The notes beneath the pieces are model-generated. The model saw only the letters and a list, made by a program, of their open reading frames with translations. It was not told where the DNA came from and did not search any database. A stretch of DNA of 64,000 bases, taken from Spartobacteria bacterium (GTDB lineage: Bacteria; Verrucomicrobiota; Verrucomicrobiia; Chthoniobacterales; UBA10450). Below are positions 1 to 64,000 of the stretch, piece by piece (position 1 is the first letter of the stretch; each line of letters starts with the position of its first letter). The translations under genes and the position numbers were made by a program. The DNA is taken from NCBI GenBank assembly GCA_003169975.1, contig PNAA01000043.1:1-64000 (forward strand), written 5' to 3'.

Positions 1-160
1 ATTTATGAGATGGCTTCTAGTCAACGTGACCGGTAGTATAACTTGACGTATATCTGGATCAGGCGGACGAGGAGAGAGAACCGACCCGCGGGGTGATCGT
101 CGCCGCTGCGAATTGAGAATGAACGAGGTGCTGGGACGCCTCCGACAAAATGTTTGGTGA

Positions 161-1168
161 ATGCAGACTGCGGAAAAAACAGCACTGATTACCGGGATTA
201 CTGGGCAGGACGGCTCTTACCTGGCCGAATTGCTGCTCGCTAAGGGCTATACGGTGCACGGGGTTGTGCGCCGGACAAGTAACCTTCTGCGCTCCCGGAT
301 TGAGCATCTTCGGCAGAATAGCGATAGTTCTCGCATCGTCCTGCACTACAGCGACCTCTCGGACGGAACTACTTTGCGCCGGATTTTCGCGCGGGCGCGT
401 CCGGCGGAGATTTATCATCTCGCAGGGCAAAGCCATGTCGGGTTAAGTTTTCAGATTCCAGAGTCCACCTGTGAAGAGGTCGCGATGGCCACTCTTCGGC
501 TGCTTGAGATTGCGCGAGACCAGACGCAGCCGGTGCGTTGTTATCATGCATCCAGTTCAGAGATTTTCGGATCTGGCAGCGCAATGCCGCAGACGGAAGA
601 GACGCCGTTACGGCCAGTCAGCCCCTACGGATGCGCGAAGGCGTTCGCTACCCAAATGTCGCGAATCTACCGGCAATCCTACGGCCTCTTTGTTTGCAAC
701 GGAATTCTCTACAATCACGAGTCGCCCCGGCGCGGCGAAAATTTTGTCACCCGCAAGATCGCGCGGAGCGCGGCACGGATCGCCCGTGGTCTTGATAACG
801 AGCTGGTCCTCGGAAATCTCGCGGGACGGCGCGATTGGGGACACGCCCAGGATTATGTTGAGGCGATGTGGTTGATGCTGCAGCACGACGTGCCGGATGA
901 TTATGTCGTGGCGACCGGCGAAACACATTCCGTTCAGGCCTTTGTCGAGGCGGCTTTCGCCGTCGTGGAGTTACCGTGGCAAAAATTTGTCAAGCGCAGC
1001 GCCGCTTTTGATCGGCCTGCAGATCCAGCGCTCCTGGTGGGCTCGGCCGAGAAAATCCGGCGGACGCTCGGTTGGAAACCCCGAAGATCGTTTTCAGATC
1101 TCGTCCGGGAAATGGTGCAAGCCGAACTGGATTCTTTGTCCAATCCCCGCCCTCCTGGCGGAGGGTGA
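161..1168 (+). CDS. gmd: GDP-mannose 4,6-dehydratase
   Basis: 335-residue short-chain dehydratase of the extended SDR family. It converts GDP-mannose to GDP-4-keto-6-deoxymannose for deoxyhexose and surface polysaccharide synthesis in the cytoplasm. The Rossmann motif GITGQDG is at residues 12-18, SSSE at 131-134 and the catalytic YxxxK pair at Y156/K160. The segment ILYNHESPRRGENFVTRK is a hallmark of Gmd. The length is slightly below the usual 340-370 residues. The C-terminus ends in a Pro/Gly tail (PRPPGGG) encoded by a small GC-rich hairpin around 1147-1168, so the last residues may be repeat-derived. ATG at 161 is chosen because it precedes the Rossmann strand directly. The next gene is convergent and unrelated. 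Confidence 0.9.
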   Translation: MQTAEKTALITGITGQDGSYLAELLLAKGYTVHGVVRRTSNLLRSRIEHLRQNSDSSRIVLHYSDLSDGTTLRRIFARARPAEIYHLAGQSHVGLSFQIPESTCEEVAMATLRLLEIARDQTQPVRCYHASSSEIFGSGSAMPQTEETPLRPVSPYGCAKAFATQMSRIYRQSYGLFVCNGILYNHESPRRGENFVTRKIARSAARIARGLDNELVLGNLAGRRDWGHAQDYVEAMWLMLQHDVPDDYVVATGETHSVQAFVEAAFAVVELPWQKFVKRSAAFDRPADPALLVGSAEKIRRTLGWKPRRSFSDLVREMVQAELDSLSNPRPPGGG

Positions 1169-1215
1169 GAAGGTCGAAGTCATCGTTGCGGTCAGTTTCA
1201 CAAGGTAGCTCGAGC

Positions 1216-1782
1216 CTATCGGCTGCCAGGTTTGACAGCTGGCACGTCGATCAGATCGGCCGGAATTTTCTCCGCAGGAAACGTCTCTACACGCATCTGG
1301 ATCAAGCTGAAGAAAGGACAGCCGAAATCCGGGCATCGGCCGCCGCTCCGGTCGACGATGACGCCGACGCCGGTGACGATGCCGCCGTGCTGGCGCACGA
1401 TGTCGATCGTTTCCTGCACCCGGCCGCCGCGGGTCACGACGTCCTCCGCGACGACAAATCTCTCGTTAGGCGAAATCACAAAGCCGCGGCGCAAGACGAG
1501 GCCGCCCCCTTCTTTCTCAGCAAAGATGTGGCGTTTGCCTAACGAACGACCGACTTCCTGCCCGACGATGATTCCGCCGAGGGCCGGCGAGATCACGGTA
1601 TCGCATTCAAGATCGCGTAGCCTGTCGGCGAGCTGACCGCAGACCCGCGCCGCGATGTCGGTGTGCTGCAGGAGGAGGGCGCATTGAAAAAATTGCCGGC
1701 TGTGCAAACCAGACCGGAGGACAAAATGCCCGTCGAGCAGCGCGCCAGTCTGGCGAAACAGCGCCAGCAAATCGTCGTTCAT
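1216..1782 (-). CDS. pyrE: orotate phosphoribosyltransferase
   Basis: 188 residues. It transfers the phosphoribosyl group of PRPP to orotate, giving OMP in de novo pyrimidine synthesis. The PRPP-binding loop is at residues about 109-121 (core VAEDVVTRGG). The N-terminal LRSGLHSRQFF matches the substrate-binding (L/K)SGxHS element of PyrE. The family usually has VEDVxTTGGS, so R in place of the second T is a mild deviation. It lies 18 bp downstream of ridA on the same strand, so the two are probably co-transcribed. Two copies of the octamer CGTTAGGC fall inside the gene (1464 and 1537). Confidence 0.88.
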   Translation of the reverse strand: MNDDLLALFRQTGALLDGHFVLRSGLHSRQFFQCALLLQHTDIAARVCGQLADRLRDLECDTVISPALGGIIVGQEVGRSLGKRHIFAEKEGGGLVLRRGFVISPNERFVVAEDVVTRGGRVQETIDIVRQHGGIVTGVGVIVDRSGGRCPDFGCPFFSLIQMRVETFPAEKIPADLIDVPAVKPGSR

Positions 1783-1800
1783 GGCTCGGTGCCAGGCCGA

Positions 1801-2223
1801 CTAGCCCGATGTATCGCCGACGGTTTTGCTGCCGTCGCCGCCGTCGCTCGCCATGGCGATGACTTCGATCTCGACCTTGGCGCCCTTGGGCAGGGCGGAA
1901 ACGGCGACGGTCGAACGCGCCGGCGGATCTTCCCGGAAATAGGTCGCGTAGATTTCGTTCACAGTCTGGAAATCACCCATGCTGGTGAGGAAGATGGTGG
2001 TCTTCACCACGTGGCCGAAATTCAGCTGTGCCGCTTTCAAGATGGCGGCGACATTCTCCAGCACGCGCCTGGCCTGCTCGGAAATATCGTCGGAAACGAT
2101 CTGGCCCGTCTGGGGATCGAGCGGGATTTGCCCGGCACAAAAGAGCAGCGGGCCGCTGCGGATGGCCTGCGAATAAGGCCCGATCGCGGCGGGCGCATCA
2201 CTGGTTGCAACAATCTTTTTCAT
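1801..2223 (-). CDS. ridA: RidA family enamine/imine deaminase
   Basis: 140 residues. RidA proteins hydrolyse reactive 2-aminoacrylate and related imines in the cytoplasm as trimers. The sequence keeps the IGPYSQA opening, the conserved Arg in PARSTVAV and the acidic segment VEIEVIA that line the active cleft. It is about 12 residues longer than typical RidA because of a Gly/Asp-rich tail after IAMA. It is the first gene of a probable ridA-pyrE pair. The ATG at 2223 gives the normal MKKIVAT-type start. Confidence 0.88.
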   Translation of the reverse strand: MKKIVATSDAPAAIGPYSQAIRSGPLLFCAGQIPLDPQTGQIVSDDISEQARRVLENVAAILKAAQLNFGHVVKTTIFLTSMGDFQTVNEIYATYFREDPPARSTVAVSALPKGAKVEIEVIAMASDGGDGSKTVGDTSG

Positions 2224-2415
2224 CGCCCGAGCTTAGCCGCAAAATTTCCGCACACAACGGACACCCGTAACGCAGCCGAAAGGCGAGGCCGGGCTTTCCA
2301 AGTTCACGGCGGATGATTTTAAGGTTCGATCGCGGAAGCGAGGTGAACCTTGGTGACCGTGGCGCGAGGTCGCCGCGATTGATCGTGGGCGAATCTCGTC
2401 GATAGTACCGCCCTC

Positions 2416-5400
2416 ATGGTTAGTTGGATTTTAAAGAAAATACTCGGCTCGAAGAATCAGCGCGAGATCAAGCGGTTACAGCCGATCGCGCGCGCGATCA
2501 ACGCCTTCGACGAGCAGTTCAAGGCGCTTTCCGACGACGAGTTGCGCGCGAAGACCGCGGCTTGGAATTCCGAGCTTTCCACGATCGATGACCCCGAGGC
2601 GCTCGCGCGCCGTCTGGAGGAGATTCTGCCCGAGGCGTTTGCGGTGGTGAAAAACGCCGCCCGCCGCCTCACCGAGCGGCAGGAGAGCTTCACCGTCTGC
2701 GACCAGCCGATGACGTGGAACATGGTGCACTTCGACGTGCAGCTCATCGGTGGCATCATTCTGCACCGCGGCCGGATCGCGGAAATGGCCACCGGCGAAG
2801 GCAAGACGCTCGTCGCCACGCTCCCGCTCTACCTCAACGCGCTCGCCGGTCGCGGCGCGCATCTCGTGACGGTGAACGATTACCTCGCCCGGCGCGACGC
2901 GGAATGGATGGGCCAGCTCTACACTTTCCTCGGTCTATCTTACGGCTGCATCCAGCACGATCAGCCGCCCGATCTTCGCCGCGAGCAGTACGCGGCGGAT
3001 ATCACCTACGGGACAAACTCGGAGTTCGGTTTCGATTACCTGCGCGACAACGGCATGGCCACGACCCGCGAGCAGCAGGTGCAGCGCGGTTACCATTACG
3101 CGATCGTCGATGAAGTCGATTCCATCCTGATCGACGAAGCGCGCACCCCGCTCATCATCAGCGGCCCGGCCACGGTCTCGACGCACCAATACGACCGGCT
3201 CAAGCCGCTCGTCGACCAGCTGGTGCGCAAGCAGAACATGCTCTGCAACCGGCTCGCCAGCGAAGCCAAGGAAGCCTTCGACAAGGGCGATCCCGAAGGG
3301 GGCGGCCGGCTCATGTTCAAGGTGAAACTCGGCCAGCCGCGCAACAAGCAGCTCCTCCGCATGATGGAGGACCCGGAAAAGCGCAAGGCGATCGATAAAG
3401 CCGAACTCTCGTTTTATACCGACACGCGCAAGGAGGAACTCTTTGCCCTCAAGGAAGAGCTCTTCTTCACGATGGACGAGAAATCGCACGAAGCCGATCT
3501 CTCCGAGCAGGGACGCGCGTTTCTAAATCCGGACGACCCCGACTCTTTCGTGCTGCCGGATTTGATCAGCGAATTCACCGACATCGATCTCAACCGCACG
3601 CTCTCCGACGAGGAAAAGGATCGGATGAAAACCGAGCGCCAGGAGATTTGCGACAAACAGGCCGAGCAGATTCACAACATCTCGCAGCTGCTCCGCGCCT
3701 ATTGCCTCTTCGAGAAGGACGTTGCCTACGTCGTCGAGGAGAACAAAGTCGTCATCGTCGACGAATACACCGGCCGCAAAATGCCGGGCCGCCGCTGGAG
3801 CGACGGCTTGCACCAGGCCGTCGAAGCCAAGGAAGGCGTCCAAATCGATCGCGAAACGCAGACCCTCGCTACCATCACGATCCAGAATTATTTCCGGCTT
3901 TACCACAAACTCGCCGGCATGACCGGCACCGCGGAAACCGAGGCGAACGAGTTCCACGACATCTACAAACTCGAGGTTGCCGTCATCCCGACCAATCGCC
4001 CCGTCGCGCGGTCCGATGCCAACGACCGCATCTACAAAACGCGCCGCGAAAAATACAACGCCGTGATCAAGGAAATCGCCGAGCGGCACGCCGTCTCACA
4101 GCCGATCCTCGTCGGCACCGTGAGCGTGGAAGCGTCCGAGTTGCTCAGCCGAATGCTGAAGCGCGAAAAAATTCCGCACAACGTGCTGAACGCAAAATAT
4201 CACCGGCAGGAAGCCGAGATCGTGCAGCGCGCCGGTCAACCGGGCACCGTCACCATCTCGACCAACATGGCCGGCCGCGGGACCGATATTAAACTTGGGG
4301 AAGGCGTGCCGGGCAAAGGCGGTCTCTACGTCATCGGCACCGAGCGTCACGAATCGCGCCGCATCGATCGCCAGCTGCGCGGGCGTTGCGCGCGCCAGGG
4401 CGACCCGGGCGCGACCCGTTTCTACGTCAGCTTCGAGGACGATCTCATGCGCAACTTCGGCGCGGCCGATCGGATGACGAAAATCATGGAGCGCTTCGGT
4501 CTCGAGGAAGGCCAGGAGCTGGAGCACCGCTGGCTCAACAAATCGGTCGAGACCGCGCAAAAGCGCGTCGAGCAGCGCAACTATCTCGCGCGCAAACGCA
4601 CCCTCGATTTCGACGACGTGATGAACAACCAGCGCGAAGTGGTTTACACCTATCGCAACGAAGTGATCGACACGGAAGATCCGCACAAGCTGGTCTACGA
4701 AGTGATCGACGAAGCGGTTCCCGCGAAAATCACCGAGTACCTCGGTACCGGCGCCTCGACCGACGAGCCGAACCACGCCGGCCTGCTCCATTGGGTCAAC
4801 ACCACCTTCCCGGTTGGCCTAACGAACGAGAAAGCGCAATTCGAGACGCGCTCGCCGGACGAAAACACGCAGTTCCTCATCGCCAAAATCAAGGAAGCCT
4901 ACGAGCGCAAGTCGAGCCACGAAGAGCCGGCCGCGGTCAAGAGCCTCGAGCGTTACATCATCCTGAACGCGATCGATCGCCTCTGGCAGGAGCATCTTTA
5001 CGCGATGGACGCGCTCCGCGAGGGCGTCTACCTCCGTGGCTACGCGCAGAAGGATCCGCTCATCGAATACAAGACGGAAGCCTACGAGATGTTTGTCGAC
5101 CTGATGGCGAACATCAAAAACGAAGTGCTGCACAATCTCTTTCGCAGCACCTCGAACTTGCAGGCTTTTGAGACGTTTCTTTCCACCCTCCCGCAATTTC
5201 TCATGCGCCAGCAGGCGCCGAATGCGCCGGCCGCGAATGGCCCGCTCCCCGGGCGCCGGCCGGAGCGAATCGGCGATGCGATCGGTGGCAACGGCGATAC
5301 GGAAGGCGACGGCGAGGTGAAATTGGAGCTCGCTCCGGTGCGGCGCGAGACGCCCAAAGTCGGCCGCAACGACCCATGCCCCTGCGGCAGCGGCAAGAAA

Positions 5401-5430
5401 TACAAAAACTGCTGCGGCCGCGTCGCCTAG
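2416..5430 (+). CDS. secA: preprotein translocase ATPase SecA
   Basis: 1004 residues. The motor drives unfolded preproteins through SecYEG. Walker A MATGEGKT is at residues 124-131 and the DEVD Walker B box at 232-235, followed by the [10 protein letters not shown] stretch. The second RecA-like domain carries [13 protein letters not shown]. The C-terminus ends in the zinc-binding SEC-C motif [13 protein letters not shown], which contacts SecB or ribosomes. The protein is about 100 residues longer than E. coli SecA. The extra material is a charged insertion at roughly residues 275-420 in the preprotein cross-linking/variable region, as in Bacteroidetes and Chlorobi-type SecA. It is monocistronic. 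There is no obvious strong Shine-Dalgarno before ATG 2416. Confidence 0.97.
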
Positions 5431-5431
5431 G

Positions 5432-5457
5432 AGCCGGGATCACCGATCCCAGCTACA
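5432..5457. repeat. short TGTAGC-edged palindrome
   Basis: A half-length member of the dispersed TGTAGC/GCTACA hairpin family, with GGGATC and GATCCC as stem arms. It fills the gap between convergent secA and the VOC gene. It supplies the TAG stop of the VOC gene (complement of 5453-5455). Confidence 0.7.
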
Positions 5458-5830
5458 GCTCGTAGGTCGTGATCTCGAGTTTGTGGCCGTCGGGATCGCA
5501 AAAGTAGATCGAGTGCGCGATGCCGTGGTCTTCGAAGTGAAAATCAATTTCGCGCGCCTTCAACTCGTTCTGGGCGCGCTGGAAATTCTCCCGGTCAGCC
5601 CGCAGGGCAAAATGGAGCACGCGCACCGGATTGGCCTGGCCTAACGAATTTTCGAGGGCGCGAAGCGGAAACAAAGCGATCCCAGTCGCTCCCTGACCCA
5701 CGAATTTCGGAACGCCATCCCACGCGCCTTCGTGCTGCCGCTCCAGCCCGAGCACCTCGACATACCACTGCACCGAACGCTCCACGTCGCGCACCGAGAG
5801 CGCAATGTGATCCAGGCCCTCCAGCTTCAT
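5453..5830 (-). CDS. VOC (glyoxalase/dioxygenase-fold) protein
   Basis: 125 residues from ATG 5830 (MKLEGLDHIALSV). The vicinal oxygen chelate fold has two beta-alpha-beta-beta-beta modules. Probable metal ligands are His in DHIALSV, His in RVLHFALR and Glu in LEITTYEL. The IYFCDPDGHKLEI segment is typical of glyoxalase/bleomycin-resistance/dioxygenase proteins. The substrate cannot be told from sequence. An in-frame upstream extension to 6001 exists but overlaps the divergent nucleotidase gene and has no VOC similarity, so it is rejected. The stop codon TAG is contributed by the edge of the neighbouring palindrome. Confidence 0.82.
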   Translation of the reverse strand: MKLEGLDHIALSVRDVERSVQWYVEVLGLERQHEGAWDGVPKFVGQGATGIALFPLRALENSLGQANPVRVLHFALRADRENFQRAQNELKAREIDFHFEDHGIAHSIYFCDPDGHKLEITTYEL

Positions 5831-5885
5831 CTTGCGGAAAAGCTTGTCGCTCCGCACGAAGGAGTCAAAATCGAAACGGTTCGCC

Positions 5886-7589
5886 GTGAAAACTGGTTCT
5901 CCCGACCGTCGTGAATTTCTCCGTGTCTTGGGCGGCGCCGCGCTTGCGGGCGCGCTCCCGTCGTGGCTGCGCGCCGCGGAAAATCCGGATCTCGTCACCA
6001 TCTCGATCCTGCATACGACCGATCTGCACGGCCATATCCGGCCGACGATTGATTACAACGGCCGCGCGGATCTTGGTGGGATGGCGCGCTGCGTGACGCA
6101 GATACGGCGCTGGCGGAAGGAGAATCCAAACTCGCTCCTGATCGACGTCGGCGACGTCTATCAGGGCACCGAATTCGCGTTGCGCGACCAGGGCCGGATG
6201 ATGATCGAGCTTTTCAACCTCCTGCGCTACGATGCCTGGATCGTGGGCAACCACGAGTTCGACTGGGGCGTCGAGCCGTTCCTGCAGGCCGTCGCGCGTT
6301 CGGCGATGCCGGTCCTCGCGGCGAACACTCTGCTCGAAGGAAAACCCGCCGGCGACTTCGCTGATGCGCATCATCCCTTCGCGAAAATCCAGCCGTTTAT
6401 TCTGAAGGAAATCGCGGGGATCAAGATTGCGGTTCTTGGCCTAACGACGCCGGGAATGCCCTTTTGGTTTCCCTCGAAATTTATTGAGGGAATCGAGTTC
6501 CAGAATCCGGTCGAGCCCGTGCGCCGCGCGATTCGGGAGGCGCAAGCGCAGGGTGCGAATGCCGTCGTCCTGGCCGGACACATGGGTTTGAAAGAGCGAA
6601 CCGGGGGCGATGATTTTGCCAACCGTTGCATCGCGCTCACGGCCGAGTTCCCGCAGGCCGCCGTCTTTATCGCCGGGCACACCCACCAGGACATCCCGAG
6701 CCGCCTAACGAATGGCGTCCTTCTCACCCAGGCCGATCACTTCGGCATCCACGTCGGGCGGGTCGATCTATTGTTTGATCGCGGGTCGAAGAAACTCCTC
6801 CATCAGGAAGCGCGTACCGAGATCATGGACGGACGGATTTCGTTCGATCCGGTTGTCCTTAGTCGCGCCCAACCACAGCTGGATCGCGCCGCCGCCGTCC
6901 TCGCGCAACCAATTGGCGAACTGGCCGACACCATGAGTGTGAAAAGTCGAGTCGGTGAGCCGAGCGAAGTCGCCTTGCTGATTGCCGCCGCGATTACCGA
7001 AGCGCTGGCGGATCGCGGCCTGGCCATCGACGGCGTATTTCATGGCTTGTTCGATGACCAGCACGCTTTCAGGAAGGGACCGAAGACGGTCGGCGATATC
7101 TGGGAGACACTGCCTTACGAAAATTTTCTCGTCACCGGCCAGCTCCTGCCGGTCGAGCTGAAGGTGGTGATGGAAGAAGTGTTCCAAAGCCGCGAAACCC
7201 GCAGTCTCGCCGGCTTCAAAATGCTCGTGGAGGGGAAGGGGAGAGAGCGCCGCCTAACGAGCCTTCGCCTGGCCGATGGCCGACCGCTCGATCCAGCGCG
7301 ACGTTATCGCATCGCCGTCAACACCTTCGATTCCCGAAGCGCCGGGCATCGCTTCATGAAGTTGCGCGATCTCCTCGATCGGCCGGAAGCAAAGTGCACG
7401 TTCCATCCGGTGCAAACGCGTGACGCCTTGATCGATTATTTCCGACGACACAAAGTCGTGCATCGAAATCCTTGCGAGCGCCCGCAGGCCCCGCTCGTCA
7501 TCCCGAGCGCAGTCGAGGGATCCCGTGGCGCAGGCCTTAAGGTGACTTCCGCGGGATCCCTCGACTCCGCTGCGCTTCGCTCGGGATGA
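5886..7589 (+). CDS. Tat-exported 5'-nucleotidase/UshA-like metallophosphatase
   Basis: About 567 residues from GTG 5886. A twin-arginine signal (DRREFLRVLGGAALAGALP) is near the N-terminus, so the enzyme probably acts in the periplasm. Calcineurin-type metallophosphatase motifs are clear: TTDLHGH, DVGDVYQG, GNHEFDWG and AGHTHQDIP. They are followed by a C-terminal 5'-nucleotidase domain containing ETLPYENFLVTGQL. Family members hydrolyse nucleotides or UDP-sugars; a SoxB-like role cannot be excluded because SoxB shares the fold and Tat signal. A TTG start at 5832 is also possible. The last roughly 30 residues, including the TGA stop, are encoded by a dispersed GTCATCCCGAGCG element (7497-7590), so the native C-terminus appears replaced. 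Confidence 0.85.
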   Translation: MKTGSPDRREFLRVLGGAALAGALPSWLRAAENPDLVTISILHTTDLHGHIRPTIDYNGRADLGGMARCVTQIRRWRKENPNSLLIDVGDVYQGTEFALRDQGRMMIELFNLLRYDAWIVGNHEFDWGVEPFLQAVARSAMPVLAANTLLEGKPAGDFADAHHPFAKIQPFILKEIAGIKIAVLGLTTPGMPFWFPSKFIEGIEFQNPVEPVRRAIREAQAQGANAVVLAGHMGLKERTGGDDFANRCIALTAEFPQAAVFIAGHTHQDIPSRLTNGVLLTQADHFGIHVGRVDLLFDRGSKKLLHQEARTEIMDGRISFDPVVLSRAQPQLDRAAAVLAQPIGELADTMSVKSRVGEPSEVALLIAAAITEALADRGLAIDGVFHGLFDDQHAFRKGPKTVGDIWETLPYENFLVTGQLLPVELKVVMEEVFQSRETRSLAGFKMLVEGKGRERRLTSLRLADGRPLDPARRYRIAVNTFDSRSAGHRFMKLRDLLDRPEAKCTFHPVQTRDALIDYFRRHKVVHRNPCERPQAPLVIPSAVEGSRGAGLKVTSAGSLDSAALRSG

Positions 7590-7590
7590 C
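7497..7590. repeat. GTCATCCCGAGCG inverted-terminal element, copy 1
   Basis: A 94-bp element with inverted ends GTCATCCCGAGCG and CGCTCGGGATGAC and inner inverted GAGGGATCCC/GGGATCCCTC arms around a variable centre. It forms the 3' end of the nucleotidase gene and supplies its TGA stop. Other copies are at 14353, 21921 and 37071, with a diverged relative at 46403. Confidence 0.9.
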
Positions 7591-7611
7591 GGGCCTGCTG
7601 GCGCGAGTATT

Positions 7612-8214
7612 TTGCGAGCGGTTTATTTTCCCGACGTGCTGCCCCATGCCTTTTTCAAAACCGATCCGCTCCAGTGCGCGGAAAACCTGATCGGCACCCA
7701 GCTCATCTGGGAAAAATGCGCCGGCCTGGTAGTTGAGACGGAGGCGTATCTGGTGAAGAACGACGAAGCCTGTCACACTTTCCGGCGGCCGAGCGCGCGC
7801 GCCTTCGTCGCGCGGAACAAGCCGGGCGCGGCCTACATTTATTTCAACTACGGTGTCCACTGGATGTTGAACGTGCTCGTGAAAGGCGGGCCGCGCGACG
7901 GTCTCATTCTCATCCGCGCGCTCGAACCGCAGCGCGGTCTCGGCCTCATGCGGAAACGACGCGGCGTGGAGGACGTGCGGCAACTCTGTTCCGGACCGGG
8001 AAAGCTGACCCAGGCGCTCGCGATCTCGCAGCGATACCACGAGATCGATCTTTCCTCCGATCCGGCACATTGTTTTGGTCCGCGACCCGACCCGCAGGTC
8101 TTGGTTGTCGCCGACCCGCGGATCGGGATCAGCCGGGCGAGGGATTTCCCATGGCGTTTTACCCTGCGCGACAGCCCGTTCGTCAGCCGGCCGGTGAAGA
8201 AGGCCGCGCGTTGA
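7612..8214 (+). CDS. DNA-3-methyladenine glycosylase (AAG/MPG type)
   Basis: 200 residues. It excises alkylated purines from DNA, starting base-excision repair. The sequence shows the AAG signature ETEAYL with the catalytic Glu, then a downstream ...FVARNKPGAAYIYFNYGVHW block carrying the base-intercalating Tyr, and the SGPGKLTQAL segment. Full family length is 190-210. The start is uncertain: TTG 7612 or GTG 7636 (MLPHAFFKTDPL). mnmA follows 34 bp downstream and is probably co-transcribed. Confidence 0.88.
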   Translation: MRAVYFPDVLPHAFFKTDPLQCAENLIGTQLIWEKCAGLVVETEAYLVKNDEACHTFRRPSARAFVARNKPGAAYIYFNYGVHWMLNVLVKGGPRDGLILIRALEPQRGLGLMRKRRGVEDVRQLCSGPGKLTQALAISQRYHEIDLSSDPAHCFGPRPDPQVLVVADPRIGISRARDFPWRFTLRDSPFVSRPVKKAAR

Positions 8215-8248
8215 CCAGCCCGGCAATCGCGCTGAATTTAGGCGCTCG

Positions 8249-9388
8249 ATGAACGGAAAGAAAGAACGCGTCCTGCTCGGTATGAGCGGCGGGGTCGATT
8301 CCAGCGTCGCCGGCTATTTGCTGCGCGAGAAGGGTTACGACGTCGTCGGCGTGACGATGAAGGTCTGGCCGCAGGATTGTCTCTCGCGCGCCGAGGACAA
8401 GTGCTGCGGTCCGCAGGCCATCGCCGACGCGCGGGGCGTAGCCCACTCGTTAGGCATCCCGCATTACGTGGTCGATGAAGCCGACCAGTTCGAGCGCGTC
8501 GTGATCGATTATTTTTCGAGTGAATACCAGGCCGGCCGGACGCCCAACCCGTGCGTGATGTGCAACGAAAAGCTCAAGTTCGGCAGCCTCTGGGAAAAAG
8601 CGCGCGCTCTCGATTGCGCTTACATCGCGACCGGTCACTACGCCATCATCGAGCACCCTGCCGGGGTCACCGACCCCGGCTACAACGGCACCGATCAGCC
8701 CGGCCGGGCCGTGCTGCGCAAAGGCGCCGACCCGCGCAAGGATCAGTCGTACTTCCTTTTCAGTCTGCGCCAGGCCCAGCTCCGGCATGCGCTCGCGCCG
8801 TTAGGCAAAATGGCGAAGCCGGAAATCCGGGAGATCGCGCGCTCGTTAGGCCTGAAGGTTGCCGAGAAGGTCGACAGCCAGGAAATTTGCTTCGTTCCCG
8901 GCAACGATTACAAGGCGTTCCTTCGTTCCCATCTCGGCGCGACGGAGTTTCATCGCGGCGGTATCTACGATCTTTCCGGCAACTTTCTCGCTGAGCACGA
9001 AGGTATCGAACTGTTCACGATCGGGCAGCGCAAAGGACTCCCCGGCGGTTCGCCGCGTCCGCGTTACGTGGTCGATATCGACCCGGTGAGCAACCGGGTC
9101 TTCGTCGGCGACGCCGAGGATTTGCTGGTCGAGGAATTTGAGATCGACCGAATCAACTGGAGCAGCTGCGCGCCTTCGGATGAACCGCTCGCCGTCACGG
9201 TGAAGATCCGTTACAGCCATCCCGGAGCCGCCGCCACTTTGATCCCGCTGGAGGGCGATCGCGCACTCGTTAGGCTGGAGGAGCCGCAAAAGGCGGTCAC
9301 GCCCGGCCAGGCCGCGGTTTGCTACGAGGGTGACGTCGTGGTCGCCGGCGGCTGGATTTGCCGGCACGCGACGGTCGCGGCGGCCTGA
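8249..9388 (+). CDS. mnmA: tRNA-specific 2-thiouridylase MnmA
   Basis: 379 residues. It uses ATP and persulfide sulfur to make 2-thiouridine at the wobble position of tRNA Glu/Gln/Lys. The PP-loop SGGVDSS is at residues 13-19, the catalytic Cys is in NPCVMCNEKLKF and the persulfide Cys is in SQEICFVPGNDY. Residues about 138-146 (PAGVTDPGYN region) are encoded by a TGTAGC-family palindrome at 8660-8684, inserted in frame between IIEH and RAVLRKG. The family normally has a short loop there. The cysteine desulfurase at 21.3-22.6 kb could supply the sulfur. Three copies of CGTTAGGC read here as SLG or PLG and a fourth in another frame. Confidence 0.95.
   Translation: MNGKKERVLLGMSGGVDSSVAGYLLREKGYDVVGVTMKVWPQDCLSRAEDKCCGPQAIADARGVAHSLGIPHYVVDEADQFERVVIDYFSSEYQAGRTPNPCVMCNEKLKFGSLWEKARALDCAYIATGHYAIIEHPAGVTDPGYNGTDQPGRAVLRKGADPRKDQSYFLFSLRQAQLRHALAPLGKMAKPEIREIARSLGLKVAEKVDSQEICFVPGNDYKAFLRSHLGATEFHRGGIYDLSGNFLAEHEGIELFTIGQRKGLPGGSPRPRYVVDIDPVSNRVFVGDAEDLLVEEFEIDRINWSSCAPSDEPLAVTVKIRYSHPGAAATLIPLEGDRALVRLEEPQKAVTPGQAAVCYEGDVVVAGGWICRHATVAAA
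8660..8684. repeat. TGTAGC-type palindrome inside mnmA
   Basis: Stem CCGGGGTC-acc-GACCCCGG followed by the CTACA edge. It is identical in design to the intergenic elements at 20161 and 26015, but lies in frame within the mnmA coding sequence. Confidence 0.75.
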
Positions 9389-9397
9389 CAACGTCTC

Positions 9398-9721
9398 ATG
9401 GCGGACGAACTTCTGCTCGTACTGAGCACCTTTCCGGACGTCGCCACGGCGCGGCGCATCGGACGTCAATTGGTCGAGGAAAAGTGCGCCGCCTGCGCCA
9501 ATATTTTGCCGCAGGTGGAGTCGATTTATTGGTGGGAGCAGAAAGTGGAGAGCGCGAACGAGACCCTGGTCCTCTTCAAGACGACCGCCGACCGCTACGA
9601 AGCGCTGCAGACGACCCTGCGACAACTGCATCCTTACGACGTGCCGGAGATCATCGCGGTCCGGATCGAGCAGGGGCTGCCGGAATATTTGCGCTGGGTT
9701 TCCGAGAACTCCCCGGAATAG
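9398..9721 (+). CDS. cutA: CutA divalent-cation tolerance protein
   Basis: 107 residues with the trimeric CutA1 fold. The STFPDVATARRIGRQLVEE opening, the CAACANILPQVESIYWWE block and the C-terminal PYDVPEIIAVRIEQG stretch are diagnostic. Homologues bind copper and are linked to metal tolerance or signalling, but the molecular role is unsettled. ATG 9398 lies 9 bp after the mnmA stop and the next gene begins 8 bp after its own, so the run from the glycosylase to the sulfite-oxidase-like gene is probably one operon. Confidence 0.92.
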   Translation: MADELLLVLSTFPDVATARRIGRQLVEEKCAACANILPQVESIYWWEQKVESANETLVLFKTTADRYEALQTTLRQLHPYDVPEIIAVRIEQGLPEYLRWVSENSPE

Positions 9722-9729
9722 TTAAGAAC

Positions 9730-10773
9730 ATGATTATTCGCGAAAAAGAGCCGGCCAATTTGGAAATGCCCTTCGGCCAGCTCGCGGGCTTCTTCACGCC
9801 TAACGACCAATTTTACATCCGGGCGCACTTTCCCGTCCCGGAGATCGACCCGGCGAGCTGGCGACTGCGCCTCGAAGGCGAGGTCAGGGAGGCGCGCGTT
9901 TGGAGTCTGGAGGACCTGCGCAAGCTGCCCGCCACGACCGTCCCGGCGACGCTGGAGTGCGCCGGCAACAGCCGCGTTTTTCTCGTGCCCAAGGTGAAAG
10001 GAACGCAATGGGAACTGGGAGCGGTCGGCAACGCCGAGTGGACCGGAGTGTCGTTAGGTGAAGTCCTCCGCGTGACCGGGCTGAAAGAGGGCGCACTCGA
10101 GGTCGTCCTGGAAGGCGCGGACTCGGGCGCGATCAGCGACCCGCCCAAACCGGCGGGCAAGATTCATTACGCGCGCAGTGTTCCGTTAGGCAAAGCGCTC
10201 GAGGGCGTGCTGCTCGCTTACGAGATGAACGGCGAGCCGCTCACGCCGGCGCACGGGTTCCCGCTCCGGGCGGTCGTGCCGGGCTGGTATGGCATGGCGG
10301 CGGTGAAATGGCTGCAACGCATCGTCGTGACCGACCGGCCCTACAACGGCTATTACCAGACGGTCGACTACGCCTTCTGGCAGCGCGATGCCGCCGGTGT
10401 GCACCTCGTCCCGATCACGGAAATGCAGGTCAAAGCGGCCATCGCCCGGCCGGGGGTAAACGAAGTCATCGCCGCCGGCACGAGCTACAAGGTGACGGGC
10501 GCTGCCTGGACGGCCGAAGCGGAGATCGTCAAGGTCGAGTTGAGCACGGATGGGGGGAGTTCCTGGCAAACGGCGTCGTTAGGTAAAGAGAAGGCGCGCA
10601 ACAGCTGGCGGCTTTGGGAATATGATTGGAGCGTGCCGCCGGCGCCGGGCCGGCGTGTTTTGCTCGCTCGCGCCACCGATTCACGCGGGCGCGCGCAACC
10701 GATGGAGCGCGATCCCGATCGCGGGAGCTACGAGATCAACCACTGCCTGCCGATCGAGGTGGAGATTCGATAG
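9730..10773 (+). CDS. sulfite oxidase-like molybdopterin enzyme
   Basis: 347 residues from ATG 9730. Domain order is an oxidoreductase molybdopterin-binding domain (about residues 20-205) with the molybdenum-ligating Cys in ATLECAGNSR, then a Mo-co dimerisation domain (about 225-347, Ig-like). The segment PAHGFPLRAVVPGWYGMAAVKW matches sulfite oxidase/YedY-type enzymes. No signal peptide or haem domain is seen, so it appears cytoplasmic and needs an external electron acceptor. A long in-frame extension upstream overlaps mnmA and cutA and is not real. Two near-copies (CGTTAGGT) and two exact copies of the octamer occur inside. Confidence 0.85.
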   Translation: MIIREKEPANLEMPFGQLAGFFTPNDQFYIRAHFPVPEIDPASWRLRLEGEVREARVWSLEDLRKLPATTVPATLECAGNSRVFLVPKVKGTQWELGAVGNAEWTGVSLGEVLRVTGLKEGALEVVLEGADSGAISDPPKPAGKIHYARSVPLGKALEGVLLAYEMNGEPLTPAHGFPLRAVVPGWYGMAAVKWLQRIVVTDRPYNGYYQTVDYAFWQRDAAGVHLVPITEMQVKAAIARPGVNEVIAAGTSYKVTGAAWTAEAEIVKVELSTDGGSSWQTASLGKEKARNSWRLWEYDWSVPPAPGRRVLLARATDSRGRAQPMERDPDRGSYEINHCLPIEVEIR

Positions 10774-10778
10774 CTTTT

Positions 10779-10851
10779 TGTAGCGGCGGTCTGTGACCGC
10801 CGACAGCCCGCAAGTAGCCGAGCTTTTCGGCGCTGACAGAGCGCCGCTACA
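10779..10851. repeat. TGTAGC-edged hairpin element
   Basis: Begins TGTAGCGGCGGTC and ends with the complementary GCCGCTACA. Inner stems are GCGGTC/GACCGC and GGCGCT/AGCGCC. It lies between convergent genes and supplies the TAG stop of the exonuclease gene (10847-10849). It could act as a bidirectional terminator. Confidence 0.75.
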
Positions 10852-11395
10852 GATGCTCCCAATCGACTTCCACCCGCTGGCGCCGGGCGAAGCGATCGTG
10901 GAAGAAAAGCTCCTTGTGGCGGCAACCGTGCTCGTGCACGAGCCGCGTCACCTTCACGTCGAAGCAGCAATATTCCGCGATCTCCAGGATGCGCCCTTCG
11001 CGCCACCAACGAATCGCGTCGAGACTCGCGGCGGTCTTGCGCACGCCTAACGTCGCCTGGGCGATCGCGTCGAGGCCGAGGCGATGTCCGAGTTTGCTCT
11101 CCATGTCGAGCATCAGGTCGGCCGTCGGCAACTCATGCGCCAGATCGAGCACGGTGTAGCCCATCAGGACGTGATAGTCGAAATTGAGGACGTTAAAACC
11201 GACGACGAGATCGGCCTGCCGCAGTCGCTCGATCAAATCGTGGACGCGCGCTTCGTGAAAAATCTCATAGCGCCCGCTGCGCGTGCTGTAGGTGACGCCG
11301 ATCGACATTTGCATGTTGCCTTTGCGATCCCAGCCGCCGGCGTCGTTCGCAGTTCGTTGCGTCTCGAGATCGAAGTAGACGATATCGCGGGTCAT
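10847..11395 (-). CDS. DEDD-type 3'-5' exonuclease / RNase H-like protein
   Basis: 182 residues. The ribonuclease-H fold exonuclease core shows the acidic residues expected of the DEDD superfamily: VYFDLET near the N-terminus, FNVLNFDYHVL in the middle and CCFDVKVTRLV towards the end. It resembles the predicted 3'-5' exonuclease domain of YprB/RNase_H_2 proteins. Whether the substrate is DNA or RNA cannot be read from the sequence. It is single-gene length with no extra domains. The stop codon is formed by the adjacent repeat element. No partner gene is evident. Confidence 0.75.
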   Translation of the reverse strand: MTRDIVYFDLETQRTANDAGGWDRKGNMQMSIGVTYSTRSGRYEIFHEARVHDLIERLRQADLVVGFNVLNFDYHVLMGYTVLDLAHELPTADLMLDMESKLGHRLGLDAIAQATLGVRKTAASLDAIRWWREGRILEIAEYCCFDVKVTRLVHEHGCRHKELFFHDRFARRQRVEVDWEHL

Positions 11396-11482
11396 GACTG
11401 CTGAGCCTGGACGCGCGGAAGCGCGTCCCTCCGGAGGAACTCGCCGCGGCGAGTCCGGGATCTGTTGTCGCGCGCCATCATT

Positions 11483-12715
11483 CTATTTCAGCTCAAATTC
11501 GCCGCAATCGAAAGCCATCATCTGGTCGAGCCCGGAGACGCGGTATTGCTCGACGACCGCGCCGTCATCCTGAAAGACGTCGGCGGCTTTGCTGCTGGTG
11601 GAATTGATCAGCGCCCGTGAGAGGTTCGGCGTCTCGCTGATCGTGCGGAGCGGCAGACCATCACTCGTGCTCAAGAAGCTGCCATCGGCGTCCAGTCCGA
11701 CGGCCAGATCCACCTTGCCGGGTTGATCGTTCTGCAAAGGATTTGGGAGCAGTGATTGGGTGATTTTTTCCAGCTCGCCGGCCGCGGCGGCGGAGGCCGC
11801 GACCGGCCTGTCGTTCACGAGGGAGAAATTCTGATGCTCGATGATTTTTTTGTCGAACAGGCTCTTCCAGTCGGAAACCGGCCCTTCGGCCGCGTTGCTC
11901 AGGGTGCGGACGAGCGTCAAGCCGCGCAATCGCTGCAGGATGCGGCTTTGCTCCACGAGAAAGATTTTGTCCGACAAAGTCGAAGCCTCGATTCGCTCCG
12001 GCCTTGGATCGTCGCCCACATAGTCAAGCCGGCGCAGCACTTCGTGCTTCTTCGACAATTGTTTGACCTCACGCGATTTGTTCTCGTCGAGAGCGTCCAC
12101 GAACCAGGTCGTGCCGTCTTTGCCCGCCGCGCAATCAATCGCGTGCACGATGTTTGGAGGGGCCGGGACCTGGCTGCAGTGCATCCCTTCGGTCGGGGTG
12201 ACCTCGCGCAGGATGGCGCCGGTTGTTTGATCGCAGATGAACGCCGTCGCTTTTCCTCCGGCCAGCTCCGCGTCGACCCGCAGCTCGCCGTTTTCCATCC
12301 AAAGCTGGGCAAGCCGCCGGATGTGCGGTGATTTTTCGTCCTTTACCCAATCATTGAAAAAATAATCGACGCCCTCGACTTTTAGATCGCCGACAACGTA
12401 ACCGCGCGCGTTGTACTTCCCGTTAGGCAAAGGATGCCCCTCCTCGTCGTTGCCATCCCAATCCGTTTCGAGCGCGTCATTCCCGGCGGTGAAATCGGTG
12501 ACGGCGTCTTCGCGATGGAGAACGCGCACCAGTTTGCCGGCCCCATCGTAAATCCCGAGGCTGATCGTCCCCTCCAACGGGGGCAAAGCGAAACGCAGCG
12601 GCACATTGCGCGGCGGAGGTGAGGGTAACGGTGAGACCGTCGGCGAGGGCGCGGTTAACTGCGCCTGAGTGGAAGCGAGCGCAAAAAGGACGACGAACAG
12701 AAGTGCGATGCGCAT
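11483..12715 (-). CDS. secreted protein with FlgD-type Ig-like domain
   Basis: 410 residues from ATG 12715, which begins a signal peptide (MRIALLFVVLFALASTQAQ). A Pro/Ser-rich linker follows, then a FlgD Ig-like fold at about residues 45-110 with the typical DGNDEEGHPLPNGKY turn. The remaining 300 residues match no family I recognise; they contain WFVDALDENKSREVKQLSKK and look extracytoplasmic and possibly beta-propeller-like. The upstream in-frame ATG at 12757 reads through a repeat element (MAGIGDPGYS) and is rejected. It lies just downstream of the GH57 gene on the same strand and may be co-transcribed, despite the intervening repeat. Confidence 0.7.
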   Translation of the reverse strand: MRIALLFVVLFALASTQAQLTAPSPTVSPLPSPPPRNVPLRFALPPLEGTISLGIYDGAGKLVRVLHREDAVTDFTAGNDALETDWDGNDEEGHPLPNGKYNARGYVVGDLKVEGVDYFFNDWVKDEKSPHIRRLAQLWMENGELRVDAELAGGKATAFICDQTTGAILREVTPTEGMHCSQVPAPPNIVHAIDCAAGKDGTTWFVDALDENKSREVKQLSKKHEVLRRLDYVGDDPRPERIEASTLSDKIFLVEQSRILQRLRGLTLVRTLSNAAEGPVSDWKSLFDKKIIEHQNFSLVNDRPVAASAAAAGELEKITQSLLPNPLQNDQPGKVDLAVGLDADGSFLSTSDGLPLRTISETPNLSRALINSTSSKAADVFQDDGAVVEQYRVSGLDQMMAFDCGEFELK

Positions 12716-12729
12716 GCGGTGAGCGAAGC

Positions 12730-12774
12730 TGTAGCCGGGATCGCCGATCCCGGCCACAACGAAATCCAGCTACA
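12730..12774. repeat. TGTAGC-edged hairpin element
   Basis: Two outward TGTAGC/GCTACA edges and a GGGATCGCCGATCCC stem. It supplies the TAG stop of the GH57 gene (12770-12772). Confidence 0.75.
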
Positions 12775-14350
12775 GGTAATATCGCCAGTTGAGCCCGGGA
12801 AAAATGTTATTTCGCATTTCACATTCGCCGAGAAATTCGAGGTCGATCTGTCCGGCGCTGAGTTGCTCATAGAGTCGGTTGAAACGCAGGAGGTGATCTT
12901 TCGTGCGTTGCGTCGCGTACTCGGGCGCGCTCCGGGTTTTAATGAGGAAAGCCCAATCGCTCGCTTGCGCGAGGAGAAGTTCGCGCGCGGCCTGTTGCAG
13001 CGAACGCTCGATCACGGGCTCGGTCGTGTCGCGCTGCCGGCGGGCGATCTCCGTCATGCGGCGGGTGGCGGCGTGGAGATGCGGATAAATCCAGGCATTG
13101 CTCTCTTCCAGCCAGACGCCATTGAAGCCCTCCTCGCCCCAGCTTGACGGATTCGGCCTAACGACCTGTTGCGACGGATGCGCCGCCAGAAAGGCGGACG
13201 GCGTGGCGAGTTGAAAATCGGCCTGATCGTTGGCCGCCCGGCGGATGAAGCTCTCGAGGAAACGCGGTCCCTCAAACCACCAATGGCCAAAAAGCTCGGC
13301 GTCGAATGGACACACAATGATCGGATCGAAGTTCATGCCTTTCAGCTCCCGGAAACACGCGCGGCGCTTGGCGAGAAAATCGTCCGCGTGTTCGTCGGCC
13401 GCGGCCACGGCCCACGCAGGGTTATAAAGTTCCTTCTCGTCGGTCCGGCCGGTCACGCGGTGATATTTGATTCCGCTAAATTTCCGAATGCCGTCCGGAC
13501 GAAGGAAAGGCCGGAGTTCTTCCGCCGTTCGGTCGAAGCCGATGTCGCGATAAAAATCACGATAAACCGGGTCGCCCGGATAACCCGATTCGGCACTCCA
13601 GACTTCGCGGTTCGATTCGTGGTCGCGGGCGAAAACCGCCGGGCCGGCGGGCGTGTAGCACGGGGCGAAGATCGCGTGGCGCGGCCCCGGCCGGGCAAAC
13701 ATCAGGCCGTGGGTATCGAGGACGAACCAGCGAATGTTTGCTTCCTGCAAAAGAGAATCGAGGCCGTGGTGATAGCCGCATTCGGGCAACCAAAAACCAC
13801 TCGGCTCGCGTCCGAACATTGCGCGATAGCTGTCGCAGCCGAGGCGAATCTGGGCGCGTTGCGCTTCGGGGAAATCCTGGAGCAAGGGGAGAAAGGCGTG
13901 CGTCGCGGCGCTGGCGATGATCTCGAGAAACCCGGCTTCCTGCAGTTCGCGAAATGCCCTAACGATGTCGCGTCGGAGCGTTTCTTCGTAGAAGGCGCGG
14001 GCGTCGACAAAAAATTCGGCGTAGAACTTCGCCAGTTCCAGAAGCTGCGGGTCATTGCGGTGGCGTTCGATTTCCTGCCGGGCGAGCGCGATTAACCGCT
14101 CGAGATGACGCAGGTAGCGCTGTTGCAGCAGCTCGTCGCGGAGCATCGCGCAGAGGGTCGGCGTGAGCGAGATCGTGAGCCGGAAGGCCACGCCATCGTC
14201 GGCCAGCCGGCGCAGCAGGCGGAGGAGCGGGAGGTAGGTTTCGGTGATGGCTTCGAAGAGCCAGTCTTCCTCGAGAAAGTCGTCGTGTTCCGGGTGCCTG
14301 ACGAAAGGCAAATGCGCGTGGAGGATGAGCGCGAGAGAAGCGGAAGCCAC
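12770..14350 (-). CDS. GH57 alpha-1,4-glucan branching enzyme (DUF1957 type)
   Basis: 526 residues. Glycoside hydrolase family 57 (beta/alpha)7 barrel: LILHAHLPFVRHPE at the N-terminus, the catalytic nucleophile Glu in FWLPECGYH and the acid/base Asp in PFDAELFGHWWFEG. A C-terminal helical DUF1957-type domain contains WGEEGFNGVWLEESNAWIY. GH57 proteins of this length introduce alpha-1,6 branches into glycogen. The window also encodes a GH13 branching enzyme (glgB), so the organism has two unrelated enzymes of the same class. It is followed by the FlgD-Ig protein. TAG is donated by a repeat edge. Amylase or glucanotransferase activity remains possible. Confidence 0.87.
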   Translation of the reverse strand: MASASLALILHAHLPFVRHPEHDDFLEEDWLFEAITETYLPLLRLLRRLADDGVAFRLTISLTPTLCAMLRDELLQQRYLRHLERLIALARQEIERHRNDPQLLELAKFYAEFFVDARAFYEETLRRDIVRAFRELQEAGFLEIIASAATHAFLPLLQDFPEAQRAQIRLGCDSYRAMFGREPSGFWLPECGYHHGLDSLLQEANIRWFVLDTHGLMFARPGPRHAIFAPCYTPAGPAVFARDHESNREVWSAESGYPGDPVYRDFYRDIGFDRTAEELRPFLRPDGIRKFSGIKYHRVTGRTDEKELYNPAWAVAAADEHADDFLAKRRACFRELKGMNFDPIIVCPFDAELFGHWWFEGPRFLESFIRRAANDQADFQLATPSAFLAAHPSQQVVRPNPSSWGEEGFNGVWLEESNAWIYPHLHAATRRMTEIARRQRDTTEPVIERSLQQAARELLLAQASDWAFLIKTRSAPEYATQRTKDHLLRFNRLYEQLSAGQIDLEFLGECEMRNNIFPGLNWRYYL

Positions 14351-14352
14351 GT

Positions 14353-14435
14353 GTCATCCCGAGCGCAGTCGAGGGATCCCGCTGCGCTAGCTTAAAGGTT
14401 TCTCCACGGGATCCCTCGACTGGGCTCGGGATGAC
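14353..14435. repeat. GTCATCCCGAGCG inverted-terminal element, copy 2
   Basis: An 83-bp intergenic copy starting 2 bp upstream of the GH57 start codon and ending 2 bp before the aminotransferase stop. It fills the whole gap between two co-directional genes. Confidence 0.9.
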
Positions 14436-14437
14436 GC

Positions 14438-15601
14438 CTAGAGCGTGCGGCAGAAATCCTGGAACCGATCGAGACCCTTTTTGATCACGTCGATGCTCGT
14501 CGCGTAGCTCAGGCGGATGGTGCGATCGTCGCCGAAAGCCACCCCGGGGATGACCGCGACATTCGCCTTGCTGAGCAGACGATCGGAGAAATTTTGCGAA
14601 CTCAACCCGAGCTGGCTGATGTTGACGAGGACGTAGAAGGCGCCCTGCGGTTTGACCGCGGTGATGTTCGCGATCTTCGAGATGCGATCGAACATGTAAT
14701 TGCGCCGCATATCGAATTCGTCGTGCATGTCGGAGAGAGGTTGCTGGTCGCCCTTGAGGGCGGCGACCGCGCCTTTTTGCGCGAACGAGCACGGGTTCGA
14801 GGTGCTGTGGCTTTGGATGGAATCGACCGCCTTGGCAATCGCTTCGGGCGCGCCCATGTAACCGAGTCGCCAGCCGGTCATCGCGTAGGATTTGCTGAAG
14901 CCGTTGACCGTGATCGTCAGGTCGTAAGCCTGCTTCGAGAGCGACGCGATGCTGACGTGTTTCGCGTCGTCGTAAACGAGCTTCTCGTAGATTTCGTCGG
15001 ACAAAATGTAGATGTCTTCCTCGGCCGCGACCTCGACGATCGCTTCCAGTTCCTCGCGGGTGTAAACCGAGCCGGTCGGGTTGCCCGGGCTGTTCATGAT
15101 TACCATCTTGGTCCGTGGCGTCATCGCGTTTTCGAATTCCGCAGCGGTCATCTTCCAGCCGTGGCGCTCGCTCGTCGGCACGATCACCGGCTCCGCGCCG
15201 GCCAGCCGCACCATGTCGGGATAGCTGACCCAATAAGGCGAGGGAATGATCACTTCGTCGCCCGGCTCGCACGTCGCGAGGATGGCGTTGTAACAGGAAT
15301 GTTTCGCGCCGTTGCTCACGATGATCTGGCTCGGCCGGTACCCGAGGCCGTTGTCAGCCGCGAATTTTTCCGAGATCGCCTGGCGCAATTCCGGCAAACC
15401 GGAACTGGGTGTGTATTTCGTGAAGCCGCCCTCGAGCGCGGCGATCGCGGCCGCCTTGATGTGCTCCGGCGTATCGAAGTCGGGCTCGCCGGCCCCGAAG
15501 CCGCAAATGTCGATGCCTTCGCTCTTCATCGCCTTCGCTTTGCTGTCGATCGAAAGGGTGAGCGAGGGAGTGAGTTGAGATGCGCGGGTTGAGATTTCCA
15601 T
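14438..15601 (-). CDS. aspC: class I aspartate aminotransferase
   Basis: 387 residues from ATG 15601 (MEISTRASQLTPS). It is a PLP-dependent transaminase of the AAT-I beta class, interconverting aspartate and oxaloacetate. The PLP-lysine is in NGFSKSYAMTGWRLG. Other family marks are GAGEPDFDTPEHI, NSPGNPTGSVY, the DEIYEKL PLP-ring aspartate and the C-terminal Arg in RLSYATS. Starts further upstream (15619, 15673) are open, but add a stretch without family similarity that overlaps the NDK stop. Length is normal. Role: amino-acid metabolism; prephenate transamination is also possible in this subclass. Confidence 0.92.
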   Translation of the reverse strand: MEISTRASQLTPSLTLSIDSKAKAMKSEGIDICGFGAGEPDFDTPEHIKAAAIAALEGGFTKYTPSSGLPELRQAISEKFAADNGLGYRPSQIIVSNGAKHSCYNAILATCEPGDEVIIPSPYWVSYPDMVRLAGAEPVIVPTSERHGWKMTAAEFENAMTPRTKMVIMNSPGNPTGSVYTREELEAIVEVAAEEDIYILSDEIYEKLVYDDAKHVSIASLSKQAYDLTITVNGFSKSYAMTGWRLGYMGAPEAIAKAVDSIQSHSTSNPCSFAQKGAVAALKGDQQPLSDMHDEFDMRRNYMFDRISKIANITAVKPQGAFYVLVNISQLGLSSQNFSDRLLSKANVAVIPGVAFGDDRTIRLSYATSIDVIKKGLDRFQDFCRTL

Positions 15602-15647
15602 GGCCAAAGTATTCATCATGAGGTTTCGAAAAAAGGGGGAGCGCAAG

Positions 15648-16724
15648 CTATGGGCGAGCGTAGAAGTTTTCAATTAAAGGTTTCAGGTTGTTCTCGCGCA
15701 CCTGCACGATTTCCATCTCGTGCTTCGCGTTCTCGGCCGAATCGGAAGCGTGCGCGGCGTTGACCATGATCGTTTGGCCGAATTCCTTGCGAATCGAGCC
15801 CGGCGGCGCCTTTTTCGGATCGGTCGGGCCGAGCACGTCGCGGATTTTGCGCACCGCGTCTTCGCCCTGGTAAACAATCGCGATGCATTTCTCGGTGCCG
15901 GGCGCCAGACGTTGCTCGTCGCTCGTCGTGCTCGGCCGGCCGCCGGACATGAATTCGACGATGTCTTCCCAGGCCTCGCGTCCTTTGACGGCACCGAGTT
16001 TGTCTTCCAGCACAGCCAGGACCGGCCCGTAAAATTCCTCCGCCTGGGCCACGCTCATGCGGTGCACTTTGAAGCCGATGATATAGAGCCCGGTGCGCGA
16101 GAAGACCTCGATCACCCCGCCCGGCCGGACATTCGGAAATTTGAAATTGTCGGGCTTGATCAGGACGAGCGATTTCTCCACTTTCGCCTCGGCTGGATAG
16201 GAGACGACGTCGTCGAGGATGCCGCCATCGCGGTCGGAAAACTCCGCCCAGAGTTTAAGATTTTCTTCGACCGACTCCGCATCCAACGAAGCGAGCACGC
16301 CCGGTTCGAAGTAAGTCACCTTGCCGGTTTCATCCGTGATGTAATCGCCGTAGGTATCGCGAATCGTTTCACCGCTGGTGCGCTCATGCACGATGTGGCC
16401 GACCACGTGGCGGATTTTTTCGATCGCGCTCGGCCCACGAAAAACCAGGAGCAAAACCCGCGGACGCTGGCCGTTGCGGTCGCCGGCGAAATTTTTCCGG
16501 ACATAATCGCGGATCAGTTCCTGGGTGGCGCGATGCCGCGGATCTTGCGCGGTCACGATCCCCTCGGTGTAGCGCCTAACGAGTTCCTCACCCGGGGCGA
16601 ACATGCGCCCGCCAATCAGGTCGAGACCGGTGCGGGAGATGAGGCGGGCGACGATCCCGCCGGTGCGCGATTTGCGCATCGAGTGGGGCGTGACGATGAC
16701 GTAGGAGAGTTCTTCGGCCTGCAT
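15648..16724 (-). CDS. ndk: tandem nucleoside diphosphate kinase, N-domain degenerate
   Basis: 358 residues, more than twice the usual 140-150. Two NDK folds lie in tandem. The C-terminal copy (about 180-358) has KSLVLIKPDNF and a VNAAHASDSAENA stretch carrying the phosphate-accepting His. The N-terminal copy (about 1-175) keeps LSYVIVTPHSMRK and a GDYITDE segment but lacks the His motif, so it is probably non-catalytic. NDK balances NTP pools using ATP. The second copy also has a roughly 30-residue insertion around GREAWEDIVEFMSGG. A single-gene fusion explains the length better than a frameshift. Its stop lies 46 bp upstream of the aspC start. Confidence 0.85.
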   Translation of the reverse strand: MQAEELSYVIVTPHSMRKSRTGGIVARLISRTGLDLIGGRMFAPGEELVRRYTEGIVTAQDPRHRATQELIRDYVRKNFAGDRNGQRPRVLLLVFRGPSAIEKIRHVVGHIVHERTSGETIRDTYGDYITDETGKVTYFEPGVLASLDAESVEENLKLWAEFSDRDGGILDDVVSYPAEAKVEKSLVLIKPDNFKFPNVRPGGVIEVFSRTGLYIIGFKVHRMSVAQAEEFYGPVLAVLEDKLGAVKGREAWEDIVEFMSGGRPSTTSDEQRLAPGTEKCIAIVYQGEDAVRKIRDVLGPTDPKKAPPGSIRKEFGQTIMVNAAHASDSAENAKHEMEIVQVRENNLKPLIENFYARP

Positions 16725-17438
16725 AAGGATCCTGAGCGGCTGAACGGATTAAGCCGCGGTTGCAGGCAATCGAAGTCGCTCGGACGGACGGAAGGTAGCT
16801 GCGGCTAACGAGCGTTCAACTAGGTTTTGCGCCGTCCCGGTCGGCTCCGCTCCCTGGTGCCCTGGCTCTGGGCGCAAGTCCGGAGGCAGGGAATTAGTTT
16901 CGGCTAATTTTCGGCTAGCTAGAAGTTTTGGCGAATTCAGAGAGGCCGTCGCACTACCCGAAATGCGGTTCTGGCCACCCCCAGCGGCGTTCGCGTCGCG
17001 CTGCGTCGGCATTGCGCGACGCCGAGACTCAATTGCGCCGCGCCGAGATGCGATTGCGCGACCCGGGAGGTCATTGCGCGACGCCCAGAGGCGGTCGCAC
17101 GGCACCGAGACTCGATTGCGCGCCGCCGAGATGCGATTGCATCGAGCCGAGAGATTACTGCGTTGAAACGAGCGTTAAATGCGCCGCACCAGGAAGCGGT
17201 CGCGCTGCGCCGAGAGCCAATCCGCGAGCCATTTACGCATGAAACAGAGGTATCGCGTGAATCTAAGACGCGAGGCAACGCAGATTGTAAAATAGTCTTG
17301 ACGACCGATGCGGTCTTCTGTTCTCCTCGGGTTCGCGACCCGATCACCCCATGAAAGGCGCATCGCGCATCTTTTTCTCGGCCCAGCGGCCGTCCCCGCT
17401 TTTCTCCGACGCAGGACCATCCCCATCCGACCACCAGT
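16725..17438. other. long gene-free spacer with a 21-bp tandem repeat
   Basis: 714 bp with no convincing gene. Overlapping ORFs on both strands merely translate the 21-bp repeat at 16931-17222. The rest is a GC-rich flank with short inverted repeats (TTCGGCTAATTTTCGGCTAG) and a TTGACG-like hexamer near 17300 that might serve the secreted esterase gene; promoter evidence is weak. Confidence 0.6.
16931..17222. repeat. degenerate 21-bp tandem repeat, about 14 units
   Basis: Units of 20-21 bp of the form GCGCGRCGCCGAGAYKCRATT, for example GCGCGACGCCGAGACTCAATT and GCGCCGCGCCGAGATGCGATT. Phase is kept for about 290 bp with one 20-bp unit. All three forward frames give heptad-like products, so it could be a former coding repeat, but no start or domain supports a gene today. 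Confidence 0.85.
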
Positions 17439-18623
17439 ATGAAACCCAATGGACCAAACTTCTCGCCTCTCAAGAGCCTCACCTTATATTTCCTGACTGC
17501 CCTTGGATGCTTCCTCTTGGTGCTGTTTGGCATGCGGATTAGCTCGCAAGCGCAGACGCCCACTCCGACACCGACCTGTCCCCCGTCGCCCTAGTCCAAC
17601 CCCGACGCCGATCCAGTCATGTACGGTCAATACTCATGGACCCTGCGGGTCTCCCTGTGCAGCGCCGACTTACCCCGCTAGTCCCTCGCCAACACCCACG
17701 GCCATTCCAACTGCATTCCAGCCTAGGGATAGCGGCGGTAACCTCACGGGCGTCCAACTGGAATGGAGAGTCCTCGCCCCATCGCCAACGCCCTCCGGCG
17801 GATCAGGACCGGCGATATTACTATTGCATGAGGGTGACTTTTATACCGGCAACGTCAACACGGGAAACCTCATGGATCCTGAAACGGACCTGCTTGGGGC
17901 CGGCTATTACGTATTCGTCGCAGCTTATCGCCTGGCTCCATGTGGCCTTATACATGGGCAGGCCTGCCATGATGTCTCCTCGTCGGGGCGGCCTCCAGGG
18001 CAGACGGATGACGTGAAGGCGTTCATTCGAGCGGCGCGAAACGATGGCCACTGCAACGGCAAACTCGGTTTAGTTGGCGGCTTGTCCGGCGCAAGTCACG
18101 CCGCTTTTGCCGCTCTGGATAAAAGCACGACATCGATTTGGCCATTTTGGAACTCGGGCGGACATGATGATCGACCCGACGTCGTTGCTTGCCTATCGGG
18201 TGCTTACGATTTTGCCGATCGCATGACAGGAGGTTATCCGAGTCCGCCCGGCGATCCCGTGTCCAACTTCCAAGATACGATCGAGAACTACACAAATACG
18301 TGTGTGCAGATCGATCCAAGTGGTGGGCCCAGCCAGCGAACCGTCTCACCGGTCGCATTGGTAACGGTAGATACTCCTACTGGCTTCAAGCCGATGTTTT
18401 TATCAATAGCCAGATGGATCCGATGCCGTTCCATCAGATCATCGATATCCAATGCGCACTCGAATGGGCAGGCGTGGATTCGTCGCTGTATCAGGTATTG
18501 ACAATCCCCGACAGCAATGAACATGCATTCGGGTACTGGGAGAGCTTGGATGGGCGCACATTCGGTCCTTCGGCTAAGACTTCAGGCGACGTGATCAATT
18601 TCCTCGATTCCAATCTTAAATAA
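17439..18623 (+). pseudogene. secreted alpha/beta-hydrolase (esterase-like), two frameshifts
   Basis: Read as one gene it begins at ATG 17439 with a signal peptide (FLTALGCFLLVLFGMRISSQAQ) and a Thr-Pro linker. It then reaches TAG at 17592-17594; the downstream frame (+1) continues the Pro-rich linker and the hydrolase domain (LLLHEGDFYTGN, GLVGGLSGASHAAF with the nucleophile Ser). Around 18397-18401, a run of five T, the frame must shift back to reach INSQMDPMPFHQ (acid residue) and DSNEHAFGYW (His). It resembles carboxylesterase/alpha-beta hydrolase 3 proteins. Either it is a decaying gene, these are indel errors, or the shifts are programmed. It is adjacent to another frameshifted secreted-protein gene. 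Confidence 0.65.
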
Positions 18624-18628
18624 CAAGA

Positions 18629-20165
18629 ATGAAACCGCTCACAATCGGTTGTTTTGCTAGCACAGCACAACTCTTGCGCATCGGCAAATCAGTTGGCCGT
18701 TTATTCTGCGGCATCCTCCTCTTCGGGCGATTCGCCTACGGTGCCGACGGCACCTGGGTGGCCAATCCTGGCGATAACAATTGGAACAACCCGACCAACT
18801 GGTCCTCAGGGACTGTCCCTGGTTTTTTCGATACCGCATTCTTTTGAAGTTTCAGACATCACCACTATTGATATTACCCAAGGTACTGCGCTGAAGAAGA
18901 TCATGTTTAATGCGGGCGCCGAGGCGTTCGCGATTACGGCGCTGGGAGGCGTCGGGCTTACCCTGGGCATCGAGAATGATTCGGGCGTCGAACAGAACTT
19001 TGTCGCCACGGCTGATGGCAGCAATTCAGGGAGCTTCGCCTTCTTTCAGGAGATCAATAAGGTGACAATCACAGGGCCGGTGACCTTTACGCAGCAAGCG
19101 CGGAATGCAGACACTGGGAGTGCGGCGGGCTACGTGAATTTTATTTTCTCCGCGGGTGCAGGCGACGCGACTTTTCACGACCTCGGGGCGAGCGTCGCGG
19201 GCGGGATCGGAGGACGGACCGATTTCTTTTATACGGGCGCGTCGGCCGAAGGCTGCACGATTATTAATGAAGGTGCGACGACGGCTGGTGCTGTTGGTGG
19301 GGGGAGTTCTTTCTCGCAACAAAGACCGCGCGCCGGCAATGCGACTCTCATTGCCAACGGAGGGACGAACGGCGGAGGGGGCGGGTTTTTTCTGTTCCTG
19401 GACGGCTCGTTAGGCGAGACAGCCCGGCTGGAGGTCTTCGGCAACGGTTACATGGACGTGAGCGGCCACACCGGTCCCAGCTTCTCGATCGGGTCGATCG
19501 AAGGCGACGGCCCGATCTATCTCGGTAAGACTGCGTTTATGGTCGGCACTAACAACCGGAGCACAACCTTTTCCGGTGTGCTTCATCCCGGCAGCTCGAG
19601 TGGCGGGGGTGGCGCCGGCTCGTTAACAAAGATCGGCCCTGGCACACTCACTCTGAGCGGCGCGAATCTCTTCACCGGCGGCACGACCGTTGGCGCGGGC
19701 ACCTTAGTCATAAATAACACAGCCGGCTCCGGGACTGGCACCGGCGCGGTGAGTGTTACTGCTGCCACTCTCGGCGGCAGTGGCACAGGAGCATTCCTCG
19801 CCCCGGCTGCTGGAACCAAGGTGCAAGCCACGATGACGATGCAGAGCGCGCTCACCTTCAACGCCAACGCGACCTATACCTACACCTTTAAAGCGAAAAA
19901 GAAGCAGGCTCGAACGGACAAAGTGGTGGCCAACGGAGTGACGATCAACGGAGCGACCTTTGCTTTCCAAGGCACCGCGCAAGGCGCATTAAAGCAAGGC
20001 CTCGTCTTGACCGTGATCAGCAACACCGCCGCGACGCCGATCAGCGGCACCTTCAGCAACCTGGCCGACGGCGCGATCCAGACGGTCAACGGGAACAGCT
20101 TCCAAGCCAGCTACGAAGGCGGCGACGGGAATGATCTCACCCTGACGGTCGTGCCGGAGTTGTAG
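18629..20165 (+). pseudogene. autotransporter-type beta-strand repeat protein, one frameshift
   Basis: ATG 18629 starts a signal peptide and GADGTWVANPGDNNWNNPTNW, typical of verrucomicrobial PATR proteins. The frame ends at TGA 18845-18847 within TTCTTTTGAA. Skipping one T restores FFEVSDITTIDIT and continues to 20165. The C-terminal half has the autotransporter-associated beta-strand motif (LTKIGPGTLTLSGANLFTGG) and an Ala/Thr-rich passenger-like end, but no clear outer-membrane barrel. Such proteins are secreted or surface-exposed; function unknown. Its TAG stop is the edge of a repeat element. No octamer occurs before 19408. Confidence 0.7.
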
Positions 20166-20245
20166 CCCGCCTGAGGCGGAGGCGGGTGACCCCGGTTCGG
20201 GAGTAAGGCTGCGCTGCGAAGCCGGGGTCAGCGACCCCGGCTACA
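20161..20245. repeat. TGTAGC-edged hairpin element
   Basis: TGTAGCC at the left, GGCTACA at the right, with GCCGGGGTCAGCGACCCCGGC as a perfect inner stem. It supplies the stop of the PATR gene and could terminate its transcript. Confidence 0.85.
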
Positions 20246-20307
20246 GGAGCAACACTGCCGCAACGCTGATCGCCGCTACAGCGCGACCGGGTCGCCCACT
20301 TTGGTTT

Positions 20308-20407
20308 GTAGACGCTTCGCTCTGCGAAGCGCTGGGGAAAGCGTTGCTTGCCGCGTTATCTGTGGGCGGACGCGCAGACTCGCGCCTTCCAGAGGGAGGC
20401 GTCTACA
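20308..20407. repeat. TGTAGACG-edged hairpin element
   Basis: Edges TGTAGACG and CGTCTACA; inner CGCTTCGCTCTGCGAAGCG palindrome and GAGGGAGGCGTC arm. It supplies the TAG stop of prmA (20403-20405). Confidence 0.8.
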
Positions 20408-21212
20408 GTGCGCAGCGAAGCGCGACCCACTTTCCGCGGCGACGTTGTTGCTCAAGGTAAAATTGGGAGTGGCGGAGCGCGCGTACGACTGATGGAGCCT
20501 GCTCGCGCAGGATCCCGGAAACGATGAGGTGGCCCTTGCGGCGGAGGGCGCGACGGAAAATGGGCAAGGCGGCGATGAGCAGCTCGCTGAAGAGGTTCGC
20601 GGTGATGAGTTCGTAGCGCGCGGTTGGTTTCCAGCGCAGGACATCGCCCGCCAGGAACTTTGCCCGGGAGATGTAATTGAGACGCGCGTTTTGCCGCGCG
20701 TGTGCGATGGCGCGGGGATCGTTGTCGAGGCCGAGAACTTCGCTCGCGCCGAATCGTCGGGCGGCGAGAGCCAGAATGCCGGTGCCTGTCCCGGCGTCGA
20801 GCAGGCGCCAGCCGGGCGGAAGTTTTCTCGTCGTTTCCTCGAGCAAGCGCAGGCACATCGCGGTCGTCGCGTGATCGCCAGTTCCGAACGCGCCCGCGGC
20901 CGGAATAACGAGCAGTGGCTGATTGCTCGGAATGGCTTCCGAGACGACCAGCAGGCGTCGGCCGACCCGGATGGGTGCATGGATTTGTGACGGCAGATAT
21001 TCTTGCCGCCAATTGCGCGCCAGAGGTTTTGCAGAGCCTTGGAAATAGCGAATTAAACGCGCGGCCTGCGCGCGGGTGGCGCAGACAATCTGGAGCGAGA
21101 TGTGCGCGCGCCCCGGAACGGAAATCACGGCCGCGCCCGGCGTCGTCGCTGCGAGGAGATGCTCTTTGTTCTCCAGCCAGGCGGGCGTCGCCGTTCGCTC
21201 CCAGAGATACAT
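20403..21212 (-). CDS. prmA: ribosomal protein L11 methyltransferase
   Basis: 269 residues. It trimethylates L11 using S-adenosylmethionine. PrmA hallmarks are AFGTGDHATTAMCL, the SAM loop LLDAGTGTGILALAA, GLDNDPRAIAHARQNAR and ITANLFSELL. The protein is shorter than E. coli PrmA (293), mainly at the N-terminal L11-binding domain. The TAG stop is formed by the adjacent TGTAGACG repeat. It is followed upstream by a palindromic spacer and the cysteine desulfurase, which is co-directional but not tightly linked. Confidence 0.88.
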   Translation of the reverse strand: MYLWERTATPAWLENKEHLLAATTPGAAVISVPGRAHISLQIVCATRAQAARLIRYFQGSAKPLARNWRQEYLPSQIHAPIRVGRRLLVVSEAIPSNQPLLVIPAAGAFGTGDHATTAMCLRLLEETTRKLPPGWRLLDAGTGTGILALAARRFGASEVLGLDNDPRAIAHARQNARLNYISRAKFLAGDVLRWKPTARYELITANLFSELLIAALPIFRRALRRKGHLIVSGILREQAPSVVRALRHSQFYLEQQRRRGKWVALRCAL

Positions 21213-21235
21213 TAGCGCGGCGATCGCGGGCTGTA

Positions 21236-21314
21236 TTCCGGGTAGCGCACGCGTCCCGCGTGCGCTACCCGGAATTGTCCGGCGTGACGTTTTCGGTGCA
21301 AAGCACGCCGGACG
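21236..21314. repeat. palindromic spacer between prmA and cysteine desulfurase
   Basis: Perfect inverted repeat TTCCGGGTAGCGCACGCG and CGCGTGCGCTACCCGGAA, followed by a second pair GTCCGGCGTG...CACGCCGGAC. It fills almost the whole gap and probably forms strong RNA hairpins. Confidence 0.8.
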
Positions 21315-22565
21315 CTAGGCGAGCGCATGCTCTGCGCGGTAGGGGTTTGCCGGCGAACGCGGCCGGTCGAGGATTCGTTCCAGCGTGGCGATCGTTTGTG
21401 CGATTTCGCCCGCGGCCGTTCCTGTGCCTAACGAAAAGCGAACCGCCGAGCTGGCGCGCTCCGGCGGCATCGCCATCGCGCGCAGGACATGCGAGGCGAC
21501 GACCGAGCCGACCATACAGGCCGAACCGCTCGAAGCGCAGACGCCCTCGAGATCGAGCGCCATGAGGAGCGTCTCCGAGGAAAAGCCCGGGAAACTGACG
21601 TTGAGCGTGTTGGCGAGGCGGGGTGCGCCGGCACCGTTCGGTTGAGCCTCGGGAAAGATGCGGGCGATGCCGCGCCATAATTCGTCACGCAGTTTCGCCT
21701 CGCGCGCCTGTTCGTTAGGCAAATCGCGCCAGATTTCCTCCGCGGCGGCCGCCATCCCGACGATCGCCGGGACGTTCTCGGTTCCCGGACGGCGTTCGCC
21801 TTCGTGCGCGCCGCCGAATTGGATGCGGTCGATCGCCAGTCCCGCGCGCAGATAAAGAAACCCTGCGCCTTTTGGTCCGTAAAATTTGTGCGCGCCAAAA
21901 CTGGCGGCGTCGACCAGAAGGTCATCCCGAGCGGAGCGCAGCCGAGTCGAGGGATCCCGTGATGGAACCTTTGCGGTAGCGCCCCGGGATCCCTCGACTG
22001 CGCTCGGGATGACGGCAAGTTTCCCGAACGACTGCACCATGTCGCTGTGCAGCAGCACGCCGTGCTTCCGACAACGTGCCGAGATTTCCGCCATCGGCTG
22101 GATCACGCCCGTCTCATTGTTTGCGGTCATGATCGAGACGAGCGTCGTATCCGGCCGGATCGCCTGCTCCAGCGCGTCGGGATCGAGCAAACCATCGCCG
22201 GAAACATCCAACCAGGTGACTGCAAAACCTTCCATTTTTTCCAAATGCTCGAGCGTGTGCAACACCGCGTGGTGCTCGGCGCGGTTGCTGATTAAATGCT
22301 TTCCGTTAGGCGCCAGCCTGCGGGCGAGGCCGAGGAGCGCGAGGTTGTTCGCCTCGGTGCCGCCACTGGTGAAAATGATCTCGTGCGGTTTGACGCGCAG
22401 GAGCGCGGCCAGCCGATCGCGCGCGTCGTCGATCGCGGCGCGCGTTTCGCGGCCGGCGCGATGGACGCTCGACGGATTGCCGAAATGCCGCTCGAAATAA
22501 GGCTGCATCGCGCGCCAAGCCGCAACGCCGAGCGGCGTCGTCGCGTTGTAATCGAGATAAATCAT
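21315..22565 (-). CDS. cysteine desulfurase (NifS/IscS family) with in-frame repeat insert
   Basis: 416 residues. This PLP enzyme converts cysteine to alanine and an enzyme-bound persulfide for Fe-S clusters and thio-tRNA. Marks: MIYLDYNATTPL, the GGTEANNLAL motif, PLP-Lys in SFGAHKFYGPKG, and catalytic Cys in ASSGSACMVGS. Residues about 185-215 are encoded by a 93-bp GTCATCCCGAGCG element (21921-22013) inserted in frame between QSFGKL and VDAASFGAHK; other NifS proteins have only a few residues there. Its ATG overlaps the stop of the serine acetyltransferase as ATGA, so translation is probably coupled and cysteine made upstream feeds the desulfurase. Confidence 0.92.
   Translation of the reverse strand: MIYLDYNATTPLGVAAWRAMQPYFERHFGNPSSVHRAGRETRAAIDDARDRLAALLRVKPHEIIFTSGGTEANNLALLGLARRLAPNGKHLISNRAEHHAVLHTLEHLEKMEGFAVTWLDVSGDGLLDPDALEQAIRPDTTLVSIMTANNETGVIQPMAEISARCRKHGVLLHSDMVQSFGKLAVIPSAVEGSRGATAKVPSRDPSTRLRSARDDLLVDAASFGAHKFYGPKGAGFLYLRAGLAIDRIQFGGAHEGERRPGTENVPAIVGMAAAAEEIWRDLPNEQAREAKLRDELWRGIARIFPEAQPNGAGAPRLANTLNVSFPGFSSETLLMALDLEGVCASSGSACMVGSVVASHVLRAMAMPPERASSAVRFSLGTGTAAGEIAQTIATLERILDRPRSPANPYRAEHALA
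21921..22013. repeat. GTCATCCCGAGCG inverted-terminal element, copy 3 (inside a gene)
   Basis: 93 bp, exactly 31 codons, with complete inverted ends. It lies in frame within the cysteine desulfurase gene, with no stop codon in the read frame. Confidence 0.92.
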
Positions 22566-23518
22566 TTCATGATCGATTCGTCGGGCTCGGCCACTTTGCG
22601 GCCGCGCTTGAGCATGACCTGGAATTGTTTCGCGTCGTAGGCGACGAGCGAATCGGGCGGCACGCTCTGGGTGAGAAAAACGTTGCCCCCAATCGTGCTC
22701 CGCGCGCCGATGACGGTTTCGCCGCCGAGAACGGTCGAGTTGGGATAGATGGTGACGTGATCTTCGACGTTGGGGTGGCGTTTGCCGCCCTTTTTAAGGT
22801 GGCCCTCTTCATCCTTCTGAAAGCTGCGCGCGCCTAACGTCACCCCGTGGTAGAGCTTGACGTGCGCGCCGATCACGCACGTTTCCCCGATCACGACTCC
22901 GGTGCCGTGATCGATAAAAAAATGGCTCCCGATTTGCGCGCCGGGATGAATGTCGATGCCGGTGCGGCCGTGGGCCCATTCCGTCATCATCCGCGGGATG
23001 AGCGGGAGATCGGCCTGGTAAAGAACATGCGCCAGGCGCTGGATCGCGATCGCCTCGAGCGACGGATAAGCGAGGATGATCTCTTCGAAACTGGTCGACG
23101 CCGGATCGCCTTCGTAGGCCGCGTCGATGTCGGTCCAGAGCATCTCGCGCACGGTAGCGAGCTTGGAAAAGAAGTCCGTCAGGATGCGGTCGGCGTCGGG
23201 TTCGATCGAGCCGTTGCCGCCGCGGCGGGCGAGACTCTTGCAGATCTCGGGTTGGAGACGCGCGTGCAGCGAACGAATTCGGCTGCGGGTGACCGCGGGC
23301 ATTTCGCCCGGTTGCACGAGTGGTTCGCCATGAAAGCCGGGGAAAAGCAGGCTGAGTAATTCGACGCAGGCGGCGTCGATCGCCGGCCGCGAGGGGAGCG
23401 TCGCCGCGGCGTCGACGTAGTTGATGCCGCCGACGGCGCTGTAGGTGCGCAACAACGCGTCGACCGAATCGTTCAGAGTCTCATCCATCGGGGCAAACAT
23501 CGGTGAGGTGGGAGGCAA
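22562..23518 (-). CDS. cysE: serine O-acetyltransferase
   Basis: 318 residues. It makes O-acetylserine from serine and acetyl-CoA, the committed step of cysteine synthesis. An N-terminal helical domain is followed by a left-handed beta-helix of hexapeptide repeats (GIDIHPGAQIGSHFFIDHG, GVVIGETCVIGAHVKLYHGVTLG) with the catalytic His residues. The EpsC-like architecture and length (300+) are usual for the longer bacterial form. In-frame starts at 23518, 23500 and 23485 are possible. ATGA overlap with the downstream cysteine desulfurase couples the two products. One CGTTAGGC copy lies within the beta-helix region (22832). Confidence 0.92.
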   Translation of the reverse strand: MPPTSPMFAPMDETLNDSVDALLRTYSAVGGINYVDAAATLPSRPAIDAACVELLSLLFPGFHGEPLVQPGEMPAVTRSRIRSLHARLQPEICKSLARRGGNGSIEPDADRILTDFFSKLATVREMLWTDIDAAYEGDPASTSFEEIILAYPSLEAIAIQRLAHVLYQADLPLIPRMMTEWAHGRTGIDIHPGAQIGSHFFIDHGTGVVIGETCVIGAHVKLYHGVTLGARSFQKDEEGHLKKGGKRHPNVEDHVTIYPNSTVLGGETVIGARSTIGGNVFLTQSVPPDSLVAYDAKQFQVMLKRGRKVAEPDESIMK

Positions 23519-23549
23519 TGAAAATCAAAAAGGTTCCAGAGCGGGAGGT

Positions 23550-23624
23550 TGTAGCCGGGGGCGGTGACCCCGGCGGTCGTTAGCCTGGAATCGAACGCGG
23601 CCGGAGTCACCGCCCACGGCTACA
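23550..23624. repeat. TGTAGC-edged hairpin element
   Basis: 75-bp element with TGTAGCCG and CGGCTACA edges in the gap between divergent cysE and glgB. A promoter for either gene would have to lie in or beside it; no clear boxes are seen. Confidence 0.8.
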
Positions 23625-23688
23625 ACCCGAAGTCGGACGGGGTCGCAATTGCAAAGCCGACCTCCGCCATTAGTCTGTTTTGCATCTC

Positions 23689-25920
23689 ATGAGCTCCTTT
23701 GCCATTCACCCGCTCGACCCTAACGAGATCAACGCTCTCCTGCGCGCTTCCCATTCCGATCCCTTCCGAGTGCTCGGTCCTCATCGCGCGGGCGCCGACC
23801 TGGTGATCCGCGTTTTTCGACCGGAAGCGCGGGGGATTGAAATCGTGGCGACCGGCGACCAAACGCAGGTCTTTCCGGCCGAGCGTTTGCACATCGAGGG
23901 ACTTTACCAGGCGACGATTCCCGGTGCGTCGCCCGGTTTTTCCTACTTGCTGAAGGTGCTGGCGTTCGATGGCTCCGAACGGTTGTTGCGCGATCCCTAC
24001 AGCTACGGACCGATCATGGGCGACGTGGATCTGCATCTCTTTGCGGAAGGAAATCACAAGCAGCTCTACGAAAAATTCGGCGCGCATATCCGCGTGATCG
24101 GCGGCGAGCGCGGCGTCTACTTCGCGGTCTGGGCGCCGAATGCCGGGCGGGTCAGCGTGGTCGGCGATTTCAACGGTTGGGACGGCCGCGTTCATCCGAT
24201 GCGCAAACTGATCGCGGGCGGTGTGTGGGAAATTTTTATCCCGGGCGTGAAGGAAGGCGCGCACTATAAATTCGAGATCAAAACGATGACCGGCGCCCTT
24301 CTCTTGAAGAGCGATCCGTTTGGATTCTTCAGCCAGCACGGCGCGCAGACCTCGTCGATGGTCTACGACCTCGAGCGCTACCAATGGAGCGACGACCAGT
24401 GGATGGCGGAGCGTCCAAAGAAGCAGTGGCACCGGAGCGCGGTCAGCATTTACGAAGTGCATCTCGGCTCCTGGCGGCGCGTGGCGGAGGAGGGGAATCG
24501 GTTCGTCAGCTACCTCGAGTTTGCGCAGACCCTGCTGCCCTATGTGCTCGAAATGGGCTTCACCCACATCGAGCTGCTGCCCATCGCCGAGCATCCCTTC
24601 GAAGGTTCGTGGGGTTATCAGGTGACCAATTATTACGCGCCGACCAGCCGCTTCGGCTCGCCGGATGAGCTGCGGCATTTCATCGATGCGTGTCATCGCG
24701 CCGGTATCGGTGTGATCGTGGATTGGGTGCCGGCGCATTTTCCAAAGGATGCCCATGCGCTCGCGGAATTTGACGGCACGGATCTCTATGAGCACGCCGA
24801 TCCGCGGCAGGGCGAGCACCAGGATTGGGGCACGTTGATTTTTAATCTCGGCCGCAACGAGGTGCGGAATTTTCTGACCGCGAATGCGCTCTTCTGGCTC
24901 GACAAGTATCACATCGACGGTCTGCGGGTGGATGCCGTCGCCTCGATGCTTTACCTCGATTATTCGCGCCAGCCGGGGCAGTGGATCCCCAACGCTTTCG
25001 GCGGCCGCGAGAATCTCGACGCCGTCTTCTTCCTCAAACAGACGAACGAACTCTGTTACGAAAGTTTTCCCGGCATGATGACGATCGCGGAGGAATCAAC
25101 GGCCTGGCCGGGCGTCTCGCGACCCACCTATCTCGGCGGCCTCGGGTTCGGCTTCAAATGGAACATGGGCTGGATGCACGACTTCCTGCACTACATGTCG
25201 CTCGATCCGATCTACCGCCGCTTCCATCAGGGCAACGTCACCTTCTCGATCATGTATGCCTTCCAGGAGCACTTTATTCTCGTACTCAGCCATGACGAGG
25301 TGGTGCATGGCAAAGGTTCGCTCATCGCCAAAATGCCGGGGGACGAATGGCAGAAATTTGCCAATCTGCGGATGTTTTACGCATGGATGTTCGCCCACCC
25401 GGGCAAAAAACTGCTCTTCATGGGGGGCGAGTTTGGGCAGGTGCGGGAGTGGAATCACGACCGCGGTTTGGATTGGGAACTAACAAACTTGCCGCGCCAC
25501 GACGGGCTGCGTCGCCTGGTGCAACACCTCAATCACGTTTATCGCAACGAGCCCGCGCTCTGGGATCACGACGACTCGCACGAGAGCTTCGAATGGATCG
25601 ATTTCCATGATGCCGACAACTGCGTCGTCGCGTTTTTGCGCCGCTCGCAGGAAGGCGAGCTACTCATCTTCGCGGTCAACGCAACGCCGGTCGTGCGCTA
25701 CAATTACCGGATGGGCGTGCCCGGCGACGGATTCTACCGCGAGGTCATCAACACCGACGCCGAGACTTACGGCGGGAGCAACGTCGGCAACCTCGGCGTG
25801 TTGGATGCGGAAGGGGTCGAGTGGCAGGGTCGCACCCATTCCATCGTGGTCAATCTGCCCCCGCTTGCGGTCATCGCGTTCAAGCGCGAAGCACCGGGCG
25901 AGCCGGTTACGGCCTCCTAA
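23689..25920 (+). CDS. glgB: 1,4-alpha-glucan branching enzyme (GH13)
   Basis: 743 residues from ATG 23689 (MSSFAIHPLDPNEI); a TTG three codons earlier is also open. Order: N-terminal CBM48-like modules (DPFRVLGPH; YFAVWAPNAGRVSVVGDFNGWDG), then the GH13 barrel with GLRVDAVASMLYLDYSR (nucleophile Asp), MTIAEESTAWPGVS (acid/base Glu) and LSHDEVVHGKGSL, then the C-terminal all-beta domain. It forms alpha-1,6 branches in glycogen. It is monocistronic and divergent from cysE. No octamer copy is found, unlike most neighbours. It shares its reaction, but not its fold, with the GH57 enzyme at 12.8-14.4 kb. Confidence 0.96.
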   Translation: MSSFAIHPLDPNEINALLRASHSDPFRVLGPHRAGADLVIRVFRPEARGIEIVATGDQTQVFPAERLHIEGLYQATIPGASPGFSYLLKVLAFDGSERLLRDPYSYGPIMGDVDLHLFAEGNHKQLYEKFGAHIRVIGGERGVYFAVWAPNAGRVSVVGDFNGWDGRVHPMRKLIAGGVWEIFIPGVKEGAHYKFEIKTMTGALLLKSDPFGFFSQHGAQTSSMVYDLERYQWSDDQWMAERPKKQWHRSAVSIYEVHLGSWRRVAEEGNRFVSYLEFAQTLLPYVLEMGFTHIELLPIAEHPFEGSWGYQVTNYYAPTSRFGSPDELRHFIDACHRAGIGVIVDWVPAHFPKDAHALAEFDGTDLYEHADPRQGEHQDWGTLIFNLGRNEVRNFLTANALFWLDKYHIDGLRVDAVASMLYLDYSRQPGQWIPNAFGGRENLDAVFFLKQTNELCYESFPGMMTIAEESTAWPGVSRPTYLGGLGFGFKWNMGWMHDFLHYMSLDPIYRRFHQGNVTFSIMYAFQEHFILVLSHDEVVHGKGSLIAKMPGDEWQKFANLRMFYAWMFAHPGKKLLFMGGEFGQVREWNHDRGLDWELTNLPRHDGLRRLVQHLNHVYRNEPALWDHDDSHESFEWIDFHDADNCVVAFLRRSQEGELLIFAVNATPVVRYNYRMGVPGDGFYREVINTDAETYGGSNVGNLGVLDAEGVEWQGRTHSIVVNLPPLAVIAFKREAPGEPVTAS

Positions 25921-26014
25921 CTGGCTGGCCGCAAAGGCGAAAAAGCGCCCCTGAGCGGCTCACCGAGCGGGTACGGGCAGTGTTCGTTATTGTCAGCCGC
26001 GCGTGGCCGCAGTT

Positions 26015-26093
26015 TGTAGCCTGGATCGGTGATCCCGGCGGAGGGAGCGTCGCCATGCCTGCGTGCGACCGGGGTCAACGACCCCCGGCTACA
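26015..26093. repeat. TGTAGC-edged hairpin element
   Basis: Edges TGTAGCC and GGCTACA; two inner stems GATCGGTGATC and CCGGGGTCAACGACCCCCGG. It occupies the centre of the 308-bp gap between glgB and the pseudopilin gene; nothing else is recognised there. Confidence 0.85.
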
Positions 26094-26228
26094 ACCCGGG
26101 CTCGCTAGGTGAGCGAGCCGACCAATTGGCAATCGACGAACACCAAGTGCGTAAAAATACCTTGTTTTTCCTGCTTGACCGTCTGTGGCCGGTCGCGCAA
26201 TCTCTGCGCCGTTACACCAACCGCACCC

Positions 26229-26930
26229 ATGAAAAAAACCAACTCGGCCTTCACCCTCATCGAACTTCTTGTCGTGATCACGATCATCGCCATTCTGGCC
26301 AGCATTGCGCTGCCGGTATTTAACGGTGTGACGGAGCGCGCGAACCAAACCAAAGACCTTTCCAACGCCAAGCAGGTCGGTCTCGCGCTGAAGATTTTCG
26401 CGACCGATAACAACGGATTCTTCCCGTCGAAGAGCCCGTCGGGGGATTATAATTCGGCGACACCTCTCGCGGCCGGCGCGGTCTCGAACGATGCCTTCTG
26501 GTGGCTTTTCCCTAATTACCTGCAGTCCGAAGACGTCTTTGTCGTGGCCTCGTCGCAATGGTCGCCAGGTAATCCTGATAACAAGATAGATCCCGCGACT
26601 GCAACTACTCGGGTCGATACTCTCAAGGCGGGAGAAAATACTTATTCGTATGTTCTCGGATTGACGGATACGTCCAATGCGGCCTTTCCTTTGCTGGCGG
26701 ATGGTTTCAGCCAAACCACGCCCATTGCCTACGAAACCAGCAAATCTCTAAAGGGTGGTGTCTGGGCAGCCAAAAAAGCGATCGTCATTTTCTGTGACGC
26801 GAGCGGCCAGATTATGAAGGTCGATCCAAACACCCCCCATATTGTTAAGCGCCCAACGGGAGAAAACCTCTTCGCAGCGGGCACGGACTGGCTTGATGCA
26901 ACGGCCAATCCCGTCATCAACCCACAATAA
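26229..26930 (+). CDS. type II secretion/type IV pilin-like pseudopilin
   Basis: 233 residues from ATG 26229. The prepilin leader KKTNSA is followed by the cleavage and helix segment [20 protein letters not shown], with Glu5 of the mature protein present. The C-terminal domain is the verrucomicrobial/planctomycete type of general secretion protein ([23 protein letters not shown]). It is processed by a prepilin peptidase and anchored in the inner membrane. Verrucomicrobia have many such stand-alone genes, and no secretion operon is nearby. An in-frame upstream extension to 26109 is unlikely because the leader would then be internal. Confidence 0.87.
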
Positions 26931-26941
26931 GCGGCGTTTGG

Positions 26942-28300
26942 TCAATCGATCGTTGATTCGAATTCACCATCGCGGACGCGGGTCTTGATCCGCGTCCGCG
27001 TTTTGGCTTCTGCGACCTGCCGGATGACTTTGCCTTGCGCGTCGCGGGTGATGCTGTAGCCGCGCTCGAGGGTCGCTTCCGGACCGAGGATGCGGAGCAT
27101 GCCCGACGACCGTTCCCAGCGTTGGCGGGCTGCCGACAGGCGCTGTTTCGAGCATTCACCCAGCCGGCGCCCGATTTCCTGCAGCTGCTGCTTTCGTGTC
27201 GTTATTTCCCGGGCGGGATGGTGCGCTTTCAGGGCAAGCTGAGCGTTCGTTAGGCGGGTTCGCTCCGTGGTCCGACGACGTTCCACCGCGCGCCGGAACG
27301 ACTCCCGGGAAAGATCGAGCTGTTGTTGCGCGTCGCGCAGCCGCTGGCTCAGTTCGCGGAATAATGCTTTTTCCGAAACGGCGCTCAGCCGGCCGCGGGC
27401 TTGCGCGAGGAAATTGCGCCAGCATTTCTCGAGTGAGTTTTTCAACTCCTGCATGCGGCGCGCGAGATCGCGCGCGTCGGGGACAATTAACTCGGCCGCC
27501 GCGCTCGGGGTGGGCGCGCGCAGGTCCGCAGCGAAATCCGCGATCGTGAAATCGATTTCGTGGCCCACCGCGGAAACGACCGGAATCGCGGAATGGAAAA
27601 TCGCCCGCGCCACGATCTCCTCGTTGAATTCCCACAAATCCTCGATGCTGCCGCCCCCGCGGGTCACGACGAGCACGTCGAGCGCTTTCCAAGATTCGTT
27701 AGGCACGCTCAATTCGCGGATCGCGCTGGCAATTTCCAGGGCCGCGCCGGTGCCCTGCACCCGCACGGGATTGATCAGCACTTCGACCCCCGGGGCGCGT
27801 CGGCCGAGAATGTTGAGGATGTCCTGGATGGCCGCGCCGCTCGGCGAGGTGATGATGCCGATGCGTCGCGGAAATTTCGGTAGCGGACGTTTGCGCGCGG
27901 TATCGAAAAGACCTTCCGCCTCCAGTTTGCGCTTCAGGGCCTCGAATTTCGCCTGCAACAAGCCGAGCCCGCGCGACTGCAGAATTTGGACGCTCAGTTG
28001 ATACTGACCGCGCGCTTCGAAGACGGTGACGTTGCCGTAAACCTGCACCTGCAGCCCGTCGGCCAGCGGCGTGGAGGAGGGCGCGATGGTGTCGCGAAAA
28101 ATCACGCAGCTGAGTGCCGCGCGCTGGTCTTTTAGGGTGAAATACTGATGGCCCGAGGGGTGTTTCTTGTAGTTGGAAATTTCACCCTGCACCCAGACCG
28201 CGCCGAAACGCGTCGCGAGCAGATCGCGAATAGCGCGGGTCAGTTCCGCGACCGTGAGCACCTTGGCGACGTTCGGGAAAAGATCGGTTTCCGCGTTCAT
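26942..28300 (-). CDS. xseA: exodeoxyribonuclease VII large subunit
   Basis: 452 residues from ATG 28300 (MNAETDLFPNVAKVLTV). OB-fold domain (VWVQGEISNYKKHPSGHQYFTLK), catalytic core (RIGIITSPSGAAIQDIL; VTRGGGSIEDLWEFNEE; VSAVGHEIDFTIADF), long coiled coil (about 300-400) and a C-terminal tail LERGYSITRDAQGKVI. It degrades single-stranded DNA with the small subunit XseB, whose gene is not in the window. Open frame upstream to 28432 is repeat DNA and not part of the protein. Two CGTTAGGC copies occur (27248, 27697). Confidence 0.94.
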   Translation of the reverse strand: MNAETDLFPNVAKVLTVAELTRAIRDLLATRFGAVWVQGEISNYKKHPSGHQYFTLKDQRAALSCVIFRDTIAPSSTPLADGLQVQVYGNVTVFEARGQYQLSVQILQSRGLGLLQAKFEALKRKLEAEGLFDTARKRPLPKFPRRIGIITSPSGAAIQDILNILGRRAPGVEVLINPVRVQGTGAALEIASAIRELSVPNESWKALDVLVVTRGGGSIEDLWEFNEEIVARAIFHSAIPVVSAVGHEIDFTIADFAADLRAPTPSAAAELIVPDARDLARRMQELKNSLEKCWRNFLAQARGRLSAVSEKALFRELSQRLRDAQQQLDLSRESFRRAVERRRTTERTRLTNAQLALKAHHPAREITTRKQQLQEIGRRLGECSKQRLSAARQRWERSSGMLRILGPEATLERGYSITRDAQGKVIRQVAEAKTRTRIKTRVRDGEFESTID

Positions 28301-28305
28301 GGACG

Positions 28306-28462
28306 GTGTCGCGTGTGAGTCTGGGGAGCGCGTGCGCCTCGCCATCGCGAACTTTTCTCTGCATCCAGTCGCGGGTCGCACTGCTTGAAAGTTCGTTTCG
28401 GCGGGGCGCCGAAACCAGCGTGCGAGGCGCACGCGCTCTCCGGAGTTGTGGCGCCGCGCATC
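28306..28462. repeat. GGGGAGCGCG inverted-terminal element
   Basis: Arms GGAGCGCGTGCGCCTCGC and GCGAGGCGCACGCGCTCTCC flank a centre with GCGAACTTTTC. It lies between xseA and ruvB. The left arm matches the right arm (complement) of the element at 38922-39082. Confidence 0.85.
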
Positions 28463-29476
28463 TTACGATCCAAACAACTCACTCTGCGGCCCGGCCGGAA
28501 CCTTCAAACCCAGTTTTCGGTAGGCGTTAGGCAGTGCGACCCGCCCTTGCGCGGTCCGCTTAATGTAGCCTTCCATGATCAGATACGGCTCGTTCACTTC
28601 CTCCAGCGTGCCGGCTTCTTCGCCGACCGCGACCGCCAGCGAGCTCAGGCCGACGGGGCCGCCGTTGAATTTGTAAATCAGCGTTTCGATGATGCGCTTG
28701 TCCCATTGATCGAATCCGTCGCGATCGATTTCGAGCATCGTTAGGGCACGATCCGCCAGGTTCGCGGTGATGCGGCCATCCGCCTTGACCTGCACGTAGT
28801 CGCGCACCCAGCGGAGGAGATTATTTGCGGTGCGCGGTGTGCCGCGCGTGCGGGTCGCGATCTCCGCCGCGCCGGCCGCGTCGATTTCCACGTTCAAGAG
28901 ACCCGCGCTCCGCAGGATGATTTTCTGCATTTCTTCCGCGTTGTAGTAATCGAGCCGCGCGGTCATCCCGAAGCGCGAGCGCAACGGCGCGCTCAACATG
29001 CCGGAGCGCGTCGTCGCCCCGATGAGCGTGAATTTCGGCAGGCGCAATTGCAGGCTCCGCGCCTGCGGTCCCTGGTCGATGATGATGTCGAGTTTGTAGT
29101 CTTCCATCGCCGGATAAAGGTATTCCTCGATCGTCGGCTGGAGACGATGAATTTCGTCGATGAAAAGGACGTCGCCTTTTTCCAGGCTGGTGAGGAGCCC
29201 GGCGAGCTCGCCCGCTTTTTCGATCACCGGGCCGCTGGTGTTTTTGATGTTCACGTTCATCGCGTTGGCGATGATGTGAGCGAGCGTCGTTTTCCCCAAA
29301 CCGGGCGGACCGCTGAGCAGAATGTGCTCGAGCACATCGCCGCGTTTCGTCGCCGCCTCGACCAGCAACTCGATGCGTTCACAGACCTTCACCTGGCCGG
29401 TAAACTCGCTGAACATCGGCGGCCGGAGCGAGATCTCGAAAGCCGGATCAGGTGTGGACGGGACGACAGTGGGCAT
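28463..29476 (-). CDS. ruvB: Holliday junction ATP-dependent helicase RuvB
   Basis: 337 residues. AAA+ motor that drives branch migration with RuvA. Walker [14 protein letters not shown], Walker B FIDEIHRL, sensor [17 protein letters not shown] and the C-terminal winged helix ([19 protein letters not shown]) are all intact. Family length is normal. A co-directional xseA gene lies downstream across a repeat element. One exact octamer copy and one near copy (CGTTAGGG at 28739) occur inside. Confidence 0.97.
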
Positions 29477-29494
29477 CGGTGAACTTAGACAGAA

Positions 29495-29578
29495 TTTGCA
29501 GGATTATCAGGATGAAGAATTTCCTGTGCGCTCACTCGAGCCTCAGTAATCCCCAAAATCCTGTTAATCCTGTCCGTC
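29495..29578. repeat. CAGGATTAACAGGATT-type dispersed palindrome
   Basis: Contains TTTGCAGGATTATCAGGATG and AATCCTGTTAATCCTG as inverted arms. A second copy lies at 41277-41363. Confidence 0.8.
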
Positions 29579-29580
29579 TC

Positions 29581-29988
29581 TTAATCGAGATTTTTCGTCA
29601 GCACCAATTCCGTTCCGCGACTGCGCAGGACGTAGTCGACCTGATCGAAGGCGTTGCGAATCAAGTGCAGGCCGAGTCCGCCCGGCTTGATCAAATCCGG
29701 CGGCCGGGTTTGCATCGCGGTGGGCCGCGCCTGTTTTCCGTAATCGCGCAGGCGCAGGCGAACGCAGTCGGTTTTTCCTTCCAGGGAAAGCGAGATCAAA
29801 CGGTCGTCGCGCAGTTGGTAGGCGTGCCGGATGATATTGGTGCAAGCCTCGTCCACCCCGAGGACCATGAGAGTGCGCTGGCGCTCCGAGAACGGGAACG
29901 CTTCCAGGAAGCGACGCACGAAATTACGCATGAGCGCGAGATTGCCGGTGTGACTGGAGAATTCGATTTTTTTCTTCGTTTTCTTCAT
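29581..29988 (-). CDS. RsbW/SpoIIAB-like anti-sigma ATP-binding protein
   Basis: 135 residues from ATG 29988 (MKKTKKKIEFSSHTGNL). GHKL-type ATPase/serine kinase with N-box GVDEACTNIIRHAY, a G1-like DYGKQARP and G2 GGLGLHLIRNAFDQV. Proteins of this kind phosphorylate an anti-sigma antagonist or bind a sigma factor in partner-switching stress responses. No antagonist (STAS) gene is next to it. The G1 box lacks the second Gly of DxGxG. A longer open frame reaching 30297 is non-coding by comparison. Confident about the fold, not the partner. Confidence 0.82.
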   Translation of the reverse strand: MKKTKKKIEFSSHTGNLALMRNFVRRFLEAFPFSERQRTLMVLGVDEACTNIIRHAYQLRDDRLISLSLEGKTDCVRLRLRDYGKQARPTAMQTRPPDLIKPGGLGLHLIRNAFDQVDYVLRSRGTELVLTKNLD

Positions 29989-30174
29989 CGCTCCAGGGAC
30001 GCCCGCCTTCCTAAAAAGGCGTTTGCCAAGCTTGCAAGCTGGCGAAGATAGCGCGCCGTCGCAACGAGATTCCTTCACCGCTGCCTCCCGCCTGCTCGCC
30101 GCGCGCGCCGCCCGGATCGCGGGGCGCCCGCGATCGGGACTGGCATTCCGCGGCGAGCCATGCACTATTTTTGC

Positions 30175-30894
30175 ATGTCGAAATGGTTCATCGCGCTGCT
30201 CTTGCTTGCCACGCCGGTCTTCGCGCAGGAACGGCCCACCGCATACCAGGCCCTGCGCACCATGGGGACCCAGCTGAATCGCGACCTCGTCAATCACGTC
30301 ATCTCGGTCACCGGGACCAACGGTGATCCGCAGCCGGAGACGTGGAAGATCTTACTCGATGATCCGCAGGCCCGCGGCGGAGTGCGCGAGGTGGAAGTGG
30401 GCAACGGCCGGATTGCTTCCGAGCGCACGCCCTTGCGCTCCGCGGTCGAGGGCTCGTTAGGCGCGGTCATCGACACCTCGAAACTGAACCTCGATTCGAG
30501 CGGCGCATACACCGTCGCGCAACAGACTGCGGATAAATCGCACGTCACGTTTGCGACCGCCGACTACACGCTGCGGGTCGACGAACGGGGTAATCCGATC
30601 TGGATGGTGGCGCTGCAAAGACAGGGCGGCGAGCCGGCGGGTAAGATTTACATCGGGGCCAATCACGGCACGATCACTCGCACCGAGGGGCTCTTCGGTG
30701 GGGGCGATCAGGCCGCGGTGACCGACGAGCAGAGCGACGAGCCAAATTCGCGGGACGCCGATGATGATGACGACGGCGATCAGAACATCGTCAAGCGCCG
30801 GATCAAGCAGGCTTTCCGGCAGGCGCGCGACGATGTGAAGCGCACTTTCCACAAGGTGCGGCGTTCCTTCGTCGATTTTTTCGAGGACAAATGA
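30175..30894 (+). CDS. secreted protein of unknown function with basic tail
   Basis: 239 residues from ATG 30175 (MSKWFIALLLLATPVFAQ), which begins a clear signal peptide. The mature part has a compact mixed alpha/beta region with TWKILLDDPQARGGVREVEVGNG and an FGGGDQAAV segment. It ends in a charged, low-complexity linker (DADDDDDGDQN) and a Lys/Arg-rich helix (VKRRIKQAFRQARDDVKRTF). No family recognised. It diverges from the RsbW-like gene. An ATG five codons upstream is also in frame. One CGTTAGGC copy lies at 30455. Confidence 0.7.
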   Translation: MSKWFIALLLLATPVFAQERPTAYQALRTMGTQLNRDLVNHVISVTGTNGDPQPETWKILLDDPQARGGVREVEVGNGRIASERTPLRSAVEGSLGAVIDTSKLNLDSSGAYTVAQQTADKSHVTFATADYTLRVDERGNPIWMVALQRQGGEPAGKIYIGANHGTITRTEGLFGGGDQAAVTDEQSDEPNSRDADDDDDGDQNIVKRRIKQAFRQARDDVKRTFHKVRRSFVDFFEDK

Positions 30895-30955
30895 TCCAAC
30901 TGCGGCGCGAAATTGCCGGCGACAGAGTCTTGCATTCTGCGGCGCGCACCCGAAA

Positions 30956-31900
30956 ATGACGGCGATGAAGGTCCCACTGCCCGAGCAAGCGGCTTGGAGA
31001 AATGTCAGCGACGGCTGGCAGCAGCTTTATGGCAGCTTCGAGGATCTGGGGATCAGCATCGAGTGGCACGATTTCAAGACGAGTCAGCCGCTCGATTGGG
31101 CGGAAAGTTTCCGGCCGGGCAGCATCGAGTTTTGCCTCAATCTGGAAGGCCGCGGCGCGATCGGTTGCCGGAGCAGCGCTTCGCACGATTACGGCCCGAG
31201 CAGCTCGGGCTATTACGCGATCGGCGACGAACCGCTCCACGCGACCCGCCAGGCGCACGATCGCCATCGCTTCGTCACCTTGGAATATTCCCGGCCCTAT
31301 CTCCAGGCGCAGGTTGCGGAATCGGAGAGCGAGCTGGCCCCGGCCATGCGCGCGATGATTTTTCCGAAAAAGGAACAGAGCATCGTCTCGTCGCCGCAAC
31401 CGATGTCGGCCGAGCAGCGCGCGATCGTCGCCAGCCTGAGCGAGCCGCCGGTGCCGAAAGCGGCGCGCATCATCTGGTATCGGAGCAAGGCGCTCGAGTT
31501 GATGTCGCACTTCCTTTTCGAGCCGAAGGATCCGGAATTTTTTTGCATGCGGCAGAAGCGGGTGGCGCGCGACCGCGTGATGCGGACGAAAGAACTGCTG
31601 GTGCGCGACCTGGCGAACCCACCGACTCTCGAGATGCTCGGGCAGGAAGTCGGGTGCAGCCCGTTTTACCTGAGCCGGATTTTCTCGCGCGAAGTTGGCC
31701 TGACGATCCCGCAGTTTCTGCGCAACGCGCGCATGGAGCGCGCCGCCGAATTGCTCCGCAGCGGCCGCCATAACGTGACCGAGGCCGCGACCGAAGTCGG
31801 CTACTCGAGCCTGAGCCATTTCAGCAAGGCTTTCTGCGAAACGATCGGCTGCTGCCCGGTCCTCTATCCGGCAGCGAAGCATATTGTGCTTGATCGTTAG
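30956..31900 (+). CDS. AraC-family transcriptional regulator
   Basis: 314 residues. The C-terminal third contains two helix-turn-helix motifs typical of AraC/XylS: TLEMLGQEVGCSPFYLSRIFSREVGLTIPQF and VTEAATEVGYSSLSHFSKAF. The N-terminal 200 residues form a sensory domain without recognised similarity. The effector is unknown. It precedes an ABC-2 permease by 6 bp and the permease overlaps purH, so AraC, permease and purH are probably one transcript. The gene ends in CGT TAG G, so its stop codon sits within an exact octamer copy (31895-31902). Confidence 0.88.
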   Translation: MTAMKVPLPEQAAWRNVSDGWQQLYGSFEDLGISIEWHDFKTSQPLDWAESFRPGSIEFCLNLEGRGAIGCRSSASHDYGPSSSGYYAIGDEPLHATRQAHDRHRFVTLEYSRPYLQAQVAESESELAPAMRAMIFPKKEQSIVSSPQPMSAEQRAIVASLSEPPVPKAARIIWYRSKALELMSHFLFEPKDPEFFCMRQKRVARDRVMRTKELLVRDLANPPTLEMLGQEVGCSPFYLSRIFSREVGLTIPQFLRNARMERAAELLRSGRHNVTEAATEVGYSSLSHFSKAFCETIGCCPVLYPAAKHIVLDR

Positions 31901-31906
31901 GCCGGA

Positions 31907-32722
31907 ATGAGTGCCGCGGCCGCCAGCGCCGGAGCCAGACGCTCCGGTCTCTTTCTCCTCCCCACCGCGACTCTTTGGCAGCGCGAGATCGTGCGCTTCT
32001 ACCGCCAGCGCAACCGCATCATCGGCGCGCTGCTTTCCCCGCTCGTTTTCTGGTTTGTCATCGGCTCGGGGATCGGTCCGTCTTTTCGCGTCGGCTCCGC
32101 GCCTGACGGGATGCGCTACCTCGAATATTTCTATCCGGGCACGCTCATCCTGATCATGCTTTTCACCGCGATCTTCTCGACCATCTCGATCATCGAAGAT
32201 CGGCGCGAGGGTTTTCTCCAATCTGTCCTGGTCGCGCCGATTTCACCCGGGAGCATCGTTTGCGGGAAAATTCTCGGCGGCACCACGCTCGCCCTCATGC
32301 AGGGCTTCATTTTTCTTTTGCTCGCGCCCTTCGTCGGAATCCACATCACGCCCGAGCGGCTTCTGGTTTGTCTCGGGACGCTTTTCGTTGTCGGGTTTGG
32401 CCTGACCGGTCTCGGATTTCTCGTCGCCTGGCCGATGGAATCCACCCAGGGATTTCACGCCATCATGAACGTCTTCCTGATTCCGCTCTGGCTCATGTCC
32501 GGTGCGCTCTTCCCCGCGACGAACCCGCATTCCTGGATCTTCTGGGCCATCCATCTGAACCCGGTCACCTACGGAGTCGCGGCCGTTAGGCGGGCGCTTT
32601 ACGCCGGCGATCCGGGGGTCCTGCACCTGCCGAGCTTCGCCCTTTCCATCGGACTGTCGCTCGCCTTTGGCCTCGTCATGTACATGATCGCCTACCTCCT
32701 CGTTCAGCGAAAATCTTCATGA
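31907..32722 (+). CDS. ABC-2 type transporter permease
   Basis: 271 residues with six predicted transmembrane segments (for example [35 protein letters not shown] and [20 protein letters not shown]). The ABC-2 signature lies around [25 protein letters not shown]. It resembles DrrB/NodJ permeases for drugs, polysaccharide or antibiotics. No ATPase gene is adjacent, so the partner must be encoded elsewhere. It overlaps purH by ATGA (32719-32722). Confidence 0.85.
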
Positions 32723-34251
32723 AAATCAAACGCGCTCTCATTTCTGTTTCCGACAAATCCGGGGTGGCCGATTTCGCGCGCGAGCTGGAAAAGCAGGGCG
32801 TCGAAATCATCTCCACCGGCGGAACGGCCAGCCTGCTGCGGCAGGAAGGCATCGAGGCGCGCGACGTATCCAGCTTCACCGGATTCCCCGAAATGCTCGA
32901 CGGCCGGTTGAAAACGCTGCATCCGAAGGTGCACGGCGCGCTGCTCTACTTGCGCGGCAACAAGGAGCACGAAGCCGCCGCGTGCGCGCACGGGATCGAG
33001 CCGATCGATCTCCTCGTGGTTAACCTCTATCCCTTCGCAGCCACGATCGCGAAACCTGGCGTCAAGCTGGCCGAGGCGATCGAGCAGATCGACATTGGCG
33101 GTCCCGCGATGTTGCGCAGCGCTTCGAAGAATTATCAGTCGATCACGGTGGTGGTCGACCCGGCGGACTACCAGTCGGTGCTAGACGAGATGCGCGATCG
33201 CGATGGTGAAACGACCCTGAAGCTGCGGGAGCGCCTGGCGATCAAAGCCTTCATCAAAACCTCCGATTACGATCGTGCGATCGCGACCTATCTGAATGAG
33301 AAACAGAAAACCGAGCCCTCGTTTTCGCTTTCCCTGCCGCTCGTCAGCCGCTTGCGCTACGGCGAGAATCCGCACCAGACCGCGTCGCTTTACGGGACTT
33401 TTGCGGACCACTTCGAAAAGCTGCACGGCAAGGACCTTTCCTTTAACAACCTGCTCGACATCACGGCCGCGGCCGACCTGATCGATGAGTTCTCGGAGCC
33501 GACGGTCGCGATCCTCAAGCACACCAATCCCTGCGGCGTGGGGAGCGACCCCGATCTGCGGGAAGCGTGGGCGAAGGCTTTCGCGACCGACAAACAAGCG
33601 CCGTTTGGCGGCATCATCATCTGCAATCGGCCGCTCGATCTCCCGGTGGCCAAAGCGATCAGCGAAATCTTCAGCGAAGTGATCATCGCGCCGGATTTCG
33701 CGACCGACGCTCGCGCCCTGCTCCAGAAAAAGAAAAATCTCCGCCTCATGCGGACGCTGCGACCGGAGGTGCCTAACGAAAAGCCGCAGATGGATGTTCG
33801 CTCCGTGCGCGGCGGTCTGCTCGTGCAGCAAAAGGACGCGGCCGAGCTGGAGGGTCTCGAAACCAAAGTCGTGACCAAACGTCCGCCGACGAAGCAGGAG
33901 ATGGCCGCGATGCTCTTCGGCTGGCGGGTGGTGAAGCACGTAAAATCAAACGCGATCGTTTACGCGGGCGCCGATCGCACCCTGGGCATTGGCGCCGGCC
34001 AGATGTCGCGCGTCGACGCCTCGCGCATCGCCGTCTGGAAAGCGGTCGAGTCAGGCCTGTCGCTCAAGGGCAGCGCGGTCGCGAGCGACGCATTCTTTCC
34101 TTTCGCCGATGGGTTAATAGCGGCCGCCGAAGCGGGCGCGACCGCGGCGATTCAGCCCGGTGGCTCGGTGCGAGACGAAGAAGCGATCGCCGCCGCCGAC
34201 GAGCGCGGCATGGCGATGGTCTTCACCGGCGTCCGGCATTTCCGACACTAG
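32719..34251 (+). CDS. purH: bifunctional AICAR transformylase/IMP cyclohydrolase
   Basis: 510 residues. It catalyses the last two steps of IMP synthesis. The N-terminal IMP cyclohydrolase domain (about 1-195) begins [13 protein letters not shown] with STGGTASLL and [18 protein letters not shown]. The AICAR transformylase domain (about 200-510) carries [24 protein letters not shown] and [10 protein letters not shown]. Length is normal. ATGA overlap with the permease. One CGTTAGGC copy at 33771. Confidence 0.96.
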
Positions 34252-34443
34252 GGGCAGCCACCACTGGTGCTCGGCCTCTCATTGCACGGATTCGCGCGTT
34301 GTTCCATCGAAACATCCGTTGTCAAGATTTTGTAGCCTGACCCCTATTGTTCCGTCCGCGATTCGAAAATCGCACGGCCGTCCAAGCTTTAATTCCACTA
34401 CGCGCCGTTAGGCACGAGCTATTCGAAACAGACCGGTTAAGGT
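34252..34443. other. spacer between purH and the orphan gene
   Basis: 192 bp between convergent genes. It holds one octamer copy (34406-34413) and a short palindrome GATTCGAAAATC. No RNA gene or clear terminator seen. Confidence 0.6.
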
Positions 34444-36285
34444 TTAGTCAAAAAATCGCCAACGAAGCTTTTTCCGAGCCTTCGCGACCAAAGCTTCAAG
34501 GGGAGTTCTTTCGCTAAATTCCCTCATAAACTGTAACGACACCTTGATATTTTGGAGGACAAGTCGTCGACGACGATCGGGAGGGCTCTTCAACATCGCA
34601 TCCGTTTCCATCTTCTTTAGATCGCGCACGTGTTGGATAACATCATCTTCAGTCGGAAATTCGTCCTTGCCGATGTACATGCAAACTAACCGATAAAAGC
34701 CATAACAGAGCGCGTCTTCAAAAGTCGGCCCGTGCAAAGTGGTCACGCTTGGATAAACCAAATAAGCATAACCGAGGTCATTCACCGTACGAACCTGGTC
34801 GGCGTTCAAGTACAATTTTTTGGATTGCGTCACGAAGCCCATCGTATCAGGTGAGGCATCAACCGATTCTTTAGCAATTGCTGTAACGTAGTCTGGCTGT
34901 TTCAACAATCTCACATAACTACCGCTGTTACTGTAAAAACCGTTCAGCATGTTAATTCGTCGACGGAGGTCAAATGGTCGCACATAGCTTCGGTACTTTG
35001 CCAAACCACCTGGTGGACCTGCGATTGGCGAACGTCCATCAGCTAATCGTGCTACGAATTGTTCCGGAATCTCAACACGATTTGTCGTGGCACACCCCTC
35101 ATCATATTGGATCGTGAAACCACTTGTTGCAGCGAATCTCGCCAGTGATTCTGCGGATTTCGGCGCCTCAATGCCCTCCTGCCGCACATTGCGCACGCTC
35201 TCGGCTAACACGACGGAAAGGTCGGATGCATCGCTATCATCCACATTCTGTCCATTCTGCAAGGTCAGAGTGAATCCATTGGGCACCCTCTGAAATAAGT
35301 GGCTTGCTCCTTTCCATCCGATCGATTTGGAGTGGGTGAGAAGAAACACAAGCTCAGCAGCTCCAACTTCCAAGGTCGACGATTTCCCCACCAACTTAGC
35401 GTTTACGGTCGCTAATCTCTCAAACGCTTCTTTGTTCCAAATGATCTGTTCGTTGTGGCAGCACAATATATCCGCGACGGTTTGCTCTTTCGGCATTGAC
35501 TGCTGGACCAACTGCCCCTTTTTTTCCGACGTGTCGACGAAAGTCAGGCCGGCTTCTGCAAAGGCTTCAGGCCAAGATTGCAAGCGATCGAAGTTTTTAA
35601 TAACCTCTTCCAGTTTAGGCGTACCCGCGATGGCGGTAAGTGCCACCAATTGCAGTCGAGCGGATGACATCAGCATTGGCCGCATATCAAATCGAAAGAC
35701 TGTCTGCTCCTCGCCCTTCGTAAGTTCGTATTCGTTTCTCCAACCCTCGACTAGGACTCGAGACACACCCACTTTCCACCCTTCTGCCTGAGCTTGGGCA
35801 AGATAGCCTGCGATTGTTCTTGCGGCCTCCTTCGGATCACGCGCCTTGATGGCAGTAAGTGGGAAACGCGAGGCGAATGACGCCTCGGGGACTGGCATTC
35901 TCAGTGCAGCTTCAGTTGCTTGCTCTCTCAACTCCTCAGGCACCGGTGCTGAATCAGAGAGCTGCGAAATGTCAAAGAACATGGGGTAGATTTGCTCTGG
36001 ATTGAGCCAATTTTGTTTAGGAGTTCTGCTAACGCGGATCAACTGCTCGCAAATAGCATTATTCTTGTGGTAGCGACGGCCGGCATCGAACCAATCCTTA
36101 TCCTTACCGCCAAAGATGATCTCGATCAGAACGCGCTCGATTCCCGGAGCAAGTAACGGATGAATGCGCCCTAATTGGCGCGGGCTGTCGACCGACGCTC
36201 CACTGCCGTCGCGCGACAGGATTTCCTTGACCGTTTTCTGTATAACCTCCTCTAGCGACATCGGAACCAGCTTAGTGACGTTCAA
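34444..36285 (-). CDS. orphan protein of unknown function, AT-richer than neighbours
   Basis: 613 residues, no family recognised. The sequence looks soluble and globular, with no signal peptide or transmembrane segment. It has an N-terminal part with VIQKTVKEILSRD and FGGKDKDWFDAGRRYHKNN, a middle part with IAGTPKLEEVIKNFDRLQ, and a C-terminal helical part ending FSERTPLEALVAKARKKLRW. Base composition is lower in GC than flanking genes and there is no octamer copy in 1.8 kb, both consistent with acquisition. Start ATG 36285 could be replaced by ATG 36261 (MSLEEVIQ). No partner genes are adjacent; the gene ends near the convergent purH. Confidence 0.75.
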   Translation of the reverse strand: MNVTKLVPMSLEEVIQKTVKEILSRDGSGASVDSPRQLGRIHPLLAPGIERVLIEIIFGGKDKDWFDAGRRYHKNNAICEQLIRVSRTPKQNWLNPEQIYPMFFDISQLSDSAPVPEELREQATEAALRMPVPEASFASRFPLTAIKARDPKEAARTIAGYLAQAQAEGWKVGVSRVLVEGWRNEYELTKGEEQTVFRFDMRPMLMSSARLQLVALTAIAGTPKLEEVIKNFDRLQSWPEAFAEAGLTFVDTSEKKGQLVQQSMPKEQTVADILCCHNEQIIWNKEAFERLATVNAKLVGKSSTLEVGAAELVFLLTHSKSIGWKGASHLFQRVPNGFTLTLQNGQNVDDSDASDLSVVLAESVRNVRQEGIEAPKSAESLARFAATSGFTIQYDEGCATTNRVEIPEQFVARLADGRSPIAGPPGGLAKYRSYVRPFDLRRRINMLNGFYSNSGSYVRLLKQPDYVTAIAKESVDASPDTMGFVTQSKKLYLNADQVRTVNDLGYAYLVYPSVTTLHGPTFEDALCYGFYRLVCMYIGKDEFPTEDDVIQHVRDLKKMETDAMLKSPPDRRRRLVLQNIKVSLQFMREFSERTPLEALVAKARKKLRWRFFD

Positions 36286-36496
36286 TCGGAAAGGCCATCA
36301 CACAAATTGCGGCCGCTTGTGAGCGGCTGAGGCTCAGTCCGATCCGAACTTCGAGGGCAAAAAGGGGTCGATCCCAATGGCTGACTCCTATTCTTTTTGG
36401 GTGCGCAACGAGGAAGCGATCGTCGCCGACGACGATCGCGGCGTTGGCTTGAGCGTTTTCTGCTTTCCGGGGAGCGCACTGCGAAGCCTCTACGGG
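36286..36496. other. gene-free spacer
   Basis: 211 bp between the orphan gene and the small membrane-protein gene. No RNA gene, terminator or repeat copy seen. Confidence 0.5.
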
Positions 36497-37021
36497 TCAG
36501 GCTATGCGCCGCCTGCGCCGGAACATCGCTGACTGCACGATGATCCCGAAAATCGTCAGCGCCACGACCAGGATGGTCGTGCCGGTGCTCGGGAGTTGAA
36601 TGGTGCTCGTAAGCAAGCGCGCGCCCTCGATCGCGGAGAAAATAATCAGCGCCCAATCGAAGAGCGCGAGGAGCAGAAACGCGCCGATGATTCCGCCGAC
36701 CACGAAAGTGATTACGGAATAGTGCGCATGGTTGACGACTAACGCCGCGACGACGGCGATCGCGACGCGTCCGCCGACGAGGAAACCGGCGCCGCCGATC
36801 GCGATCTTCTGGAGGAGGACCGCGAAAAGCGCGCCGGCCAGGCCGAGGCCGAGGGAGAGGAGGAGGGAAAGCCAGAGAGGCGGGTTGTGGCTCAGGTAGG
36901 GCGCGAGTTGGAGGCCAATCGCGAAGCCGAGCGCGGCGACGAAAAGCCAAAAGAGCCGGCGTCCGAAAAAGAGGAGCGCGACGCCGAGCAGCGCGCTGAG
37001 GATGGGCAACGACGAATGCAT
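36497..37021 (-). CDS. multi-span membrane protein (TMEM198/DUF4203-like)
   Basis: 174 residues with six or seven hydrophobic segments. A repeated GxxxG-rich pattern (LGLGLAGALFAVLLQKIAIGG, FVVGGIIGAFLLLALFDWAL) resembles the small DUF4203/TMEM198 membrane proteins. The function of the family in bacteria is unknown. It ends RRRRRIA. Monocistronic, with a repeat element just upstream. Confidence 0.65.
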   Translation of the reverse strand: MHSSLPILSALLGVALLFFGRRLFWLFVAALGFAIGLQLAPYLSHNPPLWLSLLLSLGLGLAGALFAVLLQKIAIGGAGFLVGGRVAIAVVAALVVNHAHYSVITFVVGGIIGAFLLLALFDWALIIFSAIEGARLLTSTIQLPSTGTTILVVALTIFGIIVQSAMFRRRRRIA

Positions 37022-37070
37022 CCCGCGAAGTTTAACGACGAAAGGCAGCGCGGCCAGCGTTTACCGCGTC

Positions 37071-37163
37071 GTCATCCCGAGCGCAGCCGAGGGATCCCGT
37101 TGAGCGACCCTAACGGTTCCGCCACGGGATCCCTCGACTCCGCTGCGCTTCGCTCGGGATGAC
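37071..37163. repeat. GTCATCCCGAGCG inverted-terminal element, copy 4
   Basis: 93 bp with perfect ends, 13 bp downstream of the M28 peptidase stop. Its inner arms GAGGGATCCC/GGGATCCCTCGACTCC are identical to those at 7497. Confidence 0.92.
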
Positions 37164-37176
37164 GGCGCTGCGGCCG

Positions 37177-38862
<1,686 letters not shown>

Positions 38863-38921
38863 GAAGTGAGTAACTTAGCCCCAAAGAGGGCGCTGTTCAT
38901 GTCAGCCCGCGCGCGCGAGAG

Positions 38922-39082
38922 CAGAATGCCGGGGAGCGCGGGCCACTGGCCCGCTGGCCGGTGCGCCTCGCGCCGGCGGACTTGGAAAGTCCACGACCGC
39001 CGGGCGGGCGAACGATCACCCGCAAGGGACGCTGAAGAAAAGTTCGCGAAGGCGGGGCGCCCGCGCTCCCCAGAAGGAGAGA
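38922..39082. repeat. GGGGAGCGCG inverted-terminal element, second copy
   Basis: About 160 bp between the M28 gene start and the M3 gene end. The right arm is GAAAAGTTCGCGAAGGCGGG followed by GCGCTCCCC; its complement matches the left arm of the element at 28306. Confidence 0.8.
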
Positions 39083-39098
39083 AGTCGCAGCGGGGGGG

Positions 39099-41255
39099 CT
39101 ACGAATTGGGCGGCGCGTTGCCGGTGCTGCTCTCTTTTGAGGAAGCGCCTTTCGATTTGGCGGGGCTCTCGATGCCCAGCGTTTTTAGGAACGGCTGAAT
39201 CGAGCGATCGCGTCCGAGGAAGTTGTGGATCGAGATGTCGATGTCGCGCGATCCGCCCGGCGCGTAGATTTCCTTGCGCAATTTCATCCCGGCCGTCTTG
39301 TCGAGGAATCCGTTAGGCGCGTTTTCGAAAACGGTCGCCATGTCGGCGGCGATCGCGTCGGCCCAGGCGTAACCGTAGTAGCCGGCGTCATAGCCGACGA
39401 GGTGGCCGAAGTAGGCGACAAACGCCGTATCCGGATCGATCGGCAGAAAGTCTTTTTCAAAGATCGGGTTCGACATCGCGACGCAGTCGTAGGGTTGCCC
39501 CTCGGGATGGATGTCGTGGAGCGTGAGATCGATGTCGGCGAAGGTGAATTGCCGGCGATAGGTCACCCCGATGGTGGCAAGTTTTGCTTCTTTCATCTTC
39601 GCGATCGTCTCCGCCGGGATTTTCTTGGAGGGATCGCGATAATCCGCTGCGAAGATGTCGAGCACTTTCTTGTTCCAGACCCAGTTTTGCAGCATCTGCG
39701 ACGGCGCCTCGACGAAATCCGCCGGGACGCTCGTGCCGGAGAAGCGCACATCCTTGACCGTGGTCACGATGGCGTGGAGGGCGTGACCGAATTCGTGGAA
39801 GAGAGTTTCAACGTCCTGGTGACTGAGAAGCGAAGGCTTGTCCTTGGCCGGCGGCGGGAAGTTGCAGATGAGCGCGACGGTCGGGCGCTGATACTTTCCG
39901 TTAGGCAACAACTTGCCCGGAATGATGCCAAATTCCGCGAAGTGATTGAACTTCCCGTCGCGCGGAAACATGTCGAGATAGAACATGCCGAGCGGCTGGC
40001 CGCTGTCCGCGTCGGTCACCATGTAGAGTTGCAAATCGTCGATCCATTTATCCGGCGCGATGATCTTGGTAAACTTCAGTCCGAAGATGCTCTGGTAGAT
40101 GTTGAACATGCCGTCGAGCACGCGCTGGAACGGGAAATAAACGCGGAGCGCTTCCGTATCGACGGTGTATTTCTCCTTCTTGATTTGGTTCGTGAAATAG
40201 CGCCAATCCCACTTACTGATCTGCGCGTTCGGGTCTTTGGTTTCCGCGATCTTGAGCTTGCGCAGTTCCGCGACCTCGGCCTCGAACTTCGGCTGAATGC
40301 CGGCAATGAGATCGTGGATGAAAGTCTTCGCCGCGGCGCCGTTCTTCGCCATTTTGATTTCGATCTGGAAATCATCCCACGATTTGTAGCCGAGCAGGAG
40401 CGCGATCTGGTTGCGATGGGCGAGGATGTCGTTCAGCACTGGCACATTTTTCTCGCGCGCGAGATTGAACCGCACCTGGTAAAGATGCTTTCTCGTTTCC
40501 TCTTTCTTCGCCGTTTCCTCGACTGTGTTGTAATGGAAGGTGACGTTCGCCAGCACGGTGTAGGAGTCGTCCCCGGTCTTGACCCCGGGTGATTCGAGGA
40601 TGCTATCCGGTACGCCTTCCAGTTCGGCCTTGGTGAACACGACCGGCGCTTTCACCGCCACGATGTTGGCCTCGAAATCGGTTTCCAGTTTCGCCAGTTC
40701 TTTGCGCAACCTCTCGACCTCCGCGCGTTTGTCGGGCGGCAACGCGAGACCGGCGCGGCGATAGTCCCGCAGGGTGTATTCGAGCAGAAGCGCGTCTTCG
40801 CCTTCGAGTTTCGGCTTGGTGTCGGCGTAGGCCTTGACCGCTTTGTAAACGTCGTCGCGGTAATCGACTCCGACCGCCCAATCCTGGAAAACCTTGATTG
40901 CTTTCTCGGCCGCGTCGCGCATCGCGGCTTCCTGGTTGGTCTGTTGAATGACGACCGTTTTTTGGATCGCGATCGTCGCGTCGTTCTGGAGGTCATCAAT
41001 CGCGCCGACGGTGCTGGCGAAGGTCACTTTGCTCAGGTCCTGTTTCCCGATCACGTCGAGCGCGGCGTTGGCTTTGGCGATCGCGCCGTCGATCTCGCCC
41101 TGCACCTCGACGGGTGTTTTGGGCCACGTCGGGATCGTGAGGACTTCGTTGGCCTTCTCCGCGGCGGCCTGGAAATCGGAGAGACTTTTGACATCGTCGG
41201 CACGAAGTGGAAGGGCGAAGGCCGCGAGCAGACTAACGAGTAGCAAATGTTTCAT
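39099..41255 (-). CDS. secreted M3-family metallopeptidase (oligopeptidase A-like)
   Basis: 718 residues from ATG 41255, which begins a signal peptide (MKHLLLVSLLAAFALPLRA). M3 peptidase catalytic helix HEFGH is at residues 487-491 with the downstream Glu-rich helix (DFVEAPSQMLQNWVW). Typical flanking motifs are LGMFYLDMFPRDGKFNH and AYFGHLVGYDAGYYGYAWADA. Homologues (thimet oligopeptidase, Dcp) hydrolyse short peptides; export to the periplasm is inferred from the leader. Open frame to 41369 upstream runs through a repeat. Confidence 0.92.
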   Translation of the reverse strand: MKHLLLVSLLAAFALPLRADDVKSLSDFQAAAEKANEVLTIPTWPKTPVEVQGEIDGAIAKANAALDVIGKQDLSKVTFASTVGAIDDLQNDATIAIQKTVVIQQTNQEAAMRDAAEKAIKVFQDWAVGVDYRDDVYKAVKAYADTKPKLEGEDALLLEYTLRDYRRAGLALPPDKRAEVERLRKELAKLETDFEANIVAVKAPVVFTKAELEGVPDSILESPGVKTGDDSYTVLANVTFHYNTVEETAKKEETRKHLYQVRFNLAREKNVPVLNDILAHRNQIALLLGYKSWDDFQIEIKMAKNGAAAKTFIHDLIAGIQPKFEAEVAELRKLKIAETKDPNAQISKWDWRYFTNQIKKEKYTVDTEALRVYFPFQRVLDGMFNIYQSIFGLKFTKIIAPDKWIDDLQLYMVTDADSGQPLGMFYLDMFPRDGKFNHFAEFGIIPGKLLPNGKYQRPTVALICNFPPPAKDKPSLLSHQDVETLFHEFGHALHAIVTTVKDVRFSGTSVPADFVEAPSQMLQNWVWNKKVLDIFAADYRDPSKKIPAETIAKMKEAKLATIGVTYRRQFTFADIDLTLHDIHPEGQPYDCVAMSNPIFEKDFLPIDPDTAFVAYFGHLVGYDAGYYGYAWADAIAADMATVFENAPNGFLDKTAGMKLRKEIYAPGGSRDIDISIHNFLGRDRSIQPFLKTLGIESPAKSKGASSKESSTGNAPPNS

Positions 41256-41276
41256 AGGAATTCGTGTTGGCAATTT

Positions 41277-41363
41277 GATCAGGACAGGATTAACAGGATT
41301 TAGCAGGATTCGTGGAAAAGGAAAATTCATCATCCCGTAAATCCCGTTAATCCTGTCATCCTC
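41277..41363. repeat. CAGGATTAACAGGATT-type dispersed palindrome, second copy
   Basis: Begins AGGACAGGATTAACAGGATT and ends AATCCCGTTAATCCTGTCA, inverted arms with a variable centre. It lies between divergent M3 peptidase and marC and matches the element at 29495. Confidence 0.85.
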
Positions 41364-41386
41364 TCCCACTTGCCGGCCGTATCGCG

Positions 41387-41968
41387 ATGCAAGATTTCGC
41401 CACCAAATTTGTCATCGCCTTCATCCCCATTTTCGTGGCGATCGACGCCATCGGGATGGTCGCGATTTTCATTGGCCTGGGGGCGGGCGTCGACGAGAAA
41501 CGCCGCAAGCAGGAAGCGCTCATCGGCATCGGAACGGCCCTGGCCATCTCAGTCGGGTTTGTCTTTCTCGGAAAACTGATTTTCAAGGCGCTCGGGATCA
41601 CGGTCGCCGATTTCCAAGTTGCGGGCGGCCTGCTGCTGCTCACGTTTGCCGTGCGCGATTTGCTCGATTTGGGGGGCGACAAAAAGCCCACGAGCGAGGA
41701 CTTCGGAGTGGTGCCGCTCGGGATGCCGCTGATTGCGGGGCCCGCCCTGCTGACCGCGCTCCTGGTTTTGACCGATTCGGTGGGCGCGGCTTTCACGTTG
41801 CTGTCGCTCATCCTGAACCTCTTGATCGTGGCGGTGGTCTTTTGTTACGCGGATCGGCTGACAAAATGGCTCGGTAAACAAGGAATCAAGGGCGTCTCGA
41901 AACTGGTTTCGCTCCTGCTGGCCGCGATCGCGGTCAGCCTGATCCGGCGTGGATGGCTGGGACGATAA
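41387..41968 (+). CDS. MarC family integral membrane protein
   Basis: 193 residues with six transmembrane segments (AFIPIFVAIDAIGMVAIFIGL; LITTLLVLTDSV-type loop). The MarC/UPF0056 family is widespread with no proven role; an early link to multidrug resistance was withdrawn. The motif PLGMPLIAGPALLTALL is diagnostic. It is convergent with the CoA-binding protein gene, 8 bp away. Confidence 0.88.
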   Translation: MQDFATKFVIAFIPIFVAIDAIGMVAIFIGLGAGVDEKRRKQEALIGIGTALAISVGFVFLGKLIFKALGITVADFQVAGGLLLLTFAVRDLLDLGGDKKPTSEDFGVVPLGMPLIAGPALLTALLVLTDSVGAAFTLLSLILNLLIVAVVFCYADRLTKWLGKQGIKGVSKLVSLLLAAIAVSLIRRGWLGR

Positions 41969-41976
41969 GGGACGGA

Positions 41977-42360
41977 TCAAAACAACCCGGAACGCAGCAT
42001 CACGAGGGTACAGCCTTCGACCACTTCGATCCCGGCGCCGCTGGCTGCGGCGGCCAGTTCCTCGTTTTCCGCGCCGGGGTTCATGATGATCCGTTGTGGG
42101 TTCGCGGCCAGGATTTCATCGATCAACGGCGCCGAGCGGGCCGGGTCGAGGTAGATGGTGACGGTATGCACCGGTTCGCCGATGTCCGCCAGAGCCGGAA
42201 AACAAATCATCCCCTCGATCTCGTCGTAGGCCGGATTCACTGGGATTGGCCGGTAGTCGAAGCTCGCCAGCAACCGTAACGCCTGGTTGGAGTAGCGTTC
42301 GGGCTTGGGCGAGGCGCCGAGCACGGCCACGTTGCGTTTTGTCTCTGGAATCAAGGCCAT
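41977..42360 (-). CDS. CoA-binding domain protein (YccU-like)
   Basis: 127 residues from ATG 42360 (MALIPETKRNVAVLGASPKP). A Rossmann CoA-binding domain, as in succinyl-CoA synthetase alpha, but stand-alone. Motifs: VAVLGASPKPERYSNQ, PVNPAYDEIEG and IIMNPGAENEEL. Role unknown; homologues may be regulators that sense acyl-CoA. Divergent from hpnH by 98 bp. Confidence 0.85.
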   Translation of the reverse strand: MALIPETKRNVAVLGASPKPERYSNQALRLLASFDYRPIPVNPAYDEIEGMICFPALADIGEPVHTVTIYLDPARSAPLIDEILAANPQRIIMNPGAENEELAAAASGAGIEVVEGCTLVMLRSGLF

Positions 42361-42458
42361 GGTGAACAAGAATGTGTGGTCAAGCGTCGAATTGGTGAAT
42401 GGATCGTCTCGGTCGGCTCCATTGACAGTCGTAGCACGCTTGTTAGTATCCCGCACTT

Positions 42459-43748
42459 ATGAGATTTCCTCTCGCGCTAACGACGAAGATTGCCGCTTAC
42501 ATCGTCGGCCAGAAAATCCGTGGGACGAAGAAGTTCGCCACCGTCCTGCAACTCGAACCGCTGCACACTTGTAACCTGACGTGCACCGGCTGCGGCCGGA
42601 TTCGCGAATATTCCACCTCGCTCAAGGACATTCTGCCCTTGGAAGATTGCCTCTCGGCCGCGGTCGAGTGCAACGCCCCGATGGTCTCGATCTGTGGTGG
42701 CGAACCGCTGATTTACCCGCAAATCGAAGCTCTCGTGCAGGGTCTGCACGAGCAAGGCCGGATCATTTACATCTGCACCAACGCGATGTTCATGCGCAAA
42801 AAGATGCGCGAATGGATGGCGAGTGAATACCCGAAACGGGCGGCGTTCATCGATGAAAAAATCGCCGCTCTCCTGGCGGCCAATTTGATCAACGAGAAAG
42901 ACGCCGCGGCGATTCGGCAAGGGCCGAAGGATGCCTCGAAGCCGACGATCGGGCCGAGCCGATGGATGTACTGGAACGTGCACCTCGACGGCCTCGAGCG
43001 GACGCATGATTTAATCGTGGAACGCGAGGGCGTCTTCAAGGAATGCATCCTCGCGATCAAGATGGCGAAGCAGCTCGGCTATCAGGTCGCGACCAACACC
43101 ACGATCTATAAGGAAACCGACATGGGCGAAGTCGAGCAGATGTTCGATTACCTGAGCGATCTCGGGGTCGACGGGCACACCATTTCGCCCGGATACGAAT
43201 ACGACTCGGCGAAGAAGGACATGATCAAGCGGCTCAACTTGCAGCCGGAGAATTTCTTCCTCACCCGCAAGATGACGATCGAGAAATTCAAGAAGATCGA
43301 GCAATGGATGAAGGATTACACCCTCTTCGGGACGCCGATTTATTTCGAGTTCCTCGCCGGCAAACGCGACCTGACCTGCTCCGCCTGGGCGATCCCGACG
43401 CGCAATATCGCGGGCTGGAAAGGCCCGTGCTACCTGATGACGGACGCGCATTATTCCAGCTACCAGGAGCTTTTGGACAAAGTGCAGTGGGACAAATACG
43501 GCGTCGAGAACGGCGTCGTGAAAGACAGTCGTTGCGAGAATTGCATGGTGCATTGCGGCTACGAGCCGACCGCCAGCCTCGGGCTCAACGCGCAGCGAGG
43601 CGACACGTGGAAAACAGTGCGGTTCAATTTTGGCGCGAAACCAAAGCCGACCGGCAAAGGCAACGAGATTACGGCCTACAACGGCGTTACCTCCGGCAAC
43701 GGACATCTCACCGGCAAGAAGGCGGAGCCAGCCGCGCAAGCGTCGTGA
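42459..43748 (+). CDS. hpnH: adenosyl-hopene transferase HpnH (radical SAM)
   Basis: 429 residues. It adds adenosine to diploptene, the first step of extended hopanoid side-chain synthesis. The radical SAM motif CNLTCTGC binds the 4Fe-4S cluster; GGEPLIY follows and DGHTISPGYEYD is an HpnH mark. It is about 80 residues longer than usual, with an insertion of about 40 residues (region of KRAAFIDEKIAALLAANLIN) and a low-complexity tail. It precedes shc by 9 bp, and both are hopanoid genes. No octamer copy. Confidence 0.92.
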   Translation: MRFPLALTTKIAAYIVGQKIRGTKKFATVLQLEPLHTCNLTCTGCGRIREYSTSLKDILPLEDCLSAAVECNAPMVSICGGEPLIYPQIEALVQGLHEQGRIIYICTNAMFMRKKMREWMASEYPKRAAFIDEKIAALLAANLINEKDAAAIRQGPKDASKPTIGPSRWMYWNVHLDGLERTHDLIVEREGVFKECILAIKMAKQLGYQVATNTTIYKETDMGEVEQMFDYLSDLGVDGHTISPGYEYDSAKKDMIKRLNLQPENFFLTRKMTIEKFKKIEQWMKDYTLFGTPIYFEFLAGKRDLTCSAWAIPTRNIAGWKGPCYLMTDAHYSSYQELLDKVQWDKYGVENGVVKDSRCENCMVHCGYEPTASLGLNAQRGDTWKTVRFNFGAKPKPTGKGNEITAYNGVTSGNGHLTGKKAEPAAQAS

Positions 43749-43757
43749 GCATGAGAC

Positions 43758-45761
43758 ATGGGTAATTCCTCCGCGAACATCATCGCGTTACCGCGCATTT
43801 CGGCGAAGGACGGAACGCCGCGCCTCGCGACCAACGAGGAGCTGGCGGAGGCCATCTCGCTGGCCCAACAAAATCTCCTTCGCCAGCAAAAGCCCGACGG
43901 CCATTGGGTCGGCGAGTTGATGGTCGATAGCACGCTCTGCTCCGATTACGTGCTTTTCATGCACTGGCTCGGGGAGGTGGACGAGCCGATCCAGCGCCGC
44001 TGCGTTAAACACATCCGGAAGCGCCAGCTCCCCGACGGCGGCTGGAACATCTACTTCGGCGGCCCGAGCGAGATCAGCGCCTGCGTCAAAGCCTACTTCG
44101 CGCTCAAGCTGGCCGGGCACAGTCCCGAGGCGCCTTTCATGCAGGAAGCGCGCGCCAATATCCTGCGGCTCGGCGGCATCCCGCGGATGAATACCTACAG
44201 CAAGCTTTACCTGGCATTGTTAGGCCAATTCCCCTGGAAATATCTGCCGGCCATTCCGGTCGAGATGGTGCTCCTGCCGAGCTGGTGCTTCTTCAACATC
44301 TACAAGATGTCGTCCTGGAGCCGGGCCATGCTTATCCCGCTCGCGATCATCAATCATTTCAAGCCGACCCGCGGGCTGCCGGAAGACAAGCAACTGCACG
44401 AGCTTTATCCGGTCGGCACCGAGCATAATGATTTCACCCTGCCGCGGGATCAACGCCTGCTCACCTGGCGCAATTTTTTCCTGCGCGCCGATCGTGCCCT
44501 GAAACTCCTCGAACGCTGGCACAGCCGGCCGCTCCGCCAGCGCGCGCTGGAGGAAGCGGAACGCTGGATGGTCGAGCGAATCGGAGAGGGGAGCGATGGG
44601 CTGGCCGCGGTTTTCCCGGCGATGCTGAATTCGATTATCGCCTTGCGCGCCCTCGACTATCCCAAAAAGCATCCGCTCTACCAGAAGGCGTTGAACGATT
44701 TTTCCGGCCTTTTTGTCGACGACCCGGAGGACTTTCGGATCCAGCCCTGTCTCTCGCCCGTTTGGGACACCGCGATCAACATCATCGCGCTCGCCGAATC
44801 CGGTTTTCCCGCGCAGCATCCCTCGCTGCAACGGGCGGCTCGGTGGCTGCTCGACAAGGAGGTTCGTATTCGTTGCGACTGGACGGTCAACAATCCGCAT
44901 CCGGAAGCGAGCGGGTGGGCCTTCGAATACAACAACGTTTATTACCCCGATACCGACGACACCGCGATGGTGCTGATGGCGTTGCGGCTCGTCCGGCCTA
45001 ACGAACAGGCGGAGTTGGCGGAAATCTTCGAGCGTGCGCTCAGTTGGCAACTAAGCTTCCAATGCCGCGACGGCGGCTGGGCGGCCTTCGACAGGGATGT
45101 CACGCGTCACTGGCTCGAAGATATGCCGTTCGCCGATCACAACGCGATCCTCGATCCGACCTGCAGCGACCTGACCGCGCGGACGCTCGAGTTGTTAGGC
45201 TACATCGGGTTCAATCCCGGCCGGTTGCTGGTGCGCCGGGCGGTTCGCTATCTGCGTGCGACGCAGGAGGACGACGGCTCGTGGTACGGCCGGTGGGGCG
45301 TAAACTACATTTACGGGACGTGGCAGGTGCTGCGCGGCCTGCGGGCGATCGGCGAAGACATGACCGCGGATTGGATCCTGCGTGGACGCGACTGGCTGGA
45401 GAGCTGCCAGAACGACGACGGCGGTTGGGGCGAAAGCTGCGCCTCTTACGAAAATCCGGATCTCAAAGGCCAAGGCGCAAGCACCGCGTCGCAAACGGCC
45501 TGGGCGCTGATGGGGCTTTGCGCCTGTGGCGATCTCGATCGGGCGAGCGTGCAGCGCGGGTTGCGCTATCTGCTCTCGACGCAGCGCGAGGACGGCGCCT
45601 GGGATGAGTTAGAAATTACCGGCACCGGTTTCCCGCGAGTCTTCTATTTGAAGTACGACATGTATCGCCAGAATTTTCCGCTTCTCGCGCTGGCGACCTA
45701 CGTCAATTACCGCAGCGGGATCGGCCACTACCAGAGTTTCTACCGCTGGTTCGGCAAATAG
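43758..45761 (+). CDS. shc: squalene-hopene cyclase
   Basis: 667 residues. It cyclises squalene to hopene and hopanol at the cytoplasmic membrane. The catalytic DxDD is present as DTDD at residues 398-401, and several QW repeats (QKPDGHWVGEL, QLPDGGWNIYFGG, QNDDGGWGESC, QREDGAWDE) surround it. With hpnH it forms a hopanoid operon. The TAG stop (45759-45761) is the first triplet of a TAGACG repeat. One exact octamer and two TGTTAGGC near-copies are present. Confidence 0.96.
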   Translation: MGNSSANIIALPRISAKDGTPRLATNEELAEAISLAQQNLLRQQKPDGHWVGELMVDSTLCSDYVLFMHWLGEVDEPIQRRCVKHIRKRQLPDGGWNIYFGGPSEISACVKAYFALKLAGHSPEAPFMQEARANILRLGGIPRMNTYSKLYLALLGQFPWKYLPAIPVEMVLLPSWCFFNIYKMSSWSRAMLIPLAIINHFKPTRGLPEDKQLHELYPVGTEHNDFTLPRDQRLLTWRNFFLRADRALKLLERWHSRPLRQRALEEAERWMVERIGEGSDGLAAVFPAMLNSIIALRALDYPKKHPLYQKALNDFSGLFVDDPEDFRIQPCLSPVWDTAINIIALAESGFPAQHPSLQRAARWLLDKEVRIRCDWTVNNPHPEASGWAFEYNNVYYPDTDDTAMVLMALRLVRPNEQAELAEIFERALSWQLSFQCRDGGWAAFDRDVTRHWLEDMPFADHNAILDPTCSDLTARTLELLGYIGFNPGRLLVRRAVRYLRATQEDDGSWYGRWGVNYIYGTWQVLRGLRAIGEDMTADWILRGRDWLESCQNDDGGWGESCASYENPDLKGQGASTASQTAWALMGLCACGDLDRASVQRGLRYLLSTQREDGAWDELEITGTGFPRVFYLKYDMYRQNFPLLALATYVNYRSGIGHYQSFYRWFGK

Positions 45762-46043
45762 ACGTTTTGCTCCGCGAAACGCGAGGGCGGAGGTCGCTCT
45801 CCTGAAACGTCGCCCTGGGCCGCGCCTCCCATACGGAGGCGTCTACAGCAGACGGGATGTAAACGTTTCGCTCCGCGAAACGCGAGGAGCGGAGGTCGCT
45901 CGTCCTGAAATGTCGCCCCGGCCGCGTCTCCCACACGGAGGCGTCTACAGCAGAGGGGATGTAGACGTTTCGCTGTGCGAAACGCGGAGGTGATTGCCGC
46001 CACGAACCCCTGCACCGCGCTTCCAGAGGGAAGCGTCCACAGA
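45759..46043. repeat. three tandem TGTAGACG-type hairpin units
   Basis: Roughly 90-bp units each starting T(G)TAGACGTTTCGCTCCGCGAAACG and ending GGAGGCGTCTACA or a variant. They fill the gap between shc and the TPR gene and supply the shc stop. A related unit is at 50140. Confidence 0.85.
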
Positions 46044-46046
46044 CAG

Positions 46047-46379
46047 CTAGCCTGGCGCGATTTTCCCGCCCCAGGAAAGAATCTTCGCTTTGGTCCCGGC
46101 CGCTTCGGCTTCCTTGATCTCGCCGTTGCGATTGTAGAATAACGAAAGACTCGTCCAGCCGATCTGATCGTTAGGCTTGAGCTCCACCGTCCTCTTCCCG
46201 GCCTCGATCGCTTCCGGAAAGCGTCCGAGCTTCATCAACGCCATCCCAAGTGCATGCCAGCCATCGAAGAATTGCGGGTCGAGCTCGACACAGCGGCGAT
46301 ATTTTTCCACCGCGCCCTCGAGTTCACCGATCGCGAGGTCGCCGTTGGCGTCGTCGAAAATATCCTCGACCGATTCCAT
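46047..46379 (-). CDS. small TPR protein
   Basis: 110 residues with two to three tetratricopeptide repeats (GELEGAVEKYRRCVELDPQ, WHALGMALMKLGRFPEAIEAGKR, WTSLSLFYNRNGEIKEAEAA), giving an all-helical protein-binding surface. No signal peptide. The TAG stop lies about 10 bp from a repeat edge. Partner unknown. Confidence 0.8.
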   Translation of the reverse strand: MESVEDIFDDANGDLAIGELEGAVEKYRRCVELDPQFFDGWHALGMALMKLGRFPEAIEAGKRTVELKPNDQIGWTSLSLFYNRNGEIKEAEAAGTKAKILSWGGKIAPG

Positions 46380-46402
46380 CGCGCCAGATTTACCAAAAGA
46401 CT

Positions 46403-46493
46403 GTCATCCTGAGTGAAGCGAAGGATCTCCGACCATTTCTGCGTGCCAGAAAGATGGAAATAGTCAGAGATGTTTCGTTCCACTCAACATGAC
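46403..46493. repeat. diverged GTCATCCTGAGTG element
   Basis: Inverted ends GTCATCCTGAGTG and CACTCAACATGAC around GAAGCGAAGGATCT; a relative of the GTCATCCCGAGCG family. Confidence 0.75.
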
Positions 46494-46531
46494 AGTGAAG
46501 GAAGCAATTAACATCCTGCCGCCAGCACCTG

Positions 46532-48076
46532 CTAGCCCGGGGCCGTCTGCGGCTTGGTCTCCTCGACTCCCGCCGCGCGACGGCGTTCCCGCAGCCATTC
46601 GTAGAAAACAACCTGATTCTGGTTGAGTAGCGCGCGGCTTTCGAGCGCCGGCCGCGCGGCGTCAAACTGTGCCGCAGTGAGGGCCTCGCGTTTCTCGAGC
46701 ACCGCGATAAAGCCACCATCGGGTGCGCTCACGTAATCGCTCACGCCCCCCGGGCTCAAGCTGCTCGCCGTTTGCTTGATGGATGGCATGTCGGGCGCCT
46801 CGTTTTTCGGCTTCGGTTCCGGCGCGGGGGTCGCGCCGGGCGGCTCGTCGACCAAAGCAAAGGCGGGCAGCTTCTCCAACTTCACACCCGCCTGGGTCGC
46901 GGCTTCCGCCAGCGGTTTACCATCCTTCAGTTCGTCCTGCAGCTTGTGCGCGATCTCGGTCGCTTTCTGCGCGACGATCTGCTGCACCCTTTGTTCCTTG
47001 AGCGCTTTCATGATCTCCGGTTGCGCCTCTGCGAGAGTGCGCGGCCGGGCCGGCTCGACGTTCATCAGGTGCTCAATCTCGAAGCCGTCGGGCGTTTGGA
47101 TCGCGTCGCTGTTCGGCGACTCTTTGCTCAGGGCAAATGCCGCTGGCGCCAGCTGCGGCGTCCCGGTCAGCTGTGGATCAGGCGACGCCATGGAGAAATC
47201 GCCGGTTTCCTTGGGGGTGAGCTGGAACTTCGCCGCCACCTGGTCGAAGTCAGCGCCCTTAACCTGGAGTGCGTCGGTGAAATCATTGGCTTTGTCCGCG
47301 AGCTTTTGCAGGACATCGATGCGCTCTTTGCCTTTCAACTTCTTTTGCTCATCGGTCAGGCCAAACTGGACGAGCTTCACCTTTCGTTTCTCGTCCGTTT
47401 TCAACTGCGCCTTGTGCGACTCGAAATATTTCGCGATCTCGGTATCCTCCACTTGCGCGTCCTTGGCGAAATCTTCGGGGCGAAAGCGCACCACGCTCAC
47501 GTCCATTCTCGCGTAAGCCTTTTCGAAGTCCTTCCGCATTTCCGACTCCGGCACGCTCACCCCGGCGCTCAAAATCTTTTTCACCCGTTCGAGCGCGATC
47601 TGATCCGCCGCCAGTTCCTCGATTTGCGCCTCGCTAAAGCCCATCGGCGCGAGCGCGCGATCCACAAAATCGGTGTAGCGCGCGAGATCGAATCCTTTCT
47701 CGCCCCCGAAAGCGGGCAGCGCCTTCACCGCATCGGCAATCTCCGCGGTGGTCGGCTGGATCCCGAGCTGTTCCGCCTCGTGGCGCAGCACCATCAGGTT
47801 CCACGAAAAATTCTCAAAAGCCTGCGTCTCGGTTTGCGCACCGGCCGCCAGGTGCTGGATCAAATCGTTCATCCCGAGCTGGCTGCTGAGCCGGAGGAGG
47901 CGCGCATTGCGCTGGAATTCCACCTGCGAAACGCTGCGATCGTAGATCTTCCCGACCGTGCCGTTCCCCAATTGCGAGAAATCGGTCTTGTTCCAGTACC
48001 AGGAGAAGGAGATGCAGACGAGGGCCGTGATGACGATCATCAGGACCTTGTGGTGCTTGCGCATTATGGTGATCAT
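46532..48076 (-). CDS. SurA/PpiD-like periplasmic chaperone (SurA_N domain)
   Basis: 514 residues. An N-terminal membrane anchor (VLMIVITALVCISFSWYW) is followed by a SurA-type helical chaperone region (SQVEFQRNARLLRLSSQLGMN) and a parvulin-like peptidyl-prolyl isomerase region (about 230-370) containing TGDFSMASPDPQLTGT and DGFEIEHLMNVEP. The C-terminal part is Pro- and Lys-rich. Such proteins help outer-membrane proteins fold at the outer face of the inner membrane. Start ATG 48076 (MITIM); ATG 48064 is also in frame. Confidence 0.85.
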   Translation of the reverse strand: MITIMRKHHKVLMIVITALVCISFSWYWNKTDFSQLGNGTVGKIYDRSVSQVEFQRNARLLRLSSQLGMNDLIQHLAAGAQTETQAFENFSWNLMVLRHEAEQLGIQPTTAEIADAVKALPAFGGEKGFDLARYTDFVDRALAPMGFSEAQIEELAADQIALERVKKILSAGVSVPESEMRKDFEKAYARMDVSVVRFRPEDFAKDAQVEDTEIAKYFESHKAQLKTDEKRKVKLVQFGLTDEQKKLKGKERIDVLQKLADKANDFTDALQVKGADFDQVAAKFQLTPKETGDFSMASPDPQLTGTPQLAPAAFALSKESPNSDAIQTPDGFEIEHLMNVEPARPRTLAEAQPEIMKALKEQRVQQIVAQKATEIAHKLQDELKDGKPLAEAATQAGVKLEKLPAFALVDEPPGATPAPEPKPKNEAPDMPSIKQTASSLSPGGVSDYVSAPDGGFIAVLEKREALTAAQFDAARPALESRALLNQNQVVFYEWLRERRRAAGVEETKPQTAPG

Positions 48077-48141
48077 GGGATTGAGCGGGTTGGAGTGGCG
48101 AATCTAGGGTCTCGCTCCCGGGCGGCAACTGATTTCTGTTT

Positions 48142-48214
48142 TGTGGTGGCGGTCTATGACCGTCGAAGGGCGGCGTCAACCGAAGGGGAACGGCGGTCAC
48201 AGACCGCCGCTACA
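48142..48214. repeat. TGTAGC-type hairpin element
   Basis: GGCGGTCTATGACCGTC and GGCGGTCACAGACCGCCGCTACA arms between the SurA-like and ligase genes. It supplies the ligase TAG stop (48210-48212). Confidence 0.75.
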
Positions 48215-49625
48215 ACTGCGGCCCGCGCCTTTGCGTGATGAATTGCTCGATCTCATCGACGTACGTCTTGAACGGGTCGCCCATCACGAGAAAATCGTGG
48301 CTCTCACAGGCGATCGAATCCCAGTTGATCACATAGGGCCGCCTTTCTTTGCGGAAAGAGGCCACGGCATGCGCCCGGCCGCTGGCTCGCGTATCGGCCG
48401 GCGGGGTGAGGGTGGCGTCTTTCTGGCGGACGAGGTTGTTCCACTCGCCGATGCGTTTGGCCGGTTTGAGGGCGAAAAAAAGGCCGCGGGCGGGATTAAC
48501 GTTGTGATACTCGAGGTCGAGGCTCTGGAGCCACGGATCGTCCCAGGACAGATTCTCCGCCGCCATGAACGACTCGAGCAGCCACTTCTTGCTGATCCAA
48601 TCGACCCCGCCGATCAACGCCTCGGGTTTGTGCGGCAAGGCATCGAGGGTGTAGCTCCAGCTCTCGAGCAACCAGTCCGTTTCTTCATCCGCCCCGCCAA
48701 GATGTTTTTGCGCCAGCGCGTGCAGGCGCCATTGCACATCGAGCGCCCCGATCGTCCGGCCGTTCTCCAGCTCTACGATCCAACGCTGAGTCGAATCGCG
48801 CGAGATTTCCCGCGTGGCCTGCACCGCGTCGAGCAGCGTCAGGTCGTTAGGCAAGAGGCCCGCCTCGAGCAGGGTCAGGACGCACGCGGTCGTCCCGATC
48901 TTCAGCGCGTTCGCAAACGGGCTCATGTTCGAGTCGCCGATGAGCAGGTGGAGCCGGCGATACTTGCGGTAGTCGGCGAGCGGTTCGTCGCGCGCGTTAA
49001 TGATCGCGCGGTTGAACTGCACCCATTGGTAAATGTCGTTCACGATATGGTCAGCCCGCTGGCTGAGCTGGAAATCGATCACCTCTTCCGCCGGCGGCAT
49101 CTCGAAATCGAAGGCCAGCGGGTTCGCCTGGCCGACCCGGCCCGCGCCGGTAAAAATCTGGCGCGTGGCCAGAAAGGCGAGGAGCGCACCGAGCGCGGCG
49201 GGGGTGAATTGGGCCTCGCGCTTCATCAGGTAGTTCTCATGACAACCGAAGGTGGCGCCGGTGTGGTGATCGACGTTGTTTTTGATGAACGAGACCGACC
49301 CGGCCACGCCTAACGAATCGAGCGCGGATTGAAGAAGCTGGTCGCCCGCCAGATCGTAGGCCGCGACGTCGCGCAGTTGCCGGCACTCGGGCGACGCGTA
49401 TTCGATGTGGCCCATGTCGAGATAAATCCGGCCGCCGTTGAGCAGGAAACCGCCGTTCCCGGGCGGCTCCTCGTAGTCGCGATAGTGCAGGTCGATCGCG
49501 CCCGCGCGCTTTTTGCGGAAGAGATGATTCTTCACCCGCACCGGCCAGGCATCACCGTTTGGATGCACGGCGTCGCCGCTCACCAGGCAGCCGTACTCGG
49601 TCTCGATCCCTGCGATCCGATCCAT
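48210..49625 (-). CDS. PafA/Dop family Pup (UBact) ligase-like protein
   Basis: 471 residues from ATG 49625 (MDRIAGIETEYG). Glutamine-synthetase-like fold carboxylate-amine ligase. Conserved segments: GIETEYGCL, HIEYASPECRQL, FIKNNVDHHTGATFGCHENYL, FLATRQIFTGAGRV, NARDEPLADYRKYRRLHLLIGDSNMS and a C-terminal domain. PafA attaches the ubiquitin-like Pup to lysines and Dop removes it; the sequence alone does not settle which. Outside Actinobacteria the system is called UBact. No Pup/UBact-like tail, proteasome or Mpa gene is within the window. Confidence 0.9.
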   Translation of the reverse strand: MDRIAGIETEYGCLVSGDAVHPNGDAWPVRVKNHLFRKKRAGAIDLHYRDYEEPPGNGGFLLNGGRIYLDMGHIEYASPECRQLRDVAAYDLAGDQLLQSALDSLGVAGSVSFIKNNVDHHTGATFGCHENYLMKREAQFTPAALGALLAFLATRQIFTGAGRVGQANPLAFDFEMPPAEEVIDFQLSQRADHIVNDIYQWVQFNRAIINARDEPLADYRKYRRLHLLIGDSNMSPFANALKIGTTACVLTLLEAGLLPNDLTLLDAVQATREISRDSTQRWIVELENGRTIGALDVQWRLHALAQKHLGGADEETDWLLESWSYTLDALPHKPEALIGGVDWISKKWLLESFMAAENLSWDDPWLQSLDLEYHNVNPARGLFFALKPAKRIGEWNNLVRQKDATLTPPADTRASGRAHAVASFRKERRPYVINWDSIACESHDFLVMGDPFKTYVDEIEQFITQRRGPQL

Positions 49626-49690
49626 CCCTCCCGAGCATCCGATAGTGGCGCGAGATGGACAAGGGACAAAACGGAGCGCAACTTTCCCGG

Positions 49691-50119
49691 ATGACGACCA
49701 GACCATTTCCCGCGCGCAGTCCGGCCGAGATGGTTGGTGGGCTGGTGCACTTTGGTCGCATGCTCGACAAGATCCGCGCGCATGCTAACGGTGAGATCCC
49801 GGCGGACTACATACCCAATCTCGGGAAAGGCTTCGATGGTCGCTCGGTGCGGTTCCTCGGAGTGAGCTACGACGACCTGGTCGCGCGCGTGCAGCAGGGC
49901 GGGACGGACGACGAAATCCTGCGCTGGGCCTTCGCCAAGGGTCGCAGGCCCTCGGAAGAAGAAATGGAAATCTGGAACGAGTTCATGCGGAAGTGCGGCT
50001 GGAGGGACAACATCTCGGAAACGCTCGTGCGCCGAAAAAAAGAGAGCGGGCTCACCGAGCGCGACGATATTGAGACGATGTTTCAATACATCGATGCCGA
50101 CGAGGGGCGGGAGCTGTAA
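49691..50119 (+). CDS. DUF5069 protein
   Basis: 142 residues from ATG 49691 (MTTRPFPARSPAEM); an ATG at 49655 is also in frame. Motifs: GGLVHFGRMLDKIRAHANGEIP, YIPNLGKGFDGRSVRFLGVSY and a helical C-terminus with EEMEIWNEFMRKCGWRDN. Widely distributed in Verrucomicrobia; role unknown. It is divergent from the PafA/Dop-like gene, with start codons 65 bp apart. Confidence 0.8.
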   Translation: MTTRPFPARSPAEMVGGLVHFGRMLDKIRAHANGEIPADYIPNLGKGFDGRSVRFLGVSYDDLVARVQQGGTDDEILRWAFAKGRRPSEEEMEIWNEFMRKCGWRDNISETLVRRKKESGLTERDDIETMFQYIDADEGREL

Positions 50120-50139
50120 GCGACGCGCTTTGCGGGCGC

Positions 50140-50239
50140 TGTAGACGCCGCCCTCTGGGCGGCGCGGCAAACAGCGGGTTCGAGAGCTTAGCCGGCGGAG
50201 TCCGCTTTACACCGCGCTTCGCAGAGCGAAGCGTCTACA
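50140..50239. repeat. TGTAGACG-type hairpin element
   Basis: TGTAGACGCCGCCCTCTGGGCGGCG at the left and CGCTTCGCAGAGCGAAGCGTCTACA at the right. It occupies the gap between the convergent DUF5069 gene and small membrane-protein gene. Confidence 0.85.
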
Positions 50240-50261
50240 ACGCCTGGCGAGATGCGTCGCC

Positions 50262-50420
50262 CTACTTTAGCTCGACCCGCTCGCCCACTTTGTGTGGTGG
50301 TGGCGGCGGCTTTTGCCGGTAATCGATCACCGCCCAGGTGATGATCACCACCACGGCCACGAGCAAAGCCGACACGATCATCCGCCCTCGGGTCGGTCTC
50401 GCGGCCTCGGTTTGCGCCAT
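50262..50420 (-). CDS. small single-span membrane protein (52 aa)
   Basis: 52 residues, ATG 50420 to TAG 50262. Charged N-terminus (MAQTEAARPTRGRM), one transmembrane helix (IVSALLVAVVVIITWAVI), then a short Pro-rich tail (KPPPPPHKVGERVELK). It starts 5 bp after the phhB stop and is probably co-transcribed. Small size makes database support important. Confidence 0.6.
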   Translation of the reverse strand: MAQTEAARPTRGRMIVSALLVAVVVIITWAVIDYRQKPPPPPHKVGERVELK

Positions 50421-50425
50421 GGTCG

Positions 50426-50710
50426 TTATTCCGAGAGGGTGTCGATCCGTTCCGCGAGGCTGAAGTCGAGGTCGGTCAAGCCACCCTTGCTGTGGGTGGA
50501 GAGAATCAGGCGCACCTTGTTGAAGCGAATGTCGATGTCGGGATGATGCTCTTCGTCCTCGGCCACTTCGGCGACGCTGTTCACGAAATCAATCGCCTCG
50601 GAAAACTCGTCGAACTCGAAGGTCCGCTCGATGTGCTTCTTCTCCAGCTCCCATTCCGGGATCTTTTTCAGGCGGTTCTTTAGCTCGCTCGCTTTGATTA
50701 GCTCGGCCAT
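50426..50710 (-). CDS. phhB: pterin-4a-carbinolamine dehydratase
   Basis: 94 residues. It dehydrates 4a-hydroxytetrahydropterin; in other bacteria it also acts as a HNF1 dimerisation-like or Moco-linked protein. Active-site histidines lie in EEHHPDIDIRFNKVRLILSTHSKGGLT. Start ATG 50710. Confidence 0.92.
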   Translation of the reverse strand: MAELIKASELKNRLKKIPEWELEKKHIERTFEFDEFSEAIDFVNSVAEVAEDEEHHPDIDIRFNKVRLILSTHSKGGLTDLDFSLAERIDTLSE

Positions 50711-50788
50711 GACGGCAACACGAGTAACATCCCGTTTTGCTTTTGCAACGGGGAATCCAAGCGCTTTTACGCGCTCGTTTCCGACCGG

Positions 50789-51931
50789 TCAAAGCCCAAG
50801 GATTTGCCGGAGGTTTTTCGCCGAATCGAAAACCTCGACGGCGCATTCCCGTGCCTGCCGCGAAAGCATCGTCCAATCGTGCAGCACCTGGTGCGCGGCG
50901 GCAGCGGCCTCGGTCGCGCCTTCGATGAAGAACAGGCCGCTCGCGACCGGAAGATACTTTTCGGCCCCGGTTTTTTCCGTGATCACCGGTCGGCCGAGGG
51001 CAAGAAAGGCGGCCGCGCGATCGCTCACCCAGCCAGTCCGCCAGCGAACATCGACGCCTTTGATGGCGGTGAACTCCGCCGTGGCCGAGGCGAGGTAGCG
51101 CCGATAGCTCGCGGGAGTGCGCGCGACCCGGTGGGGGACGGCCAACTGCCAGCCAAGATTCGTTAGTCGCGCCGTCTCGACGGCGTCCGCGCCGATGTTT
51201 ATGGCCAACGCCCACTTTGCGTCCGGCACGCGCGCCGGCAGATCGAGGTAGGGCGCGAAAGCGTGCTGCTTGGAAAGATCGGGGAATTCGCCATCCACCT
51301 CCACGCCGCCGTCCCAATACCATTGCCCGATGGTGGTGAACTTCGGCCGGCGCGGTCGCGGTTGGGCCTGGAGCAGTTCCGTATCCGCCAGCGGATAGAA
51401 AGTGCGCCAGGGGAGAGAAGTTTTCGGCAGGCGGCAATCGGCGGCGTGCACATTGAGCCCGATCGTCCAGAACTCGTGGTGTTGGCTTTGGCCCAGCTCG
51501 AGTTTCGTCATCCAATAAAAAATCTCACCCGGATCGAGATCGCAGAAAATGCGCCGCTCGAACTCGAGCAAAAACGGTGGATGAAGCGAGTAGGAAAGGT
51601 TCAGGAGAACGTTAGGCGCAGCGAGCCGGGCGCGCAGCTCCCGCTCCGTCAGGCCGATGCAACGAAGTGTCGCCAGATCGTGCTCGTCGCTGGCCGGATC
51701 CTGGTAAAGCAGGCAATAGCGTCCGGCGAGCCCGTGGGCGCGCAGTTGCCGCTGGAAGTTCGCGATGCAGGCGGCGTCGTGCGCGCGGTCCTTTGTCGCC
51801 GGCAGGAGTTCGAGCCAGATCGCGTCCTGTTTCAGTCGCCGCAGGCCGAGCATCCACTGGAGCGGGACGGAGAAATTGCCGCCGCCTTCGCGATATTTTG
51901 CGGCGAAACCGCAGCCGAGGAAAACCGTCAC
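50789..51931 (-). CDS. GT-B-like glycosyltransferase family protein
   Basis: 380 residues. The C-terminal half resembles a GT-B fold (ALAINIGADAVETARLTNLGWQ; GWVSDRAAAFLALGRPVITEKTGAEKYLPVASGLFFIEGATEAAAA), with a Glu-Lys-Thr stretch near the sugar-nucleotide site. The N-terminal half starts VFLGCGFAAKYREGGGNFS. No signal peptide. Target unknown. It ends 78 bp upstream of phhB on the same strand and starts 124 bp before tRNA-Arg. One octamer copy at 51610. Confidence 0.7.
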   Translation of the reverse strand: MTVFLGCGFAAKYREGGGNFSVPLQWMLGLRRLKQDAIWLELLPATKDRAHDAACIANFQRQLRAHGLAGRYCLLYQDPASDEHDLATLRCIGLTERELRARLAAPNVLLNLSYSLHPPFLLEFERRIFCDLDPGEIFYWMTKLELGQSQHHEFWTIGLNVHAADCRLPKTSLPWRTFYPLADTELLQAQPRPRRPKFTTIGQWYWDGGVEVDGEFPDLSKQHAFAPYLDLPARVPDAKWALAINIGADAVETARLTNLGWQLAVPHRVARTPASYRRYLASATAEFTAIKGVDVRWRTGWVSDRAAAFLALGRPVITEKTGAEKYLPVASGLFFIEGATEAAAAAHQVLHDWTMLSRQARECAVEVFDSAKNLRQILGL

Positions 51932-52055
51932 GCGGAGAAGAAAGAGGGAAAACGTTCAACGTCCAACCCCGAAAAGCTTTTGGGGTTGGACGGTCTCCCC
52001 CTCTTCCTTCCACGCAGTTGACCTCGCCTCCCGCCTCTCTTTATTACCCTCCCTC

Positions 52056-52129
52056 GCGCCCGTAGCTCAACTGGATAGAGCATCTGACTACGGATCAGAA
52101 GGTTTGAAGTTCGAATCTTCACGGGCGCG
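52056..52129 (+). tRNA. tRNA-Arg (anticodon ACG)
   Basis: 74-nt cloverleaf: acceptor GCGCCCG/CGGGCGC, D arm GCTC...GAGC, anticodon arm TCTGA-CTACGGA-TCAGA giving ACG, T arm TGAAG-TTCGAAT-CTTCA. CCA is not encoded. The change in gene content immediately to its right suggests a tRNA-anchored integration site. Confidence 0.95.
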
Positions 52130-52583
52130 CTGTTCATTGCGCGCGACTTATGCTGACAACGGCAGTTTTAGGAATTGTCTGCTTAGCCATTTCTTAGCCA
52201 CTTTCACTTCTCAACCTGCCTCCGACCCCCGGGGGGAGGGGGTGGCGAATTAACTAGGGGAGGCGGGCACAAATCCGTTTGGGTCCGCAAATTTTTTTGG
52301 GCAATAGGCCGACCTGAGCCGGACCGCGGCCAAAGGGGCGCAACTCGGCGGGCGAAACTACTTAGTTGCTGCGAAAATGAATTGCGAGTTTTGTGAATGA
52401 GCCAAATATTCTGCGATAAAAATCGCGACCGGAAGGCCCATTTCTCGGTCGCGCTGTGGCAATACGGGCGAAAACGCATTTGGCAGGACCCTGTCGACGA
52501 CCGTGCAAAAAACCGTGGTACATTATCGATTGGCTTCTTGGCCAAGTTGAGGCCGGTGATTGCCATCGTTCCGAGCCGCAGCT
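52130..52583. other. gene-free stretch next to tRNA-Arg
   Basis: 454 bp with no convincing gene. Inverted G/C tracts (CCCCCGGGGGGAGGGGG) and A/T-rich segments, including CAAATTTTTTTGGGCAATAG. No duplicated tRNA 3' end is seen in the window. It may be a remnant of the left edge of the island. Confidence 0.5.
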
Positions 52584-53081
52584 CTAACGACGCGTTTTCT
52601 TGCCGCGCGCCGCAACGGTTGATCGGCCCTTCCGGACGGAGAAGCGGCTTTTCGATTTGGCCGAACGCGATTTTAGCTTGGTGGAGCGCGAACTGGTTTT
52701 CGCGATCCGAGCTTTCGCGCGGCGGGATTTTTTCGCCCCGGATTTCTTTGCTTCGGCACGGGTCGCTTTTCCCGGGCGGACTGACTTGACGATGCGCTTC
52801 GCCGCCGGCACTGCCGCACGGGCGGTTTTCGCGGCAGCTTTCACCTTGCGGGTTACCTGTCGCGCGGTGCGTCTGACCGCGGGCATTATTGGCTCGTCGC
52901 TCTCCGCCCTCTTCCCGATAACCGCGCCAATGACGCCGCCGAGGACCGCACCCACCGGCCCGCCGACCGCGCCGAGAACTGCGCCCGTCGCGGCGCCGGC
53001 CGCAGCTTTCGAGATGGGCGGGATGTCGATGTTTTCATTCGATCCGGATTGCGCAGCAGAGGATTGCGATTTTTTTGCCAT
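52584..53081 (-). CDS. glycine-zipper protein with histone-H1-like basic tail
   Basis: 165 residues from ATG 53081 (MAKKSQSSAAQSGS). An Ala/Gly-rich glycine-zipper segment (AAGAATGAVLGAVGGPVGAVLGG) able to span or pack membranes is followed by about 95 residues rich in Lys, Arg, Ala and Ser resembling histone H1/AlgP-type DNA-binding tails. Such hybrids may bridge nucleoid and envelope; that is inference. The open frame extends to 53138, but the extra residues lack similarity. Confidence 0.65.
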   Translation of the reverse strand: MAKKSQSSAAQSGSNENIDIPPISKAAAGAATGAVLGAVGGPVGAVLGGVIGAVIGKRAESDEPIMPAVRRTARQVTRKVKAAAKTARAAVPAAKRIVKSVRPGKATRAEAKKSGAKKSRRAKARIAKTSSRSTKLKSRSAKSKSRFSVRKGRSTVAARGKKTRR

Positions 53082-53276
53082 AAGATTTTGTTGGTTGGTT
53101 TTTCGGTAAAAGAGCGCGAGTGAATCCCGCCCATGCAAGGAGTGATTCGCCTCTCACCTTGCGCCCGGTCGGTTCCATTCCAACAAATTCGCCCTTCTAA
53201 AGGAACCCCGCGCGTCGCATTTTGCGTGACCAATATACATGCGACCGAAAGCGTACGAACAGTCGAATGTTGGGAT
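53082..53276. other. spacer, no feature recognised
   Basis: 195 bp between the H1-like gene and the BON fragment (divergent). Promoters for both should be here, but no clear boxes stand out. Confidence 0.4.
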
Positions 53277-53379
53277 ATGGAACGGGACCGCTCCGGCGCG
53301 ACCAAGACTTCGGGCGATCAATCTAATAGCTCCGAAGACATCAGAATCACCGCGGCGATTCGTCGCGCCGTGATGAAGG
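53277..53379 (+). pseudogene. BON-domain protein, 5' half
   Basis: ATG 53277 begins MERDRSGATKTSGDQSNSS and EDIRITAAIRRAVMK, which is the start of a BON-domain (OsmY-like) stress protein. The expected continuation (DQPLTMTAKNVKIIT...) is instead found on the opposite strand at 53683-53507. Reversing the segment between AAGG 53376-53379 and CCTT 53683-53686 restores a continuous frame of about 93 residues. Confidence 0.75.
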
Positions 53380-53682
53380 GAAATCCGGCACCTTGGAGAT
53401 TTCCCACGATGCGCTCCGCTTGAGAACGAGAAGTCGCGATACAGAATACAGATGTTTTAGACATAGTTTGAGTGTTTGTTTTTTGGTTGTTGTTTGTTTG
53501 TGGACGTTATTTCGACTCTTTGATTTCGAGTTGATTGTCGATTTGGGCGCCGGGAGCCGCAGCTCTGGCGAGTTGATCGATCTTTGTTTTTTCCTCGGCG
53601 CTCTTCACCGGGCCCCGAAGCGTGACCATGCCGCCCGCGGTGATGATCTTGACGTTCTTGGCCGTCATGGTGAGCGGCTGAT
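53380..53682. mobile_element. 303-bp inverted segment splitting two genes
   Basis: Bounded by the 4-5 bp inverted matches AAGG (53376-53379) and CCTT (53683-53686). Inside, on the minus strand, lie the 5' end of the DUF1269-like gene and the 3' part of the BON gene. Outside, on the plus strand, lie their other halves. Flipping the segment rejoins both genes (the DUF1269 frame to within one base). No recombinase gene or longer inverted repeats are adjacent. Reads spanning the junctions would show whether both orientations exist or whether this is an assembly artefact. Confidence 0.7.
53381..53464 (-). pseudogene. DUF1269-like stress protein, 5' end (inverted)
   Basis: ATG 53464 on the minus strand reads MSKTSVFCIATSRSQAERI and VGNLQGAGF, then runs into the junction. 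This matches the N-terminus of DUF1269/general-stress glycine-zipper proteins; the remainder starts at about 53692 on the plus strand. Confidence 0.7.
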
Positions 53683-53683
53683 C
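53507..53683 (-). pseudogene. BON-domain protein, 3' part (inverted)
   Basis: On the minus strand it reads DQPLTMTAKNVKIITAGG and VTLRGPVKSAEEKTKIDQLA, ending ...QLEIKESK with TAA at 53507. It has no start of its own. It continues the BON fragment at 53277-53379 once the segment is flipped. Confidence 0.75.
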
Positions 53684-53691
53684 CTTCGGGG

Positions 53692-54132
53692 GAGATATCC
53701 GTCTTATTGCCGGCCGATGAGGGGAAGCATGACATTGGTCACGTAAAAGCCACCAATGCGCCAGAAGGGGCGACAACGGGGGCGGTCACCGGGGGAGTCA
53801 CTGGAGGAGTGATTGGCTTGCTCGCGGGCATCGGCGCGCTCGCCATTCCGGGCGTAGGTCCCCTCATCGCTGCTGGTCCGATTGTGGCGGCGCTCAGCGG
53901 TGCAGCAGTCGGCGGGGCCACCGGTGGCATCGTCGGCGGGTTGATCGGACTCGGGATTCCCGAAATCGAGGCCAAGCGTTATGAAGAGAAGCTCAAGGCT
54001 GGTAATTATCTCATTTCGGTGCACGCGCACGATGGCGACCGAAAGGATATTGCCAAAAATATCTTCAAGACTGCCGGCGCGGAGGACATTACGGTCTCGT
54101 CGATGTCCAAGGCACCGGCGGCGACTCACTAG
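53692..54132 (+). pseudogene. DUF1269-like glycine-zipper stress protein, 3' part
   Basis: Reads EISVLLPADEGKHDIGHVKA, then a glycine zipper (TTGAVTGGVTGGVIGLLAGIG) and IPEIEAKRYEEKLKAGNYLI, a full C-terminal two-thirds of a DUF1269/YflT-like protein. A TTG at 53707 is available as a start but would give an N-truncated protein. Intact only in the flipped arrangement (within one base). A strong terminator follows. Confidence 0.7.
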
Positions 54133-54155
54133 CTCCCCGTCGACGAATCAAAATC

Positions 54156-54190
54156 AAAAGGCCTCGCGCGGTTCGGCGCGGGGCCTTTTT
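54156..54190 (+). terminator. rho-independent terminator
   Basis: 14-bp stem AAAAGGCCTCGCGC with GCGCGGGGCCTTTT (one G-T pair), loop GGTTCG, followed by TTGTTT. Placed 24 bp after the DUF1269-like stop. Confidence 0.9.
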
Positions 54191-54353
54191 GTTTCCCAGG
54201 ATAGGCGGACGGGTATGCTGCGGAGAAGTTCAGGAGAGCAGAAGAGGAAGCGGAAGCTGCGTGACCCAGCGGTAAGCAAGGCGCGTAAGCAGCAGGCTCC
54301 TATGCTACCGCGCCATTTACTACAGAAAAAGGTTTTGGCATTGCGTGGCGAGG

Positions 54354-54540
54354 CAGGCTCAACTGCGTGAACGGCAGAAACTTCTTTTCCGCGTCGCGAG
54401 CCGCAAGGCCGTCGCGGTTATTCTGGACTCCGATGAGGACGCGCTTTATATTCTTTCTTCAGCGGTCGGAAATTTGCTGCAGAACGCTTTCAATTTCACA
54501 CGCGATAGTAGTGAGGTGACTTTGAATGCCTATGCGTTCG
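54354..54540 (+). pseudogene. sensor histidine kinase fragment
   Basis: About 60 codons around SDEDALYILSSAVGNLLQNA, resembling the N-box of histidine-kinase ATPase domains. Nothing before or after belongs to a kinase. Confidence 0.5.
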
Positions 54541-54613
54541 CCCAGAGTTCTGTGCACGCTTGGAAAAGAAGGCGCGTCGCGGCCCGCCGCGGGCGGAGGT
54601 GCGAATATACGGC

Positions 54614-54736
54614 ATGATCAAGCACAAAGACCTCGCGGATCCGAACCGGCGTGAGGTGATCATCTTCGGCGGCGGGATCGCGGGGCTTTCGGCGGCGATT
54701 TATCTCGGGCGGGCGGAACGCGACACGCTGGTGATA
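54614..54736 (+). pseudogene. flavoprotein (thioredoxin reductase-like) N-terminal fragment
   Basis: ATG 54614 reads MIKHKDLADPNRREVIIFGG and GIAGLSAAIYLGRAERDTLV: a dinucleotide-binding GGGIAGLSAA loop. It breaks off after about 41 residues where the RsmI fragment begins. Confidence 0.65.
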
Positions 54737-54741
54737 TATCA

Positions 54742-54870
54742 CTCGTTTACGTCGTCGGCACACCGATCGGCAATCTCGACGACATCACGCTGCGCGCGCT
54801 CCAGATTCTCAAGAACGTGTTAAAGCGACTGAAAAAACCAGTAACGAAAAAAACTACTAAAAAGGCTTGA
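54742..54870 (+). pseudogene. RsmI N-terminal fragment with Lys-rich tail
   Basis: Reads LVYVVGTPIGNLDDITLRAL and QILKNV, the start of 16S rRNA 2'-O-ribose methyltransferase RsmI. It is then fused to LKRLKKPVTKKTTKKA and stops with TGA. The catalytic remainder is missing. Confidence 0.75.
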
Positions 54871-54902
54871 CACCAGCAGACAAAATTCGGCCTACTCGGC
54901 CT

Positions 54903-56501
54903 ATGAAACACCCAACTCTGCAGAAAGTCATGCTGACGACGATGGCTGTGGTTGCTTCGCTCGCGCTCAGTGCGCAGGCTGGCCAGCCAAAACCTGTCGC
55001 CAGCGAAACAAACCCGGCGCTGCCTGCGTCGTGCAGCTGGTCAGCTGGTCCGGACCTGCCAAGTGTCGGGGCCCGCGTGGTTGGCGTTTATTTCCCGGCT
55101 AATGGGAAGTTTTACGGTATGGGCGGTCGCGCCTCCGACTCATTTGGCGGCGAGTTCACTCACCCGTTTGAATACGATCCAGGCACTAACGCCTGGACCA
55201 CCAAGTCGGCCACCTACCCCGACACCCATGTAAACAACATGGCCTGTGGCGTGCTTAACGACGCTGGAACGGACTACATTTACTGCGTGGGTGGTTCGCA
55301 AGTTACCTTGCCCGACATTTTCGATCGCGTATTCCGCTATGATCCTGTTACTGACGTGATCAGCGCGGTTGCTGCTCCCTGGCCCGGTGGCCTGGGAATG
55401 GTTCTGCCCGGAGGCTTCACGGTCTTCAACAACAAGCTCTATATCCTGGGTGGGTTCGACACCATCACGGGAGGTGGGCAAGGGACCAACCAGATCTGGG
55501 AGTTTACACCTCCTACCACCTGGGTACAAAAGGCCGCTGTTCTGCCTGTTCCGCTCGGCTATATACCGACCACGACCATCGGCAGCCTAATCTACACAGG
55601 TGGGGGCAGCGATATCACGGCCGGCCTTCTCACCGATACTACAAACTCCTTTGTCTATAATCCGGTGGCGGACAGTATCTCCACCATTGCCAGCATACCG
55701 AGGGCCACAGGCGAGACCCGAGCGCTGAACTTCAATGGCCAGATGTTGGTGATGGGCGGCGGCAGAACCGCGCCGAACCCATCGAATGAGGTGGACGTCT
55801 ACGATCCAGGTAGTGACAGTTGGACAGTTAACACGCCTGTTCCCGCATTCGTCACTGCGCGGCGCAACTTCCCAACCGACACCGACGGCACCAGTCTCAT
55901 CTGGCTCGCAGGCGGCTACGACAGCAGCGGGGTCACACTGCTGGCTTCGATGGAAATCTTCGAATGCAACACCGGCGGCAACCTCACGCTGGTGAGCGCG
56001 GCCTCGAGGAAGACTCACGGCAGCAAGGGCTCGTTCGACATTCCGTTGCCGCTCACCGGCAATGTTGGAATCGAATGCCGCACCGGGCTGACGAGGAACA
56101 CGGTCGTGTATACGTTCAACAACGCAGTGACTGGCGCCGACAGCGCGAGCACTTCCTGCGGAACGATCGGCAGTATCTCGGTGGACCCTGCCAACGCGAA
56201 AAACCTGCTGGTGACCTACAACGGCGGTACCTGCAATAAATCGACCGTCACGGTCACCCTGACCAACGTGCACGACACAATGGGCAATACACTCGGCACC
56301 GCCTCGGCGAGCATGGGCATATTGACCGGTGACGTCACCGGCGACGGTAAGGTCAAGAACGGCGACATATCGGCAGTGCAAGCGGTCCAAGGTCAGCAGA
56401 CCAACAGCTCGAACTTCCGTGATGATGTGACGCTTGACGGCCGAATCAACAATCAGGACATGCAGACGGTGCGGTCGCACAGAGGCGATGTCCTGCCGTA
56501 A
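54903..56501 (+). CDS. secreted kelch-propeller protein with dockerin-like C-terminus
   Basis: 532 residues from ATG 54903. Signal peptide (MLTTMAVVASLALSAQAGQ), then six or so kelch-like blades (NKLYILGGFDTITGGG; MLVMGGGRTAPNPSNEVDVYDPGS; LIWLAGGYDSSG), a beta-sandwich region and a C-terminal type I dockerin-like pair of calcium loops (DVTGDGKVKNGD and DVTLDGRINNQD). It is extracellular; dockerins bind cohesins, but none is in the window. GC content and lack of octamer fit the island. Function unknown. Confidence 0.8.
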   Translation: MKHPTLQKVMLTTMAVVASLALSAQAGQPKPVASETNPALPASCSWSAGPDLPSVGARVVGVYFPANGKFYGMGGRASDSFGGEFTHPFEYDPGTNAWTTKSATYPDTHVNNMACGVLNDAGTDYIYCVGGSQVTLPDIFDRVFRYDPVTDVISAVAAPWPGGLGMVLPGGFTVFNNKLYILGGFDTITGGGQGTNQIWEFTPPTTWVQKAAVLPVPLGYIPTTTIGSLIYTGGGSDITAGLLTDTTNSFVYNPVADSISTIASIPRATGETRALNFNGQMLVMGGGRTAPNPSNEVDVYDPGSDSWTVNTPVPAFVTARRNFPTDTDGTSLIWLAGGYDSSGVTLLASMEIFECNTGGNLTLVSAASRKTHGSKGSFDIPLPLTGNVGIECRTGLTRNTVVYTFNNAVTGADSASTSCGTIGSISVDPANAKNLLVTYNGGTCNKSTVTVTLTNVHDTMGNTLGTASASMGILTGDVTGDGKVKNGDISAVQAVQGQQTNSSNFRDDVTLDGRINNQDMQTVRSHRGDVLP

Positions 56502-56528
56502 TTAGAAAGGTCTAACATCTAACAATTC

Positions 56529-56559
56529 ATCCGGGAGCCGTCCTAACCGGCTCCCGGAT
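56529..56559. terminator. stem-loop after the kelch gene
   Basis: 12-bp perfect stem ATCCGGGAGCCG/CGGCTCCCGGAT with loop TCCTAAC. No T run follows, so terminator activity is likely but unproven. Confidence 0.6.
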
Positions 56560-56589
56560 TGCTGTACGCCCAGAGGGACGCCAGCCGAA

Positions 56590-56631
56590 GAACCATTCAG
56601 CGTTGATCCGCTGAATGGTTCCTTTGTTTTT
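56590..56631 (+). terminator. second stem-loop with T-rich tail
   Basis: 13-bp stem GAACCATTCAGCG/CGCTGAATGGTTC, loop TTGATC, then CTTTGTTTTT. Stronger intrinsic-terminator character than the one before it. Confidence 0.65.
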
Positions 56632-57016
56632 GAGATCTGCGACGAGGGATTCGCGGTCACGCCGAGTCGACGACGTAGTGCGAGCACGCGCCGCCGAGAG
56701 ACAGATCATCTGGGACGGCAAACACCCGAACAAAGACCATCCGATCGTAAACATCGAGGTGACAAACCTGTCGCCGAGACCTGTTACCATCACAAGAATA
56801 GGGTGGAGCGCGGGTGTTTTTCGGAAACGCTACTTTTTCCAAGTCCCCGCTTGCAATCTTTAAGCGGCGCGAGAATACCGGTTGCACGGCGGGAGCTTCC
56901 GCATGCAAGCTTGGTATGCACTCTGGAATGCAACCAATATAAAAGGTTCATTACGAACTCGTTACAAAAGATTTTTGTTGACACATTGCGCCGGTTTCTC
57001 TAGGAAATTCGGAATT
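56632..57016. other. decayed spacer with a protein fragment
   Basis: About 385 bp. A plus-strand reading frame near 56690-56863 (IVNIEVTNLSPRPVTITRIG...) looks like the C-terminus of an otherwise missing protein. TTGACA at 56978-56983 is a possible -35 box for the next gene; the -10 is weak. Confidence 0.5.
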
Positions 57017-57526
57017 ATGAAAACACTGAATTGGTACAGCGGAAAAGCAAAGAAACCGTTCGCGAGCTTCGAGATCCCGGACGGCGAATTCGACTTCATC
57101 AAACAACGGGCCAAACAAGATGGAGTCAGCATCCAGAAATTCCTGGCGGACGGCATCAGCGGTGTCTTCCGCGAACACCTGGACGCAAGGCACAGAGTCC
57201 TGCTCACGCCCGAAGCCGTGGCAGTTGCGGACCGATTGGTTCGCGACCACGGCCTAACGATTCACAGCATGATCACGGCCGCGATGAATGAAGTGATGAG
57301 CGCATTCGAAGAAGACGTCGCCGAGGACGGTCTCATTGACGCCGGCTTGGGCGAACAACTCTTCGTTAGGGAAGCGAAGCGCGCGGGCGCCGGAAAAGCA
57401 ATCCGCTGGCAACTCGGCGAATCGAATCCAAATCACAAAGTCGGGAGCAAAAGCTTCGCCGACATGATGCGGGTGAAGCGCGTGCGCGTCGAGCGGCGCA
57501 GACGCTTCGAGCGTGTCGCTGCCTAA
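57017..57526 (+). CDS. hypothetical protein (169 aa), island gene
   Basis: 169 residues from ATG 57017 (MKTLNWYSGKAKKPFASFEI). A short N-terminal strand region with ASFEIPDGEFDFIKQRAK, a helical middle and a very basic C-terminus (MRVKRVRVERRRRFERVAA). It could bind nucleic acid. A TTG at 56882 extends the frame but is poorer. It contains the only exact octamer of the last 12 kb (57252-57259). No family recognised. The next small gene follows by 15 bp. Confidence 0.55.
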   Translation: MKTLNWYSGKAKKPFASFEIPDGEFDFIKQRAKQDGVSIQKFLADGISGVFREHLDARHRVLLTPEAVAVADRLVRDHGLTIHSMITAAMNEVMSAFEEDVAEDGLIDAGLGEQLFVREAKRAGAGKAIRWQLGESNPNHKVGSKSFADMMRVKRVRVERRRRFERVAA

Positions 57527-57541
57527 CAACTCATCGTTCCA

Positions 57542-57799
57542 ATGAAAACGTTCACCGTTGAATTGTCGGACGATGCGGCCGGGATGCTCGAGGAGATGCA
57601 CTCAGCGCATCGGGTGAAGCCGGAAAACGTCATACGGTATTGCGTCGAGGGCGCGATGGCTGACGCGATAAACGATGAAGGTCTGGTCCAATGCTACATC
57701 GAGAACTCAACGGATCCAGCCGCGCGGCGCTTGCCGGTGCGGCAGATGGCGCGATGCTTGGCGCTGTGGCGAGCGCTGGAGCCCAAACTTGGATTGTAG
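57542..57799 (+). CDS. small hypothetical protein (85 aa)
   Basis: 85 residues. It begins MKTFTVELSDDAAGMLEEMH, which resembles a ribbon-helix-helix-like strand plus helices, as seen in some antitoxins. Placed 15 bp after the 169-residue gene, suggesting a two-gene unit. No toxin motif recognised in the partner, so a toxin-antitoxin role is only speculation. Confidence 0.5.
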   Translation: MKTFTVELSDDAAGMLEEMHSAHRVKPENVIRYCVEGAMADAINDEGLVQCYIENSTDPAARRLPVRQMARCLALWRALEPKLGL

Positions 57800-57877
57800 A
57801 CATTTATGCCCTCCTCTTATTAGTTGACGGTTTAACGGGAATTGAAAGCGCGATGTGACGTGGTAATGTTTCACAAC

Positions 57878-58214
57878 TTACGATGCCCACTCAGCGCAAA
57901 GCAACTCTGCTTGTTGAAGAACAAGTTTTGTGGCGTCGTCTTGGAGGTCCGGTGGGTAGCCGTGTTTTCGCAGGATGCGTTTCACCATCACTTTGATCTT
58001 GGCGTGCGCGCCTTCGCGTAAGTTCCAGTCGATGGTGACGCTCTTGCGGACTTGCGTCACTAATTCTGCTGCGATGACTTTTAGTTTGTCGCCTGCTCGC
58101 GAATGCTTTCGGAGTTGCCCATGGCTTCGACGGCAGACTGGTTGGCGGCCAAGGCATCGTAGAATGGAGCCGTTGGGAAGCGAGCGACATAGTCAGCGTG
58201 TAGACGCTGGGCTT
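57878..58214 (-). pseudogene. type I restriction HsdR C-terminal remnant, frameshifted
   Basis: On the minus strand the 5' portion reads [20 protein letters not shown] and the 3' portion reads [20 protein letters not shown] then a stretch with [14 protein letters not shown] and [12 protein letters not shown] with a stop at 57878. The two are in different frames, with the break near 58090. This is the C-terminal end of a type I restriction R subunit; motor and nuclease domains are missing. hsdM and hsdS are absent. Confidence 0.75.
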
Positions 58215-58278
58215 CAAGCCCGACTGAGCGGGTGCGAGGGAGTCAAGGCGACTTCTCGACCGTGTCAGACCCCTCCTC

Positions 58279-58334
58279 GAGCAGGTCAGCAGCCCGCAAG
58301 AGCAGGTCAGCACAGTCCTCGAGCAGGTTCAGCC
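58279..58334. repeat. three-unit 21-bp tandem repeat
   Basis: GAGCAGGTCAGCA recurs at 58279, 58300 and (variant) 58321, exactly 21 bp apart. Same period as the array at 16931, but a different sequence. Confidence 0.7.
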
Positions 58335-58446
58335 GGTAACACTATATCTGGTGAAACTTAGGGAGTTGACGATGTTGCAGCTCTGACCCCTCTTTCCTCT
58401 TCGCAGCGGATTTGGTGCGGTGACCAAGGGTGGTCTGCGGATACGA

Positions 58447-58478
58447 GAACGGGGCCGTCTGGTGAGACGGCCCCGTTC
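58447..58478 (-). terminator. katG terminator-like stem-loop
   Basis: 14-bp perfect stem GAACGGGGCCGTCT/AGACGGCCCCGTTC, loop GGTG, 22 bp beyond the katG stop. No clear T run on the transcribed side. Confidence 0.65.
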
Positions 58479-58500
58479 GATGAGGTTAGCGTGGGTGGGT

Positions 58501-60819
58501 TCAGGCGGCCATGGGCGCGTAGCGCTTGTGGCCTTTCACGTCATAGCGGTCGAGCATCATGACCTTGTCCCAGGCTTTGATGAAGTCCTTGACGAAGCGC
58601 TGGTGGCCGTCGCTGCCGGCGTAGACGTCGGCGACGGCACGCAATTGCGAGTTCGAGCCGAAGACCAGGTCGTTGCGCGTCGCCTTGAACTTGGTCTGGC
58701 CGGTTGCACGATCCTTGAGGGTAAAGCTCATGCCTTCTGCGTCGGCCTTTAGCCACTCGAGTTCGGTGTCGGTCAGGTTGACGAAGAAGTCGTTAGTCAG
58801 GACGCCGACCTTGTCGGTGAAGACGCCGTGGTCCGATCCATCGTGGTTGACGTTCAGCACGCGCAGCCCGCCGGTCAGGACGGTCCACTCGGGCGCGTTC
58901 AGCTTCATCAGGTTGGCCTTGTCGAGGAAGAACTCCTCGGGGGCGACGCCTTGCGAAACCTGGCGGAACTCGTCGCCGACGTAATTGCGGAAGCCGTCGA
59001 CGATGGGCTTCAGCCACGTGAACATTTCCACGTCGGTGAGTTCCTGCGTGGTATCGACGCGGCCCGGCGTGAACGGGGCGCTGGCGTCGACGCCGGCGTC
59101 CTTTGCCGCTTTCTCCACCGCCGCGCAGCCCGCCAGCACGATCAGGTCGGCCAGGGAGATTTTCTTGCCGGTCTGCTTGCCGTTGAAGTCGGCCATGACG
59201 CCGCGCAGCTTTTCGATCACGGGCGCGGCCCGGCGGTTGACCGTCCAGTCCTTTTGCGGGGCGAGCGCGAGGCGACCGCCATTCGCGCCGCCACGCTTGT
59301 CGCTGTCGCGATAGGTCGCCGCCGCAGAGAAGGCGGTGAAGGCCAGATCAGACACCGAGAGTCCGGTCGCCATGACCGCCTGCTTCAGCCCGGCGATGTC
59401 GGCGTCGCCGACCAACTGATAGTCGCGGTCGGGGAGCGGGTCCTGCCAAAGGAGGCCGTCCTCGATCGTCGCTTCCGGGCCAAGATAACGGAACTTGGGT
59501 CCCATATCGCGATGGGTGAGCTTGTACCAGGCCTTGGAGAAGGCCTGGGTGAAGGCATCGAAATCGGCCAGGAACTTCTCGCAGACCTTCCGATACTCCG
59601 GATCGACTTTGAGTGCGATGTCGCTGGTCATCATCATCAGCGGGTTCATCTGGCCCTCGACATGCGCGTCGGGCGTCTTGGGCGCATCCGGGTCGGTCGG
59701 CGTCCACTGCAGCGCGCCGGCCGGGCTTTTGGTCTGTTCCCATTCGAACTTGAACAGGTTCTCGAGGTAGCTGTTGTCCCACTGCGTCGGGTTCGGCGTC
59801 CAGCTGCCCTCGATGCCGTTGGTCATGGTGTATTGTGCGAAGCCGGGACCTTCGGGGTTGTTCCAGCCGAGGCCCATGGCTTCCATCGGGGCGATCTCGG
59901 GCGGCGGGCCGACCTCTTTGGCGGACACCATGCCGTGGCTCTTGCCGAAGGCGTGGCCTCCGGCGATCAGGGCCACGGTTTCTTCGTCATTCATCGCCAT
60001 GCGGGTGAAGCTGATCCGGATATCGCGTGCCGACCCCATCGGATCGCCGTTCGCGTAGGGGCCTTCCGGGTTGACGTAAATGAGCGCCTGGTGCGTGGCG
60101 GCGAGCGGGTTTTCGAGGTCGTAATCGGCATCGCCGTTCTTGCCGCGCCAGCGCTTGTCTCGTGTGACCATGCTGTCGAAGCTTTTAACGTCCTTCGGGT
60201 CCCAGATTTCCGGGCCCCAATAGGTGGCGTTGTCCGCCTCCCAGGCGTCGAGCCGCCCGCCACCGAAGCCATAGGTCGGGAAACCCATGATCTCGAGGGC
60301 GCAGTTGCCGGTCAGAATCATGAGGTCGCCCCAGGACAGGCCATTGCCATATTTGTGCTTGATGGTTTGCAGGAGGCGCCGCGACTTGTCGGTGTTGCCG
60401 TTGTCCCACCAACTGCTGATTGGGGCGAAGCGCTGCATGGCCGTGCCGGCGCCGCCCCGGCCGTCCGCGATGCGGTAAGTGCCGGACGCGTGCCAGGCCA
60501 TACGGATCATCTGCGGACCGTAGTTGTGATAGTCGGACGGCCACCAGGCGACCGAGGTCGTCAGGAACTGCTTGATGTCTCGCTTGAGCGCTTCGAAGTC
60601 GATTTTCGCGAACTCGGCCGCATAGTCGAAGTCCGGGCCGAGCGGATCGGCTGGCAGGCCGTTCTGATGCAGAAGTTCGACCCGCAGACGATCGGGATAC
60701 CAGTTCTCGAGCGTTGGCGGGGTGCCGAATGCACCACCGACTCTGTCGCCTCCGAACGGGCACTTGCCGGTCATCTCGTGGGTTGCGGTAAAGGTCTTAT
60801 CTAACGGCTTGTCGTTCAT
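58501..60819 (-). CDS. katG: catalase-peroxidase KatG
   Basis: 772 residues from ATG 60819 ([16 protein letters not shown]). Bifunctional haem enzyme that removes H2O2. The distal Trp-His of [10 protein letters not shown], the Tyr of LIYVNPEGP and the Met of RMAMNDEE form the expected Trp-Tyr-Met adduct region; the proximal His is in [10 protein letters not shown]. The C-terminal degenerate domain is intact (ends [12 protein letters not shown]). It has no octamer copy in 2.3 kb, unlike most long core genes, and has a proteobacterial-looking sequence, so it may be acquired. It stands between a decayed hsdR and the integrase operon, with its own terminator. Confidence 0.95.
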
Positions 60820-61241
60820 AGAAATTTTCTTGGTCGAATTCAATCTCTCATGAGGCGGGCAAACCGACAAAGCCTGATTGGTGATCCCCTAGTAAATCGA
60901 CGCCCTCTCAAGGCGTTGCGCCGATGGGTTTGGGCGGTGGAAATTTCTGGGTAATGGAGGAACGAGTGGTCCGTCGAATCCAGGCACAACGAATCGGCGG
61001 AAATGATCTTGGAATCTTCCGAGACTGGAGGGAGCGGCCAAACGCGGCAGAGGTCCCGTTTTCGAGACGATTCATTTCTTCTAATGTCCGGAAAGAAATT
61101 CAAATGCGCGCGCGCTGCCCCCCCCGTTTGGGGGACGGCAGGGGGCTTTTCTCTCTGTTTTTGTTTTAGAGAGTTCTTGTTTTGAAAAGTTTCTGTTTTG
61201 GAGAGTTTCTTTTCTGAAGGTTCTTGTTTCCACCGTTTCTA
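60820..61241. other. spacer with C/G-run hairpin and T-rich direct repeats
   Basis: 422 bp. A run GCCCCCCCCGTTTGGGGG, then at 61140-61240 degenerate repeats of TTCTTGTTTTGAAAAG/TTTCTGTTTTGGAGAG type. It lies at the end of the integrase operon (genes read leftward) and upstream of katG. No gene. Confidence 0.6.
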
Positions 61242-62036
61242 TTAAAGTGGCGGTGGTTGAGCCAGCCTGTTGAGCTCGGCCCGAACACGGAGGGTCACGG
61301 CTTCGTCCGCCAGCTTGCGCGCCTTCGCAGCCGCGAAACCAAGGGTCTTTTTCTTTACAATGCTGTCCGCGAGCTGGGAGGCCGTGAGGCGGTGAGAATA
61401 AAAAGTTTGGCGCCGCGCATAGGTCACTCGCGAGAAGAACTTGCGCGCGTGCAGCCGAGCGACTGCGGAGCGAATTTGCCCTTTGGTAAATTTTGCGGTG
61501 AAGTTGCTGGCTGCCTGGAACACGAGGTGAGACTTGAATCCCTGAGCCCGCCTCCAGATTTCGTCTTGCGTGATTCTCAAGGCGCTCTTCTTTGCCCCAA
61601 TCTTGCTGTAGATGGCGATAAGGGCTGCGAGCTCGATGTATGAGATGCCGCGTTTATCTCGCGCTTCAAAAACCCAATTGGTGACGATTCGCACTTGAGC
61701 ATCCCTGCGATGCTGTTGCTCGAACGATGAAATGAAGTTCGCCAAGCGTTGGTGTCGCTCCAACATGTCGGTCACGCTGCCGATCTTCACGTTGATGTGA
61801 CTTGCCCCCATCGTGGTCTGGAGATGCACATCGTCTCTGAGGTTGATACCGCTTTCCGATTTGGCAGGTGATTCTCGCGCTGAACGGTAACGCCGCCGTT
61901 CTTCGCTGGAAGCCTTGTGCCACCGACGCTTTCCATGTTCAACGCATGCGTAGGAGATAATGTGGTCGAGGCGTTCTCGTTCGGAGGCGCTGTAGCTCAG
62001 CGCGCACAATGGGAACTGGAAATAACGGCGGCTCAT
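61242..62036 (-). CDS. hypothetical protein of the integrase operon (264 aa)
   Basis: 264 residues. Arg/Lys-rich N-terminal region, a central helical part (DMLERHQRLANFISSFEQQH; GISYIELAALIAIYSKIG) and a C-terminal segment with LHARKFFSRVTYARRQTFYS. It may be a DNA-binding or replication-linked protein of the mobile element; no family is recognised. Its start overlaps the stop of the small HTH gene by ATGA, so translation is coupled. Last gene of the operon. Confidence 0.65.
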   Translation of the reverse strand: MSRRYFQFPLCALSYSASERERLDHIISYACVEHGKRRWHKASSEERRRYRSARESPAKSESGINLRDDVHLQTTMGASHINVKIGSVTDMLERHQRLANFISSFEQQHRRDAQVRIVTNWVFEARDKRGISYIELAALIAIYSKIGAKKSALRITQDEIWRRAQGFKSHLVFQAASNFTAKFTKGQIRSAVARLHARKFFSRVTYARRQTFYSHRLTASQLADSIVKKKTLGFAAAKARKLADEAVTLRVRAELNRLAQPPPL

Positions 62037-62239
62037 CGCAGGGAGATGTATCCATCAGCTTCGATCGCCTCGACGGCGGCGAGTGGGATGAGGGTGCGCC
62101 GGCTGATCTTAACTATCGGGAGCTTGCCGAGGCGCGTCCAACGGCGGACGCTCTCGGGGTGCCAGCGCCACCGAGTGGCGACTTCGGTAGGCGTGAGGAA
62201 TGTGTCGGGATTTGCGGGGTTCGGTTTGGTAGTCTGCAT
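62033..62239 (-). CDS. excisionase-like helix-turn-helix protein
   Basis: 68 residues from ATG 62239 (MQTTKPNPANPDTFLTPTE). MerR/excisionase-type winged helix: FLTPTEVATRWRWHPESVRRW and LGKLPIVKISRRTLIPLAAVEA. A likely directionality factor for the adjacent integrase, or the element's own regulator. ATGA overlap with the downstream gene. An upstream in-frame ATG at 62281 is less likely. Confidence 0.75.
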   Translation of the reverse strand: MQTTKPNPANPDTFLTPTEVATRWRWHPESVRRWTRLGKLPIVKISRRTLIPLAAVEAIEADGYISLR

Positions 62240-62359
62240 GAACCTTTTATCGCCCGAGGCTGCCCCGCAAATCTCGGACATTTACGGCGGCTGAAACGCA
62301 AATTTCTGTCCGATTTTTGGACCCATTTCAGACTCGCGCAGTCGAGCCTGCCGTTCTGG

Positions 62360-63181
62360 CTAATGATCCGCCTTGGGAGGCTTTGCAGAGCGGGCCGAGG
62401 ACAGCTTGACCGATCCAAGTTGACGAGGCTTGGCCTGCTTCGCCTCGTCGCGCAACCTTCGTATCGACCGACCTACCGTCGCCGTCACCTGCTCGAGCAC
62501 CAGTTTTTCATCAGCCGGGTATTCGTGCTTACCAAGGCTGATGTCGCCAGTCGCGACCAACCTTTTCGTGTGTGCTGCGGGCTTGAAGCCGACCGCGGGC
62601 GCGGCCTGCGAGATCAGGATGGCACGCCGTCCGGCGCTCCCCTTTGGATCGACACGTTTGAAGTGGTCAAAGAGGGCCACAAGGAATCTGCCGGTGAGCT
62701 TGCAATCGCGAGTCCACTGCCGCAAGAGGTGTGGCGCGGCTTTGCCAGGCGAGAGGGTTTCGTCCCAAAGCAGAATCGGCACTTGGACGGGTGAGCCATC
62801 CAATGCTGAGCTCGCAAAGGAGTAAACGATGTCGCTCAGGTAGCGTTTGGCGGCGGCGTCGATGGAGGAAAAGAATTTCCGTGGCGCTTCCTGTCCCTCG
62901 AAATGATGACGGTATCGGTGCCACATGGCTTTCTGCGGCAAATTGCACGGTCCGCCTCGGGTTTCCGGGTCAACACCAGCCAGAGAAACGACAATCCGGT
63001 CAAAGTCCATACGGGCGGTGCCTCGAGCGATGGGATCTCCAATTTGGCGAGCGAAACGCCAAGTCAATTTCTCAGCCAGCTCTGTGGAACCGACGACATA
63101 TCGGTGTAAGCGCTCGGCCTCTTCTCGAATGGCTTTTGGCTGGCGTGGTTTTGTTTTGATTTTGTTGGGATGCGATTTCAT
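62360..63181 (-). CDS. hypothetical protein of the integrase operon (273 aa)
   Basis: 273 residues. Basic N-terminus (MKSHPNKIKTKPRQPKAIRE), a helical region, then FSSIDAAAKRYLSDIVYSFA, a central RWTRDCKLTGRFLVALFDHF part, and a basic C-terminal tail. No recognised domain. Its start overlaps the integrase stop by ATGA (63178-63181). Its stop is about 120 bp from the start of the HTH gene. Probably a mobile-element protein. Confidence 0.65.
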   Translation of the reverse strand: MKSHPNKIKTKPRQPKAIREEAERLHRYVVGSTELAEKLTWRFARQIGDPIARGTARMDFDRIVVSLAGVDPETRGGPCNLPQKAMWHRYRHHFEGQEAPRKFFSSIDAAAKRYLSDIVYSFASSALDGSPVQVPILLWDETLSPGKAAPHLLRQWTRDCKLTGRFLVALFDHFKRVDPKGSAGRRAILISQAAPAVGFKPAAHTKRLVATGDISLGKHEYPADEKLVLEQVTATVGRSIRRLRDEAKQAKPRQLGSVKLSSARSAKPPKADH

Positions 63182-64000
63182 GGCGTTTTGGCGATTGTTT
63201 TCAGCGGGCGGATGGAGGGCGCGGTGAGGAGATCCCCAAACTCAAACATGATGGGGCTTTTGTTGGCCACATAATGGCCGGCGGTGGTGGCGATGTTGCG
63301 ATGACGCAAGGCCGCGCTGGCCGCGTAGAGGCCGTGACGTTGATTGATGATCGAGCCGAACTCTTTCCGGAGAACGTGGAGCGGCTTCTTGTCGTCAATT
63401 CCTTTGGCACGAAGCCAGGCGTAGAGTCGCTCGAATACGGGCTGGCAGCGGTAATATTGGCCGCCGAAGTGAACACGCGGACCGCGTGGGCTGCCAATGA
63501 CGAACGGAATTTTCCTCCCCGGCATGTAGGCGCGAAGCTCGTTCGTTAGGGCATCGTCGATCTCGACTTCGGCGGCCGACTCGTCGGTTTTAAGATCGCC
63601 GTGTTCCGAGACCTCGATCCGGATCGTTTGACGCCGGAAATCGATCTGCTGCCAGCGGAGCGAATCGATCTCGCCTTTGCGAAGTCCGGCGCCGATGGCG
63701 AGGAGCAGAACGAGGTAGGCGTCGGAGTCGGTTTCACGAAGTTCGTTGAGGGCGGCGGTGATCAAGAGCGGGACATCGATGCGTCCCTGATATTTCGGGG
63801 CACGCGGACGATCGATTTTAATTCCGCTGAAGGGGAGCGGATCTGGCAGTTCGAGTCTTTCGGCGACGAAGCGGACGATTTTTGGACTGAAAAGAGAACG
63901 GGCGCAGCGCAGGTAGGAATTGCTGCTGCGTGTGGCCGAGGCGCGCGCGGCGGGATTGGTGACGCGCTTGATGAAACGGACGCGCCACTCTTGCAGCTTG
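63178..64000 (-). CDS. tyrosine recombinase/integrase, partial (runs off the window)
   Basis: The frame stays open to the right edge, where it encodes LQEWRVRFIKRVTNPAARAS and a core-binding region. The catalytic Arg is in GAGLRKGEIDSLRW, the HxxR pair is in LHVLRKEFGSII and the C-terminal block with the nucleophilic Tyr is ALRHRNIATTAGHYV. It heads a four-gene leftward operon (integrase, 273-aa, HTH, 264-aa). Its N-terminus lies outside the window. Likely responsible for insertion of the island or a nested element. Confidence 0.88.
   Translation of the reverse strand, partial: KLQEWRVRFIKRVTNPAARASATRSSNSYLRCARSLFSPKIVRFVAERLELPDPLPFSGIKIDRPRAPKYQGRIDVPLLITAALNELRETDSDAYLVLLLAIGAGLRKGEIDSLRWQQIDFRRQTIRIEVSEHGDLKTDESAAEVEIDDALTNELRAYMPGRKIPFVIGSPRGPRVHFGGQYYRCQPVFERLYAWLRAKGIDDKKPLHVLRKEFGSIINQRHGLYAASAALRHRNIATTAGHYVANKSPIMFEFGDLLTAPSIRPLKTIAKTP

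Follow-up and report, generated by a model that had tools for sequence, protein, structure and literature searches.

Background

Several described systems place short palindromic DNA within bacterial genes, and the closest of these are the REPs of the GTAG superfamily, which have stems of 5-13 bp and loops of 2-20 nt (Table 1 in PMC3733652). According to the main text of that survey, intragenic copies are known, with Opitutus terrae, a member of Verrucomicrobia, being the richest (Di Nocera, De Gregorio and Rocco 2013, PMC3733652), and recB of X. campestris and X. oryzae carries a REP at about the same site (PMC3733652). In the Stenotrophomonas maltophilia REPtron, as described in the relevant sections of that report, the REP is 23 nt long, with GTAG, an 8-bp perfect stem and a 3-nt loop, and the RAYT cuts it in vitro between C and T (PMC8266576). 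The classic case of in-frame insertion is that of the Rickettsia palindromic elements (RPE; Ogata 2000, 2002, as cited in PMC10969869), whereas IStrons, in the sections of PMC4227781 that deal with them, are transposase-bearing elements rendered harmless within genes by self-splicing via a group I intron.

Here we describe a hairpin inserted in mnmA in the window, by which we mean the whole 64,000-nucleotide stretch of DNA that was analyzed. The mnmA REP shares with the GTAG-superfamily REPs, including those of O. terrae, the GTAG foot, the short stem, the link to RAYT, and the existence of intragenic copies, many of them inverted dimers (PMC3733652); the mnmA copy in the window is itself single. 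The sections of that paper drawn on here do not name mnmA as a REP host, and its single recB case is exceeded here, with two loops in one gene reused by several families (PMC3733652). The likeness to group 3 of the S. maltophilia REPtron (GTAG, a perfect stem, a 3-nt loop, and a cognate RAYT) is one of architecture, whereas in that system cleavage was demonstrated (PMC8266576, in the sections cited). Like the mnmA REP, RPEs are palindromic repeats that lie in frame in unrelated genes, but they encode an ORF and are about 150 bp long (PMC10969869, as summarized there), compared to about 25 nt for the mnmA element; a Rickettsia-type element is ruled out by this size, given the 39-nt insertion and its 25-nt conserved core. 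Because intragenic REPs are already known, the mnmA insert alone extends a familiar theme, and the less expected part of the story is the presence, in the same genome and its relatives, of whole RAYT units in frame within housekeeping genes, of which we found no report in the open-licence papers searched. These units resemble IStrons in that a transposase-bearing element within a gene is made harmless, but differ from them in leaving the frame open rather than splicing (PMC4227781, same sections).

A REP hairpin in mnmA

The host gene and the parts of the insert are as follows.

8249-9388, plus strand: mnmA, tRNA 2-thiouridine(34) synthase, 379 aa, unbroken frame
8660-8698, minus strand: 39-nt insertion (13 codons, AGVTDPGYNGTDQ) relative to the mnmA of the closest relative, a single gap against L101
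8660-8680, minus strand: REP hairpin, perfect 9-bp stem, 3-nt loop
8680-8684, minus strand: REP foot, TGTAG, which reads CTACA on the plus strand
8684-8698, minus strand: non-palindromic extra of about 14-15 nt, AACGGCACCGATCAG on the plus strand, acquired together with the REP or adjacent to it, within the 39-nt gap and not conserved in other copies
9161-9199, plus strand: site B, a second MnmA loop after RINW, short in the window gene

The frame scores 411 bits with NF001138 and 324 bits with TIGR00420 (NCBIfam), both above the cut-off, and its PDB matches are the MnmA structures 9hln, 2hma, and 2der. The preliminary description had placed at 8660-8684 a hairpin core encoding PAGVTDPGY in MnmA, and both the position and the reading are borne out: the plus strand is GCCGGGGTC-ACC-GACCCCGGC-TACA and encodes this peptide in frame, between IIEH and RAVLRKG, with the palindrome itself reading AGVTDPGY. 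On the minus strand, the element is TGTAG-CCGGGGTC-GGT-GACCCCGG-C, so that a GTAG stands unpaired at one end of the palindrome (TGTAG, minus strand 8684-8680), with the stem of 9 bp and loop of 3 nt falling within the dimensions of the superfamily; in the mnmA copy, the outermost pair of the stem can be formed with the last G of the foot. The single-stranded DNA folds with an energy of -11.9 kcal/mol (z-score -3.5). The foot is recognized by its sequence, its retention in the copies elsewhere in the same genome, and the enrichment of such feet next to hairpins in the window. The mnmA element is thus a solitary GTAG-type REP, in which a TGTAG foot adjoins a perfect palindrome of 8-9 bp with a loop of 3 nt.

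The insertion and the empty site

To define the site, we used 81 MnmA proteins, namely, that of the window and those from 80 named loci of Chthoniobacterales and relatives (the best 80 of 321 relatives). The insert lies after GHYAIIEH, at what we call site A, and the distance from GHY to KDQS across this site is exactly 19 residues in 68 of the 81 proteins, 20 in one, and 24-44 in 12, with 32 in the window protein. The short loop that had been postulated for the family is therefore the prevailing form, and it is present also in the three closest relatives (L101, L102, and L103), where site A is empty; a loop of equal length but unlike sequence in most MnmA proteins, which would have spoken against an insertion, is not what the alignment contains. 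Alignment to the DNA of L101 opens a single, clean gap of 39 nt, spanning 8660-8698, and the tree groups the window mnmA with L101 at a support of 100/92 and with L101-L103 together at 100/98. Judged from the alignment and the tree, the 39-bp insert is a clean lineage-specific insertion that occurred in the lineage of the window after its split from the closest sampled relatives. The conserved part of the insert amounts to 25 nt, and among the compared copies from the same genome, none pointed to a consensus extending past the TGTAG-stem-loop-stem unit; the exact borders of the insert are not explained by the consensus element.

In a structure model of the window MnmA (36 sequences, mean pLDDT 78.6), site A is predicted to be a loop that joins strands 133-135 and 155-157 and has a pLDDT below 50 at residues 139-150, and site B is similarly predicted to lie between strands 294-303 and 314-320. 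We propose that the mnmA copy survived because the insertion totals 39 nt and lands in a disordered, residue-tolerant surface loop. The unbroken frame and the conserved motifs suggest that such inserts leave the host gene unbroken, and MnmA with the insert presumably stays active.

The REP family across genomes

The hairpin belongs to a repeat family with many dispersed copies. The 4.47-Mb genome that contains the window has 22 sites with the 19-base core and 38 with the 27-base form, the latter allowing up to three mismatches, and zero matches to the reversed control in either case. The 25-base footed form, with up to one mismatch, is found 37 times in the forward and 47 times in the reverse direction, more than in any other of the 58 genomes searched; it is present in 27 of these genomes, 26 of which belong to the family of the window (37 genomes), and its reversed control has no matches in any of the 58. 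Two further copies lie within the window.

12731-12757, plus strand: second copy of the mnmA REP family, situated shortly upstream of where the minus-strand ORF 11486-12769 probably starts
20218-20244, minus strand: third window copy of the family, with no convincing ORF around it

Across the window, hairpins follow 16 of the 157 TGTA and 13 of the 240 GTAG tetramers, compared to a median of 0.4% over all tetramers. Other hairpins in the window combine the TGTAG foot with different stems, which implies that several such families coexist.

Seven of the 38 copies in this genome look intragenic, as judged from 15 candidate frames that were translated, 10 of which were scanned for protein families. 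Five of the seven are read in the AGVxDPG frame, in mnmA, proS (L017), an error-prone DNA polymerase (L070), an ABC-F ATPase (L074), and an M1 aminopeptidase (L079); the PGSxTPA frame is used in an E1-beta/lipoyl protein (L068) and in a 341-aa frame (L063) for which the family scan gave no match. The third, arginine-rich frame is used by none of the seven. Three copies (L013, L016, and the window copy at 12731) fall where a frame is extended at its 5' end and probably precede its true start, and for the remaining copies, no convincing gene was found around them. Because the 21-nt palindrome comprises seven codons and is symmetric, both orientations read AGVxDPG in the same frame, and this sequence would form a small, turn-forming peptide. 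Inverted dimers (REPIN/BIME) also occur in the family, at L064, L071, and L072 and in the MnmA of L124 and L142.

The RAYT link

Among the matches listed, RAYT genes adjoin inverted copies of exactly the mnmA REP family in three relatives, L262, L255, and L270; the gene in L262 has an open frame and lies between two REP copies, whereas those in L255 and L270 contain one in-frame TAG each. In the assembly that contains the window (97.3% complete), a search for a RAYT with the CCGGGGTC REP on its flanks found none; the two nearest matches to the cognate RAYT are 47% and 50% identical to it, one of them flanked by other REP families and the other without a GTAG hairpin within 500 bp. It appears most likely that a RAYT (TnpA-REP, an HUH/Y1 single-strand transposase) cut a single strand carrying the REP and joined it into mnmA; that a RAYT moved this copy is the best inference from the family and its linkage in relatives, and no junction bounded by a C-T cut could be proved at the mnmA insert.

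Two RAYT loci in the same genome deserve mention. One is a small RAYT relative (L256, C36:13729-14121) with a 229-aa frame, 50% identical to the RAYT of L262 and with no GTAG hairpins within 500 bp. The other is a free-standing RAYT of 157 aa (L057, C18:55547-58867) with six flanking GTAG hairpins of the CGTCGCCC and CGCTTCGC stem families, which are other than that of the mnmA REP; the CGCTTCGC stem is also found in the window hairpins at 20308 and 50215.

Recurrent insertion in two loops of MnmA

The mnmA insert of the window is not an isolated event. When the 81 mnmA genes were scored against the REP consensus over 22 informative positions, site A of the window matched at 22 of 22, scores of 17-22 were reached by eight rows of the alignment at site A and by 12 rows at site B, and the maximum outside both loops was 16. 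Inserts of any kind are present at site A in 12 and at site B in 27 of the 81 rows. All 25 REP copies in this set (16 rows) are confined to the two loops and share one frame. The tree, in which 25 of the 78 inner branches are open, requires at least eight changes of state at site A and at least 13 at site B, counts that pool gains with losses and also take in outgroup rows lengthened by non-REP sequence (L158, L161, L176, and L177, among others). A single shared ancestral insertion as the source of all MnmA inserts is ruled out by their differing sites, orientations, lengths, and families and is, likewise, incompatible with these numbers of changes.

Site B accommodates elements of three kinds in the relatives: the mnmA-type CCGGG REP; a TGTAGAG-GCGGCTG-tccc-CAGCCGC REP in L151 and L153, of a family found on the flanks of RAYT genes in L266 and L267; and, in L133, L136, L138, L145, L152, and L155, an inverted-repeat element, TGGAGGGCGGAGCTCC, which is repeated in seven of the 58 genomes, with up to eight copies (control, 0) and none in the genome of the window. 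The earlier proposal that two unrelated element families enter coding sequences thus holds insofar as more than one family does so, in MnmA site B of relatives; two of the three families there share the GTAG foot. That different elements enter one loop suggests that site B is permissive and argues against a targeted sequence. In the mnmA of Chthoniobacter flavus (L161), site B contains CCTTCGACTTCGCTCAGGGCAGG in frame, which resembles another short repeat.

Taken at face value, the repeated strikes on two loops, with at least eight and at least 13 changes and the same frame in 25 of 25 copies, might indicate that the loops are targeted on purpose or that the AGVxDPG spacer is useful, altering the activity or partner binding of MnmA, and is kept by selection; Di Nocera and colleagues, in the sections cited here, likewise suspected that the presence of REPs in replication and repair genes is non-fortuitous (PMC3733652). 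We consider this scenario improbable: the same loops hold different families as well as non-REP lengthenings (L158, L161, and L176), the insert sequences decay, and site A is empty in 68 of the 81 genes, so that tolerance suffices. Slightly less probable still is the possibility that the hairpin exerts an effect as RNA or DNA, through pausing, mRNA stability, or a gyrase site, with the peptide being incidental. Such roles have been proposed for extragenic REPs (PMC3733652), and the RNA of 8640-8710 folds into a strong hairpin at -29.7 kcal/mol, with the element as the main stem, but the z-score of this fold is just -1.7, and the hairpin is missing from most relatives at site A. That the palindrome arose by chance, in a loop that is naturally variable and belongs to a G+C-rich gene, for which one might invoke the few non-REP length variants at site A (L168 and L176), is practically refuted by the complete match to a genome-wide repeat family with zero background in 58 genomes and by the lower maximum score elsewhere in the 81 genes.

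We are therefore highly confident that a solitary GTAG-type REP was inserted in mnmA, most likely via a RAYT, and is tolerated as a short spacer in a loop; the element would represent selfish DNA and no designed domain. The mnmA insert offers a clean natural experiment, in which a selfish hairpin is read as protein at a place where a conserved enzyme tolerates insertion, and the two reused loops make the distinction between an "insertion hot loop" and a "permissive loop" testable.

RAYT units in frame within housekeeping genes

The genome that contains the window has 11 matches to Y1_Tnp (PF01797), two of which lie in frame within long housekeeping frames, those of RecG and CarB.

L059, C23:134854-138012: complete RAYT unit with long terminal inverted repeats in carB, in a frame of 1380 aa, in frame
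L058, C5:347994-350720: RAYT unit in recG, 909 aa, in frame, with an inverted pair of GTAG REPs

The Y1_Tnp scores of the whole frames, 22.4 bits for RecG and 20.7 bits for CarB, are just below the Pfam cut-off of 23, and those from the genome search are 26.1 and 24.4 bits, respectively. Two GGGTAGC-GCACGCG-tct-CGCGTGC REPs in inverted orientation border the recG unit, and a palindrome at 21235-21275 in the window has a stem of the same family. A match runs uninterrupted through the CarB unit in at least 14 and through the RecG unit in at least 18 of the 58 genomes, some of which belong to other families; elsewhere, the unit is absent and the host match falls into separate parts. In 12 aligned loci per host (L181-L192 for CarB and L193-L204 for RecG), the transposase core comprises 178 residues in all 12 CarB and 133-135 residues in all 12 RecG proteins. 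The CarB core retains both the HxH (HVH) and the Y..NP motifs in 12 of 12, and the RecG core retains HxH in 10 and Y..NP in 11 of 12. Where finite, dN/dS for the core is about 0.05-0.21, values made rough by the saturation of dS in many pairs. By MnmA, the closest relative is G002; its RecG is 83% identical and the transposase only 55%, with a different RAYT in the same recG site, from which it follows that the occupant of the site can change.

Another 20 stretches (L205-L224), picked for a RAYT match in a long open frame, so that their hosts do not amount to a rate, add MetH (7, with units at two sites in relatives), AlaS (4), ValS (3), TsaC/Sua5 (2), and ThrS, ClpB, and CarB (one each), with one stretch (L207) having no identified host; L219 and L222 were named by reading, and L222 also by its CarB match. 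Most of the host models match as two stretches flanking the transposase. The sources of the in-frame units are mostly assembled metagenomes, and independent ones agree.

On balance, we favor, with some reservation, the view that the REP/RAYT elements of Chthoniobacterales have adopted an in-frame lifestyle, in which REP hairpins, along with mostly catalytically intact RAYT units with terminal repeats in CarB, RecG, AlaS, MetH, ValS, ThrS, ClpB, and TsaC/Sua5, would be translated as internal domains, at sites fixed across genera and under purifying selection, much like inteins that never splice. If these are true fusions, they would exemplify a transposon lifestyle that shields the transposase, its loss by frameshift or deletion being costly to the host, and might account for the "unexpectedly long" Y1 proteins that, according to its relevant sections, a survey of the RAYT/Y1 family discarded as fusions or annotation errors (PMC6006769).

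Other repeats in the window

The 21235-21275 region contains a perfect palindrome of 19 bp with GTAGCGCACGCG; a PrmA-like frame (20406-21314, minus strand) has its N-terminal end nearby. The 8-mers CGTTAGGC and TCGTTAGG are over-represented in the window, with 40 and 35 copies, respectively, on both strands together, compared to 2.5 and 1.7 expected from base composition. Such 8-mers occur window-wide, for example, at 8447, 8843, and 9267 in mnmA and at 1463 and 19407, and GTTAGGC is found four times inside mnmA alone; the excess of CGTTAGGC and TCGTTAGG possibly reflects an uptake-like or other genome-wide signal.

Follow-up and report, generated by a model that had tools for sequence, protein, structure and literature searches.

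A 303-bp inversion across a BON and YflT/DUF1269-like gene pair in a tRNA-Arg island of a Spartobacteria bacterium

The gene pair and its inverted segment

The stretch of DNA analyzed here ("the window") spans 64,000 nucleotides, i.e., positions 1 to 64,000 of contig PNAA01000043.1 (C9 below) of a Spartobacteria bacterium. Within it lies a disrupted pair of stress-protein genes, a BON gene followed by a YflT/DUF1269-like glycine-zipper gene, arranged as follows.

53280–53379, plus strand: BON fragment, 5'-truncated and without signal peptide, uninverted part (87% to C47:38142-38045)
53374–53380: left breakpoint, GAAGGG, which alignment of this junction with 12 homologues resolves into a probable ancestral GAAGGA repeat and one added G
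53380–53683, minus strand: inverted segment with the rest of BON, the spacer and the first ~29 codons of the YflT/DUF1269-like gene (84–86% to C47:37725-38047, opposite strand; restoring flips)
53681–53687: right breakpoint, TCCTTC (sequence and breakpoint alignment)
53684–54132, plus strand: rest of the YflT/DUF1269-like gene, uninverted (89% to C47:37727-37196; about 94% amino acid identity over the aligned part)

Positions 53380–53682/3 (303 bp) are inverted relative to an intact paralogue on contig C47 of the same genome and to 67 named contigs of relatives. Aligned to C47 37196-38142, the window reads plus at 53280–53377, minus at 53379–53687 and plus again at 53682–54210, all at 84–90% identity, and the match of the inverted segment (E about 1e-96) is far above chance. 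An inversion between AAGG at 53376–53379 and CCTT at 53683–53686, proposed earlier from the letters of the window, is therefore borne out by alignment to the paralogue. The accompanying claim that a flip would rejoin the BON frame exactly and the second frame to within one base agrees with our virtual flips: those such as 53376–53686 or 53380–53682 restore the BON frame, those such as 53380–53683 restore the YflT/DUF1269-like frame, and none of those tested restores both, the two frames being offset by one extra base at the junction. That base has no counterpart in 11 of 12 aligned homologues (the twelfth, G004, is unaligned at that place) and, read against them, is derived. Judged from these alignments, both genes are disrupted by the inversion, and intact copies remain on C47. 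As for the second gene, its earlier "DUF1269-like" label is amended here, the Pfam match being to YflT (PF11181) at 25.0 bits, just below the 26.2 cut-off.

The order of the two genes in relatives is uniform. In 83 of 83 loci that hold both genes (67 on distinct named contigs), BON comes first and the stress gene follows it in the same direction after 14–140 bp, and a DNA search across the whole family (83 genomes) agrees; the split or opposite-strand order occurs in 0 of the 83 homologous loci. On this comparison the tandem order is ancestral. The original prediction, which had advised searching relatives for the unbroken order, thus anticipated the tandem arrangement that the intact C47 pair and all 83 loci display. 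The closest named relatives are Chthoniobacterales bins, which makes a soil Verrucomicrobiota the probable host; no relatives of the gene pair or of the island integrase described below were found among viral contigs, and a plasmid search gave no match.

The BON copy in the window is incomplete beyond the inversion. Its homology begins at 53280, mid-gene, and the signal peptide that starts the C47 BON protein and its relatives is missing from it and was not found across the rest of the window. Of the earlier assignment of a BON 5' half to 53277–53379, the BON homology stands, while the ATG at 53277 is not the native start. Since the copy lacks both its signal peptide and its 5' end, no flip could now yield a BON protein that is normal and exported. 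Most likely, the BON copy was already broken before the flip, truncation after the flip being the alternative order.

Selection on the pair helps to date the breakage. Relative to C47, dS is 0.3–0.6, internal stops are absent, and dN/dS is 0.09–0.10 outside the flip and 0.16–0.19 inside it, i.e., low on both sides of both breakpoints. Low dN/dS and the absence of internal stops indicate that the pair evolved as working genes through most of this divergence and was broken recently. The same data bear on whether the split arrangement is itself functional, with a truncated 141-aa glycine-zipper frame (53707–54132) or an antisense frame expressed as a new gene. A frame of 141 aa does open with a TTG at 53707, yet the gene has lost its N-terminal domain along with the native start, and the intact ancestral frame explains the low dN/dS; no other genome shows this arrangement. 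We regard such a new gene as extremely improbable.

Breakpoints and the prospect of a phase switch

The inverted repeat at the ancestral ends—as inferred from homologues, the ancestor itself being unsequenced—is only about 6 bp (GAAGGA/TCCTTC), and in the breakpoint alignment with 12 homologues it is shared by neither the C47 paralogue nor relatives. Since 6-bp inverted repeats number 108 pairs in the restored 871-bp segment, the AAGG/CCTT repeat alone is unremarkable and not beyond chance. With about 6 bp shared at its ends and one added base, the event has the form of a microhomology-type inversion.

Could a recombinase instead flip the segment reversibly, as an on/off switch for the two stress genes? 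Apart from the inversion neither frame is damaged, and recombinases are encoded: a tyrosine integrase in the island and one serine recombinase in the genome (C18:102557). As in invertons, a short DNA segment is inverted relative to a reference (PMC11892184). Invertons, however, are described with flanking inverted repeats of 10–40 nt (PMC11892184), whereas here the inverted match is about 6 bp and missing from paralogue and relatives, and we found neither flanking repeats of that length nor a flip that cleanly regenerates a functional gene or promoter. No flip restores both frames, BON is 5'-truncated in either orientation, and none of the 83 homologous loci carries the alternative order. The island integrase lies about 9.5 kb from the inversion and is placed as an island integrase; the only serine recombinase is on C18. 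A phase switch, one of three options in the original prediction, is poorly supported and, given the short repeat absent from relatives, the lack of a flip that is frame-exact for both genes and the lost BON 5' end, we judge it highly improbable. The frames, the BON truncation, the 83 tandem loci and the unconserved repeat led us to reject it as the main reading.

A run of gene fragments in a tRNA-Arg island

The disrupted pair sits within a larger structure whose features, together with a run of gene fragments beside the pair, are these.

52056–52130, plus strand: tRNA-Arg(acg), left end of the island (ARAGORN)
52087–52131, plus strand: left attachment repeat, 45 bp; partner at C9:64658-64702, outside the window (44 of 45 bases identical)
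54357–54443, minus strand: G-box fragment of a histidine kinase, facing the N-box fragment head to head (78% to C47:49411-49497)
54453–54530, plus strand: N-box fragment of the histidine kinase, giving the second micro-inversion (opposite strand, 77% to C47:49590-49513)
54591–54735, plus strand: thioredoxin-reductase-like gene, 5' end only (89% to C47:40584-40729)
54746–54819, plus strand: RsmI-like methyltransferase gene, 5' end only (92% to C12:140056-139983)
63181–64000, minus strand: tyrosine integrase, intact, its frame running past the window end to contig position 64512 (444 aa; Pfam PF00589, E 1.5e-12)

The 12.6-kb island runs from 52087 to C9:64702, between the tRNA-Arg(acg) and a 45-bp repeat of the tRNA 3' end, with some 145 bp separating the integrase frame from the right repeat. 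Island content is absent in three relatives (G001, G009, and G010) in which the tRNA-Arg has the same neighborhood, and this shared neighborhood indicates that the contig belongs to the lineage; the spot is variable, the right flank in G001 being found about 4.3 kb further on. End repeats of a tRNA 3' end, an adjoining integrase and absence at the same site in relatives are thus all present. The original prediction recognized the inversion at this locus and missed its setting among gene fragments in a tRNA-integrated island. Six other integrase loci of relatives showed no tRNA or tRNA-type end repeats on the stretches examined.

The island and its surroundings hold several further elements. 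Its cargo includes katG (58504–60870) and a kelch/dockerin gene (54825–56671) that is seemingly mosaic, its ends matching C12 (81 and 92%) and its middle C15 (69%), and at 52587–53078 a glycine-zipper protein carries a long, histone-H1-like tail rich in lysine/arginine. A ~70–115-bp, partly palindromic repeat family occurs in the window at 7496–7590, 14353–14436, 21921–22014, and 37070–37163, with further copies on C5 and C12. In the relative G065 (L225:1000-4424), a cluster of ~120–140-bp imperfect direct repeats lies near a related integrase.

Among the fragments, a histidine kinase (C47 49411-49590) is represented by two halves that stand head to head at 54357–54530, which constitutes a second micro-inversion; the G-box motif of the kinase fragment is degraded. 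When about 461 kb of the genome was self-compared, a count that depends on the presence of paralogues, the BON/YflT and kinase flips were the only adjacent short flips besides hits within inverted-repeat families on C5. Taken together, the recent breakage of working genes and the divergence of the pieces from the host's own copies suggest that the fragments derive from a related donor. A stronger version, in which the island or host keeps taking up short chromosomal gene pieces of relatives and uses microhomology to scramble and invert them (ongoing shuffling rather than passive decay), we consider very unlikely.

The original prediction also allowed for an assembly chimera; through misassembly or strain mixing, the contig might then show an arrangement that exists in no cell. 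The named related genomes are metagenome bins, this genome is in 59 contigs, and an out-of-frame base exactly at a junction, several short joined fragments and a mosaic would fit assembly error. Yet ordinary k-mer-driven misjoins would need more shared sequence than the roughly 6 bp at the inversion junctions, the pieces have diverged 8–23% from this genome's own copies and so are not misplaced copies of those, and the conserved tRNA-Arg flanks and intact integrase make a sensible larger structure. An artifact is, on balance, unlikely.

A probable one-time inversion and its putative mechanism

We conclude that the 303-bp segment was probably inverted once, in an event associated with microhomology, within a redundant BON/YflT-like pair that was already 5'-truncated and belongs to the fragment run of the tRNA-Arg island. 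Of the options in the original prediction, recent mutation is the best supported, given the low dN/dS on both sides of both breakpoints.

The form of the junctions points to template switching as the probable mechanism. A stalled replication fork would have changed template twice, each time crossing to the opposite strand some 300 bp away by way of the ~6-bp inverted match GAAGGA/TCCTTC, and would have left one extra base at a junction. The hairpins predicted around the breakpoints are of ordinary strength (z -1.7 and -0.2), which led us to reject them as the cause of the stalling. Similar scars would also be expected from end joining or from the annealing of short repeats.

A parallel comes from starving Escherichia coli, in which inversions with microhomology of a few bases and small insertions/deletions at both ends were attributed by the authors to template switching within one fork (PMC3161906). 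Those short, near-reciprocal inversions resemble the present one in their few-bp microhomology, small end indels and lack of recombinase repeats, and they were likewise described together with other rearrangements (PMC3161906). They differ in being laboratory events with known parents and end changes of up to tens of bp, whereas the present event, reconstructed from homologues, involves a smaller segment and one added base. The island, for its part, resembles tRNA-integrated islands with a tyrosine integrase in its direct repeats of a tRNA 3' end at both ends and the integrase beside one of them; among the features tested, the unusual run of chromosomal gene fragments alone sets it apart, and its mobility is putative.

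If this reading holds, the locus offers a clear case, dated by selection, of a sub-kilobase inversion that, lacking recombinase repeats, disrupted two genes of a natural bacterium in a single event. The locus further illustrates how an apparent phase switch may be told from a one-off rearrangement, i.e., by an intact paralogue, 5' truncation, a junction indel, the lack of a conserved repeat and a context of debris. Should islands commonly collect such fragments, the finding would be of wider interest.
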